DNA of 64,000 nt from Emcibacter sp. SYSU 3D8 (GTDB lineage: Bacteria; Pseudomonadota; Alphaproteobacteria; SMXS01). The translations under genes and the position numbers were made by a program. Shown piece by piece: positions 1 through 64,000 of the stretch (position 1 is the stretch's first letter; each line of letters opens with the position of its first letter). The stretch covers positions 868,001-932,000 of the forward strand of contig NZ_JBBYXK010000002.1 in NCBI RefSeq assembly GCF_039655875.1. The letters are read 5' to 3'. The notes under the pieces were generated by a model. The model was given only the letters and a program-made list of their open reading frames with translations. It was not told the DNA's origin and made no database searches.

Positions 1-717
1 GCGGGCGGCGTGTGGTATCTGCGCGACTTCGAGGACTGGATCGACAACCCGGAAGTGGGCCCGATCTGCTTCCAGTTCGGTACCCGCCCGCTGCTCACCC
101 GGGAAAGCCCGATCCCCGAGCTGTGGAAGCAGCGGCTGATGACCCTGGACGAGGGCGACGTGCAGCTCCACCGCCACTCACCCACCGGCTTCTATGCCTC
201 GGCGGTGCGCAACGATTTCCTTGCCGAGCTCGACGGGCGCAGCGAGCGCCAGATCGCCTTCACGGCCGAGCCGGTCGGCGAGCACCAGGTGCCGTTTTCG
301 CTCGGCGCCCGCAAGAACACGGTCTTCCTGACGCCGGGCGATGCCCAGCACGTGGCGGACTGGGAAGCCCAGGGCTACGATCGCCCCATGCGCACCCCCG
401 ACCAGACGCTGATCTTCGTCGCCGCCGAGAAGCAGCGCGAGATCCAGAAGGACCAGGCCGACTGCATGGGCTGTCTCAGCTCGTGCCGGTTCTCCAACTG
501 GGCCGATCACGGTGACTTTTCCAACGGCAAGAAGGCCGATCCGCGTAGCTTCTGCATCCAGAAGACGCTGATGGATATCGCCCATGGCGGCGATGTGGAC
601 AACAATCTGATGTTCGCCGGTCACAGCGCCTACCGCTTCGCCCAGGACCCGTTCTACTCGAACGGCTTCGTCCCCACGGTGAAGCAGCTTGTCGACCGCA
701 TCGCCACGGGCGACTGA
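1..717 (+). CDS. Nitronate monooxygenase family protein, C-terminal part (5' end outside window)
   Basis: The frame is open from the first base, so the gene starts upstream; the GTG at 10 is only the first in-window candidate. The roughly 235 visible residues resemble the C-terminal part of FMN-dependent nitronate monooxygenase/2-nitropropane dioxygenase-like proteins of alphaproteobacteria. They include a Cys-rich stretch, CMGCLSSCRFSNW, and a closing segment with GHSAYRFAQDPFYSNGFVPT. The catalytic barrel and FMN site lie mostly outside the window, so activity cannot be judged. Family assignment rests on recall of the C-terminal pattern. The gene converges on the glutathione transferase gene, with two hairpins between them. 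Confidence 0.7.
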   Translation, partial: AGGVWYLRDFEDWIDNPEVGPICFQFGTRPLLTRESPIPELWKQRLMTLDEGDVQLHRHSPTGFYASAVRNDFLAELDGRSERQIAFTAEPVGEHQVPFSLGARKNTVFLTPGDAQHVADWEAQGYDRPMRTPDQTLIFVAAEKQREIQKDQADCMGCLSSCRFSNWADHGDFSNGKKADPRSFCIQKTLMDIAHGGDVDNNLMFAGHSAYRFAQDPFYSNGFVPTVKQLVDRIATGD

Positions 718-749
718 CTACTTTTCCATTGCTGTCGCTGTCTTGCCGC

Positions 750-770
750 GCCCCGGACTGCTTCCGGGGC
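750..770. terminator. Hairpin between convergent genes
   Basis: Perfect 8-bp stem GCCCCGGA / TCCGGGGC with a 5-nt loop (758-762), 33 bases after the stop of the upstream gene. No T-run follows, so it may be a weak bidirectional terminator or an mRNA 3' stabiliser. Confidence 0.4.
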
Positions 771-777
771 CGGTCGC

Positions 778-798
778 GGGCTGGGACATCACCAGCCC
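778..798. terminator. Second hairpin between convergent genes
   Basis: Perfect 7-bp stem GGGCTGG / CCAGCCC around a 7-nt loop (785-791), just downstream of the hairpin at 750-770. It lies 34 bases from the 3' end of the minus-strand glutathione transferase gene. No T-tract is present. Confidence 0.35.
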
Positions 799-831
799 GG
801 ACAGGCGCAGGGGCGCACGGCGCGCTTTGGT

Positions 832-1470
832 TCAGTCCAGCTTGGGCGGCAGGTCCGGGTCGGCTTTCTTTGCCGCCCGCTGGAAGGCAGGGCGCTCGCC
901 GATGCGTTTCAGATAGGCCAGCAGGTTCGGCATGTGCGAAATGTCCCGCGGCACGAACAGGCGCATGGTCGTCAGCGGGAACAGCATGATGATGTCGGCG
1001 GCGGTGAACTCGCTGCCGGCGAAATAGCGCGCCTTGCCCAGCCGATCCTCTACCATGGCGAACGCCTTGTCGCCGCGTGACCGCAGCGCCCGGGTCACAT
1101 CGGTTTCGGGCACGTCCATCATCTGCAGGATGATGCCCACCATGGCGCTGGGCATCATGGAGCCGTTGGCGAAGTTGAACCAGAACAGGTAGTCGGCGAA
1201 ATTCGGGTGGTCGGGCTTCAGCGCCAGCCGGCCATTGCCGTATTTGGCGTTGATGTATTCGATGATCGCGCCGGACTCGCCCAACACCAGGTCGCCGTCG
1301 GTGATCACCGGCGCGGTGCCGAACGGATGAATCGCCTTGTACTCGGGAGGCGCGAGCCGGGTGACGGGATCCCGGTCATATTTTTTCATTTCGTATGGAA
1401 TGTTCAGCTCCTCGCACAGCCAGACGATTCGGTCCGATTGCGAGATGCCCAGATGATGCACGGTCAGCAT
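832..1470 (-). CDS. Glutathione S-transferase family protein
   Basis: 212 residues, the usual size for a soluble bacterial glutathione transferase. The N-terminal half is a thioredoxin-like domain: MLTVHHLGISQSDRIVWLCEEL carries a Ser in the usual glutathione-activating region. It is followed by the cis-proline segment FGTAPVI and the glutathione-contacting GESGAIIEYI. The C-terminal half (from about residue 85) is the helical domain. It probably conjugates or reduces electrophiles in the cytoplasm; the substrate is unknown. It is a single gene between a convergent nitronate monooxygenase and a secreted protein on the same strand. Confidence 0.85.
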   Translation of the reverse strand: MLTVHHLGISQSDRIVWLCEELNIPYEMKKYDRDPVTRLAPPEYKAIHPFGTAPVITDGDLVLGESGAIIEYINAKYGNGRLALKPDHPNFADYLFWFNFANGSMMPSAMVGIILQMMDVPETDVTRALRSRGDKAFAMVEDRLGKARYFAGSEFTAADIIMLFPLTTMRLFVPRDISHMPNLLAYLKRIGERPAFQRAAKKADPDLPPKLD

Positions 1471-1566
1471 GGTCTTCCTTCCCGGAAATGTCTGGGCAGA
1501 GTCCTAACCCGACATGCGCCCGACCGCCATGGATATCGTGCGGCGCCGGCGTCGGAGCCTGCTGGA

Positions 1567-2055
1567 CTAGGGTGCCGGCGTCTGCTCGACAGGGGCCAGC
1601 ACCTGCTTGATGTCGCCGACCATCAGCACCACGGGCGTGATGTGCTCGGGGCCCGAGGCATGGGCCAGCGTGCCCGAGACCACGAAGCTGGTGCCCGCGA
1701 GTTCGGCGCGGAACTGCGGCCCGCCAGGCTGAAACACCAGCTGCACGCTGTTCAGGTTCTGCTCGGGCGTGTTGGCCGGATTGGCGGGGTCGCCGTCGAC
1801 GCAGATCGCCGGGCTCAGTTGCAGGATCGGCACCTGGACGATCGCATCGGTTTTGGGCGTGGCGCCGTAACCGGGCGGGCCGGACACCTGCAGCGAGTTC
1901 ACCATGCCGGTCAGCGCCACCGGCGCGGGTCCATATGTCAGGCAGGCCGGTTCGGCGAGCGCAGCGGTGCACGACAGGCCCAGCACCAGGCTGGCGGCTG
2001 CGGCGGCGGCGCGCGCGGACCGGCGTGGATTGGCGGCAATCAGACGGCGTGTCAT
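1567..2055 (-). CDS. Secreted protein resembling the DUF4431 family
   Basis: 162 residues. The ATG at 2055 is chosen because it gives a clean signal peptide: an Arg-rich start, an Ala-rich hydrophobic core, and a likely cleavage after ALA near residue 35. An upstream in-frame start at 2184 would place a charged stretch ahead of it. The mature part has two cysteines (CLTYGP and AICVDGD), which could form a disulfide. The pattern CxxY..P..V.L.G....PGPPxY.....PICV seen in DUF4431 proteins is largely present. Function is unknown. The gene is divergent from irr. Confidence 0.6.
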   Translation of the reverse strand: MTRRLIAANPRRSARAAAAAASLVLGLSCTAALAEPACLTYGPAPVALTGMVNSLQVSGPPGYGATPKTDAIVQVPILQLSPAICVDGDPANPANTPEQNLNSVQLVFQPGGPQFRAELAGTSFVVSGTLAHASGPEHITPVVLMVGDIKQVLAPVEQTPAP

Positions 2056-2139
2056 CGGATGCTCCTCGGGTGTTGGAGGCGGGGATCCGGGGACAAACGA
2101 TGAAACTGCAGCAATGTGCCGCCGCGATCGGCCCATTGC

Positions 2140-2169
2140 TTGACTTTTGCAGTCTGGAGTCAATCTAAT
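2140..2169 (+). promoter_or_regulatory. Probable irr promoter
   Basis: TTGACT (2140-2145) and TCTAAT (2164-2169) with an 18-bp spacer match a sigma-70-type promoter. The -35 is also the left arm of an inverted repeat TTGACT...AGTCAA (right arm 2157-2162), so a regulator could bind across the -35 and spacer. Prediction from sequence only. Confidence 0.5.
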
Positions 2170-2207
2170 GACGGTGATGCGCAACCGCGCCCACCGTGCA
2201 TCTTTCG

Positions 2208-2636
2208 ATGGACAAAAACATGACCGAACGACCTTACGCCCAAGCGATCAACCGTCTCCGTGATGCGGACCTGCGTCCGACGCGGCAACGGCTGGCCCTG
2301 GCCAAATTATTGTTCGAGCAGGGCTGCGATCGCCATGTCACGGCGGAGACGCTGCACGAAGAGGCGCAGAAATCCGGCGCCCGCGTGTCGCTCGCCACGG
2401 TCTACAATACGCTGCACCAGTTCACCGATGTGGGCCTGTTGCGCGAGATCATGGTGGATTCGGGCAAGACCTATTTCGACACCAATATTTCCGACCACCA
2501 CCATTTCCTGTGCGAGACGTCGGGGAATCTTACCGACATACCGGCGCATATGGTGACCGTGGCCGGGCTGCCGCAGGCGCCCGACGGCCGCAAGATCAGT
2601 CGCGTCGACATCGTCATCCGCATCTGCGACGAGTGA
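2208..2636 (+). CDS. irr: Iron response regulator Irr (Fur family)
   Basis: 142 residues from the ATG at 2208; GTG at 2196 and ATG at 2220 are alternatives and no strong Shine-Dalgarno sequence decides between them. The N-terminal winged helix includes LRPTRQRLALAKLLF and the recognition segment VSLATVYNTLHQF. The C-terminal dimerisation domain carries the HHH run (DHHHFLCE) of Irr proteins, implicated in haem sensing, and lacks the CxxC zinc motifs of classical Fur. Irr is the alphaproteobacterial regulator that responds to haem and so to iron status. An Irr-type operator lies 10 bases downstream of its stop, upstream of the rubrerythrin operon. Confidence 0.9.
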   Translation: MDKNMTERPYAQAINRLRDADLRPTRQRLALAKLLFEQGCDRHVTAETLHEEAQKSGARVSLATVYNTLHQFTDVGLLREIMVDSGKTYFDTNISDHHHFLCETSGNLTDIPAHMVTVAGLPQAPDGRKISRVDIVIRICDE

Positions 2637-2646
2637 CCCGCCGCCG

Positions 2647-2673
2647 CCTTATTTAGAATCATTCTAAATAAGG
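2647..2673. promoter_or_regulatory. Irr box (iron control element palindrome)
   Basis: A perfect inverted repeat: 13-bp arms CCTTATTTAGAAT (2647-2659) and ATTCTAAATAAGG (2661-2673) around a single C. The core TTTAGAA-N3-TTCTAAA is the iron control element recognised by Irr in alphaproteobacteria. It ends one base before a -35 hexamer at 2675, so bound Irr would contact RNA polymerase or compete with it. The neighbouring irr gene supports the reading. Confidence 0.85.
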
Positions 2674-2674
2674 C

Positions 2675-2703
2675 TTGACCCCGGGAACGTGACGGTGTGT
2701 AGT
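2675..2703 (+). promoter_or_regulatory. Probable promoter of the rubrerythrin operon
   Basis: TTGACC (2675-2680) and TGTAGT (2698-2703) with a 17-bp spacer, immediately after the Irr box. The -35 is good and the -10 is moderate, as is common for regulated promoters. Confidence 0.55.
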
Positions 2704-2785
2704 AGCGTCACGCCAGCGCTCGACGCGCTGGCCGAGAGCCTTTGACGAGGCTGGGGAACAGATAACACTAGCTCAGGAGAACATC

Positions 2786-3205
2786 ATGTCGCTCGCCGGT
2801 TCCAAGACCGTAGACAATCTGAAAGCCGCCTTTGCCGGCGAAAGCCAGGCCAACCGCCGCTACCTCTATTTCGCGCAGAAGGCCGATGTGGAAGGCTACA
2901 ACGATGTGGCCGCGGTGTTCCGCTCGACCGCCGAAGGCGAGACCGGCCATGCTCACGGCCACCTGGAATTCCTCGAGGCGGTCGGCGATCCCGCGACCGG
3001 CGAGCCGATCGGCGAAACCTCGCTGAACCTCAAGGCCGCCATCGCCGGCGAGACCCACGAATACACCGACATGTATCCTGGCATGGCCCGCACGGCCCGC
3101 GAGGAAGGCTTCGACGAAATCGCCGACTGGTTCGAGACGCTGGCGAAGGCCGAACGTTCGCATGCCGGCCGTTTCCAGAAGGCCCTGGACACCCTGGGCG
3201 CCTGA
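2786..3205 (+). CDS. Rubrerythrin-family di-iron protein
   Basis: 139 residues, a single ferritin-like four-helix domain without the C-terminal rubredoxin domain of full-length rubrerythrins (erythrin-like). Iron-ligand motifs are visible: [36 protein letters not shown] and [10 protein letters not shown], which supply the paired Glu and ExxH-type ligands. Such proteins reduce hydrogen peroxide or buffer iron in the cytoplasm. The start at 2786 has AGGAGA upstream. First gene of the putative Irr-controlled operon, followed by a strong hairpin before the Fe-S oxidoreductase. Confidence 0.9.
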
Positions 3206-3231
3206 TCAAGCCCACCGTCCTGACGGGATGG

Positions 3232-3257
3232 GGCCGGAGTCTTCGCTGACTCCGGCC
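3232..3257 (+). terminator. Strong intercistronic hairpin
   Basis: Perfect 10-bp stem GGCCGGAGTC / GACTCCGGCC with a 6-nt TTCGCT loop, between the rubrerythrin gene and the Fe-S oxidoreductase gene. No T-tract follows, so it looks more like a processing or stabilising element, or a partial attenuator, than a full terminator. Confidence 0.45.
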
Positions 3258-3294
3258 ATTCCGCCGCCCACACCCCATTGAAAGAGGAAGCGCC

Positions 3295-4635
3295 ATGGCT
3301 GAAGGCAGTCTCGACGCGCCGATCCGCCATCCACTGGATTGGAACAATCCGGACTTTTACGACGCCGAAAAGCTCGACGAGGAAGTCCGCCGGGTTTTCG
3401 ACATCTGCCATGGCTGCCGCCGCTGCTTCAATCTGTGCGATTCGTTCCCGCGCCTGTTCGACCTGGTCGATGAATCCCCGACCATGGAACTGGATGGGGT
3501 CAAGAGCGAGGACTTCAAGCCGGTCGTCGACGCCTGCACGCTCTGCGATCTGTGCTTCATGACCAAGTGCCCCTACGTGCCGCCGCACGAGTTCAACCTG
3601 GACTTCCCGCATCTTATGCTGCGCTACCGCGCGGCCGAGCGCAAAGCAGGGCACACCAAGTTCACCCACGAACAGCTGGTCCAGACCGACCGCAACGGCA
3701 AGCTGTTCGGTCCCGTCGCGCCCGTCGTCAACTGGGCCACCGACCTGGACAACAAGCTGACCCGGCCCATCATGGAAGCGGTCGCCGACGTGGACCGCAA
3801 CGCCTATGTGCCCAAGTTCCAGGGCGACACCTTCGTGCGCCGCGCGAAGAAGCATCCGCCGGCGGTCAACGCCGCGGCGCCGGGACATGGCCGCAAGGCG
3901 GTGATCTATGCAACCTGCTTCGCCAATTACAACAATCCGGATATCGGCGTCGCCACCCAGGCGGTGCTGGCGCGGAACGGTGTCGAGACCGAGGTGGTCT
4001 ATCCCAAGTGCTGCGGCATGCCGCTGCTCGAGCAGGGCGACATCGAGGGCGTCGCCGCGAACGCCCGCAAGGTGACCGCCGAGCTGTTGCCCTGGGTCGA
4101 GAAGGGCTATGACATTGTCGCGCTGGTGCCGTCCTGCGCACTGATGCTGAAATTCGAATGGCCGCTGATCCTGCCCGGCGATGAAACCGTGAAGAAGATC
4201 TCCGAGGCCACGTTCGATTCCGCCGAATATGTCGTCGACATCGCCCGCAAGCAGGGTTTGGCCGACGGCCTTCAGCCGCTCGAAGGCGGCGTCACCGTCC
4301 ATCTCGCCTGCCACGCCCGCGCCCAGAACATGGGTCCGAAAGCGGCCGAGATGCTGCGGCTGATCCCCGAGCCCGACGTGGCGGTAATCGAGCGTTGCTC
4401 GGGCCATGGCGGCTCGTGGGGCATGATGAAAGACAATTTCGAGGTGGCGATGAAGGTCGGCAAGCCCGTCGCCCAGAATGCCGTCAAACAGGCCAAGGCC
4501 TATGTGTCCAGCGAGTGCCCGCTGGCCGCCGATCATATCGTCCAGGGCATGGAACGTCTCGACAAGGACAAGACGCCGGCGCGTTCATGGCACCCCATGG
4601 AGCTGATGGCGCTGGCCTACGGCATCCGGCCGTAA
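3295..4635 (+). CDS. Heterodisulfide reductase-related Fe-S oxidoreductase (COG0247 type)
   Basis: 446 residues. The N-terminal ferredoxin-like region holds two cysteine clusters, [16 protein letters not shown] and [17 protein letters not shown], suited to 4Fe-4S centres. The C-terminal half has two CCG-type segments, around [12 protein letters not shown] and [11 protein letters not shown]...CSGHGGSWG, as in HdrB and GlpC-like proteins. It probably transfers electrons in the cytoplasm; donor and acceptor are unknown. It is read after the rubrerythrin and just ahead of the DUF3501 gene, so all three likely share the Irr-box promoter. An attractive inference is that it supplies electrons to rubrerythrin. 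Confidence 0.85.
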
Positions 4636-4646
4636 GGAGTTTCCCG

Positions 4647-5234
4647 ATGACCAAGCAAATCACGCGTGCCGACATCCTGCCGACCGCGGAATATGGCGCG
4701 ATCCGCAAGCAGAAGCGCTCGGAACTGGTGGCGAAGAAGCGGCATCGCCGGGTTGAAGTCGGCCCCCACGTGACCTTCTATTTCGAGAGCTACGAGACCA
4801 TGTGGCTTCAGATTCACGAGATGCTCTTCATCGAGAAGGGCGGCGAGGCGCAGGTCGATGACGAGCTGGCTGCCTACAACCCGCTGATTCCGCAGGGTTC
4901 CGAGCTGATCGCCACCATGATGTTCGAGATCGACGACGAGAATCGCCGCAAGCGTGTGCTGGGCCGGCTGGGCGGCGTCGAGCAGACGGTGACGATCACC
5001 ATCGGCAGCCACGTGGTCCGCGCCACCGCTGAAGAGGACGTCGACCGGACAACCGCGGAAGGCAAAACGTCCTCGGTCCATTTCCTGCGTTTCCCGTTCA
5101 CGCCCGAGCAGATCGCCGCCTTCCGCGACCTCTCGCAGCCCGCCATTCTCGGCATCGGCCACGAGGGTTACCAGCACATGGCCATGCTGTCGGCGGACAC
5201 GCGCAACGCGCTGGCCAGCGACTTCGACGTCTAG
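4647..5234 (+). CDS. DUF3501 family protein
   Basis: 195 residues. The ATG at 4647 has TAAGGAG upstream and begins 11 bases after the stop of the Fe-S oxidoreductase gene. Recognisable family segments are RKQKRSELVAKKRHRRVEVGP near the start and FYFESYETMWLQIHEMLFIEKGG. There is no signal peptide or membrane segment, so it is cytoplasmic. DUF3501 genes are commonly found next to COG0247 oxidoreductase and rubrerythrin genes, as here, but the biochemical role is unknown to me. Last gene of the operon, converging on a flavoprotein gene. Confidence 0.85.
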   Translation: MTKQITRADILPTAEYGAIRKQKRSELVAKKRHRRVEVGPHVTFYFESYETMWLQIHEMLFIEKGGEAQVDDELAAYNPLIPQGSELIATMMFEIDDENRRKRVLGRLGGVEQTVTITIGSHVVRATAEEDVDRTTAEGKTSSVHFLRFPFTPEQIAAFRDLSQPAILGIGHEGYQHMAMLSADTRNALASDFDV

Positions 5235-5243
5235 GCTGGCATC

Positions 5244-5264
5244 GCTCCCGCATGGCGCGGGAGC
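5244..5264. terminator. Hairpin between convergent genes
   Basis: Perfect 8-bp stem GCTCCCGC / GCGGGAGC with a 5-nt loop, in the 38-bp gap between the DUF3501 gene and the convergent flavoprotein gene. Likely a shared bidirectional terminator, though without a T-run. Confidence 0.5.
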
Positions 5265-5272
5265 ACACGCCC

Positions 5273-6730
5273 TCAGTTGTTGAGCGTCGCCCGCGCGGCG
5301 TTCCGCCCGGCGACCCGGCCGTAATACGAGCCCGGGCCAAGACTCAGGCCGCTGGCATAGCCCTTGCCGTCCTGGGGAATGCTGGAGACGCAGGCGCCGG
5401 CCGCGTAGAAACCCGGAATGACCCGTCCCGTCCCGTCCAGCACCTCGCTATCGGCCGTGGTGCGCAGGCCGCCCAGGGTGAGATAACGATAATCCGAACT
5501 GGTGTAGGACAGGTCGAAGGCCGCGAAAGGCGGCTTGTCGAGCGGCTTCACCCAGTCGGGATGCTTGTTCCACAACGGGTCGGATCCCTGCGCGGCGGCC
5601 TTGTTGTAATCGGCCATGGTCCTTTGCAGCGCGCCCTGCGGAAGCCGCAGCCCGGTTTCCATTTCGGCAATGCTGTCCCAGCCGTCGATCAGCCGCTTCT
5701 GGATTTCCGGATAGGCGAATATCTCCGAATCGACGATCAGATAGGCCGCCGCGCCGGGCTGCTCGGCGATGTGCTCGGCGGTGCGGCCGTGATAGCTGTC
5801 CTCGGCCACGAAACGCTCGCCGCGGGTGTTGACCACGATGCCCTTGATCAACTGGCCCGGCGGATAGAACGACGAGGTCGCGATCGTGCCGCTCATTGCC
5901 TGGGTCGCCGCGCCGGCCGACAGGCCCAGCATCAACGCGGCGCCGTCATTGTGGGGAATCCCCAGCGCTTCCGCCGCCTCGGGAAGCTGCGGCGCGTAGC
6001 GCCGCATCAGTTCCTTGTTCATGCCGAAGCCGCCCGCCGCCAGGATCACCGCGCGGCGGGCGCGCAGATGGACGGGGCCGGATGTCTGGCGGACCTTTAC
6101 GCCCATGATGCGGCCGGCGTCGTCGCGCACCAGCGCCTTTACCTCGCTGTCGGTCTGGACCCGCACGCCTTCCTCGGCGCAGCGGGCAATCAGTGCGTTC
6201 ATGGCCAGCGCGCCGCCGCCATCGCCCACCTTGGCCACCTTGTGGCCGCGCGGCACCGGCGTGGCGATCTGGTAATAGGGCCAGACCTTTTCGTTGCCGG
6301 TCGAGGCGAGGCACTCGCTGGTCGGCGCGATCACCGCCTTGTCCTTGTAGTAGGTGCGCTCGAAGGGCACGCCCTGGGTCTCCAGCCAGTCGAAATGGTC
6401 GGCCGCGTCGTCGCAGAAGCGCCGCACGATGCGCGCGTCGGGCGCGCTGGTGCTGGCCATCAGGAACCTGAACATCTCCTCGGCGCTGTCGTCGTAGCCA
6501 ACGGCCTTCTGCACGGCAGTGCCGCCGCCCAGGTAAAAGATGCCCGCCGACAGGGCGCTGGCGCCGCCGCCGCCGCTGGCCCGCTCGATCACCAGCACAT
6601 CGGCGCCCGCCCGGCGGGCTTCCAGCGCGGCACAGGCGCCGGCGATGCCATAGCCGATGACGATAACGTCAGCGGTGTCGTTCCAGGCGCTGACCTGGTC
6701 GGCGCGCAGCAATTCGGGTGTGGTGGTCAT
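5273..6730 (-). CDS. FAD-dependent oxidoreductase (fumarate reductase / ketosteroid dehydrogenase-like)
   Basis: 485 residues. The N-terminal Rossmann dinucleotide-binding motif is VIVIGYGIAGACAALEARRAG with the following acidic residue in VLVIE. An ILAAGGFGMN segment near the middle and a C-terminal GLSLGPGSYYGRVAGRNAA stretch complete the FAD site. This is the architecture of the FAD-binding-2 family (fumarate reductase flavoproteins, 3-ketosteroid delta-1-dehydrogenases). The substrate cannot be told. It is divergent from a TetR-type regulator, with a large palindrome between them, so it is probably repressed by that regulator and induced by its ligand. Confidence 0.8.
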   Translation of the reverse strand: MTTTPELLRADQVSAWNDTADVIVIGYGIAGACAALEARRAGADVLVIERASGGGGASALSAGIFYLGGGTAVQKAVGYDDSAEEMFRFLMASTSAPDARIVRRFCDDAADHFDWLETQGVPFERTYYKDKAVIAPTSECLASTGNEKVWPYYQIATPVPRGHKVAKVGDGGGALAMNALIARCAEEGVRVQTDSEVKALVRDDAGRIMGVKVRQTSGPVHLRARRAVILAAGGFGMNKELMRRYAPQLPEAAEALGIPHNDGAALMLGLSAGAATQAMSGTIATSSFYPPGQLIKGIVVNTRGERFVAEDSYHGRTAEHIAEQPGAAAYLIVDSEIFAYPEIQKRLIDGWDSIAEMETGLRLPQGALQRTMADYNKAAAQGSDPLWNKHPDWVKPLDKPPFAAFDLSYTSSDYRYLTLGGLRTTADSEVLDGTGRVIPGFYAAGACVSSIPQDGKGYASGLSLGPGSYYGRVAGRNAARATLNN

Positions 6731-6913
6731 GCAGTCCTCGCTGTTCGATCGCCGGGGTGGAAATTACGCCGCACGGCCCGGGCCCGGACGAGGAGCTCCC
6801 CGTCCATTCCTGTCGGCGCGCGATGGCGCGCAGGTCACCGTTGCTCGCGACTGGTCCGGATTCATCGTGTTTCCTGTTGGCGCGCCGTGCTAAATGGCTT
6901 GACCGACGATAAC

Positions 6914-6945
6914 ATAAGACGTCTGTTGTACAACATCTATCTTAT
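6914..6945. promoter_or_regulatory. Candidate TetR-family operator palindrome
   Basis: A 32-bp dyad: ATAAGA (6914-6919), N4, the perfect 12-mer TGTTGTACAACA (6924-6935), N4, TCTTAT (6940-6945). It lies 20 bases upstream of the tetR start and between two divergent genes, where TetR-type autorepressors usually bind. Local AT-richness suggests it overlaps a promoter. Confidence 0.6.
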
Positions 6946-6965
6946 TTCCTTTTCCGGAGGGAAGC

Positions 6966-7559
6966 GTGCCGCCCGACATCGACCAGGATCAGCGCCGCGA
7001 GGACGTCGCCAGGACTGCGGCCAAGCTGGTCGCTGAACGCGGCATGGGCGCCATCACGTTCCGCAACCTGGCCGCGGAAATGGGATGCAGCACCACCGCG
7101 ATCAGCCACTATTTCACCAACCGCGACGAGATTCTCGCCGAGACCTACCGATACGTCGCCGCCCGGGCGGGGCAGGGACGCAAGCCGCCGCCCGGCGCCG
7201 ATGCGCGCGCCCGCTTGCAGTCAATCGAGCGGATTCTGCCGCTTGATGCGGGGACATGGGATAATTGGGTGATCTGGCTGTGTTTCTGGACCGAGGCGCT
7301 GTTCAATCCGGCCCTGGCGCGCCAACAGAAGGAATATTCCCGCGGCAGCCGCCGGATGATCGAGGACCTGCTTGAATCCGTGGGCTGCCCGGAGCCGCTC
7401 GCCGCCAGCCTGTCGCAGAAGGTGATGACCACGCTCTACGGCATTGCCGTGCAGGCCGCGTTTGACCGGGAATCCTGGACGCCGGCGGCGCAGCGTGCGG
7501 CGCTGCACGATGTGTTGCAGCCGGTATTCGACCTGATACCGGAAGCCGCTACTCCTTGA
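6966..7559 (+). CDS. TetR family transcriptional regulator
   Basis: 197 residues from a GTG start with GGAGGGAAGC just upstream. The N-terminal helix-turn-helix spans roughly residues 25-52 (ITFRNLAAEMGCSTTAISHYFTNRDEIL). The rest is an all-helical ligand-binding domain with no recognisable ligand signature. Divergent from the FAD oxidoreductase gene and preceded by a 32-bp palindrome, so it probably represses both. It ends 11 bases inside the 3' end of the convergent SH3 gene. Confidence 0.85.
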   Translation: MPPDIDQDQRREDVARTAAKLVAERGMGAITFRNLAAEMGCSTTAISHYFTNRDEILAETYRYVAARAGQGRKPPPGADARARLQSIERILPLDAGTWDNWVIWLCFWTEALFNPALARQQKEYSRGSRRMIEDLLESVGCPEPLAASLSQKVMTTLYGIAVQAAFDRESWTPAAQRAALHDVLQPVFDLIPEAATP

Positions 7560-8103
7560 AGACCTCGTAGGAATAGGCGCCCCAGAGACTCGACTTGCGC
7601 AGCCAGCCGGTGGCGCCGTCAACTTCCAGCTTGCACCATTCCTTGCGGCATTCGTCGAGCTCGCCCTGCACGCCCTTCTTGGCATAGAGCACGGGCGAAG
7701 CCGTGTCTTCGGGATCGCGGCGCAGGGTGGCGACGGCCACGGTGACGATCGCGCCCCGTTTCGACGACACCATGTGCTTGAGCATCCAGCCTTCGGCGCC
7801 GTCCACATCGCGCACTTTGCGCCACAGCTCGTATTCGGCGATGATCTCGACCGGCATGCCGCGGCGGGTATAGACCCAGTCGATCGGATAGCGGCTGCCC
7901 GGGCCGACGCGCATGTTGATCTTGCCGGACGACAGGGTGACGAAGCGGGGCAGCGGCAGGCCGGTGACGCCGCCGGCACCGGTCTCTTCGTCTTCGGCCT
8001 GCGCCCTTGCGGGCGCCGCCGGCAGCGCGGCCAGAAGGCACAGCGCGACCAGGAATCTCGCGACGATCTTCAAGCGGATGACCTGCCTATCCCCATGCAC
8101 CAC
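7549..8103 (-). CDS. Exported SH3-domain protein
   Basis: A signal peptide is evident (KIVARFLVALCLLAALPAAP, then ARA-QA). It is followed by two SH3-like modules: one around KINMRVGPGSRYPIDWVYTRRGMPVEII with a later WMLKHMV, the other ending TGWLRKSSLWGAYSYEVFKE. Bacterial SH3b domains often bind cell-wall peptides, so an envelope role is likely. The start is uncertain: GTGs at 8103/8100 have no clear ribosome site, while a TTG at 8073 begins exactly at the signal peptide and has AGGCAG upstream. The last 11 bases overlap the convergent tetR gene. Confidence 0.75.
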   Translation of the reverse strand: MVHGDRQVIRLKIVARFLVALCLLAALPAAPARAQAEDEETGAGGVTGLPLPRFVTLSSGKINMRVGPGSRYPIDWVYTRRGMPVEIIAEYELWRKVRDVDGAEGWMLKHMVSSKRGAIVTVAVATLRRDPEDTASPVLYAKKGVQGELDECRKEWCKLEVDGATGWLRKSSLWGAYSYEVFKE

Positions 8104-8261
8104 CAAAGGTTTATGCCGACCATGGGAATCGGTCAAGCGGCCACGCCGAATGCGGCCCTTGCAGGTTTGAAACCAAGGGGTACATCTGCTAGACACAGTT
8201 CGAGGGAACGGGCCAGAATCCCTCGTTATCCGACTGATATTTCGCCGTGGAGGGCGCCTCG

Positions 8262-9248
8262 ATGACGTACAGGAAGACCAAGGTCATCGTCACCCGCAAG
8301 CTGCCCGATCCCATCGAGACGCGGCTGATGGAACTGTTCGACGTCCGCCTCAACCTGGAGGACAAGCCGTTCAACCAGGCCGAGCTGATCGCCGCCGTCA
8401 AGGAAGCGGATGTCCTGGTCCCGACCGTGACCGACCGGATCGATGCCGGGGTGCTGGTGCATGCCAATCCGGACCTGCGGCTGATCGCCAATTTCGGCAC
8501 CGGCGTCGACCACATCGATCTGGCCACCGCGCGCCAGCGCGGCATCACCGTCACCAACACGCCGGGCGTGCTGACCGAGGACACCGCCGACATGACCCTG
8601 GCGCTGATGCTCGCCGTACCGCGCCGCCTGTCGGAGGGCGAGCGGCTTCTGCGAGACGGCGACTGGCAAGGCTGGTCGCCCACCGGCATGCTGGGCCACC
8701 GCATCTGGGGCAAGCGGCTCGGTATCATCGGCATGGGGCGCATCGGCTCGGCCGTGGCCCGGCGCGCCAAGGCGTTCGGCATGCAGATCCACTATCACAA
8801 CCGCAACCGGGTGCGCGAGGACACCGAGCGCGAGCTGGAGGCCACCTACTGGGAAAGCCTCGACCAGATGCTGGCCCGCATGGACATCGTGTCGGTGAAC
8901 TGCCCGCATACGCCCGCCACCTTCCACCTGCTGTCGGCACGGCGGCTCGCGCTGCTGCGCTCGCATTGCTACATCGTCAACACCGCGCGCGGCGAGGTGA
9001 TCGACGAGAACGCGCTGATCCGCATGCTGCGCAACAAGGAGCTGGCCGGGGCCGGGCTCGACGTGTTCGAGCACGAGCCGGCGGTGAATCCCAAGCTGCT
9101 GGCCATGGACAATGTGGTGCTGCTGCCGCACATGGGTTCGGCCACCATCGAGGGCCGCATCGACATGGGCGAGAAGGTCATCATCAACATCAAGACCTTC
9201 GTCGACGGCCACGCCCCGCCGGACCGGGTGCTGGAAGGGCTGCTTTAG
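8262..9248 (+). CDS. D-2-hydroxyacid dehydrogenase (glyoxylate/hydroxypyruvate reductase type)
   Basis: 328 residues from the ATG at 8262, which has GGAGG at 8248-8252. The NAD(P)-binding Rossmann motif is LGIIGMGRIGSAVARRAKAFGM. The catalytic Arg-Glu-His triad is visible in NTARGEVIDENAL, DVFEHEP and LPHMGSAT. N-terminal NFGTGVDHID is typical of the family. The enzyme reduces 2-oxoacids such as glyoxylate or hydroxypyruvate to D-hydroxyacids in the cytoplasm; the exact substrate is not readable. It stands alone, followed by toxin-antitoxin debris on the opposite strand. Confidence 0.85.
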   Translation: MTYRKTKVIVTRKLPDPIETRLMELFDVRLNLEDKPFNQAELIAAVKEADVLVPTVTDRIDAGVLVHANPDLRLIANFGTGVDHIDLATARQRGITVTNTPGVLTEDTADMTLALMLAVPRRLSEGERLLRDGDWQGWSPTGMLGHRIWGKRLGIIGMGRIGSAVARRAKAFGMQIHYHNRNRVREDTERELEATYWESLDQMLARMDIVSVNCPHTPATFHLLSARRLALLRSHCYIVNTARGEVIDENALIRMLRNKELAGAGLDVFEHEPAVNPKLLAMDNVVLLPHMGSATIEGRIDMGEKVIINIKTFVDGHAPPDRVLEGLL

Positions 9249-9289
9249 GCTCTGAGGTCGCTGCACGTACTCCACGGGCACCAAGGCAA

Positions 9290-9492
9290 GGTCTGCATGC
9301 CATTCAATTGCATACCTGCGGCGACCTGGCCCAGCCGAACCTTACGCCAGAGAATGTTTGCGCATTCGGTGAGCATCAACTGTGGTGCGATCAACAGGCT
9401 GGTAGAGGCAAGACGCAACGCCTCGGCGCTCTATTGTTTTCCTCGACTGTCCATCTGATCGCGACGCTGGCGTCAACGACCGCACGCTCCAC
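9290..9492 (-). pseudogene. Frameshifted, truncated VapC/PIN toxin remnant
   Basis: Reading on the minus strand from a GTG at 9492 that overlaps the antitoxin stop (TAGTG), the first frame gives VVDASVAIRWTVEEN, the start of a PIN-domain ribonuclease including its first catalytic Asp. At about 9431-9433 the frame is lost by one base. The next frame continues the family pattern with SAEALRLAS and APQLMLTECANILWRKVR, including the conserved Glu. Similarity fades near 9290, possibly after a second frameshift, and the C-terminal acidic residues are not found. The toxin is therefore dead. Found by hand translation; not an intact reading frame. Confidence 0.7.
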
Positions 9493-9725
9493 TAGCGCGA
9501 ATCCCGCATTTCGCGCAACAATTCGGCGCTGTCGGTCTGTTGGGTGCCACGTGTTTCTTCGTGGTGTCTGGCCAGACGCTCCCAGATGTCGTCGGCAGAC
9601 CGACGTACAGCTTCCGTGAGAATCCGCCGCGATTCATCTTGACGCGATACGCCACGCTTCGCGGCCCTTACCGCCAGACCGCGGATCACGTCGTCGTCCA
9701 GCTTTCGGATGGTTATGTCGGCCAT
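9492..9725 (-). CDS. FitA/VapB-like ribbon-helix-helix antitoxin
   Basis: 77 residues with an N-terminal ribbon-helix-helix DNA-binding motif (MADITIRKLDDDVIRGLAVR, then SRQDESRRILTEAV), as in FitA-type antitoxins. The C-terminal tail would normally thread into a VapC/FitB PIN ribonuclease. Its stop overlaps the GTG start of the PIN remnant, the usual coupling in such operons. A 24-bp inverted repeat just upstream (9737-9760) is a likely autoregulatory operator. The antitoxin looks intact although its toxin is broken. Confidence 0.8.
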   Translation of the reverse strand: MADITIRKLDDDVIRGLAVRAAKRGVSRQDESRRILTEAVRRSADDIWERLARHHEETRGTQQTDSAELLREMRDSR

Positions 9726-9736
9726 CGGTTCGCTCC

Positions 9737-9760
9737 GCCATCATTGATGGCAATGATGGC
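9737..9760. promoter_or_regulatory. Candidate antitoxin operator
   Basis: Perfect inverted repeat with 10-bp arms GCCATCATTG and CAATGATGGC around ATGG, 11 bases upstream of the antitoxin ATG. Ribbon-helix-helix antitoxins bind such repeats to repress their own operon. Confidence 0.65.
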
Positions 9761-9775
9761 AAAACATAAGGCGCT

Positions 9776-10159
9776 TTACACGAAAACCATATCGCCGCTT
9801 GCTGACCCGTCGTTGAGGAAGCTGACCGCGCCCGCCACCTCCAGGTTCAGGTCGGTCCGCAGCTGCGCCGGCTTCAGCTCGCACAAAGCGAGGGCCGTCT
9901 CGCAAACCAGCAGGCGGGCGCCCAGGTCGCGGCAGGCGGTCAACAATTCCTCCAGTCCGGCGACCCGCAGGGCCTTCGCCCTGTGGTCGTCGTCGGGCAT
10001 GCGCCAGTGCGTTGCCAGCGCCTGGACGGCGTTGCCCGCGAACAGGATGGTGACCGGCTTGCCGATGGCCGCCGCGGCGCTCGCCATCACCAGCGCATAA
10101 TGCATGCGGGAATAATCGCCCGAGTGGATGACCAGCGACAGCTTGTCGATGCCACTCAT
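9776..10159 (-). CDS. DsrE-family protein
   Basis: 127 residues with the Rossmann-like DsrE/DsrF pattern: LSLVIHSGDYSRMHYALVMASAAAAIGKPVTILFAG at the start and LLVCETALAL in the middle. DsrE-type proteins carry or relay sulfur on cysteines or form oligomers in sulfur trafficking. The start overlaps the stop of the moeB-like gene (ATGA), so the two are translationally coupled. With cysK and an Rrf2 regulator in the same run, a role in sulfur handling is likely; the specific partner is unknown. Confidence 0.75.
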   Translation of the reverse strand: MSGIDKLSLVIHSGDYSRMHYALVMASAAAAIGKPVTILFAGNAVQALATHWRMPDDDHRAKALRVAGLEELLTACRDLGARLLVCETALALCELKPAQLRTDLNLEVAGAVSFLNDGSASGDMVFV

Positions 10160-10946
10160 GCCGCATGCGCCGTCAGGTCATGGATCGTGGCGTGTTCGCC
10201 GCACAGGGCGCAGCCGGGATCGCGGCGCAGCTTGAGGGTGCGAAAGCGTGCATCGAGGGCGTCGTAGATGGTCAGGCGCCCGGCCATGGACTGGCCGATG
10301 CCGGTGATCTCCTTGATCGCCTCGACGGCCTGCAACGAGCCCATGACGCCCGCCAGCGCACCGATCACGCCGGCCTCGGCGCAACTCGGCACGGTGCCCG
10401 GCGGCGGTCGCTCCGGAAAGACGCAGCGGTAGCAGGGGTTCTCGCCTTCGAATGCGCGGTAGGTCGAAAGCTGGCCCTCGAACTGCCCGATGGCCGCCGA
10501 GACCAGCGGCACCCGGGCAAGATAGCAGGCGTCGTTGACCAGGAACCGGGTCTCGAAATTGTCGCTTCCATCGGCCACGAGGTCATAGCCGGCCACGAGC
10601 GTCAGGGCATTGGCCGCGTTCAGCCGCTCCTCATGCAGGATCACCGTCACGTCCGGGTTGAGCGCGGCCAGCGTCTCGGCGGCGCTTTCGGTCTTGGGCC
10701 GGCCGATATCGGCGGTCTGATGCAGGATCTGCCGCTGCAGGTTGGACAGCGACACGGTATCGTCGTCGACGATCCCCAGCGTGCCCACACCTGCGGCGGC
10801 CAGATACATCAGCAGCGGCGAGCCCAGGCCGCCAGCGCCGACCACCATCACCTTCGCGGCCAGCAGCTTCTGCTGACCGGCGCCGCCAATCTCCTTCAGG
10901 ATGATGTGGCGGGCATAGCGCTCGATCTGGTCGTCGCTGAAGTCCA

Positions 10947-10947
<1 letters not shown>
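10156..10947 (-). CDS. MoeB/ThiF/HesA-type adenylyltransferase
   Basis: 263 residues. The ATP-binding Rossmann segment is VMVVGAGGLGSPLLMYLAAAG, followed by the conserved IVDDDTVSLSNLQRQILH and SDNFETRFLVND. Two CxxC pairs (CYRC and CALC) can bind the structural zinc. The enzyme adenylates the C-terminal glycine of a ubiquitin-like sulfur carrier (MoaD, ThiS or similar), but no carrier gene is adjacent. The start overlaps the cysK stop (TGATG) and the stop overlaps the DsrE start. No C-terminal rhodanese domain is present. Confidence 0.9.
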
Positions 10948-11912
<965 letters not shown>

Positions 11913-11973
11913 GTGGCGCTCCTTTAAAATCCGGAATTCAGGTTCGGTTCGGCTTCCGGGTGACGAAAGCGCT

Positions 11974-12426
11974 CTAGATGGTGAAGTCGAGGCGGTCTTT
12001 GGATTCGCGCGGCACGCCGGTCCCAGCGGCTTCGCTGCACAAATCCTCGACGGTCACCGAATCGAGCCGTTCCATCATGTCCTGCTGGATGGAGTCGAGC
12101 AACGGGGCGATGATCCGCTTGCCCATGGCCGATTCGGATTCGTAGCCGCCGCCGGCTTCATCCTCCATGGCGGCGATGACCCGGACGATCTCGCCCACGG
12201 AGACGCGTCGGCGTTCGCGGGCAAGCAGATAGCCGCCGCGCGGGCCGCGCACGCCCTTCAGAATGCCCGCCCGCACCAGCTGCTGCATGACCTGCTCGAG
12301 ATAACGCTGCGGGATTCCCTGGCGGGCGGTGATTTCCTTGGATTGCACCGGCTCGGCGCGGGCGTTGTAGGCGATGTCCGCCACCGCCTCAAGCGCATAA
12401 AGGGTTTTTCGCGACAGCTTCAGCAC
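11974..12426 (-). CDS. Rrf2 family transcriptional regulator
   Basis: 150 residues. The winged helix is at the N-terminus: [45 protein letters not shown] and the wing [13 protein letters not shown]. Only one cysteine lies in the C-terminal part (VEDLCSEA), so the three-Cys cluster of Fe-S sensors such as IscR is absent. This resembles cluster-free members such as CymR. Starting 3 bp after dut and lying ahead of cysK, it probably regulates sulfur assimilation. Confidence 0.85.
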
Positions 12427-12429
12427 GTC

Positions 12430-12876
12430 TCAGCCCTTGCCGGTCGATCCGAAGCCGCCGGCGCCGCGCGCCGTCTCGCTCAGTTCGGCCTCGTGGAACT
12501 CGGCCTGCACCACCGGCGCCACGATCATCTGCGCGATGCGGTCGCCGCGGCGGATCAGGAACGGCTCGTGGCCCAGATTGATCAGGATCACGCCGACCTC
12601 GCCGCGATAGTCCGCGTCGATGGTTCCCGGCGTGTTGAGCACGGTGACGCCCTGCTTGAGCGCCAGGCCCGAACGCGGCCGGACCTGCGCCTCGTAGCCT
12701 TCCGGCAGGCCGATGGCGATGCCGGCAGGAATCAGCCTGCGCTCGCCCGGCGCGATGGTCACGTCCTCGCCGATGGCAGCGGTCAGGTCGGCGCCCGCTG
12801 CCTGGCTGGTCTGATAGGCGGGCAGGGCCAGCCCTTCCGCGTGGGGCAGGCGGCGGATCGAGACGGAAACGCGCAT
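12430..12876 (-). CDS. dut: Deoxyuridine 5'-triphosphate nucleotidohydrolase
   Basis: 148 residues, the usual dUTPase length. All five motifs are present: [44 protein letters not shown] and the C-terminal [10 protein letters not shown] arm that closes over the substrate. The enzyme hydrolyses dUTP to dUMP, keeping uracil out of DNA and feeding thymidylate synthesis. The ATG overlaps the coaBC stop (TGATG), a common bacterial pairing. Confidence 0.95.
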
Positions 12877-14099
12877 CAGGCGGCAGGCTCCTTCAGATAA
12901 TCGGCGATGCGGCGGGCGAGTCGCTCGGCCACCGCAGACTTGCTCGCGGGCGGCCAGTCCTCGACGGCATCGGCGGTGACCAGGTGCACCGTATTGTCGT
13001 CGCCGCCCATGATGCCGGTGCCCGGGGATACGTCGTTGGCGACGATCCAGTCGCACTTCTTCTTGTCCCGCTTCGCCTGCGCGTAGGCGACCACGTTCTG
13101 GGTTTCGGCGGCAAAGCCGATAACGAGGCCAGGCCGGTCGTTGGACCGGGCCGACAGGGTGGCCAGGATGTCCGGGTTCTCGACCAGTTTCAGGCTGGGC
13201 GGTCCCCCGCCGTTCTTCTTGATTTTCTGCGGGCTGCCGTCGGCCATGCGCCAGTCGGCGACAGCGGCGACGCAGACCGCCACGTCGGCGGGGAGCGCGG
13301 CCTGGCAGGCGGCCAGCATCTCGCGGGCCGATTCGACGCGTACCGTGAACACGTTGGCCGGATCCGGCAGGGTCGTCGGGCCCGATATCAGCGTCGTTTC
13401 GGCGCCCAGCGCCGCCAGCGCCTGGGCGATGGCGTAGCCCTGCTTGCCCGAGCTGCGGTTGGCGATATAGCGCACCGGGTCGATCGCCTCGTGGGTTGGC
13501 CCCGCGGTCACCAGCGCGCGGCGTCCGGTCAGCGGCCGGTCGGTGGCACGGGCCGTGGCGGAAAAGAACGTCTCGACGGCGCCGACGATATCCATCACGT
13601 CGGCAAGGCGTCCGTCGCCGACCTCGCCGCATGCCAGGTCGCCGCTGCCCGGGCCGACGCGCACGACGCCGTCGCCCTCGAGGGTGCGCAGGTTGCGCTG
13701 GGTCGCCGGATGCAGCCACATCTGGACGTTCATGGAGGGGGCAATCATCACCGGCTTGTCGGTGGCGAGCAGCGCCGTGGTGGCAAGGTCGCGCGCGTTG
13801 CCGTTCGCCATGCTCGCCATCAGGTCCGCAGTTGCCGGCACGACCAGCACAAGGTCCGCCTCGCGCGACAGGCGGATGTGGCCCATCTCGGCCTCGTCGG
13901 TCAGCGAGAACAGTTCCGTGTAGGTTTTCTCGCCCGTCAGGCTGGCGACGGACAGCGGTGTGATGAACTCGGCGGCCGCCCTGGTCATGACAGCCCGGAC
14001 GCGCACGCCCCGCTCGCGCAGGCGGCGGATCAGGTCGAGCGACTTGTAGGCGGCGATGCCGCCGCCGATGATCAGCAGAATCCGTTTGTCTTGCAGCAT
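12876..14099 (-). CDS. coaBC: Bifunctional phosphopantothenoylcysteine decarboxylase / synthetase
   Basis: 407 residues. The N-terminal CoaC half is the flavoprotein decarboxylase, with GGGIAAYK, a [13 protein letters not shown] segment, and the catalytic-region [10 protein letters not shown]. The C-terminal CoaB half begins near [30 protein letters not shown] and condenses phosphopantothenate with cysteine using CTP. Together they make two steps of coenzyme A synthesis. First gene of a minus-strand run with dut, the Rrf2 regulator and the sulfur genes. Confidence 0.95.
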
Positions 14100-14132
14100 C
14101 CTGGCGCCAATTCACGGTCCGGAAGTGTAGTT

Positions 14133-14161
14133 ATGGTAGGTACCACATTCCGGCGTGACAA
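14133..14161 (-). promoter_or_regulatory. Probable promoter of the coaBC-dut operon
   Basis: On the minus strand, TTGTCA (14161-14156) and TACCAT (14138-14133) are separated by 17 bp and lie 34 bases upstream of the coaBC ATG. A sigma-70-type match with five and four of six consensus positions. Confidence 0.45.
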
Positions 14162-14169
14162 CAAGCAGT

Positions 14170-15726
14170 TTAGTTGAGAATTACTATCAATAGAGCCAGC
14201 AGCGCCGCGATCACCCACAGCGCCGCGCCCTGATTGCGCAGGTGGCGGCTCTGTGCATCGCCGATCAGCCGCGCGGTTTCGGGGTGCAGCACCAGGCCTT
14301 CGGCGGTCAGCACGGCGGCGCGCTTTTCCAGTTCGTCGGCGAGCAGCGGCAGATAGCGCAGCACCGACAGGGCGGCCTCGGCACCTTCGCGGATATAGGC
14401 GTCGGGCCCCATATTGTCGGTCAGCCAGCCCTGCACCACCGGCGGCGACACCTCCCACATGTTGATTTCCGGGTCCATGTACATGGCCAGTCCCTCGGCC
14501 ATCACCATGGTCTTCTGGAGCAGGAGGAGTTGCGGCTGGGTGCGCATCTCGAACGTGGCGGTGATCTGGAAAAGCTGGGCCAGCAGCTTGCCGAACGAGA
14601 TGTCACGCACCCGGCGGCCGGCGATGGGCTCGCCGATCGCGCGCAGCGCCTGGGCGAAACTGTTGATGTTCTTGGTGCGCGGCACATAGCCTGCCTCGAA
14701 ATGCACCTCGGCGATGCGGCGGTAGTTGCCGGTGTGGAAGCCGCGCAGGATTTCGGCAAGGTAGCGGCGCGACTTGCGGTCCAGCCGGCCCATGATGCCG
14801 AAGTCGACGGCAACCAGATTGCCTTCGGTGTCGACGAACAGGTTACCCTGATGCAGGTCGGCATGGAAGAAGCCGTCGCGCATCACCTGCAGCAGGAAGA
14901 CGCGCACCAGGACGGCGGCCAGCGCGCTCAGGTCCATGCCGGCGGCGACCAGCGCCGCGCGGTCGCCCAGCGGCGTGCCGTCGATCCATTCGGTCGTCAG
15001 CACCTGGCCGGACGTGGCGGGCCAGATCACGCGCGGCACCCGGAATCCGGGTTCTCCCGCCATGTTCTCGCGCAATTCGCTGCCGGCCGCCGCTTCGTAG
15101 CGCAGGTCCATCTCGATCGCGACGGTCTCGGCGAAGGTCTCGGCCACTTCCACCGGCCGCAACCGGCGGGAGTCCGGCACGCGCCGTTCCATCAGCCGGG
15201 CAAGCCAGTACAGCGTCGCCAGGTCGCGACGGAACGCCTCGCGCACGCCGGGACGCAACACCTTGACGGCGACGGTCACCCCGTCGGCGGTCACCGCCTT
15301 GTGAACCTGCGCGATGCTGGCGGCGGCGACGGCGTTGTCGTCGAACTCGGAAAACAGCACCGCCACCGGTTGGCCCAGTTCGGCCGCGATGATCGCCCGG
15401 GCTTGCGCGCCGGGGAAAGGCGGCAGCCGGTCCTGCAGCCGGGTCAGCGCCTCGGCCACGTCGCCACCGGCAATGTCGGGCCGGGTCGCCAGCGCCTGGC
15501 CCAGCTTGATGAAGGTGGGGCCCAGCGCCTCCAGCGCATGCGCCAGCCGTTCGCCCGGCGGGATCGCCGCATTCACGCGGCGCCGGTTGAACACGGTCAG
15601 CAGGTTCAGCGCGGCGCGCATGGCGGGCGGCACGGCCAGCAGTTCCAGCGGGAACATGGCATCGTGGCGCGCCAGCGTGCGGGCAATCTTGAAAAGTCTC
15701 AGGAAGTGGCCGGCGGCGGCGAACAT
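14170..15726 (-). CDS. ubiB: UbiB family protein kinase-like ubiquinone biosynthesis protein
   Basis: About 518 residues from the ATG at 15726, chosen because an upstream start would overlap ubiE. Atypical-kinase features are visible: the Ala-rich AAASIAQVHKA loop, VAVKVLRPG with the ATP-binding Lys, GFFHADLHQGNLFV and VAVDFGIMGRLD. One hydrophobic segment at the very C-terminus (ALWVIAALLALLIVILN) anchors it in the membrane. UbiB-type ATPases are required for ubiquinone synthesis, probably by extracting lipid intermediates. It is 10 bp after ubiE in the same operon. Confidence 0.92.
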   Translation of the reverse strand: MFAAAGHFLRLFKIARTLARHDAMFPLELLAVPPAMRAALNLLTVFNRRRVNAAIPPGERLAHALEALGPTFIKLGQALATRPDIAGGDVAEALTRLQDRLPPFPGAQARAIIAAELGQPVAVLFSEFDDNAVAAASIAQVHKAVTADGVTVAVKVLRPGVREAFRRDLATLYWLARLMERRVPDSRRLRPVEVAETFAETVAIEMDLRYEAAAGSELRENMAGEPGFRVPRVIWPATSGQVLTTEWIDGTPLGDRAALVAAGMDLSALAAVLVRVFLLQVMRDGFFHADLHQGNLFVDTEGNLVAVDFGIMGRLDRKSRRYLAEILRGFHTGNYRRIAEVHFEAGYVPRTKNINSFAQALRAIGEPIAGRRVRDISFGKLLAQLFQITATFEMRTQPQLLLLQKTMVMAEGLAMYMDPEINMWEVSPPVVQGWLTDNMGPDAYIREGAEAALSVLRYLPLLADELEKRAAVLTAEGLVLHPETARLIGDAQSRHLRNQGAALWVIAALLALLIVILN

Positions 15727-15736
15727 GGGCGCCGCG

Positions 15737-16537
15737 TCAGACGCGCCAGGCCGAATGAAGGGCGACGATGCCGCCCGACATGGCGCGTGCCGAGACACGG
15801 GAAAGACCCGCCTCGTCGATCATGGCGGCAAAGGTCTCCCGGTCCGGGAAGCGCCTGATGCTCTCGACAAGGTAGCGGTAGGATTCGGCGTCGCCCGCGA
15901 TCAGCCGGCCCATATGCGGCACGACATTGAGGGAATAGAAGTCATAGCCCTGCTTGAGCAGCGGGACCTCGACATTCGAGAATTCGAGACACAGGAACCG
16001 TCCGCCGGGCTTCAGCACCCGCCGGGCCTCGCGCAGCGCGGCCGGGATATCGGTGACGTTGCGGATGCCGAAGGCGATGGTATAGGCGTCGTAGGAGGCG
16101 TCGGCGAAAGGCAGCGCCTCGGCGTTGCCGGCCATCCAGTCCAGATTGTCCAGCCGTCCGGCGTTCACCGCCCGGTCCCGGCCCACATTCAGCATGGCCT
16201 CGTTGATGTCGCAGACGGTGACGGCGGCTGGTGTCCGTCCCCCGGGCACGTCGCGGTTCGCCGAATCGAGGATGCGGAAGGCGATGTCGCCGGTGCCGCC
16301 CGCCACGTCGAGCAGGCGCATGCCGGGGCGCGGGTGCAGCCAGTCGATCATGGCCGACTTCCACAGCCGGTGGACGCCGCCGCTCATGGCGTCGTTCATG
16401 ACGTCGTAGCGGCTCGCCACGGAATCGAACACGCCGCGCACCAGCGCGGTTTTCTCCTTGGGGCTGACCTCGCGGAAGCCGAAGCTTGCGCCGCCTTCCC
16501 CGGAAAGGGCTGTGTTTTCGCCGTGATCCTCTATCAT
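15737..16537 (-). CDS. ubiE: Demethylmenaquinone/ubiquinone methyltransferase UbiE
   Basis: 266 residues from the ATG at 16537; a start three codons upstream (16546) is possible. The SAM-binding motif [15 protein letters not shown] and the family segments [17 protein letters not shown] and [25 protein letters not shown] are clear. It C-methylates the ubiquinone (and where present menaquinone) ring. Divergent from mutM with a 56-bp gap, and followed by ubiB, an arrangement widespread in alphaproteobacteria. Confidence 0.95.
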
Positions 16538-16593
16538 GCGGCGCACCTTACCCCACCCGCCTGACGGCTACCAGAAACGTTGCAGCAAACGCC

Positions 16594-17436
16594 ATGCCCG
16601 AACTGCCCGAGGTTGAAACGGTTTGCCGCGGTCTGCGCGGCGCCATGGTAGGCCGGGTCCTGACCGGCGTGACCGCCCGCCGGCCCGATCTGCGGTTTCC
16701 GCTGCCGCCCGATTTCAGCGAGCGGCTGCAGGGCCGGCGAATCGAACGAATCGACCGCCGTGCCAAATATATTGTGGTTCACCTCGACGACGGCCAGGTG
16801 CTGATCATGCATCTGGGCATGTCGGGCCGCATGAATGTGTGGGCGCCGCAGGGCAGCAGCGAGCCGCCGCCCGTCGCGGCCCACGACCACGTGATCTTCG
16901 AGGTGGGCAACGGCAGCCGCGTGGTGTTCCACGATCCGCGCCGTTTCGGCTTCATGGCGCTGACGCGGGAAGAGGCGTTGGCGGCTCATCCCTATTTCGC
17001 CCATCTGGGGCCCGAGCCCCTGGGTGACGGCTTCAGTGCGGACTATCTGTCCGGCGTGCTGGGCGGCAAGCGCACGCCGATCAAGGCCGCGCTGCTCGAT
17101 CAGCGGGTGGTCGCGGGCCTGGGCAATATCTATGTCTGCGAGGCACTGCACATGTCCGGCATTTCGCCGCGCCGCCTTGCCTGTTCCGTGTCCGGCCAGC
17201 GCGCGGAAAGGCTGGTGCCCGCCATCCGGGATGTGCTCGAGCGGGCCATCGAGGCCGGCGGCTCGAGTCTGCGCGACTACGCCCAGGTGGACGGGGAACT
17301 GGGCTATTTCCAGCATTCGTGGAAGGCCTATGGACGAGAGGGCGAGGCGTGCGGACAACCGGGCTGCGCCGGGACCATCTCGCGAATCGTCCAGAGCGGC
17401 CGCTCGACGTTCTTCTGCGGCGCGCACCAGCGATAG
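16594..17436 (+). CDS. mutM: Formamidopyrimidine-DNA glycosylase
   Basis: 280 residues. The start at 16594 exposes the catalytic N-terminal proline and Glu ([10 protein letters not shown]). The helix-two-turn-helix region includes [15 protein letters not shown]. The enzyme removes oxidised purines such as 8-oxoguanine and nicks the backbone. The C-terminal zinc finger is unusual: cysteines at CGQPGC and FFC are present, but the fourth ligand is His (CGAHQR) instead of Cys. His can still bind zinc, so activity is probably kept. Divergent from ubiE, followed by the enoyl-CoA hydratase gene. Confidence 0.95.
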
Positions 17437-17521
17437 GCGCCGCAGATTCTTGCGCGGGGCCCAAAGCTCTGCCAAAACCCTCGCCAGCCCCTGTGACGGC
17501 AAACCATTCCGGAGGATATCC

Positions 17522-18298
17522 ATGGCTTACGAAACCATCATTTTCGAAGTGCGCGGCAAGGTTGCGCTGATCACCCTGAACCGGCCCAAGGCGCTGAATG
17601 CGCTCTGCGGCCAGCTCATGGACGAACTGACCGACGCGCTGGGCGGCATCGAGAAGAATCCGGACATCGGCTGCACCGTCATCACCGGCAGCGAGCGTGC
17701 CTTCGCCGCGGGCGCCGACATCACCGAGATGAAGGACAAGAACTACATCGACGTGTTCACCGAGGACTTCATCACCAGCAACTGGGAAACGGTCACCCGT
17801 ACCCGCAAGCCGGTGATCGCCGCGGTGGCCGGCTTCGCGCTGGGCGGCGGCTGCGAACTGGCGATGATGTGCGACTTCATCATTGCCGCCGAGAGCGCCA
17901 AGTTCGGCCAGCCCGAAATCAAGCTCGGCGTCATCCCTGGCTCGGGCGGCACCCAGCGGCTGACCCGATTCGTCGGCAAGTCGAAGGCCATGGACATGTG
18001 CCTGACCGGCCGCATGATGGATGCCCAGGAGGCCGAGCGTTCGGGCCTGGTCAGCCGCATCGTGCCGAACGACCAGCTCATCGACGAGGCATTGAAGACG
18101 GCGGCGGTGATCGCCGACATGTCGCGTCCCTCGGTGATCGTCGCCAAGGAGGCGATCAACCGGGCCTACGAGACCACATTGTCGGAAGGCGTCCGATTCG
18201 AACGGCGCACCTTCCACGCCCTGTTTGCCTTCGACGACCAGAAGGAAGGCATGAGCGCGTTTGTCGAAAAGCGTCCGGCCCAGTTCAAGAACCGCTGA
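17522..18298 (+). CDS. Enoyl-CoA hydratase
   Basis: 258 residues, standard crotonase size. The oxyanion-hole segments AFAAGADI and [15 protein letters not shown] and the second catalytic Glu region [20 protein letters not shown] are intact, so both catalytic Glu residues are present. It hydrates trans-2-enoyl-CoA in beta-oxidation. GGAGG is upstream of the ATG. The order mutM-echA-rpsT is common in alphaproteobacteria. A strong hairpin follows before the rpsT promoter. Confidence 0.92.
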
Positions 18299-18304
18299 AA
18301 CCGG

Positions 18305-18334
18305 CGCGCCGGGATGGCTTGCCCTCCCGGCGCG
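18305..18334 (+). terminator. Hairpin terminator after the enoyl-CoA hydratase gene
   Basis: 13-nt arms (18305-18317 and 18322-18334) pair with one mismatch around a CTTG loop; the outer 10 bp CGCGCCGGGA / TCCCGGCGCG are perfect. It starts 7 bases after the stop and sits just before the rpsT promoter. No T-tract is present. Confidence 0.55.
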
Positions 18335-18343
18335 ATCCAATGG

Positions 18344-18372
18344 TTGACGGGTACAAGTACAGGCCGTATAAG
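18344..18372 (+). promoter_or_regulatory. Strong sigma-70-type promoter of rpsT
   Basis: TTGACG (18344-18349), a 17-bp spacer and TATAAG (18367-18372), ten of twelve consensus positions. It lies 40 bases upstream of the rpsT start, as expected for a highly expressed ribosomal protein gene. Confidence 0.8.
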
Positions 18373-18412
18373 CCGCGCCCTGTTCGTGATTTAGCGTTGA
18401 GACGGAATTCAG

Positions 18413-18679
18413 ATGGCCAATTCGCCCCAGGCGCGCAAGCGCATCCGCCAGACCGAGCGTCGCACTGACGTCAACCGCGCCCGCCGTGGTCGTATCCGCA
18501 CGTACATCAAGGGCGTCGAGCTGGCCTTGGCGTCGGGCGATGCCGCTGCCGCCTCCGCGGCGCTCAAGGCCGCCGAGCCCGAGATCATGCGCGGCGTTTC
18601 AAAGGGCGTGCTCGCCAAGAACACCGCCTCCCGGAAGATCTCTCGCCTCAGCGCGCGCGTCCGCTCGCTGAAGGCCTGA
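18413..18679 (+). CDS. rpsT: 30S ribosomal protein S20
   Basis: 88 residues, rich in Lys, Arg and Ala, beginning [21 protein letters not shown] and ending [18 protein letters not shown], both diagnostic of S20. It binds 16S rRNA early in small-subunit assembly. Transcribed alone from the strong promoter at 18344-18372 and followed by a hairpin. It lies upstream of dnaA as in many alphaproteobacteria. Confidence 0.97.
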
Positions 18680-18691
18680 TCCCGACTCGGC

Positions 18692-18717
18692 GCCGGCCCG
18701 GACTGCGTCCGGCCGGC
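18692..18717 (+). terminator. Hairpin after rpsT
   Basis: Arms 18692-18703 (GCCGGCCCGGAC) and 18707-18717 (GTCCGGCCGGC) pair with one bulged C around a TGC loop, 12 bases after the rpsT stop. Followed by AACGGTTCTCC rather than a clean T-run. Confidence 0.5.
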
Positions 18718-19051
18718 AACGGTTCTCCAACTATCCCTCTACCCATGCCGATCGGCCGCCACCCGCCAGAACCATATCTGGTAGGCGGCTTCATGCAATG
18801 TACATAGAGCCGTCACAAATCGGCGAGGGGTCCACGGGGGCTGTTGCCAACGCCGTGTAATTTGCTACTCTCTCCTCCAGATTCGAAGACGGGCGGATCT
18901 CTGCAAGCAACAAATGTGTAATAAAGAGGCTATTCTTGTAGCCGCTGCAGGGATTTTGTTTGTTTCTTCTTTCGTGTACAAGGTGGTGACCTGAGGCTTC
19001 TTTGGGGAATTGTCATGTTTCCAGAATGTGGATTGGGAGGATTGGTCGGGA
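18718..19051. other. Gene-free stretch between rpsT and the rhodanese gene
   Basis: About 330 bases with no credible reading frame. It is less GC-rich than its surroundings, notably around 18900-18980, and must contain the promoter for the rhodanese-dnaA unit. I see a small hairpin GGCTA-TTCTTG-TAGCC (18928-18943). There is no cluster of DnaA boxes (TTATCCACA-like), so no origin is called. Confidence 0.5.
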
Positions 19052-19471
19052 ATGTCTGAATACGCGGACGATTTGTCTCCTCAGGACGCGTGGAAACTGC
19101 TGGAATCCGAGCCTTCCGCAATTCTGGTCGATGTGCGTACGCGGGCAGAATGGAACTATGTGGGCGTGGCCGATCTGTCGCCGCTCAGTAAAAAGCCCGC
19201 TTTCATCGAATGGCAGACCTTTCCGCAGGGCCAGCGCAACGAGCGATTCGCCGATGAGGTCGACGGCCTCGGCATCGACCGCACCGCGCCTATCCTGTTC
19301 CTGTGCCGGTCCGGCGCACGCTCGGCCGCCGCGGCGCGGCTGATGACCCAGAAGGGTTATGCGCGGTGCTATAACGTTTCCGAGGGGTTCGAGGGGGATC
19401 CCGACGACGCCCGGCACCGAGGCCGGGTCAACGGCTGGAAAGCGCGTGGTCTTCCATGGACCCAGAATTGA
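19052..19471 (+). CDS. Rhodanese-like domain protein
   Basis: 139 residues from the ATG at 19052, which has GGGAGG upstream; a TTG at 19010 would add 14 residues. A single rhodanese domain: SPQDAWKLLE, AILVDVRTRAEW, and the active-site loop CRSGARS with its catalytic Cys, then AAARLMTQKGYARCYNVSEGFEG. It would transfer sulfane sulfur, for example to thiols or cyanide. Its last 16 bases overlap the called start of dnaA, so the two may be co-transcribed. Confidence 0.85.
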   Translation: MSEYADDLSPQDAWKLLESEPSAILVDVRTRAEWNYVGVADLSPLSKKPAFIEWQTFPQGQRNERFADEVDGLGIDRTAPILFLCRSGARSAAAARLMTQKGYARCYNVSEGFEGDPDDARHRGRVNGWKARGLPWTQN

Positions 19472-20931
19472 GGCGTTCGACCGTGACCAGGGGAACCCAC
19501 CGACTCGGGGGGATTGATAACGATGCGGCCAACCCGACAATGATGACTCCATGGCAGGACGCGTGGCAGGGAATTCGTGCCAAGCTGCGCGCCGAATTCG
19601 GCGACGCGACCTTCGACAGCTGGCTGAAGCCGCTTGGCGTGCTGCGGGCCGAGGGATCGAAGGTCCTGATCACCGTCCCGACACGCTTCATGTGCGATTG
19701 GGTCAAGACCCATTATCTTGGCCGCATCACCGATCATTGGCGCCAGGAAACCGGGGCGGTCATCGACGTGGAACTGGTGGTCAGCGTCCAGTCGCCGCCG
19801 CCCATCGCCATCGCCGTGGCGGCGCAGCCCGCCACGAGGCCGGCCGCTTCGCCGGTCCGGTCCAACGGCCATGGCGAGGAACCGGACGGCGGCAACGAGG
19901 ATTCCTACGGCGCGCCGCTCGATTCGCGCTTCACCTTCGACAGTTTCGTCGTGGGCAAGTCCAATGAACTTGCCCATGCGGCCGCCCGCCGGGTCTCGAA
20001 CAACAGCAAGGTCCAGTTCAATCCGCTGTTTCTCTACGGCGGTGTCGGCCTGGGCAAGACCCATCTGATGCACGCCATCGCCGCCGAGATTCGCGCCCGG
20101 AACCCGGAGCGCAAGGTGCTCTACATGTCGGCGGAAAAGTTCATGTACCAGTTCATCCGGGCGCTCCGCTACAAGGACACCATGGCGTTCAAGGAACAGT
20201 TCCGGTCCGTCGACGTGCTGATGATCGACGACGTCCAGTTCATCGCCAACAAGGACAGCACCCAGGAAGAGTTCTTTCACACCTTCAACGCCGTGATCGA
20301 CCAGCACCGCCAGGTGGTGATCTCGGGCGACCGGTCGCCATCGGACCTGGAGGGCATCGAGGACCGCATCAAGTCGCGGCTCGGTTGGGGCCTCGTCGCC
20401 GACGTGCATCCGACCGATTACGAGCTGCGCGTCGGTATCCTGCAGTCGAAGCTGGAGGCCATGGGCCGGCCGGACATGCCGAACGAAGTGACCGAATTCC
20501 TTGCGCGCAAGATCATCTCGAATGTGCGCGAACTGGAAGGCGCCCTTAACCGGGTCACTGCCTATGCAGAGCTTGTCGGGCGTCCCGTCTCGCTGGAGAT
20601 GACCCAGGAAGTGCTGCAGGACCTGATCCGCTCCAACGACCGGCGGGTATCCATCGCCGAAATCCAGCGCCACGTGGCCGAATATTTCAATGTGCGGCTG
20701 TCCGACCTGCTGTCGGCGCGCCGGGCCCGTGCCGTCGCGCGGCCGCGCCAGGTGGCGATGTATCTGGCCAAGCAGCTGACCTCGCGCAGCCTGCCGGAAA
20801 TCGGCCGCAAGTTCGGGGGCCGCGACCACACCACGGTGATGCATGCCGTGCGCCGGATCGAGGAACTGCGCGAGACCGACAGCAGCCTCGATCAGGACAT
20901 CGAGAACCTGCGCCGGACGCTGGAAACCTGA
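19456..20931 (+). CDS. dnaA: Chromosomal replication initiator protein DnaA
   Basis: Up to 491 residues; the ATG at 19456 overlaps the rhodanese gene, and ATGs at 19540/19543 would give a shorter N-terminus closer to the usual domain I. Domain I ([24 protein letters not shown]) is followed by a linker and an AAA+ domain with Walker [11 protein letters not shown] (about 195-204) and Walker [11 protein letters not shown]. The C-terminal domain IV carries [14 protein letters not shown], the DnaA-box-binding signature. It opens the replication origin. A terminator follows, so dnaN is probably transcribed separately. Confidence 0.97.
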
Positions 20932-20962
20932 CCCTTCCGGCCCGTCTCCAGCCAGGCGTTCC

Positions 20963-20985
20963 ATGGGGCCAAGCGCCCCATTTTT
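20963..20985 (+). terminator. Rho-independent terminator after dnaA
   Basis: 7-bp stem ATGGGGC (20963-20969) / GCCCCAT (20975-20981) with a 5-nt loop, running straight into a run of Ts (20981-20985). The clearest intrinsic terminator in the window, 31 bases after the dnaA stop. Confidence 0.8.
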
Positions 20986-21149
20986 CGTGTCTTTCCGCCC
21001 TTCCTCTGTTAAAGTCTCGGTCCGGTTGAGCGCTGTCTTCGGGGGGCGGTTTCCGGGACCGGGCGGCGGCTTTTGGGCCGTGCCGAAAAACATAAGAAGA
21101 TCAGGGGCTTGTCGGCCCGCACTACAGGTTCAACCATAGCTAAGAGCCC

Positions 21150-22265
21150 ATGAAACTCACCATTGAACGCGCGGCGCTTCTGCGGTCGCTGGGCCACGTG
21201 CAAAGCGTCGTCGAACGGCGCACGACCATCCCGATCCTGTCCAACATGCTGCTTGAGGCGGCCGACGGGCGCCTGAACCTGACGGCGACCGACCTGGACC
21301 TCGCCGTGGTGGAATCCGTCGTGGCCGACGTCAGTGCGCCCGGTGCGATCACCACGCCCGCGCACACCCTTTACGACATCGTCCGCAAGCTGCCCGACGG
21401 CTCCCAGGTGGAGCTGGAATATCGCGGCGGCGAACAGCGCCTGACGCTCAGCGCCGGCCGCTCGCGCTTCGTGCTGGCCTGCCTGCCGCGCGAGGATTTC
21501 CCGGTGATGGCCGAGGATGCGCTGCCGCACCGGTTCAGCCTGCCGGTGGGCGATCTGAAGAAGCTGATCGACAAGACCCGCTTCGCCATCAGCACCGAGG
21601 AAACGCGGTTCTACCTGAACGGCATCTACCTGCATGTGGCCGATGGCGCGGAACCCCTGCTGGTGGGCGTAGCCACCGACGGCCACCGCCTTGCGCGCGT
21701 TCGCCTGCCCATGCCGATGGGGGCCGCCGGCATGCCGGGTGTCATCGTGCCGCGCAAGACCATTCAGGAAGTCCGCAAGCTGCTCGACGAAGCCGACGGA
21801 ACGGTGCAGGTCGGCCTGTCCGACAGCAAGATCCGCTTCGAATTCGCCGACGCGGTGCTGACCTCGAAGCTGATCGACGGCACGTTTCCCGACTATGTCC
21901 GCGTGATCCCGACCAACAACGACCGGCTGCTCGAGGTGGACGCCAAGCTGTTCGCCGAAGCCATCGACCGCGTGTCGACCATCTCCAGCGAGAAATCGCG
22001 GGCGGTGAAGCTGATCATCGATACCGACAAGGTAACGCTTGCCGTCAACAGTCCGGACAGCGGTTCGGCCACGGAAGAGCTGGCCGCCGGATATTCGTCC
22101 GAGGCCATGGAGATCGGCTTCAACGCGCGCTACGTGCTAGACATCATGGGGCAGGTCGAAGGCGACACGGTGCATGTGTCATTCGCCGACGCAGCCGCGC
22201 CGACCCTGGTTCAGGACGGCGGCGACGACACTGCCCTCTACGTGCTGATGCCGATGCGCGTCTGA
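21150..22265 (+). CDS. dnaN: DNA polymerase III subunit beta (sliding clamp)
   Basis: 371 residues, normal clamp length. Begins MKLTIERAALLRSLGHVQSVVERRTTIPILSN and ends ALYVLMPMRV, the characteristic clamp termini. Three repeated clamp domains follow, and the family segment ATDGHRLARVRLP is seen in the second domain. It forms the ring that tethers polymerase III to DNA. It lies between dnaA and recF in the ancestral bacterial order. Confidence 0.97.
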   Translation: MKLTIERAALLRSLGHVQSVVERRTTIPILSNMLLEAADGRLNLTATDLDLAVVESVVADVSAPGAITTPAHTLYDIVRKLPDGSQVELEYRGGEQRLTLSAGRSRFVLACLPREDFPVMAEDALPHRFSLPVGDLKKLIDKTRFAISTEETRFYLNGIYLHVADGAEPLLVGVATDGHRLARVRLPMPMGAAGMPGVIVPRKTIQEVRKLLDEADGTVQVGLSDSKIRFEFADAVLTSKLIDGTFPDYVRVIPTNNDRLLEVDAKLFAEAIDRVSTISSEKSRAVKLIIDTDKVTLAVNSPDSGSATEELAAGYSSEAMEIGFNARYVLDIMGQVEGDTVHVSFADAAAPTLVQDGGDDTALYVLMPMRV

Positions 22266-22287
22266 CGCGGTCGCATCCGGGAAAAGA

Positions 22288-25921
<3,634 letters not shown>

Positions 25922-26118
25922 CGGGGGTTGCGGGAACCTGTTACGCGCCGGCAACAATATTTTGTATCTGGCCCCATGTGCCACTTCCGAGGGGTGAGCC
26001 GCATTCTATATTCACTGAAAGTTTCGCAGGAACGCGCCCGAAGGATACCGAGACAGGCGACATGCAGCTTGGCACCCAGCCGCCCTCTTTCCGTCACCAT
26101 TCCCTTGCATAAGCTGCC

Positions 26119-26134
26119 CCGGCATTCGTGCCGG
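26119..26134 (+). other. UUCG-tetraloop hairpin upstream of the PBP gene
   Basis: CCGGCA-TTCG-TGCCGG, a 6-bp stem closed by a TTCG loop, 15 bases ahead of the PBP start codon. It may affect translation initiation or mark the end of the gyrB transcript; no T-run follows. The rest of the 228-bp gap shows nothing I can identify. Confidence 0.35.
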
Positions 26135-26149
26135 ACAGTCCGCTGATCC

Positions 26150-27988
26150 ATGGCAAAATCGAAAAAACCCGATCCACCGCGCAAGACCCCACCGAAGAAA
26201 CCGGCGCCGCCGCGCAAGGGCGGTAGCTGGAAGCGTACCCTGCTGGCCTGGCTGCTGGCAGCGGGCGCCGGTGTCGCCGGTATCCTGCTGCTGATCGTTG
26301 TCTGGTGGGTCGTCGACCTGCCCGATGTCGACAAGACCCTGGCGCAGAAGCGCCCGCCCGCGGTCACCATCCTGGATCGCCATGGCGCCCAGATCACCGC
26401 CTATGGCGGCGTGGGCGGTGAATGGGTGCCGCGCAAGCGCATGCCGGTAAACCTGATCAAGGCAGTACTGGCGATCGAGGACCGGCGCTTCTACAGCCAT
26501 GAAGGCGTGGATTTCTGGGGTGTGGTGCGGGCCGTGGTGGTCAATATTCGCACCGGCGATGTCAGGCAGGGCGGCTCGACGCTCACCCAGCAGCTCGCCA
26601 AGAACCTGTTTCTGACTCCGGACAAGACGATCAAGCGCAAGGTCCAGGAGGCCTTGCTGGCCTATTCGCTGGAGCGCCGCCTCACCAAGGACGAGCTGCT
26701 CGAGCAATATCTCAACCGGGTGTATTTCGGTGCCGGCGCTTATGGCGTCGAAGCCGCGTCGCGCCGCTATTTCGCCAAGGAAGTGCAGGATATCAGCCTG
26801 TCCGAGGCGGCCATGCTGGCGGGCCTGCTGAAGGCGCCGTCACGGTACTCGCCGCTCAACGACACCGGTATGGCGGCCGCGCGTACCGGCCAGGTGCTCG
26901 ATGCCATGGTCGCCGCCGGCTACCTCACCGAGACCCGCCGCCGCGATATCGCCATGCCCAGGATCGCCTCGCGCGCCGCCGGCGACAGCGCCCGCTACTT
27001 CACCGATTGGGTGATGACCGAATTGCCGCAATATGTGGGCGAACCCACGAGCGACCTGACCGTCCGGACCACATTCGAGCCGGGCCTGCAGTTCTCGGCG
27101 CAGCAGGCCCTGACCAGCGGGCTGGAAAAGGCCGGCGCCGACGGCAAGGTCAACCAGGGCGCCGTGGTGGTGATGACGCCGTCGGGCGAGGTCCGCGCCA
27201 TGGTGGGCGGACGCGACTACCAGCAGAGCGAGTTCAACCGGGCGGTGCGCGCCCTTCGCCAGCCAGGGTCGGCATTCAAGCTGTTTGTCTATCTGGCCGG
27301 ATTCGAGGCGGGCTACGACCCCAATTCGGTGATGCGCGATTCGCCGGTGATCCTCGATGGCTGGCAGCCGGGGAACTACAACGGGGAGTTTCGCGGACCG
27401 GTCACGCTGCGCACGGCGTTCGCCGATTCGATCAACACCGTGGCGGTCAAGCTTGCCAACGCCGCCGACCAGTCGACAGTGGTGGAGGCGGCGCGGCGCC
27501 TCGGCATCACCACGCCGCTCAGCACCTTGCCCAGCGTCTCGCTCGGCGTCACGGAAGTGCGGCTGATCGAGCTGACCGGTGCCTATGCGACCATCGCCAA
27601 CGGCGGCTACGAAGCCCGGCCCTACGCTATTCTCGAAGTACGCGATGCCGACGGCGACAAGGTCTACAAGCGCAAGGAAAGCCGGGAACGGGTCGTTGCC
27701 CCGCAGCAGGTCGAGCAACTCGACGATTTGATGCGCGCCGTGGTGTCGTACGGGACCGGCGGCAACGCCCGGCTGTCCAATCACGTGGCCGCCGGCAAGA
27801 CCGGGACCAGCCAGGAATGGCGCAACGCCTGGTTCGTCGGCTACACCGACAAATACGTGGCGGGCGTCTGGCTGGGCAACGACGACAATTCGCCCATGAA
27901 CCATGTGGCCGGCGGCGGCATGCCCGCCCGGATCTGGCGGGACCTGATGGTCCGTGCCGACCAGGTGAAGCGCAGCAGCGCCGACTGA
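26150..27988 (+). CDS. Penicillin-binding protein 1A-family bifunctional peptidoglycan synthase
   Basis: 612 residues. A Lys/Pro-rich cytoplasmic tail (about 1-25) precedes one membrane segment (TLLAWLLAAGAGVAGILLLI). The glycosyltransferase domain has EDRRFYSHEGVDFWG and GGSTLTQQLAKNLFL. The transpeptidase domain has the nucleophile motif PGSAFKLF (SxxK), DSINTVAV (SxN) and GKTGTSQEW (KTG). It polymerises and cross-links peptidoglycan at the outer face of the inner membrane. Shorter than classical PBP1A (about 800 residues), with little room for the extra insert domain. Confidence 0.9.
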   Translation: MAKSKKPDPPRKTPPKKPAPPRKGGSWKRTLLAWLLAAGAGVAGILLLIVVWWVVDLPDVDKTLAQKRPPAVTILDRHGAQITAYGGVGGEWVPRKRMPVNLIKAVLAIEDRRFYSHEGVDFWGVVRAVVVNIRTGDVRQGGSTLTQQLAKNLFLTPDKTIKRKVQEALLAYSLERRLTKDELLEQYLNRVYFGAGAYGVEAASRRYFAKEVQDISLSEAAMLAGLLKAPSRYSPLNDTGMAAARTGQVLDAMVAAGYLTETRRRDIAMPRIASRAAGDSARYFTDWVMTELPQYVGEPTSDLTVRTTFEPGLQFSAQQALTSGLEKAGADGKVNQGAVVVMTPSGEVRAMVGGRDYQQSEFNRAVRALRQPGSAFKLFVYLAGFEAGYDPNSVMRDSPVILDGWQPGNYNGEFRGPVTLRTAFADSINTVAVKLANAADQSTVVEAARRLGITTPLSTLPSVSLGVTEVRLIELTGAYATIANGGYEARPYAILEVRDADGDKVYKRKESRERVVAPQQVEQLDDLMRAVVSYGTGGNARLSNHVAAGKTGTSQEWRNAWFVGYTDKYVAGVWLGNDDNSPMNHVAGGGMPARIWRDLMVRADQVKRSSAD

Positions 27989-28053
27989 CCCGGTTGCACG
28001 GCCCGCGCAGATAACCGAAAGTGCGAACGTCCCAACGGTTGCCGGGCGAGGCG

Positions 28054-29046
28054 ATGACGGATTTCGAGCGCTGCGTTCTCAGGCTGCCGGCAACGGCGGC
28101 GCCCGCTCTGATGGTTGTCATCGATACCGAGGAGGAGTTCGACTGGAGCAGACCCTTCGCCCGGTCCGGCTATTCGCTGGAGGCTCTTGCCGAACTGGGC
28201 CGCGCCCAGGAACTGTTCGAGGAATTCGGCATCGTGCCGGTCTATGCGGTCGATTATCCGGTCGCCGACAACCCTGACCGGACGGAAGCCCTGCGCGGCT
28301 GGGTCGCCGCAGGCCGGGCCGTGCTAGCCGCCCAGCTGCATGGCTGGGTAACGCCGCCCTTCGACGAGCCGGTCAGCCGGACAAACTCCTATCAGGGCAA
28401 TTTGCCGCCGGCGCTGGAGCGCGCCAAGCTGGAGGCGCTCGTCGCCCGCGTCACCGACAGCTTCGGCATACAGCCGGTGATTCACAAGGCTGGGCGCTAT
28501 GGCATCGGCCCGGCCACGCCCGGAATCATCGCCGACCTGGGCTTCGAAATCGACCTCAGCATCTGCCCGAGCTTCGACGGCCGCCGCGATGGTGGACCCG
28601 ACCACACGCGCTATCTGGCCGATCCATTCCGCTTTGGACCGGGCGGCAGGCTGCTGGAACTGCCGTCGACCGCCGGCTATTGCGGCATGCTGTCGCCCAT
28701 CGGCAACCCGTTGCATGGCGTGGTCGCCTCGGCCCCGCTGGAGCGGGCGCGTCTCAAGGCGGCGTTTTCCCGGCTGGGCCTGCTCGAGCGCATCCGGCTG
28801 TCGCCTGAAGGGCACCCGCTGTCGGACCTGAAGCGCCTGACCCGCAAGCTCCTGGTCAACGGTACGCGGGTGCTCACCTTCAGCTTTCATAGCCCGTCGC
28901 TGCGGCCCGGCTGCACGCCCTATGTGAAGGACGAATCCGATCGGGCCCGATTGCTTCGCACCTGCCGGGACTATTTCCAGTTCTTCAGGGACGAGCTTGG
29001 CGGCCGGTTCGCGACACCCCTCGAGGTGCGGGACGCGCTCAGCTAG
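28054..29046 (+). CDS. Polysaccharide deacetylase-like protein (WalW-like)
   Basis: 330 residues from the ATG at 28054, with GGGCGAGGCG upstream; an in-frame GTG at 28021 is possible. It begins with a deacetylase-fold motif LMVVIDTEEEFDW containing the metal-binding Asp, then AQLHGWVTPPF with a candidate His. Later come HKAGRYGIGPATPGIIADLGFEIDLS and TFSFHSPSLRPGCTPYVKD. This matches NodB-fold proteins annotated as WalW or polysaccharide deacetylase family, probably acting on a surface polysaccharide. No signal peptide is seen. Substrate unknown. Confidence 0.7.
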   Translation: MTDFERCVLRLPATAAPALMVVIDTEEEFDWSRPFARSGYSLEALAELGRAQELFEEFGIVPVYAVDYPVADNPDRTEALRGWVAAGRAVLAAQLHGWVTPPFDEPVSRTNSYQGNLPPALERAKLEALVARVTDSFGIQPVIHKAGRYGIGPATPGIIADLGFEIDLSICPSFDGRRDGGPDHTRYLADPFRFGPGGRLLELPSTAGYCGMLSPIGNPLHGVVASAPLERARLKAAFSRLGLLERIRLSPEGHPLSDLKRLTRKLLVNGTRVLTFSFHSPSLRPGCTPYVKDESDRARLLRTCRDYFQFFRDELGGRFATPLEVRDALS

Positions 29047-29133
29047 AATTTCCGGATATCACGACCAGTAGCGCCGGCTACCGGTCGAGCCTCAGGGCTC
29101 TGCTCTACCGAGGCAAGCGGAAGGGGACACGCG

Positions 29134-29709
29134 GTGATTCAGATTCGGGTGGCCAGGAGCACTGACGGCGCGGCGTGCGCGGCGATCTACCGGCCCATCG
29201 TCGAGGAGACCTGGATCGCCTTCGAGACCGAGGCGCCCTCGCCGGTTGAAATGAGCCGGCGCATCGCGGCGACGCTGCCGCGCTTCCCGTGGCTTGTCGC
29301 CGTCGATGGCGACTTTGTCCTCGGCTATGCCTATGCGGGCGCGCACCGCGACCGTGCCGCCTACCGCTGGTCGGTGGATGTCACGGCCTATCTGGCGGAA
29401 GGCGCCCGCCGCAAGGGACTGGGCAGGCGCCTTTACACGGTTCTGTTCGATCTGCTGCGCCGACAGGGCTTCCGGTCGGCGTTCGCAGGCATTGCCCTCC
29501 CCAATGCCGCGAGCACGGGCCTCCATGAGGCGATGGGCTTCGAGGCGATCGGTGTCTATGCGGACGTTGGCTACAAGAAGGGCGACTGGCGTGACGTCGG
29601 CTGGTGGCGGCTGGGCCTGAATACGCGGCAGGGCAAGCCGGCGGAACCGATGGCGTTTGCTGACCTTCGCAGGGATGCGGCCTTCAGCAGCTGGCTGGGA
29701 GAACGCTGA
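29134..29709 (+). CDS. GNAT-family N-acetyltransferase (phosphinothricin acetyltransferase-like)
   Basis: 191 residues from a GTG with AAGGGG 8 bases upstream. The GNAT core is intact: IRVARSTDGAACAAIYRPIVEETWIAFE, the acetyl-CoA loop AEGARRKGLGRRLYTVLFDLL, and IALPNAASTGLHEAMGFEAIGVYADVGYKKGDW, which is the pattern of the Pat/Bar/YncA group. Members acetylate amino-acid-like amines such as phosphinothricin or methionine sulfoximine. The true substrate is unknown. Converges on the YcgN gene. Confidence 0.88.
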   Translation: MIQIRVARSTDGAACAAIYRPIVEETWIAFETEAPSPVEMSRRIAATLPRFPWLVAVDGDFVLGYAYAGAHRDRAAYRWSVDVTAYLAEGARRKGLGRRLYTVLFDLLRRQGFRSAFAGIALPNAASTGLHEAMGFEAIGVYADVGYKKGDWRDVGWWRLGLNTRQGKPAEPMAFADLRRDAAFSSWLGER

Positions 29710-29760
29710 TTCCGGTGAGGGCGTTGTTGATCGGCGCGCCCGAAATCACCGACCGCGCGC

Positions 29761-30201
29761 CTACAGTTCCCAGTCCACCAGGTGCATGAACAGGTCGTCG
29801 GCGTCGCGCTCCGAGATCACCTTGCCGCGCACCGAGATGCCGGCCTGGTGCACCGAGTCCGGATCGCCCGAGACCAGTGGATGCCACCATTCCAGATCCT
29901 TGCCCTCGGCGAGCCGCCGGTAGGCGCAGCTTCGCGGCATCCAGTGGAAAATCGTCACGTTTTCGGGCGTCAACACCTGGCAGTCGGGCACCAGCCGCTT
30001 GCGGTCGGCATATTTGGTGCAGCTGCAGGAGTCGGTGTCCAGCAGCCGGCAGCAGACATTGGTCTGGGCGATCTCGCCGGTATCCTCGTCTTCCAGCTTG
30101 TGCAGGCAGCAGCGGGCGCAGCCGTCGCACAGCGATTCCCATTGCGACCGGCTCATCTCGGCCATGGGCGTGGTCTTCCAGAACGGCAGGGAATCGCTCA
30201 T
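29761..30201 (-). CDS. YcgN/UPF0260 family cysteine-cluster protein
   Basis: 146 residues from the ATG at 30201. A conserved cysteine cluster: [15 protein letters not shown], then [20 protein letters not shown] and VPDCQVLTP, compatible with a metal or Fe-S site. The C-terminus reads [24 protein letters not shown], highly typical of the family. Cytoplasmic; biochemical function is not established. It is 8 bp downstream of the PHA depolymerase gene, so probably co-transcribed. Confidence 0.9.
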
Positions 30202-30209
30202 GCGCTTGC

Positions 30210-31439
30210 TCAGGATGCGGGTTGGTCGAATGCGCGGATGAAGTCGCGCACCCTCGGCGCGATTTCGGTGTGCCAGCGCTTGCCGTTGAACACGCCGTAA
30301 TGGCCCACCTTCGGCTGGATGTAGTCGCGCTGCATGGATTCGGGCAGGTTGATGCACAGCGGATGGGTGGCCTGGGTCTGACCCGGGCCGGAAATGTCGT
30401 CATTCTCGCCCTCGACCGTCAACAGCGCCGTCTTGCGGATCGCCTCGGGCCTCACCAGCCGGTCGCGGTGCACCATCATGCCGCGCGGCAGCAGGTGCTC
30501 CTGGAACACCACCCGGATGGTCTGCAGATAATATTCTGCGGGCAGGTCCATCACTGCCATGTACTCCTCGTAGAATTCCCGGTGTTTCTGGGCGTTGTCG
30601 CCATCGCCGTCCACGAGATGGTTGTAATAGTTGACGTGGGATTCCACGTGCCGGTCCCAGTTCATGGCGAGGAAACCGGTCAGCTGCAGGAAGCCGGGAT
30701 AGACCTCGCGCATGAAGCCGGGCGCCGTCGGCGGCACTCTGGTGATCATCTTCTGCTCGAACCACTCGTAAGTCCGCTCCTTGGCCAGCCTGTTCGGCGC
30801 GGTCGGACTCTTGCGGGTGTCGATGGGGCCGCCCATCAGGGTCATGGACGACGGCACGCAGGGGTCGTCGTCCTGCGACATCAGCGCCACCGCCGCGAAC
30901 ACCGGCACGGCCGGCTGGCAGACGGCCATCACATGGGTATTCGGACCCAGCAGCCGCAGATAGTCGCGGACGTAGTCGATGTAGTCGTCCAGGTCGAAGC
31001 GGCCTTCGCTCAACGGTACGTCACGGGCGTTGCGCCAGTCGGTGATATAGATATCGTGATCGGGCAGCAGGGATTCGACCGTGCCGCGCAGCAGGGTGGC
31101 GTAATGGCCCGACAGCGGCGCGACGATCAGCAGCCGCGGGTCGCCGGTGCGGCCTTCGCGGGCGAAGTGCCTGAGCTGGCAAAAGGCCCGGCGGCCGACG
31201 ATCTCCTCGGTCACCGGCACGTCCACCCCGTCGATGACCGTATGGTGCAGCCCGAAACTGGGCTTGTCGAACCGGCGGGTGGCTTCCTCGAACACGGTGA
31301 GGGCGGCGGACATGGCCTTACCCGTCCAGGTCTGCGACCATGGATTGAGCGGATTGGAGAGCACGTACTGTCCGGCTTCCGCCATCAGCCGCGCAGGCTG
31401 CAGGGCGATGCGGCGCAGTTCGTGGGTGTGATAGAGCAT
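30210..31439 (-). CDS. phaZ: Intracellular polyhydroxyalkanoate depolymerase
   Basis: 409 residues, the length of PhaZ1-type enzymes. An alpha/beta-hydrolase whose nucleophile region is [14 protein letters not shown], where intracellular PHB depolymerases use Cys instead of Ser. [15 protein letters not shown] supplies the Asp and [14 protein letters not shown] the His. It breaks down stored polyhydroxybutyrate granules. A 15-bp dyad (CTGAAA-CGA-TTTCAG, 31474-31488) lies upstream and may be an operator. No PHA synthase gene is in the window. Confidence 0.9.
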
Positions 31440-31522
31440 GGCGTGTCCGCTGTACTGTTTCGGATATATGAATCTGAAACGATTTCAGGAATATGCAACC
31501 ATCCGGCGGGAGCGCCGTCCGG

Positions 31523-32107
31523 CTAGAGCAGTTCCTGCATCGCCTTGGCCATGTCGGCGGCGGATGAGCCGGCATCGAAGTGGCGGATATATTTGCCGTC
31601 GCAGTCCATCAGATAGACGTAGCCGGAATGATTCATCATGTAGGCTTCCGGCGCGTCGGGCGGCACGTCCTTGGAATAGAACACCCGGTAGGCGCCTGCC
31701 GCCTTGGCGATCTGCTCGGCGGTCCCGGTCAGTCCGATGAAGGACAGATGGAAGCTTTTCAGGTACCTGCCCATCACCGCCTGCGTATCGCGCTCCGGGT
31801 CGATGGTGATGAACACGGGCGTGAACTTGTCCGCATCCTCGCCCAGCATGTCGAGCGCGCCGCTGATCGCCTGCAATTCGGTGGGGCAGATGTCCGGACA
31901 GAAGGTGAAGCCGAAATAGACCACCCGGTACTTGCCCTTCAGCGTCTCGTCGGTCACCGCCCGGCCGGTCTGGTCGGCCAACTCGAATGCGCCGCCGATG
32001 GGCACGGCGGCATCGCCCTTGCCCCGGCATCCGGAGTCGCCGCATCCGGAAAGCGGAACGGCGCCGGCAAGCAGCAGGGCGAATGCAACGGGGATCAGAA
32101 GGCGCAT
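31523..32107 (-). CDS. SCO1/SenC family copper-handling lipoprotein
   Basis: 194 residues from the ATG at 32107. A signal peptide (MRLLIPVAFALLLAG) precedes a Cys in PLSGCGDSGC that could be lipidated. The thioredoxin-like domain carries the copper-binding CPDICP motif in GFTFCPDICPTELQ and the distal His in MMNHSGYVY. SCO proteins deliver copper to, or reduce, the CuA centre of cytochrome c oxidase in the periplasm. No oxidase genes are adjacent. Divergent from an ankyrin gene across a palindrome at 32167-32180. Confidence 0.9.
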   Translation of the reverse strand: MRLLIPVAFALLLAGAVPLSGCGDSGCRGKGDAAVPIGGAFELADQTGRAVTDETLKGKYRVVYFGFTFCPDICPTELQAISGALDMLGEDADKFTPVFITIDPERDTQAVMGRYLKSFHLSFIGLTGTAEQIAKAAGAYRVFYSKDVPPDAPEAYMMNHSGYVYLMDCDGKYIRHFDAGSSAADMAKAMQELL

Positions 32108-32166
32108 GAGGCCGGGTTTCCAAGCAGGTCGGGTTGGTTTAGGGTCGGCGCTTGTCGAGGCTTGCG

Positions 32167-32180
32167 CCCTATATATAGGG
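32167..32180. promoter_or_regulatory. Palindrome between divergent SCO and ankyrin genes
   Basis: Perfect 14-bp palindrome CCCTATATATAGGG, extended by GC...GC on the outside. It contains TATATA elements that could serve as -10 boxes in either direction, so an operator/promoter function is plausible; no good -35 is seen at the right distance. Confidence 0.4.
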
Positions 32181-32210
32181 TGCAGCGCCAACACGGAAGG
32201 ATGATGGGTA

Positions 32211-32876
32211 ATGATGGAATATTGGGGGCGCCTGGGCGGCAGGCTCATGATCGCGGTCGCCGTGCTCTGCCTGTCGGCAGGCGCCGCGCAAGCGCAGATG
32301 ACGCCGGACGCCGAGTTCATCCGCAGCATTCGCAAGCACGATTACGGCAAGGTCCTCCCCTATCTGGTCAATGGCGGCAACCCGAACGGCCGTGAATATG
32401 ACAGTACGCCGGCACTGGTGGTCGCGGTGGAGATCGGCGACCCCAGCCTGGTCAAGACGCTGCTGGAGTACAAGGCCAACCCGGACCTGTTCAACCGGTC
32501 CACCGGCGAGACGGCGCTGATGCGCGCCGCGACCCAGAAGCAGCTCACCTCCGCCCAGTTGCTGGTCTATTACAACGCCGATCTCGACGCGCCGGACAAG
32601 CAGGGTGAAACCGCTTTGATCAAGGCGGTGCGGGCCAAATCCGAGGATATCGTCGCGCTGCTGGTCAGCGCCGGCGCCGACGTGACCCTGGCCGACTACA
32701 CCGGCATGACGCCGTCCGACCACGCGAGGCGCATCGGCAATCAGCGCATCGTCAAGATCGTGGAGACGCCGCCGGCCGCCCCGGCGACGGTGTCGGCGCC
32801 GGCCACGCCGGCCATCGACCTGCCGCCTACCGTTCCCGACGAGAAGCCGGCCGCCGCGCCGCGTCCGCCCAAATAG
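32211..32876 (+). CDS. Exported ankyrin-repeat protein
   Basis: 221 residues with a signal peptide (LMIAVAVLCLSAGAAQA, cleavage near residue 29). Four or so ankyrin repeats span about residues 38-175: YLVNGGNPNGREYDSTPALVVAV, LLEYKANPDLFNRSTGETALMRAA, YYNADLDAPDKQGETALIKAV and LVSAGADVTLADYTGMTPSDHA. The C-terminus is Pro/Ala-rich. Presumably a periplasmic protein-binding scaffold; partner unknown. Followed 8 bp later by a phosphatase gene. Confidence 0.85.
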   Translation: MMEYWGRLGGRLMIAVAVLCLSAGAAQAQMTPDAEFIRSIRKHDYGKVLPYLVNGGNPNGREYDSTPALVVAVEIGDPSLVKTLLEYKANPDLFNRSTGETALMRAATQKQLTSAQLLVYYNADLDAPDKQGETALIKAVRAKSEDIVALLVSAGADVTLADYTGMTPSDHARRIGNQRIVKIVETPPAAPATVSAPATPAIDLPPTVPDEKPAAAPRPPK

Positions 32877-32884
32877 GGGCGGCC

Positions 32885-33658
32885 TTGTTCGGGCTGTTCA
32901 GAAAACGGCGCAAGTTCTGCCAGGTCCCGGACCGGACATGTGTCTACGCCATCGGCGACATTCACGGGCGCCGGGACCTTCTCGATGAGGTGATCGGGCG
33001 GATCGAAAACCATGCGGCGCGCTATGTGGGCTTCCGCAAGGTGCTGGTCACCCTCGGCGACTATGTGGACCGGGGCGCCGACAGCAAGGGCGTTATCGAC
33101 CGGTTGCTGGCGCCGCCGGCGGGATTCGAATCGGTCTGCCTTCTGGGCAATCACGAAGACCTGATGTTGCGGTTTCTCAGCCAGCCGGCCGATGGCGGAG
33201 TCTGGTTCCAGAATGGCGGCGAGGCGACCATGGCAAGCTATGGAGTGCCGGTTGACGGTTGGGACGTGGACCGGGCCAAGGAATTGCGCGACGCACTGGC
33301 CGGGGCGCTGCCGCCGGCCCATCTGGCCTTCCTGCGCGGGCTGGAGATGCAGCACACCGAAGGCGACTATCTGTTCGTGCATGCGGGGGTGAAGCCCGGC
33401 GTGCCGCTGCGCCGGCAGGATCCCGAAGACCTGATCTGGATCCGGGACGAGTTCCTGCGATCGACCCGGGATCATGGCAAGGTCGTGGTGCACGGACATT
33501 CGGTCGCATTCAAGCCGGAGGAATTCCCCTCGTCCGACCGCCCCAGCCGCATTGGGATCGACACCGGCGCCTATGCAACCGAGCAACTTACCTGCCTGGC
33601 GCTGGTGGGCGCCATGCGATCATGGATCCAGACCGAGCAGGATGCGCGGTTCGCCTGA
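32885..33658 (+). CDS. PPP-family metallophosphoesterase (Ser/Thr phosphatase-like)
   Basis: 257 residues from a TTG start preceded by GGGGCGG. Metal-binding motifs of the family are all present: AIGDIHGRRDLL, TLGDYVDRGADSKG, LLGNHEDLML, a His in YLFVHAGVKPG and VVHGHSVAF. It hydrolyses phosphoester bonds, either on proteins or on nucleotides such as Ap4A; the sequence does not decide. Downstream of and likely co-transcribed with the ankyrin gene. Confidence 0.88.
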   Translation: MFGLFRKRRKFCQVPDRTCVYAIGDIHGRRDLLDEVIGRIENHAARYVGFRKVLVTLGDYVDRGADSKGVIDRLLAPPAGFESVCLLGNHEDLMLRFLSQPADGGVWFQNGGEATMASYGVPVDGWDVDRAKELRDALAGALPPAHLAFLRGLEMQHTEGDYLFVHAGVKPGVPLRRQDPEDLIWIRDEFLRSTRDHGKVVVHGHSVAFKPEEFPSSDRPSRIGIDTGAYATEQLTCLALVGAMRSWIQTEQDARFA

Positions 33659-33666
33659 GCGGCGGT

Positions 33667-33834
33667 TCAGTGGTGATCGTGGCCGTGCGAGGCGTCGCCG
33701 TCGGTCGTCCACTTGTCTGCCATGGCCTTGTGCTGCTTCATCCACTTGGCGAACAGGTAGGACATGCCGGCCATCACCACGAAGGTGAAGAGCATGAAGG
33801 CAATGAGCAGCGGCAGCTGATCGGGATTGTTCAT
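33667..33834 (-). CDS. Small membrane protein with His-rich tail
   Basis: 55 residues. One membrane segment (LPLLIAFMLFTFVVMAGMSYLF) is followed by a basic stretch (AKWMKQHKAMADKW) and a C-terminal His-rich tail, ASHGHDHH. The tail could bind a metal ion, but I do not recognise the family. Starts at the ATG at 33834; an in-frame upstream start would run into the DUF924 gene. It ends 8 bp from the end of the convergent phosphatase gene and lies downstream of the DUF924 gene on the same strand. Confidence 0.6.
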   Translation of the reverse strand: MNNPDQLPLLIAFMLFTFVVMAGMSYLFAKWMKQHKAMADKWTTDGDASHGHDHH

Positions 33835-33908
33835 CGTCGGGACTCCTGAAGGCTTTTCCCGGTTTATATCTCCGGCCTCTCCGGCGGCCAAGCGGTTTCG
33901 GGCGCCGG

Positions 33909-34496
33909 TCAGCCCTTCGTGCCGAAGGTTTCGCCGCCGCCGGCGAGCCATGCGGCCTCCTCCGGCGTGCTTTCACGGCCCAATATGGCGTTGCGGTGCG
34001 GGAAGCGGCCAAACCGGTCGATGATCTCCCGATGCAGCTCGGCATAATGCTGGCCAGTCGGGTCGTTCACCGTCCGGAAGAGCGCCACCGAACGGGCCTG
34101 GGCTTCGCGGTCCTCGGCGTGCTCGAACGGCAGGTAGAAGAACTTGCGCCACACGCCGGGCATCCGCTGGTCGAAGCCGCGGGCGATCGCCTCCTCGGCG
34201 ACAGCCATGGCCCGGCCATCCGTCGCGAAAGCGCGGGGCTGGCCACGAAACATGTTGCGTGGAAACTGATCAAGCACCACAACCAGCGCGAGTGCGCCCT
34301 CGGGCGAATTCATCCAGCCGTCGAGGTCGCCCCGCGCGGCGCTTTCGAGGGTGTCCAGGAATTGTTCTCTAATGGTGTCGTCAAATGCACGGTCGGGGGC
34401 GAACCATGCCTTGAGATCGCGGCCATCGGGGTGATATTGATCCGGGCGGCTCTCGGGCGCGAACCAGAATTCAAGAACGTCATTTGCGGTTGTCAC
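33909..34496 (-). CDS. DUF924 family protein
   Basis: 195 residues, normal for the family. Diagnostic segments are VLEFWFAPESRPDQYHPD, LALVVVLDQFPRNMFRGQPRAFATD, RKFFYLPFEHAEDREAQ and the C-terminal FGRFPHRNAILGRESTPEEAAWL. DUF924 proteins are all-helical and cytoplasmic with no assigned reaction. A single gene upstream of the small His-rich membrane protein gene. Confidence 0.9.
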   Translation of the reverse strand: MTTANDVLEFWFAPESRPDQYHPDGRDLKAWFAPDRAFDDTIREQFLDTLESAARGDLDGWMNSPEGALALVVVLDQFPRNMFRGQPRAFATDGRAMAVAEEAIARGFDQRMPGVWRKFFYLPFEHAEDREAQARSVALFRTVNDPTGQHYAELHREIIDRFGRFPHRNAILGRESTPEEAAWLAGGGETFGTKG

Positions 34497-34592
34497 GAGT
34501 CCAACACCTTGCCGGCCGAATAGTGGACCATCGGCGACGTTGCCAAATGTCTGCCAAGTCGTTGATACTACAAATTGCGATCGGGAGGGTAT

Positions 34593-35741
34593 ATGGGGCA
34601 GAGCGCGACCATCGGCAACCAGCCGTGGATTTCGCAGGATCGATCTGACGGCGGCGCCACGCTACAGGCAGGCGGCGCGTGGGTCGTCACAAACTCGCCC
34701 CCGCTGTTCGAATCCCTCAAGACGTTGAGTTTCCGCAAGGACGAGCCCATCTTCGTCGACCTTGGCCGGCTCGAGCGGCTCGACACCGCGGGCGCCTGGC
34801 TCCTGTACCGCACAGTGCGCGACCTTCGTGCCGCAGGGCACGACGTGGAATACCGGGGCGGCACGGAAGACCAGATGTCGCTGATCGAACAGGCGACCGC
34901 CAACGATGCGCTATGCCTGATCGAGGAGCGTGAGCCGAACGTCGTCATCCGGATGCTGGAAGATATCGGCGCCTCGGTCTTGCGGGTCGGTGGCCAGGCG
35001 ACGGCGTCGCTGGCCTTTGTCGGGCTGCTGATCGAGACGCTGTGGCGCTATACCACGATTCCGCGCCGTTTCCGGCTGACCGCGACAATCAAGCAGATGG
35101 AACTGATCGGCCTCAATGCCATGCCGATCGTCGGCCTGATCTCGTTCCTGATCGGAATCGTCATCGCCTATCAGGGCGCTTACCAGCTCCGGTTGTTCGG
35201 CGCCGAGATATTCACCGTCAATCTGGTGGTGACCGCGGTGCTGCGCGAGTTCGGCATCCTCCTGTCGGCGATCATCATCGCCGGCCGCTCCGGCAGCGCG
35301 TTCACGGCCGAGATCGGCTCGATGAAGATCAACGAGGAAATCGACGCGATGGACACGCTGGCCATCTCGCCGATGGACACGCTGGTGGTGCCTCGCTTCA
35401 TCGCCCTCGTCATCATGATGCCGCTGCTGACCTTCTATGCCGACATTGTCGGCCTGCTGGGCGGTGCGCTGATCGGCTGGATGTCCCTGGGTATCGAGCC
35501 CATGCAGTTCCTCGAGCGCACCCACGACGTCATCATGGGATGGGACCTTGGCGTGGGCCTGATCAAGGCGCCCATCTTCGGCGCCCTGATCGCGCTCATC
35601 GGCTGCTACGAAGGCCTCGCGACCAAGGGCAGCGCTGAAAGCGTCGGCCATCACACCACCAAGTCGGTGGTGGAATCGATCTTCATGATCATCGTGCTCG
35701 ACGCGTTCTTCGCCATCTTCTTCACGACGATCGGTGTGTAA
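34593..35741 (+). CDS. MlaE-type ABC transporter permease with N-terminal STAS domain
   Basis: 382 residues from the ATG at 34593, with GGGAGGG 8 bases upstream. The first 110 or so residues form a STAS-like domain (FVDLGRLERLDTAGAWLLYRTV), the role that MlaB plays as a separate protein in E. coli. Residues 130-382 are the MlaE permease, with several membrane segments and the typical IIIAGRSGSAFTAEIGSMKINEEIDAMDTLAI. It is the membrane channel of a lipid transporter keeping outer-membrane asymmetry. First of four overlapping or closely spaced genes. Confidence 0.9.
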   Translation: MGQSATIGNQPWISQDRSDGGATLQAGGAWVVTNSPPLFESLKTLSFRKDEPIFVDLGRLERLDTAGAWLLYRTVRDLRAAGHDVEYRGGTEDQMSLIEQATANDALCLIEEREPNVVIRMLEDIGASVLRVGGQATASLAFVGLLIETLWRYTTIPRRFRLTATIKQMELIGLNAMPIVGLISFLIGIVIAYQGAYQLRLFGAEIFTVNLVVTAVLREFGILLSAIIIAGRSGSAFTAEIGSMKINEEIDAMDTLAISPMDTLVVPRFIALVIMMPLLTFYADIVGLLGGALIGWMSLGIEPMQFLERTHDVIMGWDLGVGLIKAPIFGALIALIGCYEGLATKGSAESVGHHTTKSVVESIFMIIVLDAFFAIFFTTIGV

Positions 35742-36574
35742 TGGCCGCTGAAGACCTGGAACGGCTGGGACAGCAGTCACCGGAGGATGCGCGGCAGTCC
35801 ACGCTGAAGGACGTGGCCATCGCCATTCGCGGACTCGAGGTTGGCTTCGGCGGGGATCCGATCATCAAGGATCTGGATCTGGACATCTATCGCGGCGAGG
35901 TCATCGGCATTGTCGGCGGCTCCGGCACCGGCAAGTCGGTGCTGATGCGCACCGTTATCGGCCTCAACAAGGCGCAGGCGGGATCGGTCTGGGCTTTTGG
36001 CGAGGATTTCCTGACGCTGTCTTTCTTCGAGCAGCGGCGCATAGAGAAACGCTGGGGCGTGCTGTTCCAGCAGGGCGCCCTGTTCAGCGCGCTCACCGTC
36101 GCCCAGAATGTCCAGGTGCCCATGCGCGAGCATGTACTGGGCATGCAGCAGGAGTTGATGGACGAGATCGCCTCCATGAAGCTGTCCATGGTGGGCCTGC
36201 CGCCCGATGCGGCGCCCAAGCTGCCGTCCGAGCTGTCGGGCGGCATGAAGAAGCGGGCCGGCATCGCACGCGCCATCGCGCTTGATCCCGAGATCCTGTT
36301 CCTCGACGAGCCGACCGCGGGCCTCGATCCCATCGGGGCGGCGGCGTTCGACGATCTCATCGCCCATCTGCGCAATACGCTGGGTCTTACCGTGGTGATG
36401 ATCACCCACGACCTTGACTCGCTCGTTACGGTCTGCGACCGGATTGCAGTGCTGGCGGACAAACGTGTTAAACTCGTGGGAACGATCGACGATATGCTGG
36501 AAAGCGATCATCCCTGGATTCGCGAGTACTTTCATGGCCCGCGTTCCCGGGCCGCGGGCGTCGGAAAAAGATAG
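35741..36574 (+). CDS. MlaF-type ABC transporter ATP-binding protein
   Basis: 277 residues. Walker A GGSGTGKSVL, the ABC signature LSGGMKKRAGIARAIAL and Walker B ILFLDEPTAGLDP are intact, with VVMITHDLDSL as the switch His. The C-terminus follows the MlaF pattern VKLVGTIDDMLESDHPWIREYFHG. It powers the MCE lipid transporter. The start ATG shares a base with the permease stop (TAATG). Confidence 0.92.
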   Translation: MAAEDLERLGQQSPEDARQSTLKDVAIAIRGLEVGFGGDPIIKDLDLDIYRGEVIGIVGGSGTGKSVLMRTVIGLNKAQAGSVWAFGEDFLTLSFFEQRRIEKRWGVLFQQGALFSALTVAQNVQVPMREHVLGMQQELMDEIASMKLSMVGLPPDAAPKLPSELSGGMKKRAGIARAIALDPEILFLDEPTAGLDPIGAAAFDDLIAHLRNTLGLTVVMITHDLDSLVTVCDRIAVLADKRVKLVGTIDDMLESDHPWIREYFHGPRSRAAGVGKR

Positions 36575-36586
36575 GCCAACGAAAAA

Positions 36587-37525
36587 ATGGAAACCCGCGC
36601 ACATCACGTCCTTATGGGTGCCGTTGTCCTGGCGCTGTCGATCGGCTTGGTCGCGTTCTTCTTCTGGGCGGCGAAGGCAGACTTCAACAAGGACTATGAT
36701 CACTTCAATGTCTACTTCGATACGCCGGTTACCGGTCTCGCCAAAGCCGGCGAAGTACGCTTCAACGGCCTGCTGGTCGGCGAGGTGCGCGATATCTCGG
36801 TGGATCCGGTCAAGACCAGCCGCATCAAGGTGACGATCCGGGTCTTCTCCAACACGCCGGTCACCACCGATACGGTTGCGACCCTGGAAGTGATGGGATT
36901 TACCGGCGTCTCCTTCGTGCAGCTGATCAACGAAGACAAGGACAACAAGCCGGGGCAGAAGCTGGTCACGCCGGAAGGCGAGGAATATCCCGTTATTCCG
37001 TCGCGCATCACCGGCCTGCAGGGCGTGTTCCGGACTGCGCCGGAAGTGCTTGCCTCGGCAATCCGCGCGCTCGATCAGGCCGCCAAGCTGATCAGCGACG
37101 ACAACATCACCAAGGTCTCGTCGATCCTGGGCAACCTGCAGAGCGTCACCGGGGCCGTCGCCGAGAACAATGCCGACATCAAGCAGGCGATCATCCAGGC
37201 GCGCGAGGCGATGGAGCGGATCAACGGCCTTGCCGGCAACCTGGAAGACCTGTCCGCCAACGATCTTCCCGCCGCGCTGGCTGACTTCCGCCAGACGGCG
37301 AAGAACTTCGAGCAGCTGAGCAAGAACCTGGACGCCATGGTCAGCGAGAACCGCCCGGCGATCTCCAATTTCGCCTCGACCGCGCTGCCCGAGATCGGCC
37401 AGTTCGCAATCGAAGCGAGACGTGCCGCCGCCTCGCTCAACCGCGTGCTCGAGAAATTCGAGGACAGCCCCACCGATTTCATCTTCCCGCCAAAGACGCC
37501 CCAGATCGAGGCACCCAAACCATGA
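36587..37525 (+). CDS. MlaD-type MCE domain protein
   Basis: 312 residues. One N-terminal membrane segment (VLMGAVVLALSIGLVAFFFWA) anchors the protein. The MCE domain follows at about 38-120, including YFDTPVTGLAKAGEVRFNGLLVGEV and VATLEVMGFTGVSFVQL. The rest is a long helical region with many Asn and Ala residues, longer than E. coli MlaD and closer to the extended alphaproteobacterial form. It bridges the periplasm as a hexameric lipid conduit. The next gene begins inside its stop codon. Confidence 0.9.
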   Translation: METRAHHVLMGAVVLALSIGLVAFFFWAAKADFNKDYDHFNVYFDTPVTGLAKAGEVRFNGLLVGEVRDISVDPVKTSRIKVTIRVFSNTPVTTDTVATLEVMGFTGVSFVQLINEDKDNKPGQKLVTPEGEEYPVIPSRITGLQGVFRTAPEVLASAIRALDQAAKLISDDNITKVSSILGNLQSVTGAVAENNADIKQAIIQAREAMERINGLAGNLEDLSANDLPAALADFRQTAKNFEQLSKNLDAMVSENRPAISNFASTALPEIGQFAIEARRAAASLNRVLEKFEDSPTDFIFPPKTPQIEAPKP

Positions 37526-38154
37526 CGCCGATGCGCAACACGGGCCGCCTGGCGGCCATCGTCCTGATCACCGCGCTGCTGGGCGCCTGCGGCGGGCTTA
37601 TCGAACTGCCCAACGACGGCCCGGCGCCCGGCCTCTACAATCTGACGGCGCCCGAGACCATCGACGCCAAGGGGACCGCCTCGCTGCTGCTGATCGAGGA
37701 TCCGACCACGGTCAACGGCCTCGACACCACGCTGATCGCACGGCGGTCGTCGCCCAACGAGCTTCAGTTCTTCGGCGGCGCCCGCTGGGCCGGCCGGCCC
37801 ACCGTGATGATCCAGAACGTCATGGTCGAATCGTTCGAACGGGCGGGCCAGACGGTCACCCAGGCAAGGGGCGGTGCGGTTGCGCCTGCCGGCTTCGAGC
37901 TGCAGGTGCAGATTCGCGATTTCCAGGCCGAATACTTCCAGGGCGCGACGACGCCGCAGGTGAAGGTGCGCCTGGCGTTGACCCTCGTCAGGCTGGGGCC
38001 GATCGGCGTCGCCGGGCAGCATGTCGTCGAGGCCAAGGTCCGGGCAACCTCGCCCGATATCGACGCCATCATCGCCGCCTTCGACCAGGCGGTGCATGAC
38101 GCGCTGGCGGAAAGCGTCCAGTGGACGACAGGCGAGATTGCCGGGGCCCGGTAG
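37522..38154 (+). CDS. ABC-type transport auxiliary lipoprotein
   Basis: 210 residues. A lipoprotein signal ends in LLGACGG, giving a lipidated Cys near residue 23. The mature part follows the pattern of the auxiliary lipoprotein found with MCE transporters (PqiC-like), including LYNLTAPETI, IARRSSPNELQFFGGARWAGRP and VRATSPDIDAIIAAFDQAVHDAL. It probably docks the MCE conduit at the outer membrane, taking the place of MlaA/MlaC, which are absent here. The ATG overlaps the mlaD stop. Confidence 0.85.
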   Translation: MTPMRNTGRLAAIVLITALLGACGGLIELPNDGPAPGLYNLTAPETIDAKGTASLLLIEDPTTVNGLDTTLIARRSSPNELQFFGGARWAGRPTVMIQNVMVESFERAGQTVTQARGGAVAPAGFELQVQIRDFQAEYFQGATTPQVKVRLALTLVRLGPIGVAGQHVVEAKVRATSPDIDAIIAAFDQAVHDALAESVQWTTGEIAGAR

Positions 38155-38292
38155 GGCCATGTGCAATCTTTGACGCGGCACCTGCCCGTGCTAGGCTTGG
38201 CGCCAGCGGGGAGCAGATGATCCGGAACCAATGACGCCCGGGTGCGTAACCCGTTCACGAGAGCGAGTGTTTAAGCTTCTGGAGAGAACCGG

Positions 38293-39000
38293 ATGCGCTT
38301 GAGAACCTCGATCGCGACCACCCTGATCGCCGCCACCATGGCGGTGGCCGCGCCGTCGACAACCGCGAATCTCGGTCCCGCCACCGCCGGAGCGGGCGTC
38401 CCACAGCACGGCAAGATCGAGTTCGCGGTGTTCCGCAAGGGCACGCAGATCGGCACCCACAAGATCGGGTTCCAGGCAAAGGGCGGCCGGTTGCAGGTCG
38501 AGGTCGACGCCGACCTGAAGGTCCAGATGCTGTTCGTGACCGTCTACCGCTATCGCCACGAGGCGACCGAACATTGGGCGGGAGACCGCATGGTCGCCTT
38601 CGAGAGCGCGACCAAGCAGAACGGCAAGCAATGGGTGGTCGATGCCCATGTGGCGGGCGAAGACAAGCTCCTGGTGAAAACCAACGACCAGCAGCGGATG
38701 CTGCCCGACACCCTGCCGCCGACCAGTTACTGGAAGCCGGACATGATGGCCACGTCGCGCTGGTTCAACACCCAGTACGGCTCGCCGATCGACGTCAATA
38801 TTGCGCCGATGGGGATCGAGCAGGTGGAATCGGTAGGGGCGACCGTCACCGCGCACCGCTACAAGGTTACCGGCGTCGTCGCCGAGACAGGCAAACCGAT
38901 CGATCTGGACCTGTGGTACGGCGAGAACGGCGAACTGGTGAAGATGCAGTTCATTGCCGTCGCCGACGGTTCGCTCATCGATTTCAGCCGCACCAGCTAG
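38293..39000 (+). CDS. Exported protein resembling DUF6134
   Basis: 235 residues with an N-terminal signal peptide (about 1-30). The mature part is rich in beta strands with segments IEFAVFRKGTQIGTHKIGF, YRYRHEATEHWAGDRMVAFES and KYKVTGV-like HRYKVTGVV followed by LDLWYGENGELVKMQF. This corresponds to the periplasmic DUF6134 family as I recall it. Function unknown. It lies between the lipid transporter operon and the photolyase operon without clear linkage to either. Confidence 0.65.
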   Translation: MRLRTSIATTLIAATMAVAAPSTTANLGPATAGAGVPQHGKIEFAVFRKGTQIGTHKIGFQAKGGRLQVEVDADLKVQMLFVTVYRYRHEATEHWAGDRMVAFESATKQNGKQWVVDAHVAGEDKLLVKTNDQQRMLPDTLPPTSYWKPDMMATSRWFNTQYGSPIDVNIAPMGIEQVESVGATVTAHRYKVTGVVAETGKPIDLDLWYGENGELVKMQFIAVADGSLIDFSRTS

Positions 39001-39018
39001 CATATCCCGTTCTTTCCA

Positions 39019-39048
39019 TGATCCGCGGCCAACCGGGCTGCGTACATG
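39019..39048 (+). promoter_or_regulatory. Candidate ECF sigma (RpoE/ChrR-type) promoter of the photolyase operon
   Basis: TGATCC (39019-39024), 18 bp, then TACATG (39043-39048). The -35 and spacing are those reported for singlet-oxygen-responsive sigma-E promoters in Rhodobacter (TGATCC-N18-TAnnTA type). The same -35 and spacing precede the rpoE-chrR genes at 45239-45268. Confidence 0.65.
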
Positions 39049-39058
39049 GTTCATGCCG

Positions 39059-40477
39059 ATGTCCTCGCCCCTCATTGTCCTGTTCCGCTCGGACCTGCGC
39101 CTCGCCGACCATCCGGCGCTCGCCATGGCGGCGCGGAGCGGCAGGCCGGTCATCCCGGTCTTCGTGTTCGACACCGGCAACCGGCATGCCATGCCGGGCG
39201 CCGCTGGCCGGTGGTGGCTGCACCACAGCCTGCAAAATCTTTCCGCGGCGCTGGAGCGCCTGGGCTCGCGGCTGATCCTGCGGCGGGGAAATGCCAGCCG
39301 CATCCTGCCCGACCTGATCCGGGAAACTGGCGCGGGCGGCGTTCTGGCAAGCCAATCCCACGAACCCCGGCAACGCGCGGTGGAGCGACTGGCGGCCAGC
39401 CGCGGCGCGGCCCTCAAGCTTTATGCCGGCAATCACCTGTTCGAGCCCGGATCCGTCGTCACCGGCGCAGGCGGCCCGTACAGGATATTCACGCCGTTTC
39501 ACAAGGCATGCCTGGCCGCCGAGCCGCCGGCACGCCCCATCGCCGCGCCCGACCGGCTGGCCACGCCGGCGGCGTGGCCGGTCAGCGAGACGCTTGAGGC
39601 GTGGGGGCTCAGGGCGCTGGATCCTGACCGGGCCGGCGGCCTGGGCCAGACCTGGCAGCCGGGCGAGACCGGGGCGACCGCCCGCCTGGAGACCTTTCTC
39701 GACAGCGCGGCCGCCGCCTATGACGGCGCGCGGGACATGCCGGCCCGCGACGGCACGTCGATGCTGTCACCGCATCTGCATTTTGGCGAGATCAGCGCGC
39801 GGCAGGTATGGGACGCGGCGATCCATCATCCCGATGCGGGCTCGGGCGGCATGGCCGCCTTCCTGCGCCAGTTGGTCTGGCGCGATTTCGCCTGCCACCT
39901 GATGCACCATTTTCCCGATATCACCCATCGGCCGCTGAGACCCGAATTCGAGGCGTTCCCGTGGGACCACGACGAGTCAGCGTTGCGGGCATGGCAGCGC
40001 GGCACGACCGGCTATCCCATCGTCGATGCCGCAATGCGGCAATTATGGCGGACCGGATGGATGCACAACCGGACCCGCATGGTCGCGGCATCCTTCCTGG
40101 TCAAGGATCTGCGCCTGGACTGGCGGCTCGGCGCCCAGTGGTTCCTTGAGACACTGGTTGACGCCGACGCCGCCAGCAATTCGTGTGGCTGGCAATGGGT
40201 TGCTGGCTGTGGTACTGATGCTGCTCCATATTTTCGGGTATTCAACCCGGCGCTGCAGGCGCGAAAGTTCGATCCTGAGGGGCGTTACGTGCGTCGCTGG
40301 ATACCGGAACTGGCCGAAGTTCCGAACCAGTATGTCGCAGCGCCCTGGACAATGACGCCCGGTTGCCGGGAAGCGATGGGTTTGAGGCTTGGGCAGTCTT
40401 ATCCGAATCGTATCGTTGACCATGCCGAGGCGCGTAAAAGGGCGCTGGCCGCGTTTGGCCGGATGACCGGCCAATGA
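39059..40477 (+). CDS. phr: Class I deoxyribodipyrimidine photolyase
   Basis: 472 residues from the ATG at 39059; an ATG at 39053 lies two codons upstream, and both fall almost at the predicted transcription start, so the mRNA is nearly leaderless. The N-terminal antenna domain begins LIVLFRSDLRLADHPAL. The FAD-binding C-terminal domain has LVWRDFACHLMHHFP, GTTGYPIVDAAMRQLWRTGWMHNR, and WQWVAGCGTDAAPYFRVFNP. It repairs cyclobutane pyrimidine dimers using blue light. First gene of a stress operon. Confidence 0.93.
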   Translation: MSSPLIVLFRSDLRLADHPALAMAARSGRPVIPVFVFDTGNRHAMPGAAGRWWLHHSLQNLSAALERLGSRLILRRGNASRILPDLIRETGAGGVLASQSHEPRQRAVERLAASRGAALKLYAGNHLFEPGSVVTGAGGPYRIFTPFHKACLAAEPPARPIAAPDRLATPAAWPVSETLEAWGLRALDPDRAGGLGQTWQPGETGATARLETFLDSAAAAYDGARDMPARDGTSMLSPHLHFGEISARQVWDAAIHHPDAGSGGMAAFLRQLVWRDFACHLMHHFPDITHRPLRPEFEAFPWDHDESALRAWQRGTTGYPIVDAAMRQLWRTGWMHNRTRMVAASFLVKDLRLDWRLGAQWFLETLVDADAASNSCGWQWVAGCGTDAAPYFRVFNPALQARKFDPEGRYVRRWIPELAEVPNQYVAAPWTMTPGCREAMGLRLGQSYPNRIVDHAEARKRALAAFGRMTGQ

Positions 40478-40495
40478 CTGTTTGAATTGAGACAT

Positions 40496-41851
40496 ATGAC
40501 AACCACGGGCCAGCTACTCAACATCATCCCTATCAAGCAGGCGTCGCCTTTGGCGCCGCAGCGCATCGCCGTGATCGGCTCCGGCGCCGCGGGCCTGGGC
40601 GCCGCGTGGGCGTTGTCGAAGCATCATCGGGTGACGCTCTACGAGGCCGACCGCAGGCTTGGCGGCCACAGCCACACCATGACGGCGCCAACCGCAGTGG
40701 GCGACGTGCCGGTCGACACCGGGTTCATCGTCTATAACGAGGTGAACTACCCGAACCTGGTCTCCATGTTCGCCCATCTGGGCGTCGAAACCTCGGGCAG
40801 CGACATGTCCTTCGCCGTGTCGATCCGCGACGGCCAGCTTGAATATTCCGGCACCGGCATGGCGGGCCTGTTCGCCCAGCGGCGCAACGTGGCACGGCCC
40901 ATGTACTGGCGCATGGTGTGGGACGTGTTGCGCTTCTACCGAGAAATGCCGCTGCTGCTGGAGCGCGAGGACCTGGAAAGCATCACCTTGGGCAAGCTGC
41001 TCGATCGCCAGGGCTATTCGAAATATTTCCGGTTCAACCATCTGTATCCGATGGCCGCCGCCATCTGGTCCATGCCGGTCCACAAGATCGAGGAATTCCC
41101 GGCGGCCACCTTCATCCGATTCTACCAGCAGCACGGCCTGCTGACCGTGACGGGCCGGCCGCGCTGGCGGACGGTCACCGGCGGTAGCCAGGCCTATGTG
41201 CGGACCATCATCGACGACTTCGGCGGCGATATCCGCTCCGGCCAGCCGGTGCGCACGGTCACGCGCGAGGCGGCGGGCGTGCGGGTCAAGACCGATGCCG
41301 ACGAGGGCGTCATCTATGACCAGGTGGTGATTGCCGCCCATGCCGACCAGGCCTATGCCATGCTTCCGGCGCCGACCGAACTGGAGCGCGCCGTGCTGGG
41401 CAAGTTCGACTATGAGAAGAACGCCGTCATTCTGCATGGGGACAGCACGCTGATGCCCCGCAGGCGGGAGGTCTGGTCGAGCTGGAACTATCTGTCGAGC
41501 GGCGCCGAGGACGTGGAAGGCAGGCTGTCGGTCACGTACTGGATGAACCGGCTGCAGGGGCTCGATGCGCGGGTGCCGCTGTTCGTCACCCTGAACCCGT
41601 TGCACCAGCCAAGCGACGACGCGGTGATCGCCCGCCTGACCTACGACCATCCGTCGTTCGACGGCAAGGCGCTGGCCGCCCAGAAGCGGCTGCCCGAGGT
41701 CCAGGGCGCCGACCGGATCTGGTATTGCGGCAGCTATTTCGGATACGGCTTCCACGAGGACGCCTTCACCTCCGGCCTCAACGTCGCACTGGCGCTTGGG
41801 GCCGAGCTGCCCTGGCTCGCCGACCGGCTTGCGGCCGCGGCGGTGGCCTGA
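40496..41851 (+). CDS. FAD-dependent amine-oxidase-like protein
   Basis: 451 residues from the ATG at 40496. The N-terminal FAD motif is RIAVIGSGAAGLGAAWALSKHHRVTLYEADRRLGGHS. Later segments include DTGFIVYNEVNYPNLVSMF, YPMAAAIWSMPVHKIEEFPAATF and a C-terminal WYCGSYFGYGFHEDAFTSGL closing the FAD site. This group of NAD/FAD proteins is regularly encoded with DUF1365 and cyclopropane synthase genes, as here, and is probably a fatty-acyl desaturase or oxidase rather than a true amine oxidase (inference). 18 bp after phr. Confidence 0.88.
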   Translation: MTTTGQLLNIIPIKQASPLAPQRIAVIGSGAAGLGAAWALSKHHRVTLYEADRRLGGHSHTMTAPTAVGDVPVDTGFIVYNEVNYPNLVSMFAHLGVETSGSDMSFAVSIRDGQLEYSGTGMAGLFAQRRNVARPMYWRMVWDVLRFYREMPLLLEREDLESITLGKLLDRQGYSKYFRFNHLYPMAAAIWSMPVHKIEEFPAATFIRFYQQHGLLTVTGRPRWRTVTGGSQAYVRTIIDDFGGDIRSGQPVRTVTREAAGVRVKTDADEGVIYDQVVIAAHADQAYAMLPAPTELERAVLGKFDYEKNAVILHGDSTLMPRRREVWSSWNYLSSGAEDVEGRLSVTYWMNRLQGLDARVPLFVTLNPLHQPSDDAVIARLTYDHPSFDGKALAAQKRLPEVQGADRIWYCGSYFGYGFHEDAFTSGLNVALALGAELPWLADRLAAAAVA

Positions 41852-41858
41852 GCCGGTC

Positions 41859-42656
41859 ATGCACTCGGCACTTTACGAAGCGACGGTAATGCACCACCGC
41901 GTGCGGCCGTTCCGTCATCGCTTCACCTACCGCGTGTTCTCCCTCCTGCTCGATCTGGACGAGATCGGCGCCCTGGGCCGCAAGCTCCGGCTGTTTTCCC
42001 ATAACAGGTTCAATCTGTTCAGTTTCCGGGACCGGGATTTCGGTGACGGCGGAGATACGCGGGCCTGGGTCGAGCGGCTGCTGACCAGCAAGGGCCACGA
42101 TTTTCCGGTGGGCCGGATCCAGCTGCTTTGTTTCCCGCGGGTGCTGGGCTACGTGTTCAATCCGTTGAGCGTCTATTACATACGCGACACGCACGGCGTG
42201 CTGCGCGCCGTGCTCTACGAGGTCACCAACACGTACAGGGACCGGCATTCCTATCTGCTGCCGGCGACCGGCGACGGCCGCATCATCCGCCAGGAATGCG
42301 ACAAGAACCTCTATGTCTCGCCGTTCATCGGCATGGACGCCCGCTATCATTTCAAGCTGTCCGAGCCGGGCGATGCGCTGGCCGTCGCCATCCGCGAGGA
42401 GACGCCGGAAGGCAGCGTGCTGTTCGCCGCCCTGTCAGGGGTGCGCAAGCCGTTAAGTGATGGCATACTGGCGCGAATGTTTATCCGGCATCCGTTGATG
42501 ACGCTCAAGGTTATCGGCGGTATCCACTGGGAGGCATTGAAGCTGTGGCGCAAGGGCGCGCGGGTGTTTCGTCATCCGGCACCGCCCGATACGGAGGTTT
42601 CAGGCGAACAGGTGGCGGGGGATACTCATGAACCACTCTATGCCGTCGGAAGGTAG
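41859..42656 (+). CDS. DUF1365 family protein
   Basis: 265 residues from the ATG at 41859. Typical segments: SALYEATVMHHRVRPFRHRFTYRVFSLLLDLDE, LLCFPRVLGYVFNPLSVYY, EVTNTYRDRHSYLLP, and KNLYVSPFIGMDARYHF. The family always travels with the FAD protein upstream and a cyclopropane-type methyltransferase downstream. It is thought to act in fatty-acid modification, but the reaction is not established. Its last 29 bases overlap the cfa start. Confidence 0.9.
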   Translation: MHSALYEATVMHHRVRPFRHRFTYRVFSLLLDLDEIGALGRKLRLFSHNRFNLFSFRDRDFGDGGDTRAWVERLLTSKGHDFPVGRIQLLCFPRVLGYVFNPLSVYYIRDTHGVLRAVLYEVTNTYRDRHSYLLPATGDGRIIRQECDKNLYVSPFIGMDARYHFKLSEPGDALAVAIREETPEGSVLFAALSGVRKPLSDGILARMFIRHPLMTLKVIGGIHWEALKLWRKGARVFRHPAPPDTEVSGEQVAGDTHEPLYAVGR

Positions 42657-43905
42657 CTCCACCGGGCGCATCGCCGCCAAGGGGCTTGGCTTGCCGCGCA
42701 CGGCGCTGGGGGGACTGGCCCGGATGATCACCCGCGCCGGCGAAGCCCAGCTCTTCGCGTTTATCGATCGTAACCTGGAAGCCGGGACGCTTACCGTGGC
42801 GGGGCCATCGGGAGAGTGCCGCACGTTCCGCGGCGCAGCGCCGGGGCCCGAGGCCGATGTGACCTTCCGCGACTGGAACGCGCTCAAGCGCCTGTTTGGC
42901 GAAGGCAGCGTGGGCTTTGCCGAATCCTATATTGCCGGCCACTGGGACACCGCGGACCTTGCGGCACTGATCGAGCTGGCGGCGCGCAACCGACTGGGTT
43001 CGCGGCGCGAGATTCAGGGCCACAAGCTGTCGCTGGCGCTGCAGCGGCTTGCCCATTCGGTGCGGCCCAATTCGCGCAAGGGCAGCCGCCGCAACATCGC
43101 CGCCCATTACGATCTGGGCAACGAGTTCTACACGTCGTGGCTCGACGACACGGTGACCTATTCGTCGGCCGTGTTCCCGACCGAGGACACGTCGCTCGAG
43201 GAAGGCCAGCGTCACAAATATCGCCGCCTGCTCGACATGATCGACCCCAAGCCGGGCGAGCGCCTGCTGGAGATCGGCTGCGGCTGGGGCGGCTTCGCAG
43301 AATTCGCGGCCCGGGAACGCGGCGTCGACGTCACCTCCATCACCATCTCGCGCGAGCAGCACCGCTATGCCAGCGAGCGCATCCAGCGCGCGGGCCTGGG
43401 CAACCAGGTCTCGGTCCAGCTCGTCGATTACCGCGACGTCCAGGGCAAGTTCGACCATCTGGCGTCGATCGAGATGTTCGAGGCGGTGGGTGAGAAATAC
43501 TGGCCGGCGTTCTTCGACAAGGTAGCGCAGACCGTGCGTCCCGGTGGCCGCGCCGCGCTGCAGGTGATCACCATTCGCGACGATGTCTACGAATCATACC
43601 GGCGCCGGCCCGATTTCATCCAGACCCACATCTTCCCGGGCGGCATGCTGCCGTCGATCAAGGTGTTCCGCGAGCAGGTCGGCCGCGCCGGCCTGAAGGT
43701 GCTGAACGAGGCGTTCTACGCCGAGCATTACGCCCGTACCCTGCGACTCTGGCGCGAGCGGTTCGAATGCGCCGCCGAAGGCCTGCGGTTCGATGGCCTT
43801 GACGACCGGTTCCGCCGGCTGTGGCGCTATTACCTGGCATATTGCGAGGGGGGATTCAGGGCCCGGACCATCGACGTCATGCAGGTTGCGCTGACGCGGG
43901 ACTAA
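42628..43905 (+). CDS. cfa: Cyclopropane-fatty-acyl-phospholipid synthase family methyltransferase
   Basis: 425 residues. An N-terminal lipid-binding region (ITRAGEAQLFAFIDRNLEAGTL) precedes the methyltransferase domain. The latter has NIAAHYDLGNEFYTSWLDDTVTYSSAVF, the SAM motif LLEIGCGWGGFAEFAA and the C-terminal DFIQTHIFPGGMLPS, all conserved in Cfa enzymes. It transfers a methylene from SAM to unsaturated acyl chains in the inner membrane, or in some relatives leads to furan fatty acids. Last gene of the operon, converging on chrR. Confidence 0.9.
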   Translation: MNHSMPSEGSSTGRIAAKGLGLPRTALGGLARMITRAGEAQLFAFIDRNLEAGTLTVAGPSGECRTFRGAAPGPEADVTFRDWNALKRLFGEGSVGFAESYIAGHWDTADLAALIELAARNRLGSRREIQGHKLSLALQRLAHSVRPNSRKGSRRNIAAHYDLGNEFYTSWLDDTVTYSSAVFPTEDTSLEEGQRHKYRRLLDMIDPKPGERLLEIGCGWGGFAEFAARERGVDVTSITISREQHRYASERIQRAGLGNQVSVQLVDYRDVQGKFDHLASIEMFEAVGEKYWPAFFDKVAQTVRPGGRAALQVITIRDDVYESYRRRPDFIQTHIFPGGMLPSIKVFREQVGRAGLKVLNEAFYAEHYARTLRLWRERFECAAEGLRFDGLDDRFRRLWRYYLAYCEGGFRARTIDVMQVALTRD

Positions 43906-43919
43906 ACACCCAGGTTGGC

Positions 43920-44570
43920 CTAGAATTTCATCCGGGGATTGATGAACCGCCCGATCAGGCCGGTGAAATGCAGTGGTGCGCTCACCACGCCCAGGCACAG
44001 GCAATCCTCGCCCCGGTCGGCGACCGGCCTGTGCCGCACCGTATCGTCGCAGATCTGCATGGCGCCGGGCCCGTAGCGGCCCGTCTCGTCGTGGAACGAG
44101 CCGGCCAGCACCACCGTCAATTCGGTTCCCTCATGGGTGTGGCGCAGCACGCCGTGGCCGCCTCTGACCTGCAGCAGCGTTGCCCGGTAGCGCCGGTCCG
44201 CAAGCGGCAGCACCGCCTCGCGCACATTCTTGCCCCATTGCTGCCAGCGCAGACCTTCAAGGCCCCGGGGCGCATAGCGCCATAACGGCGGCGGCAGCAG
44301 GCGGCGGGTTTCCTCGTCCGGTGCAGGCTCGGACAGGACCGGCCTGCCAGCGTCGTGATCCAGCCGGCCGAGAGTCGCGGCCAGCAATGACTCGGACACC
44401 GGTTCCGCGTCCGCATCGGCGAACAGCGCGCCGCCGGTCGCCTCGAGCAGCCGCATGTCGGCACGGGCGGCGGGGTCAATGGCGAGCTTGGCGGCGACGG
44501 CCAGCGCCGGACCTTCCGGCATCGCGCCGCTCGCATAATCCAGCAACAGCATGTCCAGGTCGGCGTTCAC
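43920..44570 (-). CDS. chrR: ChrR-like anti-sigma factor with cupin sensor domain
   Basis: 216 residues from a GTG that overlaps the sigma-factor stop (GTGA). The N-terminal anti-sigma helices align well with ChrR (LLLDYASGAMPEGPALAVAAKLAIDPAARADM), but the zinc ligands of the usual H and HxxxCxxC set are replaced; KLAIDPAAR stands where HLxxCxxCR is expected. The C-terminal cupin is intact, with RHTHEGTE, a later His in VRHRP and the CLC pair. ChrR holds the ECF sigma factor inactive and releases it on singlet oxygen. The pair faces the phr operon it probably controls. Confidence 0.85.
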   Translation of the reverse strand: MNADLDMLLLDYASGAMPEGPALAVAAKLAIDPAARADMRLLEATGGALFADADAEPVSESLLAATLGRLDHDAGRPVLSEPAPDEETRRLLPPPLWRYAPRGLEGLRWQQWGKNVREAVLPLADRRYRATLLQVRGGHGVLRHTHEGTELTVVLAGSFHDETGRYGPGAMQICDDTVRHRPVADRGEDCLCLGVVSAPLHFTGLIGRFINPRMKF

Positions 44571-45217
44571 GGCATGTGCTCCGCCACCATGCCGCGCAGC
44601 CGGGTAAGCGCCAGCCTGATGCGCGACTTGACGGTGCCCAGCGGCAAGCCCAGCTCGACGGAGATGACGCTGTGCGGCTTGTCCTCGAAAAATGCGAGCT
44701 GCAGTACCTGGCGCTGTTCGGCGGGCAGGCGGGCGATCGAGCCGCGCAGGTCGGCCGAGGCCTGCTCCAGCGCCAGCCGGGCGTCCGCCGGCGCCTCCGG
44801 CTCGACCGGGAAGGCGTCCAGCGGGTCGATCTCGGGCCGCACCTGCCGCCGCAGCATGTCGATACGCTTGTTGCGGGCGATGGTGAATATCCAGGTCGAC
44901 AGCGCGGCGCGGGCCGGGTCGTATTGTTCGGCCTTGTTCCAAACCGTGATCATGGCTTCCTGGACGATTTCCTCGGCGGTCTCGGGGTCGGCGCCGCCGC
45001 GCAGCATGAAGGACTTCAGCCGGGGCGCGAAATGGCTGAAAAGCGCGATGAAGGCCCCGCGATCGCGGCGGCGCGCAATGTCGGATACCAGCGCCTCGAG
45101 GCGCCTCGATTCTTCGGGGGACGTCACAACCCGTCGCTGCATGCCTCCCGCTCTTCCTGCGCGCCGCCACGATGCGGCCGCGGGCATTATGGTAGTGATC
45201 ATCGCCTGTTCTGTCAT
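44567..45217 (-). CDS. rpoE: ECF sigma factor (RpoE, ECF11-like)
   Basis: 216 residues. Region 2 includes DRGAFIALFSHFAPRLKSFMLRGG, AEEIVQEAMITVWNKAEQYDPARAALSTWIFTIARNKRID. Region 4 includes LPAEQRQVLQLAFFEDKPHSVISVELGLPLGTVKSRIRLALTRLR. The linker is long and acidic with Pro. Start at 45217 has AAGGGG; a second start at 45142 (MQRRVV) has GGAAGAG. Translationally coupled to chrR. By context it directs the photo-oxidative stress response, and a TGATCC-type promoter just upstream suggests autoregulation. Confidence 0.92.
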   Translation of the reverse strand: MTEQAMITTIMPAAASWRRAGRAGGMQRRVVTSPEESRRLEALVSDIARRRDRGAFIALFSHFAPRLKSFMLRGGADPETAEEIVQEAMITVWNKAEQYDPARAALSTWIFTIARNKRIDMLRRQVRPEIDPLDAFPVEPEAPADARLALEQASADLRGSIARLPAEQRQVLQLAFFEDKPHSVISVELGLPLGTVKSRIRLALTRLRGMVAEHMP

Positions 45218-45238
45218 CTTTACCCCTTCCGGAGTACT

Positions 45239-45268
45239 CTCCTACGCGCGGGGTGGCCCTTCGGATCA
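45239..45268 (-). promoter_or_regulatory. Candidate autoregulated ECF promoter of rpoE-chrR
   Basis: On the minus strand, TGATCC (45268-45263), an 18-bp spacer and TAGGAG (45244-45239). The -35 and spacing are identical to the phr promoter at 39019-39048. It lies 21 bases upstream of the sigma-factor start. Confidence 0.6.
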
Positions 45269-45333
45269 ACGGCACCGTTCCAGGGCCGCCGGCGTTATCA
45301 CCCCTCGATCTGATACGCATGAAAAGGCAGGGC

Positions 45334-46536
45334 ATGGACCGGGTGAACGACTTCTGGACGCTGACCGTGGAGGTTTGGACTCACGGCTTGTTGGGCACGA
45401 CCGTGGGCGACATCCTGATCGCCATCGGCATCGTGCTGGTCGCCGTCGTCGTGCGGCGGCTGTTCTCCCACATCGTGGTCGTCAACCTGAAGAAGGCGAC
45501 GGCCCGCACCCGCAACCAGTTCGACGATGCCGCGGTCGATGCGATCGCACCGCCGCTGCGGCTGGTGCCGGTGATCCTGGGGCTCTACCTGGCGTTCCGC
45601 TATCTGGAGCCGGCGCCCGAATATTGGGTGACGCTGGAATTGATTATCCGGTCGATGGTCGCCTTCGCCATCTTCTGGGCGATCTACCGCGCCATCGCCC
45701 CCATGAGCCAGGCGTTCATGCCGATGCAGGCGGTGCTCGGCGCGGCGACGATCGACTGGATGGTAAAGGCGGTGCGTGTCGTCATCGCCTTCATCGGTAT
45801 CGCCATCGTGCTGGAGATGTGGGGCATCAAGGTGGGGCCGCTGCTGGCCGGTCTTGGCCTGTTCGGCGTCGCCATCGCCCTCGGAGCCCAGGATCTGTTC
45901 AAGAACCTGATCGCCGGCATCGCCATCCTGACCGAACGCCGCTTCGCCAAGGGCGAGGCGGTCAGGGTCGACGGCGTGGTCGAGGGCTCGGTCGAGGCGA
46001 TCGGGTTCCGCTCGACCTTTATCCGCACCTGGGACCGGATACCCGTCTATGTGCCGAACACCCAGATGGCCGACAACGCCGTCAGCAATCTCAGCCGCCG
46101 GTCCTATCACCGGGTCAACTGGCTGGTCGGCCTCGAATACCGCACCACCGGCGCCCAGTTGCGCCAGATCCGCGAGGAGATCGAGGCCTATATCCTGTCG
46201 TCCGGCCTGTTCTCGACGCCGCCCGAGAACGGCGTCGTGGTCCGCATCGACGCGTTCAATGCCTCCAGCATCGACATGCTCGTCCAGTGCTTCTCGACAA
46301 CGCCGGAACTCGACGTGTTCCGCGCCGCCAAGGAACAGCTGCTGCTCGCCATCAAGGACATCGTCGAGAATGCCGGCTCGGGCTTCGCGTTTCCCAGCCA
46401 GTCGCTGTATGTGGAGAAGGGCGCGCTGGCCGGCGACGAGGACGGCGGCGGTGATGATGGCGGCGGCGGCGGCAAGAATGACGCGCCGGTCGCCCTCACG
46501 GCGGTGCCGCCCGCCGGCGGCGGCGCGTCTGGCTGA
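45334..46536 (+). CDS. MscS-family mechanosensitive ion channel
   Basis: About 400 residues from the ATG at 45334 (AGGCAGG upstream). In-frame starts at 45319 and 45253 exist, but the latter would overlap the rpoE promoter. Several N-terminal membrane segments lead to the pore helix VGPLLAGLGLFGVAIALGAQDLFKNLIAGI, followed by the beta domain ERRFAKGEAVRVDGVVEGSVEAIGFRSTFIRTWD and VYVPNTQMADNAVSN. It releases solutes on hypo-osmotic shock. The C-terminus is unusually Gly/Asp-rich. Ends directly against the convergent dipeptidase gene. Confidence 0.9.
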   Translation: MDRVNDFWTLTVEVWTHGLLGTTVGDILIAIGIVLVAVVVRRLFSHIVVVNLKKATARTRNQFDDAAVDAIAPPLRLVPVILGLYLAFRYLEPAPEYWVTLELIIRSMVAFAIFWAIYRAIAPMSQAFMPMQAVLGAATIDWMVKAVRVVIAFIGIAIVLEMWGIKVGPLLAGLGLFGVAIALGAQDLFKNLIAGIAILTERRFAKGEAVRVDGVVEGSVEAIGFRSTFIRTWDRIPVYVPNTQMADNAVSNLSRRSYHRVNWLVGLEYRTTGAQLRQIREEIEAYILSSGLFSTPPENGVVVRIDAFNASSIDMLVQCFSTTPELDVFRAAKEQLLLAIKDIVENAGSGFAFPSQSLYVEKGALAGDEDGGGDDGGGGGKNDAPVALTAVPPAGGGASG

Positions 46537-47832
46537 CTATCTGGCCGCGGCTTCCGCCGCGCGCCACACCCGCAGCAGGTTGCCGCTCCACAATTTGCCG
46601 ATGTCCGCTTCCGAATAGCCGCGCCGGACCAGTTCGGCGGTGACGTTGCCGGTTTCGGACGCGTCCTCCCAGCCGCCGATGCCGCCGCCGCCGCCGAAGT
46701 CCGAGGCGATGCCCACATGCTCGATGCCGACGAGCGTCACGGCATGGTCGATATGGTCGGCGAGATCGCTGACCGTGGCACGGCCATATTGCGCGTGCAG
46801 GTCGCGCAGCCGCGCCATGTAGGTGTTGCGCTGCTCGTCGGTGATCGCCTTCCAGGCGGCGGCGGTGGTCAGGCCCAGATCCTTGCGCAGCGCCTCGAGG
46901 GCCGCCGCCTTTTCGGGTCTGGGCGCGCGCAGATAGGAGTCGAACGCCACCACCTGCACCACGCCGCCCTTCGCCGCCAGCGCCTTCAGGGCCTTGTCGC
47001 TCAGGTTGCGCGGGATGTCATGGACGCCGCGCAGCGCCGAATGGGAGGCGATGACCGGCGCGCGTGACGCCTCGACCGCCTGCAGGGTGGTCGCCTCCGA
47101 ACTGTGCGAGACGTCGACCATCACACCCAGCCGGTTCATCTCGGCGATGGCCGCGCGTCCCATGCCGGTCAGGCCGCCGTGGATTTCCATGGATGGCCGG
47201 TCGAGCTTGCCGCGAAAATTGGCGCTGTCGGCCAGGTGATTGTCGCCCGAATGGGTCAGCGACATGTAGCGGGCGCCGCGCGCATGGAATTCGGCGATTT
47301 TCGAGATGTCCGGCCCGGCCGAATAGAGGTTCTCCACGCCGATGCATGACGCCAGCTTGCCCGAGCGGACAATGCGCTCGACGTCGTCGGGCGACAGCGC
47401 CATCTCGATCCGGTCCGGATATTGTTCGGCCTGCCGGTGGATAGCCTCGAACTTGGCCACCGCCTGCTTGTAGGCATCGGCGTAACCCACGGGCGATTCA
47501 TGTCCCTGGCCCACATAGACGATGAAGAACCCGGCATCGAGCTTGCCTTCGGCCATCTTGGGCAGGTCCACCTGCAGGTCGCCCTTCACGCCGGGATCGT
47601 GCTTTGGCGTGGCGTAGCCGCCGGGGATGTCGATATGGGTGTCGATGGTCAGGATGCGGGCATGGATGTCGGCGGCGTCATCGGCCAAAGCGGGGACGGG
47701 CAGGATTGCCTGGCCCCACAGCAGCGCCGCGGCAACCCGCAAGGCAGTGCCGCCGCGCCGGCCGTGGCCGAGATGCCGCGCCGCGCCGCCTCTTTCACCG
47801 TGTCGTTTCTTGACGGCTGTCGCTTGTTCCAT
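46537..47832 (-). CDS. Membrane dipeptidase (peptidase M19, renal dipeptidase family)
   Basis: About 431 residues from the ATG at 47832. A long basic N-terminus and a hydrophobic stretch (ALRVAAALLWGQAILPVPALA) form an export signal. Metal ligands of the M19 barrel are visible: the HxD in ILTIDTHIDIPGG, the Glu in GVENLYSAG, His in VDVSHSSEAT and ASHSALRG, and Asp in GIASDFGGGGG. Zinc-dependent cleavage of dipeptides in the periplasm is expected. Its stop directly abuts the mscS stop. Confidence 0.9.
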   Translation of the reverse strand: MEQATAVKKRHGERGGAARHLGHGRRGGTALRVAAALLWGQAILPVPALADDAADIHARILTIDTHIDIPGGYATPKHDPGVKGDLQVDLPKMAEGKLDAGFFIVYVGQGHESPVGYADAYKQAVAKFEAIHRQAEQYPDRIEMALSPDDVERIVRSGKLASCIGVENLYSAGPDISKIAEFHARGARYMSLTHSGDNHLADSANFRGKLDRPSMEIHGGLTGMGRAAIAEMNRLGVMVDVSHSSEATTLQAVEASRAPVIASHSALRGVHDIPRNLSDKALKALAAKGGVVQVVAFDSYLRAPRPEKAAALEALRKDLGLTTAAAWKAITDEQRNTYMARLRDLHAQYGRATVSDLADHIDHAVTLVGIEHVGIASDFGGGGGIGGWEDASETGNVTAELVRRGYSEADIGKLWSGNLLRVWRAAEAAAR

Positions 47833-47934
47833 GGTGTCTGGCCCCGCTGTGTCCCGGGCCACGCTAGCCGCGCCTCCTGTGTTTCGCAACCGCGCCCCAT
47901 GCTAAGCTGGGTCCAGCAGGAGAATGGGGACCCC

Positions 47935-48954
47935 ATGATTGGTAACACCAACCGCAACTGGGTGCTGGCCCGCCGGCCCGACGGCGATGATTTCGAGAGC
48001 GCCCTGGAGTTCCACCAGCACGGCAACATTCCGCAATTGCGCGACGGCCAGGTGCTGGTCAAGGCGCTCTATCTGTCCATGGACGCGGGAACCCGCATGT
48101 GGATGGGGCCGCGCCAGGACGCCTACCAGCCGCCGGTGCCCATCGGCGCGCCCATGGCCGGCATGATGATCGGCGAGGTGGTGGAGTCCAGGCGCACGGA
48201 CTTCGCCGTCGGCGACCGGTTGCGCACCTTCGGCCACTGGGCCGATTATTCGGTGGCCGACGAGAATTCCGGCCTGTTCCAGAAGCTGCCGGTGGAGCCG
48301 GACATCGACCTGCCGGCCTATCTGGCCATGGGCGGCCCCAATGGCTGAACCGCCTATGCGGGCATCGTCGACGTGGGCAAGGCGAAAAAGGGCGAGACGG
48401 TCGTGGTCTCGGCGGCGGCGGGCGCCACCGGTTCGCTGGCCGGACAGGTGGCGCGCAATCTGGGCTGCCGGGTGATCGGCCTGACCAGCCGCGAGGAAAA
48501 GTGCCGCTGGCTGACCGAGGAGCTGGGGTTCGATCACGCCATCAACTACCGCCAGCAGAACCTGTCCCACGAACTGAACGTGCTGTGCCCGGACGGGGTC
48601 GACGTCTATTTCGACAATGTGGGCGGGCAGGTGCTGGACACCATCATGGGCCACATGGCCATGTATGCCCGCATCGCCATCTGCGGCCTGGTGTCGCAAT
48701 ATGCCGACACGGAAAAGAAACCCGGCCCCAGCAATTTCGACCAGCTGCTGATGAAACGCGCCACGGTGCAGGGCTTCTTCTCGCCCGACTTCTTCGGCCA
48801 GTGCGGCGAGATCGAGCAGCAGCTGATGGACTGGCACCGCGCCGGCAAGTTCACCTACAATCTGGAACTGGTCGACGGCCTGGAGAATACGCTTGCCGCC
48901 TATCACCGCCTGTTCGACGGCTCGAACATGGGCAAGGTGATGGTGAGGGTGTAG
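47935..48954 (+). pseudogene. CurA-like NADP-dependent oxidoreductase broken by an in-frame TGA
   Basis: A medium-chain zinc-free reductase gene (339 sense codons) in one continuous frame apart from a TGA at 48346-48348. Before it: RNWVLARRPDGDD, VLVKALYLSMDAGTRMWM and AYLAMGGPNG. After it, without shift: TAYAGIVDVGKAKKGETVVVSAAAGATGSLAGQVARNLG, VDVYFDNVGGQVLD and the normal C-terminus. The stop falls just before the conserved TAY of the nucleotide domain, so only a non-functional N-terminal fragment would be made. A downstream restart (48373) would lack the substrate domain. Recent nonsense mutation or sequencing error. Confidence 0.85.
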
Positions 48955-49012
48955 ATATTGAAAGCACGGACCGCCTGTGAGATATTGAGACGGATACTAC
49001 GGGAGGAGAAAA

Positions 49013-50800
49013 ATGGTTGCTGAAGTATTTATCGCACAAATAGTAGGTCGAAATCTGGGCCGATTAATTGATTTGGGAAAAGGAATAATAAAAGGCACAT
49101 CAGAACAGATAAGATTTAGATTAAAGTCTGCGTACGAGGCGTATTTATTAAATTCCTCAGAAAAGATAGGAAAATCAAAGTCCTTTACGAACCGGGATAT
49201 TGCCGTAGACATATATCAGTTTTACGTTGATCTGGATGTCAGGTGCGGCGGTTCAGTTATAAAGAGTTGTTCGGCGTCGGATATAGTTTCTATCTCACGG
49301 AGAGTAGTTATTTGCGCAACAGGAGGAGCGGGAAAGTCGATTTTTGTTAAACATCTATTTATGACTGCCCTCGCAGCAGACGGTAAAGTGCCGGTGCTAA
49401 TTGAGCTAAGGCGAATAAATGAAACAAAAGAGACGCTAATTGATGCGATAGTTGCATCTTTAATTAATAACGGATTTGATTTGCCCAGAGAGTATATATT
49501 AAAAGGTCTAGATGAGGGGCATTTTATAGTATTTTTAGATGGATATGACGAGTTATCACACGAAATGAAACCACACATTGCCTTTGAATTACATGATTTT
49601 TCCGCTAGAAATAGAAAGTGCAATATTATAGTAACCTCACGCCCTGATGACGGTTTTAGCGGATGGTCAGATTACCATGTGGCGCATCTGCAAGCGCTTT
49701 CTCAAGACGCGGCCATAGAGTTAATTAGAAAGCTGGGCGCAGATAAGGAGATAACAGAAAGATTTATTGGTGCATTAAAATCAGGAGTATTTAATAGCCA
49801 CGCATCATTTCTATCAATACCTCTATTATTAATAATAATGTTCTTAACGTATGGGGATAATGCAGAGATACCCAAGAAATTGAGTTTATTTTATAGTAAA
49901 GCTTATGTAGCGCTTTTTCAGCAGCATGATGCTTTCAAGGGATCTTTCATGCGCGACAGAAGAACTAATCTCGACATACAAGATTTTTCCAAAATATTTT
50001 CAGCCTTTAGCTTGTTGACGTATGATAAGAGATCTTTAACATTTGATAGAATGGAGGCGATATCCGACGTAGAAAAATGCACTAAATTAACTGGTATTAC
50101 AGTCCGTGCTGATGATTTTATTTCTGATGCTTTACAGGCGGTATGTCTGCTGATGGAGGATGGTAGTCATCTTATATTTTCGCATAGATCATTCCAAGAA
50201 TATTTTGTCGCATTGTTCGTTGCCAACGCGCTGCCACATGTTCAAGAGAAAATTGTAGAGCGCTTATGGAGCAATGCGTGGGGCGATGGAGTGATTCCGC
50301 TACTGTATGAGATTAATCAGGATATTACGGAGGCTAAGATTCTAATTCCATGGCTTCGCGCATTTGTTTCCAACAATAATATTGTTGATTCAGTAGAAAG
50401 AGGCGATTTTATCAATTTTTTACGAAGGAATGTTATAACTATATCTGGAACAACAAAGGGTACATCTCGTATATCTTCTCGCACTAACCGAGATATGGCG
50501 CTCGTTATAATTCTGCATAATATTGGCGTAGCGCAATTCAGCAGATGGGGCTCCCAGTCTCTCGATGTAGAAGAAGAAAATAGATATCTACATAAGTTAT
50601 TCAATAGAGAGGACGATAAGCCGGTTTCTTATTCTTTTGATGCCCCCAATCTTCCCGAAGAACTATATGACTACCTCGATTGGAGGCGCGAAATCCCCAC
50701 GCTATCCGTTTCAATGTTGCAAGAATTGCGGGCCTATCTTGCTGCGCTCGAAGAAAAGCATGCAAAGATGGAGCGTACTTTGGACGATCTGCTATCCTAG
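49013..50800 (+). CDS. NACHT-domain STAND NTPase (candidate anti-phage protein)
   Basis: 595 residues, visibly AT-rich (many AAA, ATA, TTA, AGA codons) against a GC-rich genome, so recently acquired. Residues 1-95 are mostly helical with no recognised effector. NACHT core: Walker A ATGGAGKSI (102-110), the Walker B/acidic motif FIVFLDGYDEL (171-181), IIVTSRPDD (205-213), and the winged-helix signature IFSHRSFQEYF (388-398). Residues 405-595 show no TPR, LRR or WD repeats; the last 27 look like a short coiled coil. Ribosome site GGGAGGAG. Bacterial NACHT proteins can act as single-gene phage sensors; this role is inferred from architecture and setting. Confidence 0.85.
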   Translation: MVAEVFIAQIVGRNLGRLIDLGKGIIKGTSEQIRFRLKSAYEAYLLNSSEKIGKSKSFTNRDIAVDIYQFYVDLDVRCGGSVIKSCSASDIVSISRRVVICATGGAGKSIFVKHLFMTALAADGKVPVLIELRRINETKETLIDAIVASLINNGFDLPREYILKGLDEGHFIVFLDGYDELSHEMKPHIAFELHDFSARNRKCNIIVTSRPDDGFSGWSDYHVAHLQALSQDAAIELIRKLGADKEITERFIGALKSGVFNSHASFLSIPLLLIIMFLTYGDNAEIPKKLSLFYSKAYVALFQQHDAFKGSFMRDRRTNLDIQDFSKIFSAFSLLTYDKRSLTFDRMEAISDVEKCTKLTGITVRADDFISDALQAVCLLMEDGSHLIFSHRSFQEYFVALFVANALPHVQEKIVERLWSNAWGDGVIPLLYEINQDITEAKILIPWLRAFVSNNNIVDSVERGDFINFLRRNVITISGTTKGTSRISSRTNRDMALVIILHNIGVAQFSRWGSQSLDVEEENRYLHKLFNREDDKPVSYSFDAPNLPEELYDYLDWRREIPTLSVSMLQELRAYLAALEEKHAKMERTLDDLLS

Positions 50801-50813
50801 GCATCTTTGTGCT

Positions 50814-51338
50814 CTAGCTCGGCCCGATCTCCCGGCCCGCCGCCACGGCCTCCTCGGTCGCCTTGCGCATCTTCTGGCCGTCATAGCCGATGCGCTTCAC
50901 CGGGGTCACCTTCAGCACGCGGCGGTTCGGCGTGTCGTTCAGCTTCACGAACAGCTTCTGGGCCTCCTCGTCGCCGCCGCGCAGGCGCTTGGCGAGTAGC
51001 GGCAGGAACCAGTCGATGGTGGCCTGGTCCTTGAACACCTCGCAGGTGCCCTTGTAGGTCAGCGCCCGGCTGGCGAGCGTGCTGGTGCCCTTGCTGGTGA
51101 TGGCGATGGACACGCGCGGATCGCGCTCGACGGCCTGCACCCGCACGCGCAGCGACGACACCGACAGCCAGAAACAGCCCTTCTCGAAGATGTAGGACAT
51201 GATCACGCCGACGGGCCAGCCTTCCTTGGTCGACCACATGAAGGTGCACTCGTTCTGCGCCGCGATCAGCTCGGCCTCGGCCTGCTCGTCGAGGGTGTAG
51301 CCGCCGACATAGTCGTAGTTGAAAGGCTTCTCGGTCAT
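50814..51338 (-). CDS. Pyridoxamine 5'-phosphate oxidase family flavoprotein
   Basis: 174 residues forming the split-barrel flavin fold: AELIAAQNECTFMWSTKEGWPVGVIMSYIFEKGCFWLSV, VQAVERDPRVSIAIT and LTYKGTCEVFKD. The C-terminus contains VKLNDTPNRRVLKVTPVKRIGYDGQKM. Such proteins bind FMN, F420 or haem and reduce varied substrates; the true activity is not readable. Normal GC-rich base composition, so the AT-rich NACHT gene stops sharply at its 3' end. Confidence 0.82.
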   Translation of the reverse strand: MTEKPFNYDYVGGYTLDEQAEAELIAAQNECTFMWSTKEGWPVGVIMSYIFEKGCFWLSVSSLRVRVQAVERDPRVSIAITSKGTSTLASRALTYKGTCEVFKDQATIDWFLPLLAKRLRGGDEEAQKLFVKLNDTPNRRVLKVTPVKRIGYDGQKMRKATEEAVAAGREIGPS

Positions 51339-51402
51339 GGTGTCTCTCCCCTTGTCTGGCGAGAGTGTAACGGGTGATAGGCTTCCCGTTCCATCCCATA
51401 GT

Positions 51403-51430
51403 CGTCATTCCCGCGCACGCGGGAACCCAG
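51403..51430. repeat. REP-like palindromic repeat, copy A
   Basis: 28-bp unit built around the dyad TTCCCGCG-CA-CGCGGGAA (51408-51425) with flanks CGTCA and CCCAG. An inverted second copy lies 94 bp downstream, now split by the IS element. Same general form as GC-rich REP-like repeats scattered in many proteobacterial genomes. Confidence 0.75.
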
Positions 51431-52481
51431 TTGGGGAAGGGGCTGAATGTCCGTGCCGCTCGGTTACGAAAGAAACTTCGTTCGTTGAAGAGGCTCGTAA
51501 GCAGTCAACCAGTCCTACGAAGAGCTGGGTCCCCGCGTGCGTGTTGTGTCCCGGAAGGTTAGCCAAGAGTTCGGCAGGTGCCTTGTGTCCGAGGCATCGC
51601 AGTCTGGTTCGATTGTAGTCCCTGACGAAGGCGAGGATGAAGTCGTTCCGCTGCTGGTGGGTTTCGAAGCGGTTCTTGCCATTGTTGGCGTCGATGGGAG
51701 GGTGATTCCGGATGGCCTCGGCGAGGCGCCGGTTGAAGCGCTCGGCCATGCCGTTGGTTTGCGGCCGGTAGGGTCTGGTCAGCTTGTGCTTAATGGCGTG
51801 CTTTTGACAGATCTTGTCGAAGGGATGCTCGCCGGTGCCGTTGTCGCGCTTGCGCCAGCGGGCATCGCCGAAGCGGTCGGTAAACTCGGAGCCATTGTCG
51901 GTCAGGATTGTGTGGACGGGATAGCCGAAGCTTTCCAGGAACCGCTGCAGGCAACCGGCGACGATCGGCCCGCTCCGGGTCTCTATGATCTCGACATGGA
52001 CGAAGCGGGTTGTCCGCTCGATGGCCACGAAGACGTAAGCGGCCTTGCGCTCCAAGCGTGGCAGATGCTTCAGGTCGATGTGCACATAGCCGAAGGGCTC
52101 GCTCGCAAAGGGTTCAGCGGGTCGTTCCGAAGGCTTGGGCCGTCTGGACACACCCCGGCGCTGGAAGCAGCGATGCAGGGCCGAGCGGGAGATATTGGGG
52201 CGAATGCAGCGGCGCATCACCTCCAGGGCGTCGTCCAGCGACAGATTGAGATCGGTGCGAAGCCCAACCGCGATCTCTTCCTCCTCAAAGGTAAAGTCCG
52301 TGGCCAGGGTATGCGGCGTACAGGAATGATCGGCGACATCCACGCGCCCCTTCCAACGACGCACCGTCCGTTCACTGACATTCAGTTCCGTCACCAACTC
52401 GGCAACCGACAGCGGGCTGGACTGGATATAGGCCCTCGTCTTCGGCGTCGTCGTCGCGTTCGCGTGCAACTTCACAAGCAT
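51405..52481 (-). CDS. IS481-family transposase
   Basis: 358 codons. An N-terminal helix-turn-helix (SVAELVTELNVSERTVRRWKGR) precedes the DDE integrase core: VHIDLKHLP (first Asp), ILTDNGSEFTDRFG (second Asp) and RPYRPQTNGMAERFNRRLAEAI (Glu). The element's own coding sequence ends at LLANLPGHNT without a stop codon. Translation therefore runs through the terminal repeat and about 46 codons of host DNA before a TGA inside REP copy A. The catalytic residues look intact. Confidence 0.9.
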   Translation of the reverse strand: MLVKLHANATTTPKTRAYIQSSPLSVAELVTELNVSERTVRRWKGRVDVADHSCTPHTLATDFTFEEEEIAVGLRTDLNLSLDDALEVMRRCIRPNISRSALHRCFQRRGVSRRPKPSERPAEPFASEPFGYVHIDLKHLPRLERKAAYVFVAIERTTRFVHVEIIETRSGPIVAGCLQRFLESFGYPVHTILTDNGSEFTDRFGDARWRKRDNGTGEHPFDKICQKHAIKHKLTRPYRPQTNGMAERFNRRLAEAIRNHPPIDANNGKNRFETHQQRNDFILAFVRDYNRTRLRCLGHKAPAELLANLPGHNTHAGTQLFVGLVDCLRASSTNEVSFVTERHGHSAPSPTGFPRARE

Positions 52482-52569
52482 CGGCGTTCCTCCACCCAGC
52501 GGATGCCACAGGCTACACCAAAGCTATCAACCCAACCCTCCGGGACACAACACGTGCGCGGGGATGACG
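51525..52569. repeat. REP-like palindromic repeat, copy B, interrupted by the IS element
   Basis: Copy B is 51525-51541 plus 52559-52569. Rejoined after removing the IS and one target duplicate, it is a 28-bp inverted copy of A. It differs from A at two positions only, T to C and A to G, and these two bases pair with each other in the stem. Confidence 0.75.
51542..52552 (-). mobile_element. IS481-family insertion sequence (1011 bp)
   Basis: Bounded by imperfect terminal inverted repeats beginning TGTTGTGTCCCGGA at both ends (left end 51542, right end 52552 read on the other strand). It is flanked by a perfect 6-bp target duplication CGTGCG at 51536-51541 and 52553-52558. It carries a single DDE transposase gene and sits in the loop/stem of a REP-like palindrome. 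Intact ends and duplication indicate recent insertion. Confidence 0.9.
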
Positions 52570-52577
52570 GTCGACTA

Positions 52578-53627
52578 TTATCTGTCGAGCAACCGCGCCG
52601 CGTCCCGCACGATGCGCTCGGCGATCACGGTCGCCGGCTCCTCGCTCGCCAATGAAAACGACTGCCCCGCCCAGACCGGCGAGAAGTCGGGTCTGCCGTC
52701 AGCCTCGGCCGCCTTGCGCAGGCTGGCGATGGCGTTCGAGGCGAGCGGGAAGGCGGGCGCGTCCGGGTTGATGGGGCCGACATCCCGCACCAGCCGGGTG
52801 GTGAAGCCGCGCGCCGGGCGGCCGGTGATCACGTTGGTCATGGCGGTGGGGCCGCCTGCCGCCAGCGCCTTCCGGTGGAGGGTGCTGGTCAGCGCCTCGG
52901 GGCTGCGCAGGAACGCGGTGCCGACCTGCACGGCCGCTGCGCCCAGCACCAGGGCGGCGGCCATGGCGCGGCCGTCGCTGACGCCGCCCGCTGCGATCAC
53001 CGGCACCTTCACCGCGTCGGTGACCAGCGGCACCAGTGAGAAGGTGCCGGTCTGGGTGGCGGTGTCGAGGCCCAGGAACATGCCGCGGTGGCCGCCGGCC
53101 TCGGCGCCTTGCGCGATGACGGCATCGACGCCGCTTCGCTCCAGCCAGACCGCTTCATCGACGGTGGTGGCCGAGGCGATGATCCTCGCACCCGTTGCCC
53201 TGACCCGCGCGAGCAGCGGTGCGGCTGGCAAGCCGAAATGGAAACTGACCACTTCGGGGCGGCTGTCCTCGACCACGGCGCAGGCCGCCTCGTCGAAGGG
53301 CCGGCGCGGCGGTGCGTCCGGGCCGTCGGGGACCGGACCGTAAAGCGCCGCGATCTTCGCACGCCATGCCTGCTCGCGGGCCGGGTCGGGCTCGGGCGGC
53401 GTGTGGCAGAAGAAGTTGAGGTTGAGCGGGCCGGTCGCCTGCTGACGGATCACGCCGATCTCGGCGCGCATCTGTTCGGGGCTCAGCAGCGCGCAGGGCA
53501 GCGCGGGCAGGCCGCCCGCCTTTGCCACGGCGACAGCGAGCGCCGAGCCTGCGCTGCCGGCCATGGGCGCGAGCAGCAAGGGATGGTCGATCCCGAACAG
53601 GTCGAGGATGCGCCGGTCCTGCCACAT
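52578..53627 (-). CDS. Nitronate monooxygenase family protein
   Basis: 349 residues from the ATG at 53627. The FMN barrel begins LFGIDHPLLLAPMAGSAGSALAVAVAKAGGLPAL. Substrate and flavin segments VSFHFGLPAAPLL, AVIAQGAEAGGHRGMF with the catalytic His, VPVIAAGGVSDGRAMAAALVLGAAAVQVGTAFL are all present. The enzyme oxidises nitronates (for example propionate-3-nitronate) to carbonyls. A different type from the fragment at the left edge. Last of the minus-strand genes after gltBD. Confidence 0.9.
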   Translation of the reverse strand: MWQDRRILDLFGIDHPLLLAPMAGSAGSALAVAVAKAGGLPALPCALLSPEQMRAEIGVIRQQATGPLNLNFFCHTPPEPDPAREQAWRAKIAALYGPVPDGPDAPPRRPFDEAACAVVEDSRPEVVSFHFGLPAAPLLARVRATGARIIASATTVDEAVWLERSGVDAVIAQGAEAGGHRGMFLGLDTATQTGTFSLVPLVTDAVKVPVIAAGGVSDGRAMAAALVLGAAAVQVGTAFLRSPEALTSTLHRKALAAGGPTAMTNVITGRPARGFTTRLVRDVGPINPDAPAFPLASNAIASLRKAAEADGRPDFSPVWAGQSFSLASEEPATVIAERIVRDAARLLDR

Positions 53628-53719
53628 GGAAACCTCCCGCTTTGCCTGCGGAAAATGTAGGCCACGATCGGCGGCGGACACTGTGTTTTATTCCTCCGCG
53701 GCGCTGCGGATGTGCGCCG

Positions 53720-53980
53720 TCAGTCGCCGCGTCGCAAATCGTCCAGGATGCGGTCGTTGTCGAGCAGGGGCTCGCGGCGGTCTTCCCAGGTGGCGCTGTC
53801 GGCGATCATCTCGTGGGCGGTTTCCGCCTTGATGCCGAAGACCAGGGCGACCAGAGCGCGGGCATCGTCGAAATCGCCGGCCGCGGCCCTGATGATGGCC
53901 AGGACCTCTTCGGTTTCCGCACCGTCCGCGAGTATCTCGCGGCACGCGCGCACCAGGCCGGCGCGCCGGCCTTCATCCAT
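53720..53980 (-). CDS. Small hypothetical protein downstream of gltD
   Basis: 86 residues, acidic, predicted helical (MDEGRRAGLVRACREILADG ... FDDARALVALVFGIKAETAHEM). No signal peptide, membrane segment or cysteine cluster beyond one Cys. I do not recognise a family. It begins 6 bp after the gltD stop, so it is probably read with gltB-gltD. Codon use is like the neighbours, supporting a real gene. Confidence 0.55.
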   Translation of the reverse strand: MDEGRRAGLVRACREILADGAETEEVLAIIRAAAGDFDDARALVALVFGIKAETAHEMIADSATWEDRREPLLDNDRILDDLRRGD

Positions 53981-53986
53981 GACCGA

Positions 53987-55405
<1,419 letters not shown>

Positions 55406-55406
55406 A

Positions 55407-58400
55407 TCAGCGTCCTCCCGCCGCGGCGACGGCGCGCTGCACGTTCCGCTTTGCTTGCATCTGCTCCAGCGCCATCCGGTAGTCGACCGGCATGACCTTG
55501 ATGAATTTGGGCAGATATTCCGCCCAGTTTTCCAGGATGTGCCTGGCCCTGTCGCTGCCCGTATAGCGCAGGTGCTTCTTCAGCAGCAGGCACAGGCGTT
55601 CGGCGTCGTACCGGGTCATGTCGTGATCCAGGTCGACGATGCCGTGGTTCTCCAGGTCGCCCTGCAGGTGCAGGATGCGGTTCATCAATTCGTCCTCGGC
55701 CGGGATCGGCGCGATCTCGACCATCTGCAGGTTCACCCGGCGGTCGAAATCGCCTTCCTCGTCCAGCACATAGGCGATGCCGCCCGACATGCCGGCCGCG
55801 AAGTTGCGCCCGGTCTTGCCGATGACGGCGACGATGCCGCCGGTCATGTATTCGCAGCCGTGGTCGCCCACGCCCTCGACGACCGCGGTCGCGCCCGAAT
55901 TGCGAACGGCGAAGCGTTCGCCCGCGACGCCGCGGAAGTAGCACTCGCCGGCGATGGCGCCGTAGAGCACCGTATTGCCGACAATGATGCTATCGGGTGC
56001 CGGGAACTGGCTTTCACGGTGCGGGTAGATGACGACCCGGCCGCCCGAGAGGCCCTTGCCCACATAATCGTTGCCTTCGCCTTCCAGCTCGAACGACACG
56101 CCCCTGGCGAGGAACGCGCCGAAGCTCTGGCCGGCGGTGCCGGTCAGCTTCACCGCGATGGTGTCCTCGGGCAGACCGGCGTGGCCGTAGCGCTTGGCCA
56201 CTTCGCCCGACAGCATGGCGCCAACCGTCCGGTTGACGTTGCGTACGGGGATGTCGATCTTCACCGGCGTGCCGTCGACCAGCGCGGGCTGCGCCTGCTC
56301 GATCAGCACACGGTCCGGAATGTCCCAGATGCCGTGCTTCTGTTCCTCGTTGTGGAAAATGGCGACGTCGCCGTCAATGTCCGGCTTGTGAAACAGCCTG
56401 GTGAAGTCCAGGCCCTTGGCCTTCCAATGGTCGTGGGCCTTGCGCATGTCGAGCATGTCGACCCGGCCGATCATCTCGTTCATGGTGCGGAAGCCCATGG
56501 CGGCCATGTATTCGCGGACTTCCTCGGCAAGGAAGAAGAAATAGTTGATGACGTGCTCGGGCTGGCCGGTGAACTTCTTGCGCAGTTCCGGGTCCTGGGT
56601 GGCGACGCCGACCGGGCAGGTGTTCAGGTGACACTTGCGCATCATGATGCAACCGGCCGCGATCAGCGGCGCGGTGGCGAAGCCGAATTCGTCGGCCCCG
56701 AGCAGCGCACCCACGATCACGTCGCGGCCGGTCCGCAGACCGCCGTCGACCTGCACCGCGATGCGGCCGCGCAGGCGGTTCAGCACCAGGGTCTGCTGGG
56801 TCTCGGCGAGGCCGATTTCCCACGGCGATCCCGCATGCTTCAGCGAGGTCAGCGGGCTGGCGCCGGTGCCGCCTTCATAGCCCGAGATGGTGACGTGGTC
56901 GGCCTTCGCCTTCGAAACGCCGGCGGCAACCGTGCCCACGCCCACTTCCGACACCAGCTTGACGCTGACGCGGGCCTGCGGGTTGACGTTCTTCAGGTCG
57001 AAGATCAGCTGGGCCAGATCCTCGATCGAATAGATGTCGTGATGCGGCGGCGGCGAAATCAGGCCCACGCCCGGGGTCGAGTGCCGCACCTTGGCGATGA
57101 TCTCGTCGACCTTGTGGCCGGGCAACTGGCCGCCTTCGCCGGGCTTTGCGCCCTGGGCCATCTTGATCTGGATGTCATCGGCGTTGACCAGATATTCGGC
57201 GGTCACGCCGAAGCGGCCGCTGGCCACCTGCTTGATGGCCGAGCGCATGGAATCGCCGTTGGGCATGGGCAGGAACCGGTCCGGCTCCTCGCCGCCCTCG
57301 CCGGTGTTCGACCTGCCGCCGATCCGGTTCATGGCGATGGCCAGGGTGGTGTGCGCCTCGCGGCTGATCGAGCCGAACGACATGGCGCCGGTCGAGAACC
57401 GCTTGACGATCTCGGACGCCGGCTCGACGTCCTCGAGCGGCACCGGGGTCGGCGCATGCTTGATGTTGAACAGGCTGCGCGGGGTGGTCAGACGCTCGCC
57501 CTCGTCGTTGATGGCGGCGGCGAACTGGCGGTAGCGCTCCTGGCTGTTGCCGCGCACGGCGTGCTGCAGGGCGCTGACCGTCTCCGGAGTCCACACATGG
57601 TCCTCGCCGCGGATGCGGTACATGTAGTCGCCGCCCACATCGAGCTGGTTGGCATAGACCGGCGAATGGCCGAAGGCCAGCTTGTGCCGGCGGACGCTCT
57701 CCTCGGCGATTTCGGGCAGGCCCGAGCCTTCGATCGTGGTGGGCGTGCCGTAGAAATAATCGTCGACGAACTGGCTGGTGAGGCCGACCGCGTCGAAGAT
57801 CTGGGCGCCGCAATAGGACTGGTAGGTCGAGATGCCCATCTTGGACATGACCTTCAGGATGCCCTTCGAGATCGCCTTGACGTAACGCTCCTTGGCGGAC
57901 TTCTCGGGAATCTGCTCGTCGAGGTGCGGCAGCATGTTGACGATGGTGTCGAATGCCAGCCACGGATTGATCGCCTCGGCGCCGTAACCCGCCAGCAGGC
58001 AGAAATGGTGCACCTCGCGTGCTTCGCCGGTCTCGATCACAAGGCCCGCGCCGGTGCGCAGGCCGCGCTTGATCAGATGCTGGTGCACCGCCGACGTGGC
58101 GAGCAGCGACGGAATCGGGATGCGGTCCTGGCTCACCGCCCGGTCGGACACGATGACGATGTTGTAGTCGGCCTCGACGCCCTCTTCCGCCTCGCTGCAG
58201 ATGCGGTCCAGCGCGGCCTTCAGGCCGGCAGCGCCCTCTGACGACGGATAGGTGGCGTCGACGGTCAGGGTCTGGAACGGATTGCCGGCCACGTCGCCGA
58301 TGTGCCTGATCTTTTCCAGATCGGCATTGGTCAGGATCGGCTGGTGCACTTCCAGCCGCTTGTGGCCGCCTGCGCCCAGGCCCAGCAGATTGGGCCGCGG

Positions 58401-60071
58401 GCCGATGAACGACGTCAGCGACATGACAAGTTCCTCGCGGATCGGATCGATCGGCGGGTTGGTCACCTGGGCGAAGCGCTGCTTGAAATAGGAATATAGC
58501 GGCTTGGGTAGGTTCGACAGCGCCGGGATCGGCGTGTCGTTGCCCATGGAGCCGATGGCTTCCTGGCCGGTCAGCATCATCGGCGTCATCAGGATGCGCA
58601 GATCTTCCTGGGTATAGCCGAATGCCTGCTGCTGCTTCAGCAGCGGCACGCCGGTCGACGGCGGCTCGACGCCGTTGCGCTCGGGCAGCGTCTCCAGCTG
58701 GATCTGCGCCGCGTCGAGCAGCTTCTGGTACGGCTTGGCCGAGGCCAGCTGCGCCTTGATTTCCTCGTCGTCGATGATGCGGCCTTCGACGGTGTCGATC
58801 AGCAGCATCTTGCCGGGCTGCAGGCGCCACTTCCTGACGATCTTGCTCTCGGGCACGGGCAGCACGCCGGCTTCCGATGCCAGGATGACCACGTCGTCAT
58901 CGGTGATGATGTAGCGGGCGGGACGCAGGCCGTTGCGGTCGAGCGTGGCGCCGATCTGGCGGCCATCGGTGAATGCCACGGCGGCCGGGCCGTCCCACGG
59001 CTCCATCAGCGCGGCGTGATATTCGTAGAAGGCGCGGCGCTCGGAATCCATCAGCGGATTGCCCGACCAGGCTTCCGGGATCAGCATCATCATGGCATGG
59101 GCCATGGAATAGCCGCCATGCACCAGCAGCTCGAGGGCGTTGTCGAAGTCGGCCGAATCGGACTGGCCTTCCGGAATCAGCGGCCACAGCTTTTCCAGGT
59201 CCTCGCCGTAGACTTCCGAGCGCAGCGCATCGCGGCGCGCATTCATCCAGTTGATGTTGCCGCGCACCGTGTTGATCTCGCCATTGTGGCAGATGAACCG
59301 GAACGGATGTGCCAGCTTCCAGGACGGGAAGGTGTTGGTGGAGAACCGCTGGTGGACGAGCGCCAGCGCCGATTCCATCAGCGGGTCCTGCAGGTCCATG
59401 TAGTACTGGCCCACCTGCTTGGCCAGCAGGATGCCCTTGTAAAGCATGGTGCGGGCCGACAGGGACGGGATGTAGTACCAGTCATAGACCGCCTGGCCCA
59501 TCTGCAGCACGCCGGCCGAGACGACCTTGCGCAGGGTGTACAGCTTGCGTTCGAAGGAATCCTCGTCGATCACGGCGGCGCCGCGGCCGATGAAGAACTG
59601 CTTGATGACCGGTTCGGTCTTCTTCAGCGCCTCGGAGAAATCCGAATTGTCGACCGGCACGTCGCGCCAGCCCAGGAAGCGCTGGCCTTCCAGCGCGGTG
59701 ACGGTCTCGACCAGTTCCTTGATCTTCTCCTGCTGCGCTTCCTCGCGCGGGAGAAAGATAACGCCGACGCCGTAATGGCCGGCCTTGGGCAGGGTGATGT
59801 CGAGCTTGCCGGCTTCCGTGCGCATGAACGCGTCGGGCACCTGGATCAGGATGCCGGCGCCGTCGCCGGCCTTGGGATCGGCGCCCACGGCGCCGCGATG
59901 GTCCAGGTTGAGCAGAATCTGCAGACCCTGCTGGACGATCTCGTGGCTCTTCTTGCCTTTGATATTGGCGACGAAGCCGATGCCGCAGGCGTCATGCTCC
60001 TGCGACGGATTATAAAGTCCCTGCGCCTTTGGCAGGCCGGGCCTGGTGATTTCCCTGTCTGGCTTCGACAT
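55407..60071 (-). CDS. gltB: Glutamate synthase (NADPH) large subunit
   Basis: 1554 residues from the ATG at 60071. A 28-residue propeptide precedes the catalytic Cys29 in EHDACGIGF, the N-terminal nucleophile of the glutaminase domain. The central and FMN-binding domains follow, with [19 protein letters not shown] and the 3Fe-4S cysteines in [19 protein letters not shown]. The C-terminal beta-helix contains GGIAYVLDE. It makes two glutamates from glutamine and 2-oxoglutarate, with gltD. An upstream start at 60128 is less likely. Confidence 0.96.
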
Positions 60072-60430
60072 CCTGGGGTGTCTCCCTTCAGGCCGCGAAA
60101 ACACCTCGTGGCCGTCTTGCGGGGTCACGGGCGTTCTCCGGTCTTTTCTTAAAGGCCGTTAAGAGTACCGATTCGCCGGGAGTTACCAAAGCCCTCAGAT
60201 TCCCGTGGCTGCCATGCGTCAGCCTAATCGGAACATGGGGCTGCAGGAGCTTCCGGCAATCCTGCGCCATCAAACCGGCGTTTCAACCGATTTATATCAG
60301 CATTACTTACCTTTTATCCCTCGCCGCGGCAACCAGTTTATCTATCGGCGAGGGGGGCTGCAGGTTACACTCCACCGCCGTGCAGATCGCGGTTTCGCGG
60401 CGGGAATCTGCGCGTATGGGAGAGGACGCG
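60072..60430. other. Divergent intergenic region gltB / P450 with long-loop inverted repeat
   Basis: About 360 bases without a credible gene. It must hold promoters for gltBD and the P450 gene. The one clear structure is a 9-bp inverted repeat CCCTCGCCG (60318-60326) / CGGCGAGGG (60346-60354) enclosing 19 bases that include AT-rich TTTATCTAT. It lies 76 bases upstream of the P450 start: a leader hairpin or operator. Confidence 0.5.
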
Positions 60431-61705
60431 ATGACGGACCTGACAAGCTTGAACCTTATGGAGCAGGCCACGATCGAATGCCCGTTTCCGGCATATCGGG
60501 CGCTGCGCGACCAGGCGCCGGTCTACCGGATTCCCCAGACCGGATTTTTCATCGTCACCCGCTACGACCTGGTGATGGAGGCGGTGCGCAACACCGAGGT
60601 GTTCTCCAGCCAGATCACCCAGGGCGCCTCGGGCAGTATGGGCGCCTATCCCGAGGTGATCGAGCTGTTCGAGAAGGAGGGCGTGCCCTTCGCCAGCACG
60701 CTGATTTCGGCCGATCCGCCGGTGCACACGCGCTATCGTACACTGGTCAACCGGGCATTCACCGCTAGCCGCGTCCGCGCCATGCAGGGCTACATCCAGC
60801 AGATTGTCGACGAGCTGATCGATGATTTCATCGACCGCGGCGAGGTTGAGTTCGTCACCGAATTCGCCATCAAGCTGCCGATCTACATCATCGCCGACCA
60901 GCTGGGCGTGCCGCGCGCCGACATGCAGAAATTCAAGGACTGGTCCGATGCGTCCGTCCCGATCGGTCTCGACATCGGCCGCGACGCCGAACTGGCGCGG
61001 GCAAAGCTGGTCATCGAATTCCAGCACTACTTCCTCGACCGGATCGAGGAGCGGCGCCGCGCGCCGCAGGACGACATCCTCAGCGACCTGGTCACCGCCA
61101 GGCTGGAGGAGGAGGGCAACCCGGAAGGGCGGCCGCTGAACGGATCAGAGCTGCTGTCGATCATCCAGCAGCTGCTGGTGGCGGGCAACGAGACCACCAC
61201 CAACGCCTTCGCCGCCGGCATGGTGCTGCTGCTGGACAATCCCGACCAGCTGGCGCTGCTGAAGGCGGGTGACGACAAGCAGATGCGCACCTTCTGCGAG
61301 GAGGTGCTGCGCCTCGAATCGCCGGTCGCCGGGCTGTTCCGGGTGACCACGCGCGACACCGTGCTGGGCGGCCACGAGATTCCCGCCGGTTCGCTGGTCA
61401 ATCTGCGCTGGGCCGCCGCCAACCGCGACGACACGGTCTTCGCCGAGCCGGATTCGCTCGACGTCTGCCGCCGCAACGCGGGCGCGCAGATCGCCTTTGG
61501 TGTCGGCGTGCATTTCTGCGTCGGCGCCATGCTGGCCCGCGAGGAAATGTTCCTCGGCTTCCGCACCCTGCTGCGCCGCCTGGCCAATGTGCGGCTGGCG
61601 GACGGGCACGAGGCGCTGGAGCATCACCCCAACTTCATCTTGCGCGGCCTGAAGCAGCTGCGGCTGACATTCGACCGGGCGGAGGTCTCGCAGGCCGCCG
61701 AATGA
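60431..61705 (+). CDS. Cytochrome P450
   Basis: 424 residues from the ATG at 60431, which has GGGAGAGG upstream. The I-helix oxygen-activation motif is LVAGNETTTNAFAAG, the ExxR motif lies in FCEEVLRLESP, and the haem loop FGVGVHFCVGAMLAREEM contains the proximal Cys. A soluble bacterial class I enzyme that needs a ferredoxin and reductase, neither of which is adjacent. Substrate unknown. Its stop overlaps the next start (ATGA). Confidence 0.93.
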   Translation: MTDLTSLNLMEQATIECPFPAYRALRDQAPVYRIPQTGFFIVTRYDLVMEAVRNTEVFSSQITQGASGSMGAYPEVIELFEKEGVPFASTLISADPPVHTRYRTLVNRAFTASRVRAMQGYIQQIVDELIDDFIDRGEVEFVTEFAIKLPIYIIADQLGVPRADMQKFKDWSDASVPIGLDIGRDAELARAKLVIEFQHYFLDRIEERRRAPQDDILSDLVTARLEEEGNPEGRPLNGSELLSIIQQLLVAGNETTTNAFAAGMVLLLDNPDQLALLKAGDDKQMRTFCEEVLRLESPVAGLFRVTTRDTVLGGHEIPAGSLVNLRWAAANRDDTVFAEPDSLDVCRRNAGAQIAFGVGVHFCVGAMLAREEMFLGFRTLLRRLANVRLADGHEALEHHPNFILRGLKQLRLTFDRAEVSQAAE

Positions 61706-62526
61706 CCGAGAGCAGTGATTGCGAAACCCGCCTGCGGGAGATCGGTGCGGCGGACGGCGCCCAGATGCCGCTTGCCGAAGCCGCGCTTTTGCTCGCCTCG
61801 CTTGATCATCCGGGCCGCGAGATCGGCCCCTATCTGCGCCATCTGGACGAGCTGGCCTCGGGACTGACCGACCGGCAGGTCTCGTGCGCCGCCGACCGCG
61901 GCGACGCCCTGTCGACCGTGATCCACATCGAGCACGGCTATGGCGGCGACCGTGACAGCTACGACGACATGATCAACGCCAACCTGATGTCGGTGATCGA
62001 CCGCCGCAGGGGACTGCCGGTCGCACTCGCCATCCTCTATATCGAGACCGCGCGCCGCGCCGGCTGGAAGGCGTGGGGGCTGGATTTCCCCGGCCATTTC
62101 GTGTTGCGACTCGACGGCGAGGGCGACCGGGTGATCCTGGACCCGTTCCATGCCGGCGTGACGGTGGAGCCGCCGGCGCTGCGCCAGTTGCTGAAGACCT
62201 ATGTGGGGCCGGACGCCGAGTTGGAGCCGAAATATTACGAGCCCATGTCCGACCGCTCGATCCTGCTGCGCCTGCTCAATAACATCCGGGGCCGAGCCTT
62301 GCAGGGGGGCAACCAGGCGCGCGGGCTGCAGATCATGCAGCGCATGCTGCTGATCGCCCCGGCCGATGCACGGCTGTGGCTCGAAAGCGCGGCGATACAG
62401 GCCAAGTCAGGCCAGCTCAAGGGCGCGCGGGAGGCGCTGGAGACGTGCCTGGGCCTGGAGCCGGAGGCGGCGATCCAGCGGCAGGCGGCAAAGCTGATGG
62501 AAACACTGCGCCGTGACCTGAACTAG
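61702..62526 (+). CDS. SirB1 family protein (transglutaminase-like with TPR-like C-terminus)
   Basis: 274 residues. The N-terminal transglutaminase-like domain includes DSYDDMINANLMSVIDRRRGLPVALAILYIETARRAGW and GLDFPGHFVLRL, where the His aligns with the family site but no catalytic Cys is evident. The C-terminal 90 residues are helical repeats (ARGLQIMQRMLLIAPADARLWLESAAIQAKSGQLKGAREALE). Function unknown in general. Overlaps the P450 by 4 bases. Confidence 0.88.
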   Translation: MTESSDCETRLREIGAADGAQMPLAEAALLLASLDHPGREIGPYLRHLDELASGLTDRQVSCAADRGDALSTVIHIEHGYGGDRDSYDDMINANLMSVIDRRRGLPVALAILYIETARRAGWKAWGLDFPGHFVLRLDGEGDRVILDPFHAGVTVEPPALRQLLKTYVGPDAELEPKYYEPMSDRSILLRLLNNIRGRALQGGNQARGLQIMQRMLLIAPADARLWLESAAIQAKSGQLKGAREALETCLGLEPEAAIQRQAAKLMETLRRDLN

Positions 62527-62589
62527 GGAACCAACACCCTGTTCCCGTCATTTACCGCTGGTTACACTATGGGGCATGGGTGGGATGGT

Positions 62590-64000
62590 GTGATCGGTAC
62601 GCAACAGGCATCGAACGGCATGGCCGCGCGAATCGGCGCCTTCGACTGGTCGCGGACTGCGCTCGGGACGCCAGAAGGCTGGCCGGCGCCGCTCAGGACG
62701 CTGGTTTCCCTGATGCACGATTCCCACCAGCCCATCTTCATGGCGTGGGGAACCGATCGCACCTGGCTCTACAACGACGCGTTCGCGCCGATCCTCGGCC
62801 GCAAGCATCCCGGCGCCCTCGGGCGACCCAGCGAGGAAGTCTGGGGCGAGGCGTGGGACGAGCTGGGGCCGCTGTTCGACCGGGTATTCGCCGGCGAGCC
62901 GGTGCACATGAACGACATCAGCCTGATGCTCGACCGGGACGGCCAGCTTGAGGAATCGCATTTCTCGTTCTCATACACGCCGGTGCGTGGCGAACGCGGT
63001 ACCGTCGAAGGCCTGTTCGGAGTCTGTATCGAGACCACGTCCCAGGTGCTGGCGCTGCGCCGCGAGGCCGCGGCGCAGGAGCGGCGGCGCCGGCTGTTCG
63101 AGAATGCGCCGGGTTTCATCGCCATTCTCAACGGCCCCGACCACGTCTACGAGTTCGTCAATACGGCCTATAGACGGCTGCTCGGCGGCCGCGAGCTGCT
63201 GGGCAAGACGGTCCGCGAGGCGGTTCCCGAGCTGGCGGACCAGGGCTTCTACGACCTGCTCGACCGCACCTATGCCAGCGGCGAGCGTTACGTCGCACAC
63301 CATGTGCCCGTGCGCCTGCGGCCGTCGCCGTCGGATCCGCCCGAGACGCGGTTCCTTGACTTCATCTACGAACCGATCATCGACGAGGGCGGCGCCGTCA
63401 CCGGAATCTTCGTCGAAGGCTACGATGTCACCTCGGTCCAGGCCGCTCAGGAAGGATTGCGCGCCAACGAGCGGCGCCAGGCATTGCTGTTCGAGCTGAG
63501 CGACCGCTTTCGCGACAAATCGGACCTGGCCGATCTGTCCCACGAAGCTGGTGAGCTACTGGGCAAGGCGCTGGGCGTGGACCGGGTCGGCTACGGCACC
63601 GTCGATCCGATTGCCGAAACCATCACCATCGAGCGGGACTGGAACGCGCCGGGCATCAGCAGTCTCGCGGGCGTGCTGCACTTTCGTGACTATGGGTCCT
63701 ATATCGAGGATCTCAAGCGGGGTGAAACGGTGGTGTTCGCCAACGCCGAGACCGACCCGCGCACCGCCGCCACGGCCAGTGCGCTCAAGGCGATCAGCGC
63801 CCAGTCGGTCGTCAACATGCCGGTTACCGAGCATGGCGGGCTGGTGGCGCTGCTTTATTTGAACCATTCCACGGCCCGCGAATGGACTGACGACGAGCTG
63901 GCGCTGATCCGCGATGTGGCCGATCGCACGCGCGTCGTCATCGAGCGCCGCCGCGCCGAACGGGAGCTGCAGGCGCTGGCGTCGTCGCTGGAGCGGCAGG
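62590..64000 (+). CDS. PAS/GAF sensor histidine kinase, N-terminal part (3' end outside window)
   Basis: Open from a GTG at 62590 (ATG alternative 62620) to the end of the window, 470 codons with no stop. Residues 1-150 match the opening domain of large sensory kinases: GAFDWSRTALGTPEGWPAPLRT and FMAWGTDRTWLYNDAFAPILGRKHPGALGRP. A PAS domain follows (LFENAPGFIAILNGPDHVYEFVNTAYRRLLGG), then a GAF domain with LGVDRVGYGTVD and NMPVTEHGGLVALLYLNHS. A coiled linker begins at the edge. The kinase core is not in the window, so kinase function is inferred from the family. Confidence 0.82.
   Translation, partial: MIGTQQASNGMAARIGAFDWSRTALGTPEGWPAPLRTLVSLMHDSHQPIFMAWGTDRTWLYNDAFAPILGRKHPGALGRPSEEVWGEAWDELGPLFDRVFAGEPVHMNDISLMLDRDGQLEESHFSFSYTPVRGERGTVEGLFGVCIETTSQVLALRREAAAQERRRRLFENAPGFIAILNGPDHVYEFVNTAYRRLLGGRELLGKTVREAVPELADQGFYDLLDRTYASGERYVAHHVPVRLRPSPSDPPETRFLDFIYEPIIDEGGAVTGIFVEGYDVTSVQAAQEGLRANERRQALLFELSDRFRDKSDLADLSHEAGELLGKALGVDRVGYGTVDPIAETITIERDWNAPGISSLAGVLHFRDYGSYIEDLKRGETVVFANAETDPRTAATASALKAISAQSVVNMPVTEHGGLVALLYLNHSTAREWTDDELALIRDVADRTRVVIERRRAERELQALASSLERQ

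Follow-up and report, generated by a model that had tools for sequence, protein, structure and literature searches.

The closest described relative of the protein presented here is ChrR of Rhodobacter sphaeroides (PDB 2z2s, 2q1z). The zinc of its N-terminal domain is bound by His6, His31, Cys35 and Cys38, and zinc is required for the inhibition of the sigma factor by ChrR, as stated in the review PMC6852236. The motif of the ZAS subfamily is given as H/C-X24/25-H-X3-C-X2-C in PMC6432622. The fast oxidation of a zinc-site model is reported in the same source, where the role of zinc is called a matter under debate, and in the review PMC6852236 the part played by the N-terminal zinc in the singlet-oxygen response is called unknown. 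The point at issue is the site of action of singlet oxygen, which may be the thiols of the N-terminal zinc site, the cupin, or the two together.

E. coli RseA and M. tuberculosis RskA belong to other ECF groups, are controlled in other ways and are not known to carry a cupin metal sensor. Their class I anti-sigma domains have no zinc motif, according to PMC7406223, and the absence of the motif is shared by the putative class I domain of the protein studied here. The sigma binding of B. subtilis RsiW is independent of zinc, and the overall conformation in which SigW is held is the same when zinc is absent (PMC5358783), which would parallel the grip considered below. In contrast to the present protein, RsiW is a membrane-bound factor that has retained the zinc motif and is eliminated by proteolysis. 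About 72% of the soluble anti-sigma domains were reported to carry the zinc motif, with zinc and non-zinc forms mixed across the superfamily (PMC7406223). Both forms occur within the single groups AS19-1 and AS27, as they do in the ChrR family; in the cited part of PMC7406223 these two groups are named as mixed and AS11, the group of ChrR, is not. The R. capsulatus 'ChrR' (RCAP_rcc00698) is likewise a putative anti-sigma factor encoded beside a singlet-oxygen-induced rpoE, but it has 13% identity to R. sphaeroides ChrR and is nearer to RskA (PMC7074977), whereas the present protein is a true ChrR-family member with a cupin. Grips of this fold that need no metal have been described in other anti-sigma families, and the loss inside the ChrR family adds a variant to them. 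In the searched text of open-licence papers, no description was found of a ChrR-family loss of the N-terminal zinc ligands with the cupin kept.

The ChrR-family gene and its N-terminal zinc ligand positions

The gene at 43920..44570 on the minus strand of the window, i.e. of the whole analysed stretch of 64,000 nucleotides, is translated from a GTG start into a product of 216 aa. The product scored 174.9 bits with TIGR02451 (NCBIfam: ChrR family anti-sigma-E factor; cut-off 124.5), the profile match extending over 5-215 of 216. The best solved relative by sequence was R. sphaeroides ChrR, PDB 2z2s_B, with a phmmer E value of 2.3e-38. By its sequence, the gene is classified as one encoding a ChrR-family anti-sigma factor. 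A single further TIGR02451 match was detected in the same genome; it was weak and covered profile positions 125-183 only.

The N-terminal anti-sigma domain (44352..44570, minus strand; residues 1-73) contained no Cys, and its sole His, H72, is the first His of the protein. All the Cys residues of the protein are C174, C190 and C192. Residues 6-77 aligned without gaps to 2z2s_B in phmmer, and the initial annotation, which had described the N-terminal domain as alignable to Rhodobacter ChrR, was right in this respect. The ChrR ligands H6, H31, C35 and C38 corresponded to A3, K28, D32 and A35 of the window protein, i.e. none of the four was kept. The segment KLAIDPAAR (residues 28-36; 44463..44489, minus strand) stands in the place of HLSLCDECR of ChrR. 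The proposal that this segment had replaced HLxxCxxCR and that the early His was gone was thus confirmed for all four ligands. With A3, K28, D32 and A35 at the ligand positions and no Cys in the domain, the protein does not carry the ZAS zinc motif.

The cupin domain (43968..44255, minus strand; approximately residues 106-201) was recognized by Pfam Cupin_7 with 35.7 bits, above the threshold of 27. The ligands H141, H143, E147 and H177 of ChrR corresponded to H144, H146, E150 and H180, and both CLC cysteines were present as C190 and C192, in agreement with the HxHxxxE, distal His and CLC residues annotated from the sequence earlier. The accompanying claim that the cupin senses singlet oxygen goes back to R. 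sphaeroides, where the cupin is needed for this response; the two CLC cysteines are reported as unneeded in PMC6852236. The window protein and R. sphaeroides ChrR share the two domains, the cupin HHEH, the CLC cysteines, the pairing of sigma and anti-sigma genes, the type of promoter motif and the types of neighbouring genes; they differ in the four N-terminal zinc ligands, which are present in the latter and absent in the former.

The conservation of this state was determined in the family set, which consisted of the same 10 genomes as the order set. The loss of all four ligands was observed in 8/8 ChrR sequences with a readable N-terminus (L001, L003-L009); the gene of L010 starts at a contig edge without the N-terminus, and one more of the 10 genomes had no match. 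The eight members formed one clade with an SH-aLRT value of 98, and zinc-type sequences were among its neighbours in the tree. D32, A35 and R36 were invariant in all eight. The first 75 residues contained no Cys in any member and two His overall, H72 in L001 and H7 in L003, which are not shared. The mean identity among the eight was 70% in the anti-sigma domain (residues 2-60) and 65% in the cupin. The dN/dS values of seven close pairs were 0.09-0.45 for the domain and 0.21-0.31 for the cupin, both being below 0.5 in 7/7 pairs, and the value of the domain exceeded that of the cupin in 5/7 pairs. Both domains are maintained, and a tighter hold on the anti-sigma domain is not supported by dN/dS.

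The GTG start overlaps the sigma gene and an in-frame His is located upstream of it, which raises the question of whether a sequencing, assembly or start-site error masks the true N-terminus. In the column of the GTG start, Met was found in 6/7 relatives and Leu in one, and three of the seven had two additional residues before helix I. The upstream in-frame His was present in 6/8 family members, inside the sigma gene, 7 residues before residue 1 and 10 before A3. A start upstream of the GTG, although improbable, would not bring this His to the ligand position, and the two Cys positions are independent of the choice of the start. The same loss was found in 8/8 relatives from separate genomes. 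A sequence error in the N-terminal region, which the initial annotation had regarded as fatal to its reading, was rejected on the basis of this common loss, and the probability of an error of any of these kinds is practically negligible.

The sigma gene, its promoter motif and the adjacent photolyase operon

The ECF sigma factor gene, rpoE-like by its matches to Pfam Sigma70_r2 and r4 and to NCBIfam sigma-70 families, was located at 44567..45217 on the minus strand. It lies upstream of chrR and overlaps it by 4 nt (GTGA). A putative promoter motif of the sigma-E type, TGATCC-N16-CGTA, was detected ahead of the sigma gene at 45243..45268 (minus strand), and the sigma operon would be autoregulated through it. 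The form of the motif matches ChIP-seq-supported sites of P. syringae, e.g. the one ahead of PSPTO_1043 (PMC5507510).

The motif had been derived from the region preceding rpoE and was then tested on relatives. The exact motif preceded the sigma gene in 7/8 family loci, L004 being the sole exception. Across the wider set of sequences described in the next section, it was found ahead of the sigma gene in 20/38 loci of sequences with neither zinc Cys (hereafter Cys-less) and in 94/166 loci of the zinc type. The corresponding means for 400 permuted-letter motifs were 0.005 Cys-less and 0.04 zinc-type loci. The tetranucleotide CTAG is often rare in bacteria; a reversed-motif control contains CTAG and therefore flatters the motif, so that permuted motifs were used in its place and those with CTAG in the hexamer or tetramer were excluded. 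The motif was also observed on the opposite strand of the upstream stretches in 38/166 zinc-type and 3/38 Cys-less loci, and these sites may be divergent promoters, perhaps of the regulon.

The exact motif occurred twice in the window, and the 400 permuted-letter motifs occurred there 0.1 times on average with a maximum of 3. The looser form TGATCC-N18-TA was found four times against 0.64 expected. In the whole genome, 6 sites of the exact motif and 140 sites of TGATCC-N17/19-TA were counted. The genome-wide number is no evidence, since about 5 exact sites are estimated from the base composition alone; the relevant point is the location of two of these six, one next to rpoE and one next to the photolyase operon. 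The other four (G000 C1:211857, C3:414039, C5:114846 and C8:61100) are either possible regulon members or chance occurrences.

The second exact site of the window, at 39019..39044 on the plus strand, is ahead of the DNA photolyase gene (39053..40477, plus strand; Pfam DNA_photolyase and FAD_binding_7). The start of this gene was placed at the ATG that follows the motif; the ATG at 39053 is the likely start, rather than the listed TTG at 38954, since the motif is inside the listed open reading frame. The photolyase gene is followed on the same strand by a flavin amine oxidase gene of the RSP_1091 type (40487..41851; Pfam Amino_oxidase; approximate start), a DUF1365 gene (41796..42656; Pfam DUF1365; approximate start), which may correspond to RSP_1090, and a gene of a cyclopropane-fatty-acid-synthase-like methyltransferase (42628..43905; Pfam CMAS). 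The photolyase, flavin amine oxidase and CMAS genes match phrB, RSP_1091 and cfaS by Pfam type only. These three are listed as core-regulon members in PMC5507510 (Table 2). With the 4-nt overlap and the promoter motifs ahead of both rpoE and the photolyase operon, the RpoE/ChrR stress circuit looks intact, as far as can be read from the DNA.

A metal-free domain could also grip the sigma factor in a system where the cupin answers another signal, such as a ligand, a metal or peroxide, and not singlet oxygen. The Caulobacter system answers other inducers as well, according to PMC6852236, which leaves some room for this explanation; still, the cupin ligands are unchanged and the adjoining operon, which has the same promoter motif, is made up of genes of types known from the core regulon of the singlet-oxygen response, which makes a different signal rather unlikely.

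Cys-less sequences in the ChrR family

With TIGR02451 at E<=1e-15, matches were obtained in 151/385 genomes of the class and in 108/398 genomes of the phylum, the two samples overlapping. The 245 compared sequences were drawn from the class and phylum matches and from the family set, with one named locus from genome contigs in addition. L010, which has no N-terminus, and Q, a duplicate of L001, were left out, and no ChrR match was present in L002, L011, L012 and L013. Further matches, among them G059:C1, G039, G266, G253 and G120, also lie outside the 245. The division into zinc-type and Cys-less sequences rests on the two Cys columns, and the calls of the early His are approximate in gapped rows.

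The complete HHCC set was found in 181 sequences, both zinc Cys were missing in 59, and one Cys was left in 5. A survey of ChrR homologues for the same loss had been suggested in the initial annotation, and with 59/245, a proportion that describes this sample, the window protein proved not to be unique. All 64 incomplete sequences belonged to the class of the window (taken as Alphaproteobacteria), and 48/48 of the other sequences were complete. Within the sampled families of this class, 26/79 had a Cys-less sequence and seven had both kinds. The cupin HHEH was present in 247/247 aligned rows, from which the 245 result by subtracting the L001 duplicate and L010.

After removal of the ligand columns, a quick maximum-likelihood tree required at least 20 changes of the Cys state, and at least 14 when branches under 80 were collapsed and polytomies were resolved for the fewest changes. 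The number is given as a range of 14-20 due to the lower reliability of quick trees. The changes are read as losses, since the complete state is found outside the class. In family f23, a Cys-less clade of four sequences (HHSA, HHSA, HHNA and QHSV) was nested among zinc-type sequences. Tandem ChrR-family genes, two in one genome, were also encountered (L144, G332:C68).

Searches outside the genome samples were performed as well. The genome-contig collection contained one ChrR relative, of the zinc type, and no relatives were found in the searched viral contigs. The ChrR family was matched by 90 plasmid records, many of them from Rhizobium, Azospirillum, Pseudoalteromonas and Ensifer. None of the seven ChrR regions read from these 90 records was zinc-free: H-X3-C-X2-C was present in 7/7, and the early His was visible in the seven sequences, although their small alignment placed it wrongly. 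No named zinc-free member thus came to light.

A sigma gene on the same strand was found in the stretch read for 39/59 Cys-less rows, in 32 of these within 60 nt. Rows without a neighbouring sigma gene were more frequent among the Cys-less (20/59) than among the full-set sequences (12/181; Fisher p=9e-7), where some sigma genes may lie outside the stretch, which for most loci reached only about 1.2 kb upstream and 150 bases downstream. On independent tree pairs, the loss of Cys and a missing sigma gene showed no signal (6 pairs, median p 1). The loss of Cys was likewise compared with the loss of the second cupin Cys, resulting in a Fisher p of 0.053 and no signal on independent pairs. A neighbouring sigma gene together with the exact promoter motif was present at 20 Cys-less loci, which represent 8 families and 6 changes. 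In addition, a Cys-less clade of 11 sequences had no sigma gene in the stretch read (L128, L131, L211, L213, L219, L226, L227, L229, L232, L233, L234); its members may be orphan regulators, unless the sigma gene is located further away.

The more frequent absence of a neighbouring sigma gene would be expected if the sigma factor were poorly held, RpoE being largely free or otherwise controlled and the anti-sigma domain a relic. The higher dN/dS of the domain in 5/7 family pairs and the need for zinc in R. sphaeroides point in the same direction. However, the anti-sigma domain of the family is under purifying selection, with dN/dS below 0.5 in all seven pairs and 70% identity across the family, and the gene overlap and the promoter have been kept. 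A relic of this kind is considered unlikely.

The anti-sigma domain without zinc ligands and its proposed function

In the AF2 model of residues 1-75 (mean pLDDT 70.6), helices were predicted at residues 3-14, 19-31, 33-51 and 60-72. D32 stands alone between the predicted helices II and III, i.e. in this model the C35 position precedes helix III. With the domain model of residues 1-75, Foldseek gave no solved match, the best E value being 7.9. A full-length AlphaFold model from a two-row alignment had a pLDDT of 39 and was set aside.

S, D and N are classic helix-capping residues. The C35 position was occupied by one of them in 37/59 Cys-less sequences, and by majority in 17/26 families compared with a background of 16% S/D/N/T in the domain. 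The C38 position was most often A (23/59 Cys-less sequences). Helix capping together with packing may substitute for the zinc staple. On the side of the sigma factor, no convincing compensating position was detected in a per-column comparison between the partners of 168 zinc-type and 39 Cys-less sequences.

The domain could still bind a metal through other residues, such as D4, D6, E19, D32 or H72, for which the invariance of D32 in the eight family members and the acidic residues near the N-terminus might be taken as signs. Such ligands were judged very unlikely for want of Cys and His: no Cys occurs in the first 75 residues of any of the eight, the only two His are not shared, and in other Cys-less families the C35 position is often S, N, R or K.

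These sequences are most likely to be explained by a grip on the sigma factor that needs no metal, where the initial annotation had spoken of a grip that must be of this kind. Such a grip is plausible, since RseA and RskA manage without a zinc motif and no zinc is needed by RsiW to hold SigW; the zinc requirement of R. sphaeroides ChrR counts against it. We estimate the probability at roughly 70% that the product of the window gene functions as a ChrR-family anti-sigma factor whose anti-sigma domain is metal-free and whose sensor is the cupin metal site.

In unstressed cells, the four-helix N-terminal domain would bind between the sigma regions 2 and 4 of RpoE and block it. The fold of the domain would be held not by zinc but by helix packing and by the residues at the helix start, with D32 before helix III and A35 in the place of C38. 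The cupin, with its own metal site, would relay a singlet-oxygen or peroxide signal, and the freed RpoE would act on the TGATCC-N16-CGTA promoters of two operons, its own and the adjacent photolyase/fatty-acid one. The N-terminal zinc and thiols would then be unable to take part in sensing in this lineage. The ligand loss, its conservation, the gene order and the promoter motifs are directly visible in the sequences. Sigma binding, metal content, the signal, the release and the helix capping are what we infer here: the block of RpoE and the RpoE-driven transcription from homology and motifs, and the metal-free grip from sequence and conservation.

For the family as a whole, it is possible, though we hold it to be somewhat doubtful, that the N-terminal zinc serves as a structural staple open to replacement and has no part in the singlet-oxygen sensor, that lineages of the window's class have discarded it at least 14-20 times, mostly with a residue of the helix-capping type in the place of the Cys before helix III, and that the cupin metal site is the sole indispensable sensor. 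If true, the release of ChrR through zinc oxidation would not hold as a general model. The zinc-free members suggest that the need for zinc in the grip, as described for one species, is not a rule of the family. Natural zinc-free ChrR proteins encoded, in several lineages, beside a sigma gene and the promoter motif, including those of the f23 clade, offer a direct test of the question without crippling mutations. Finally, His31 was kept in 30/59 Cys-less sequences, which hints at a second role of this residue.
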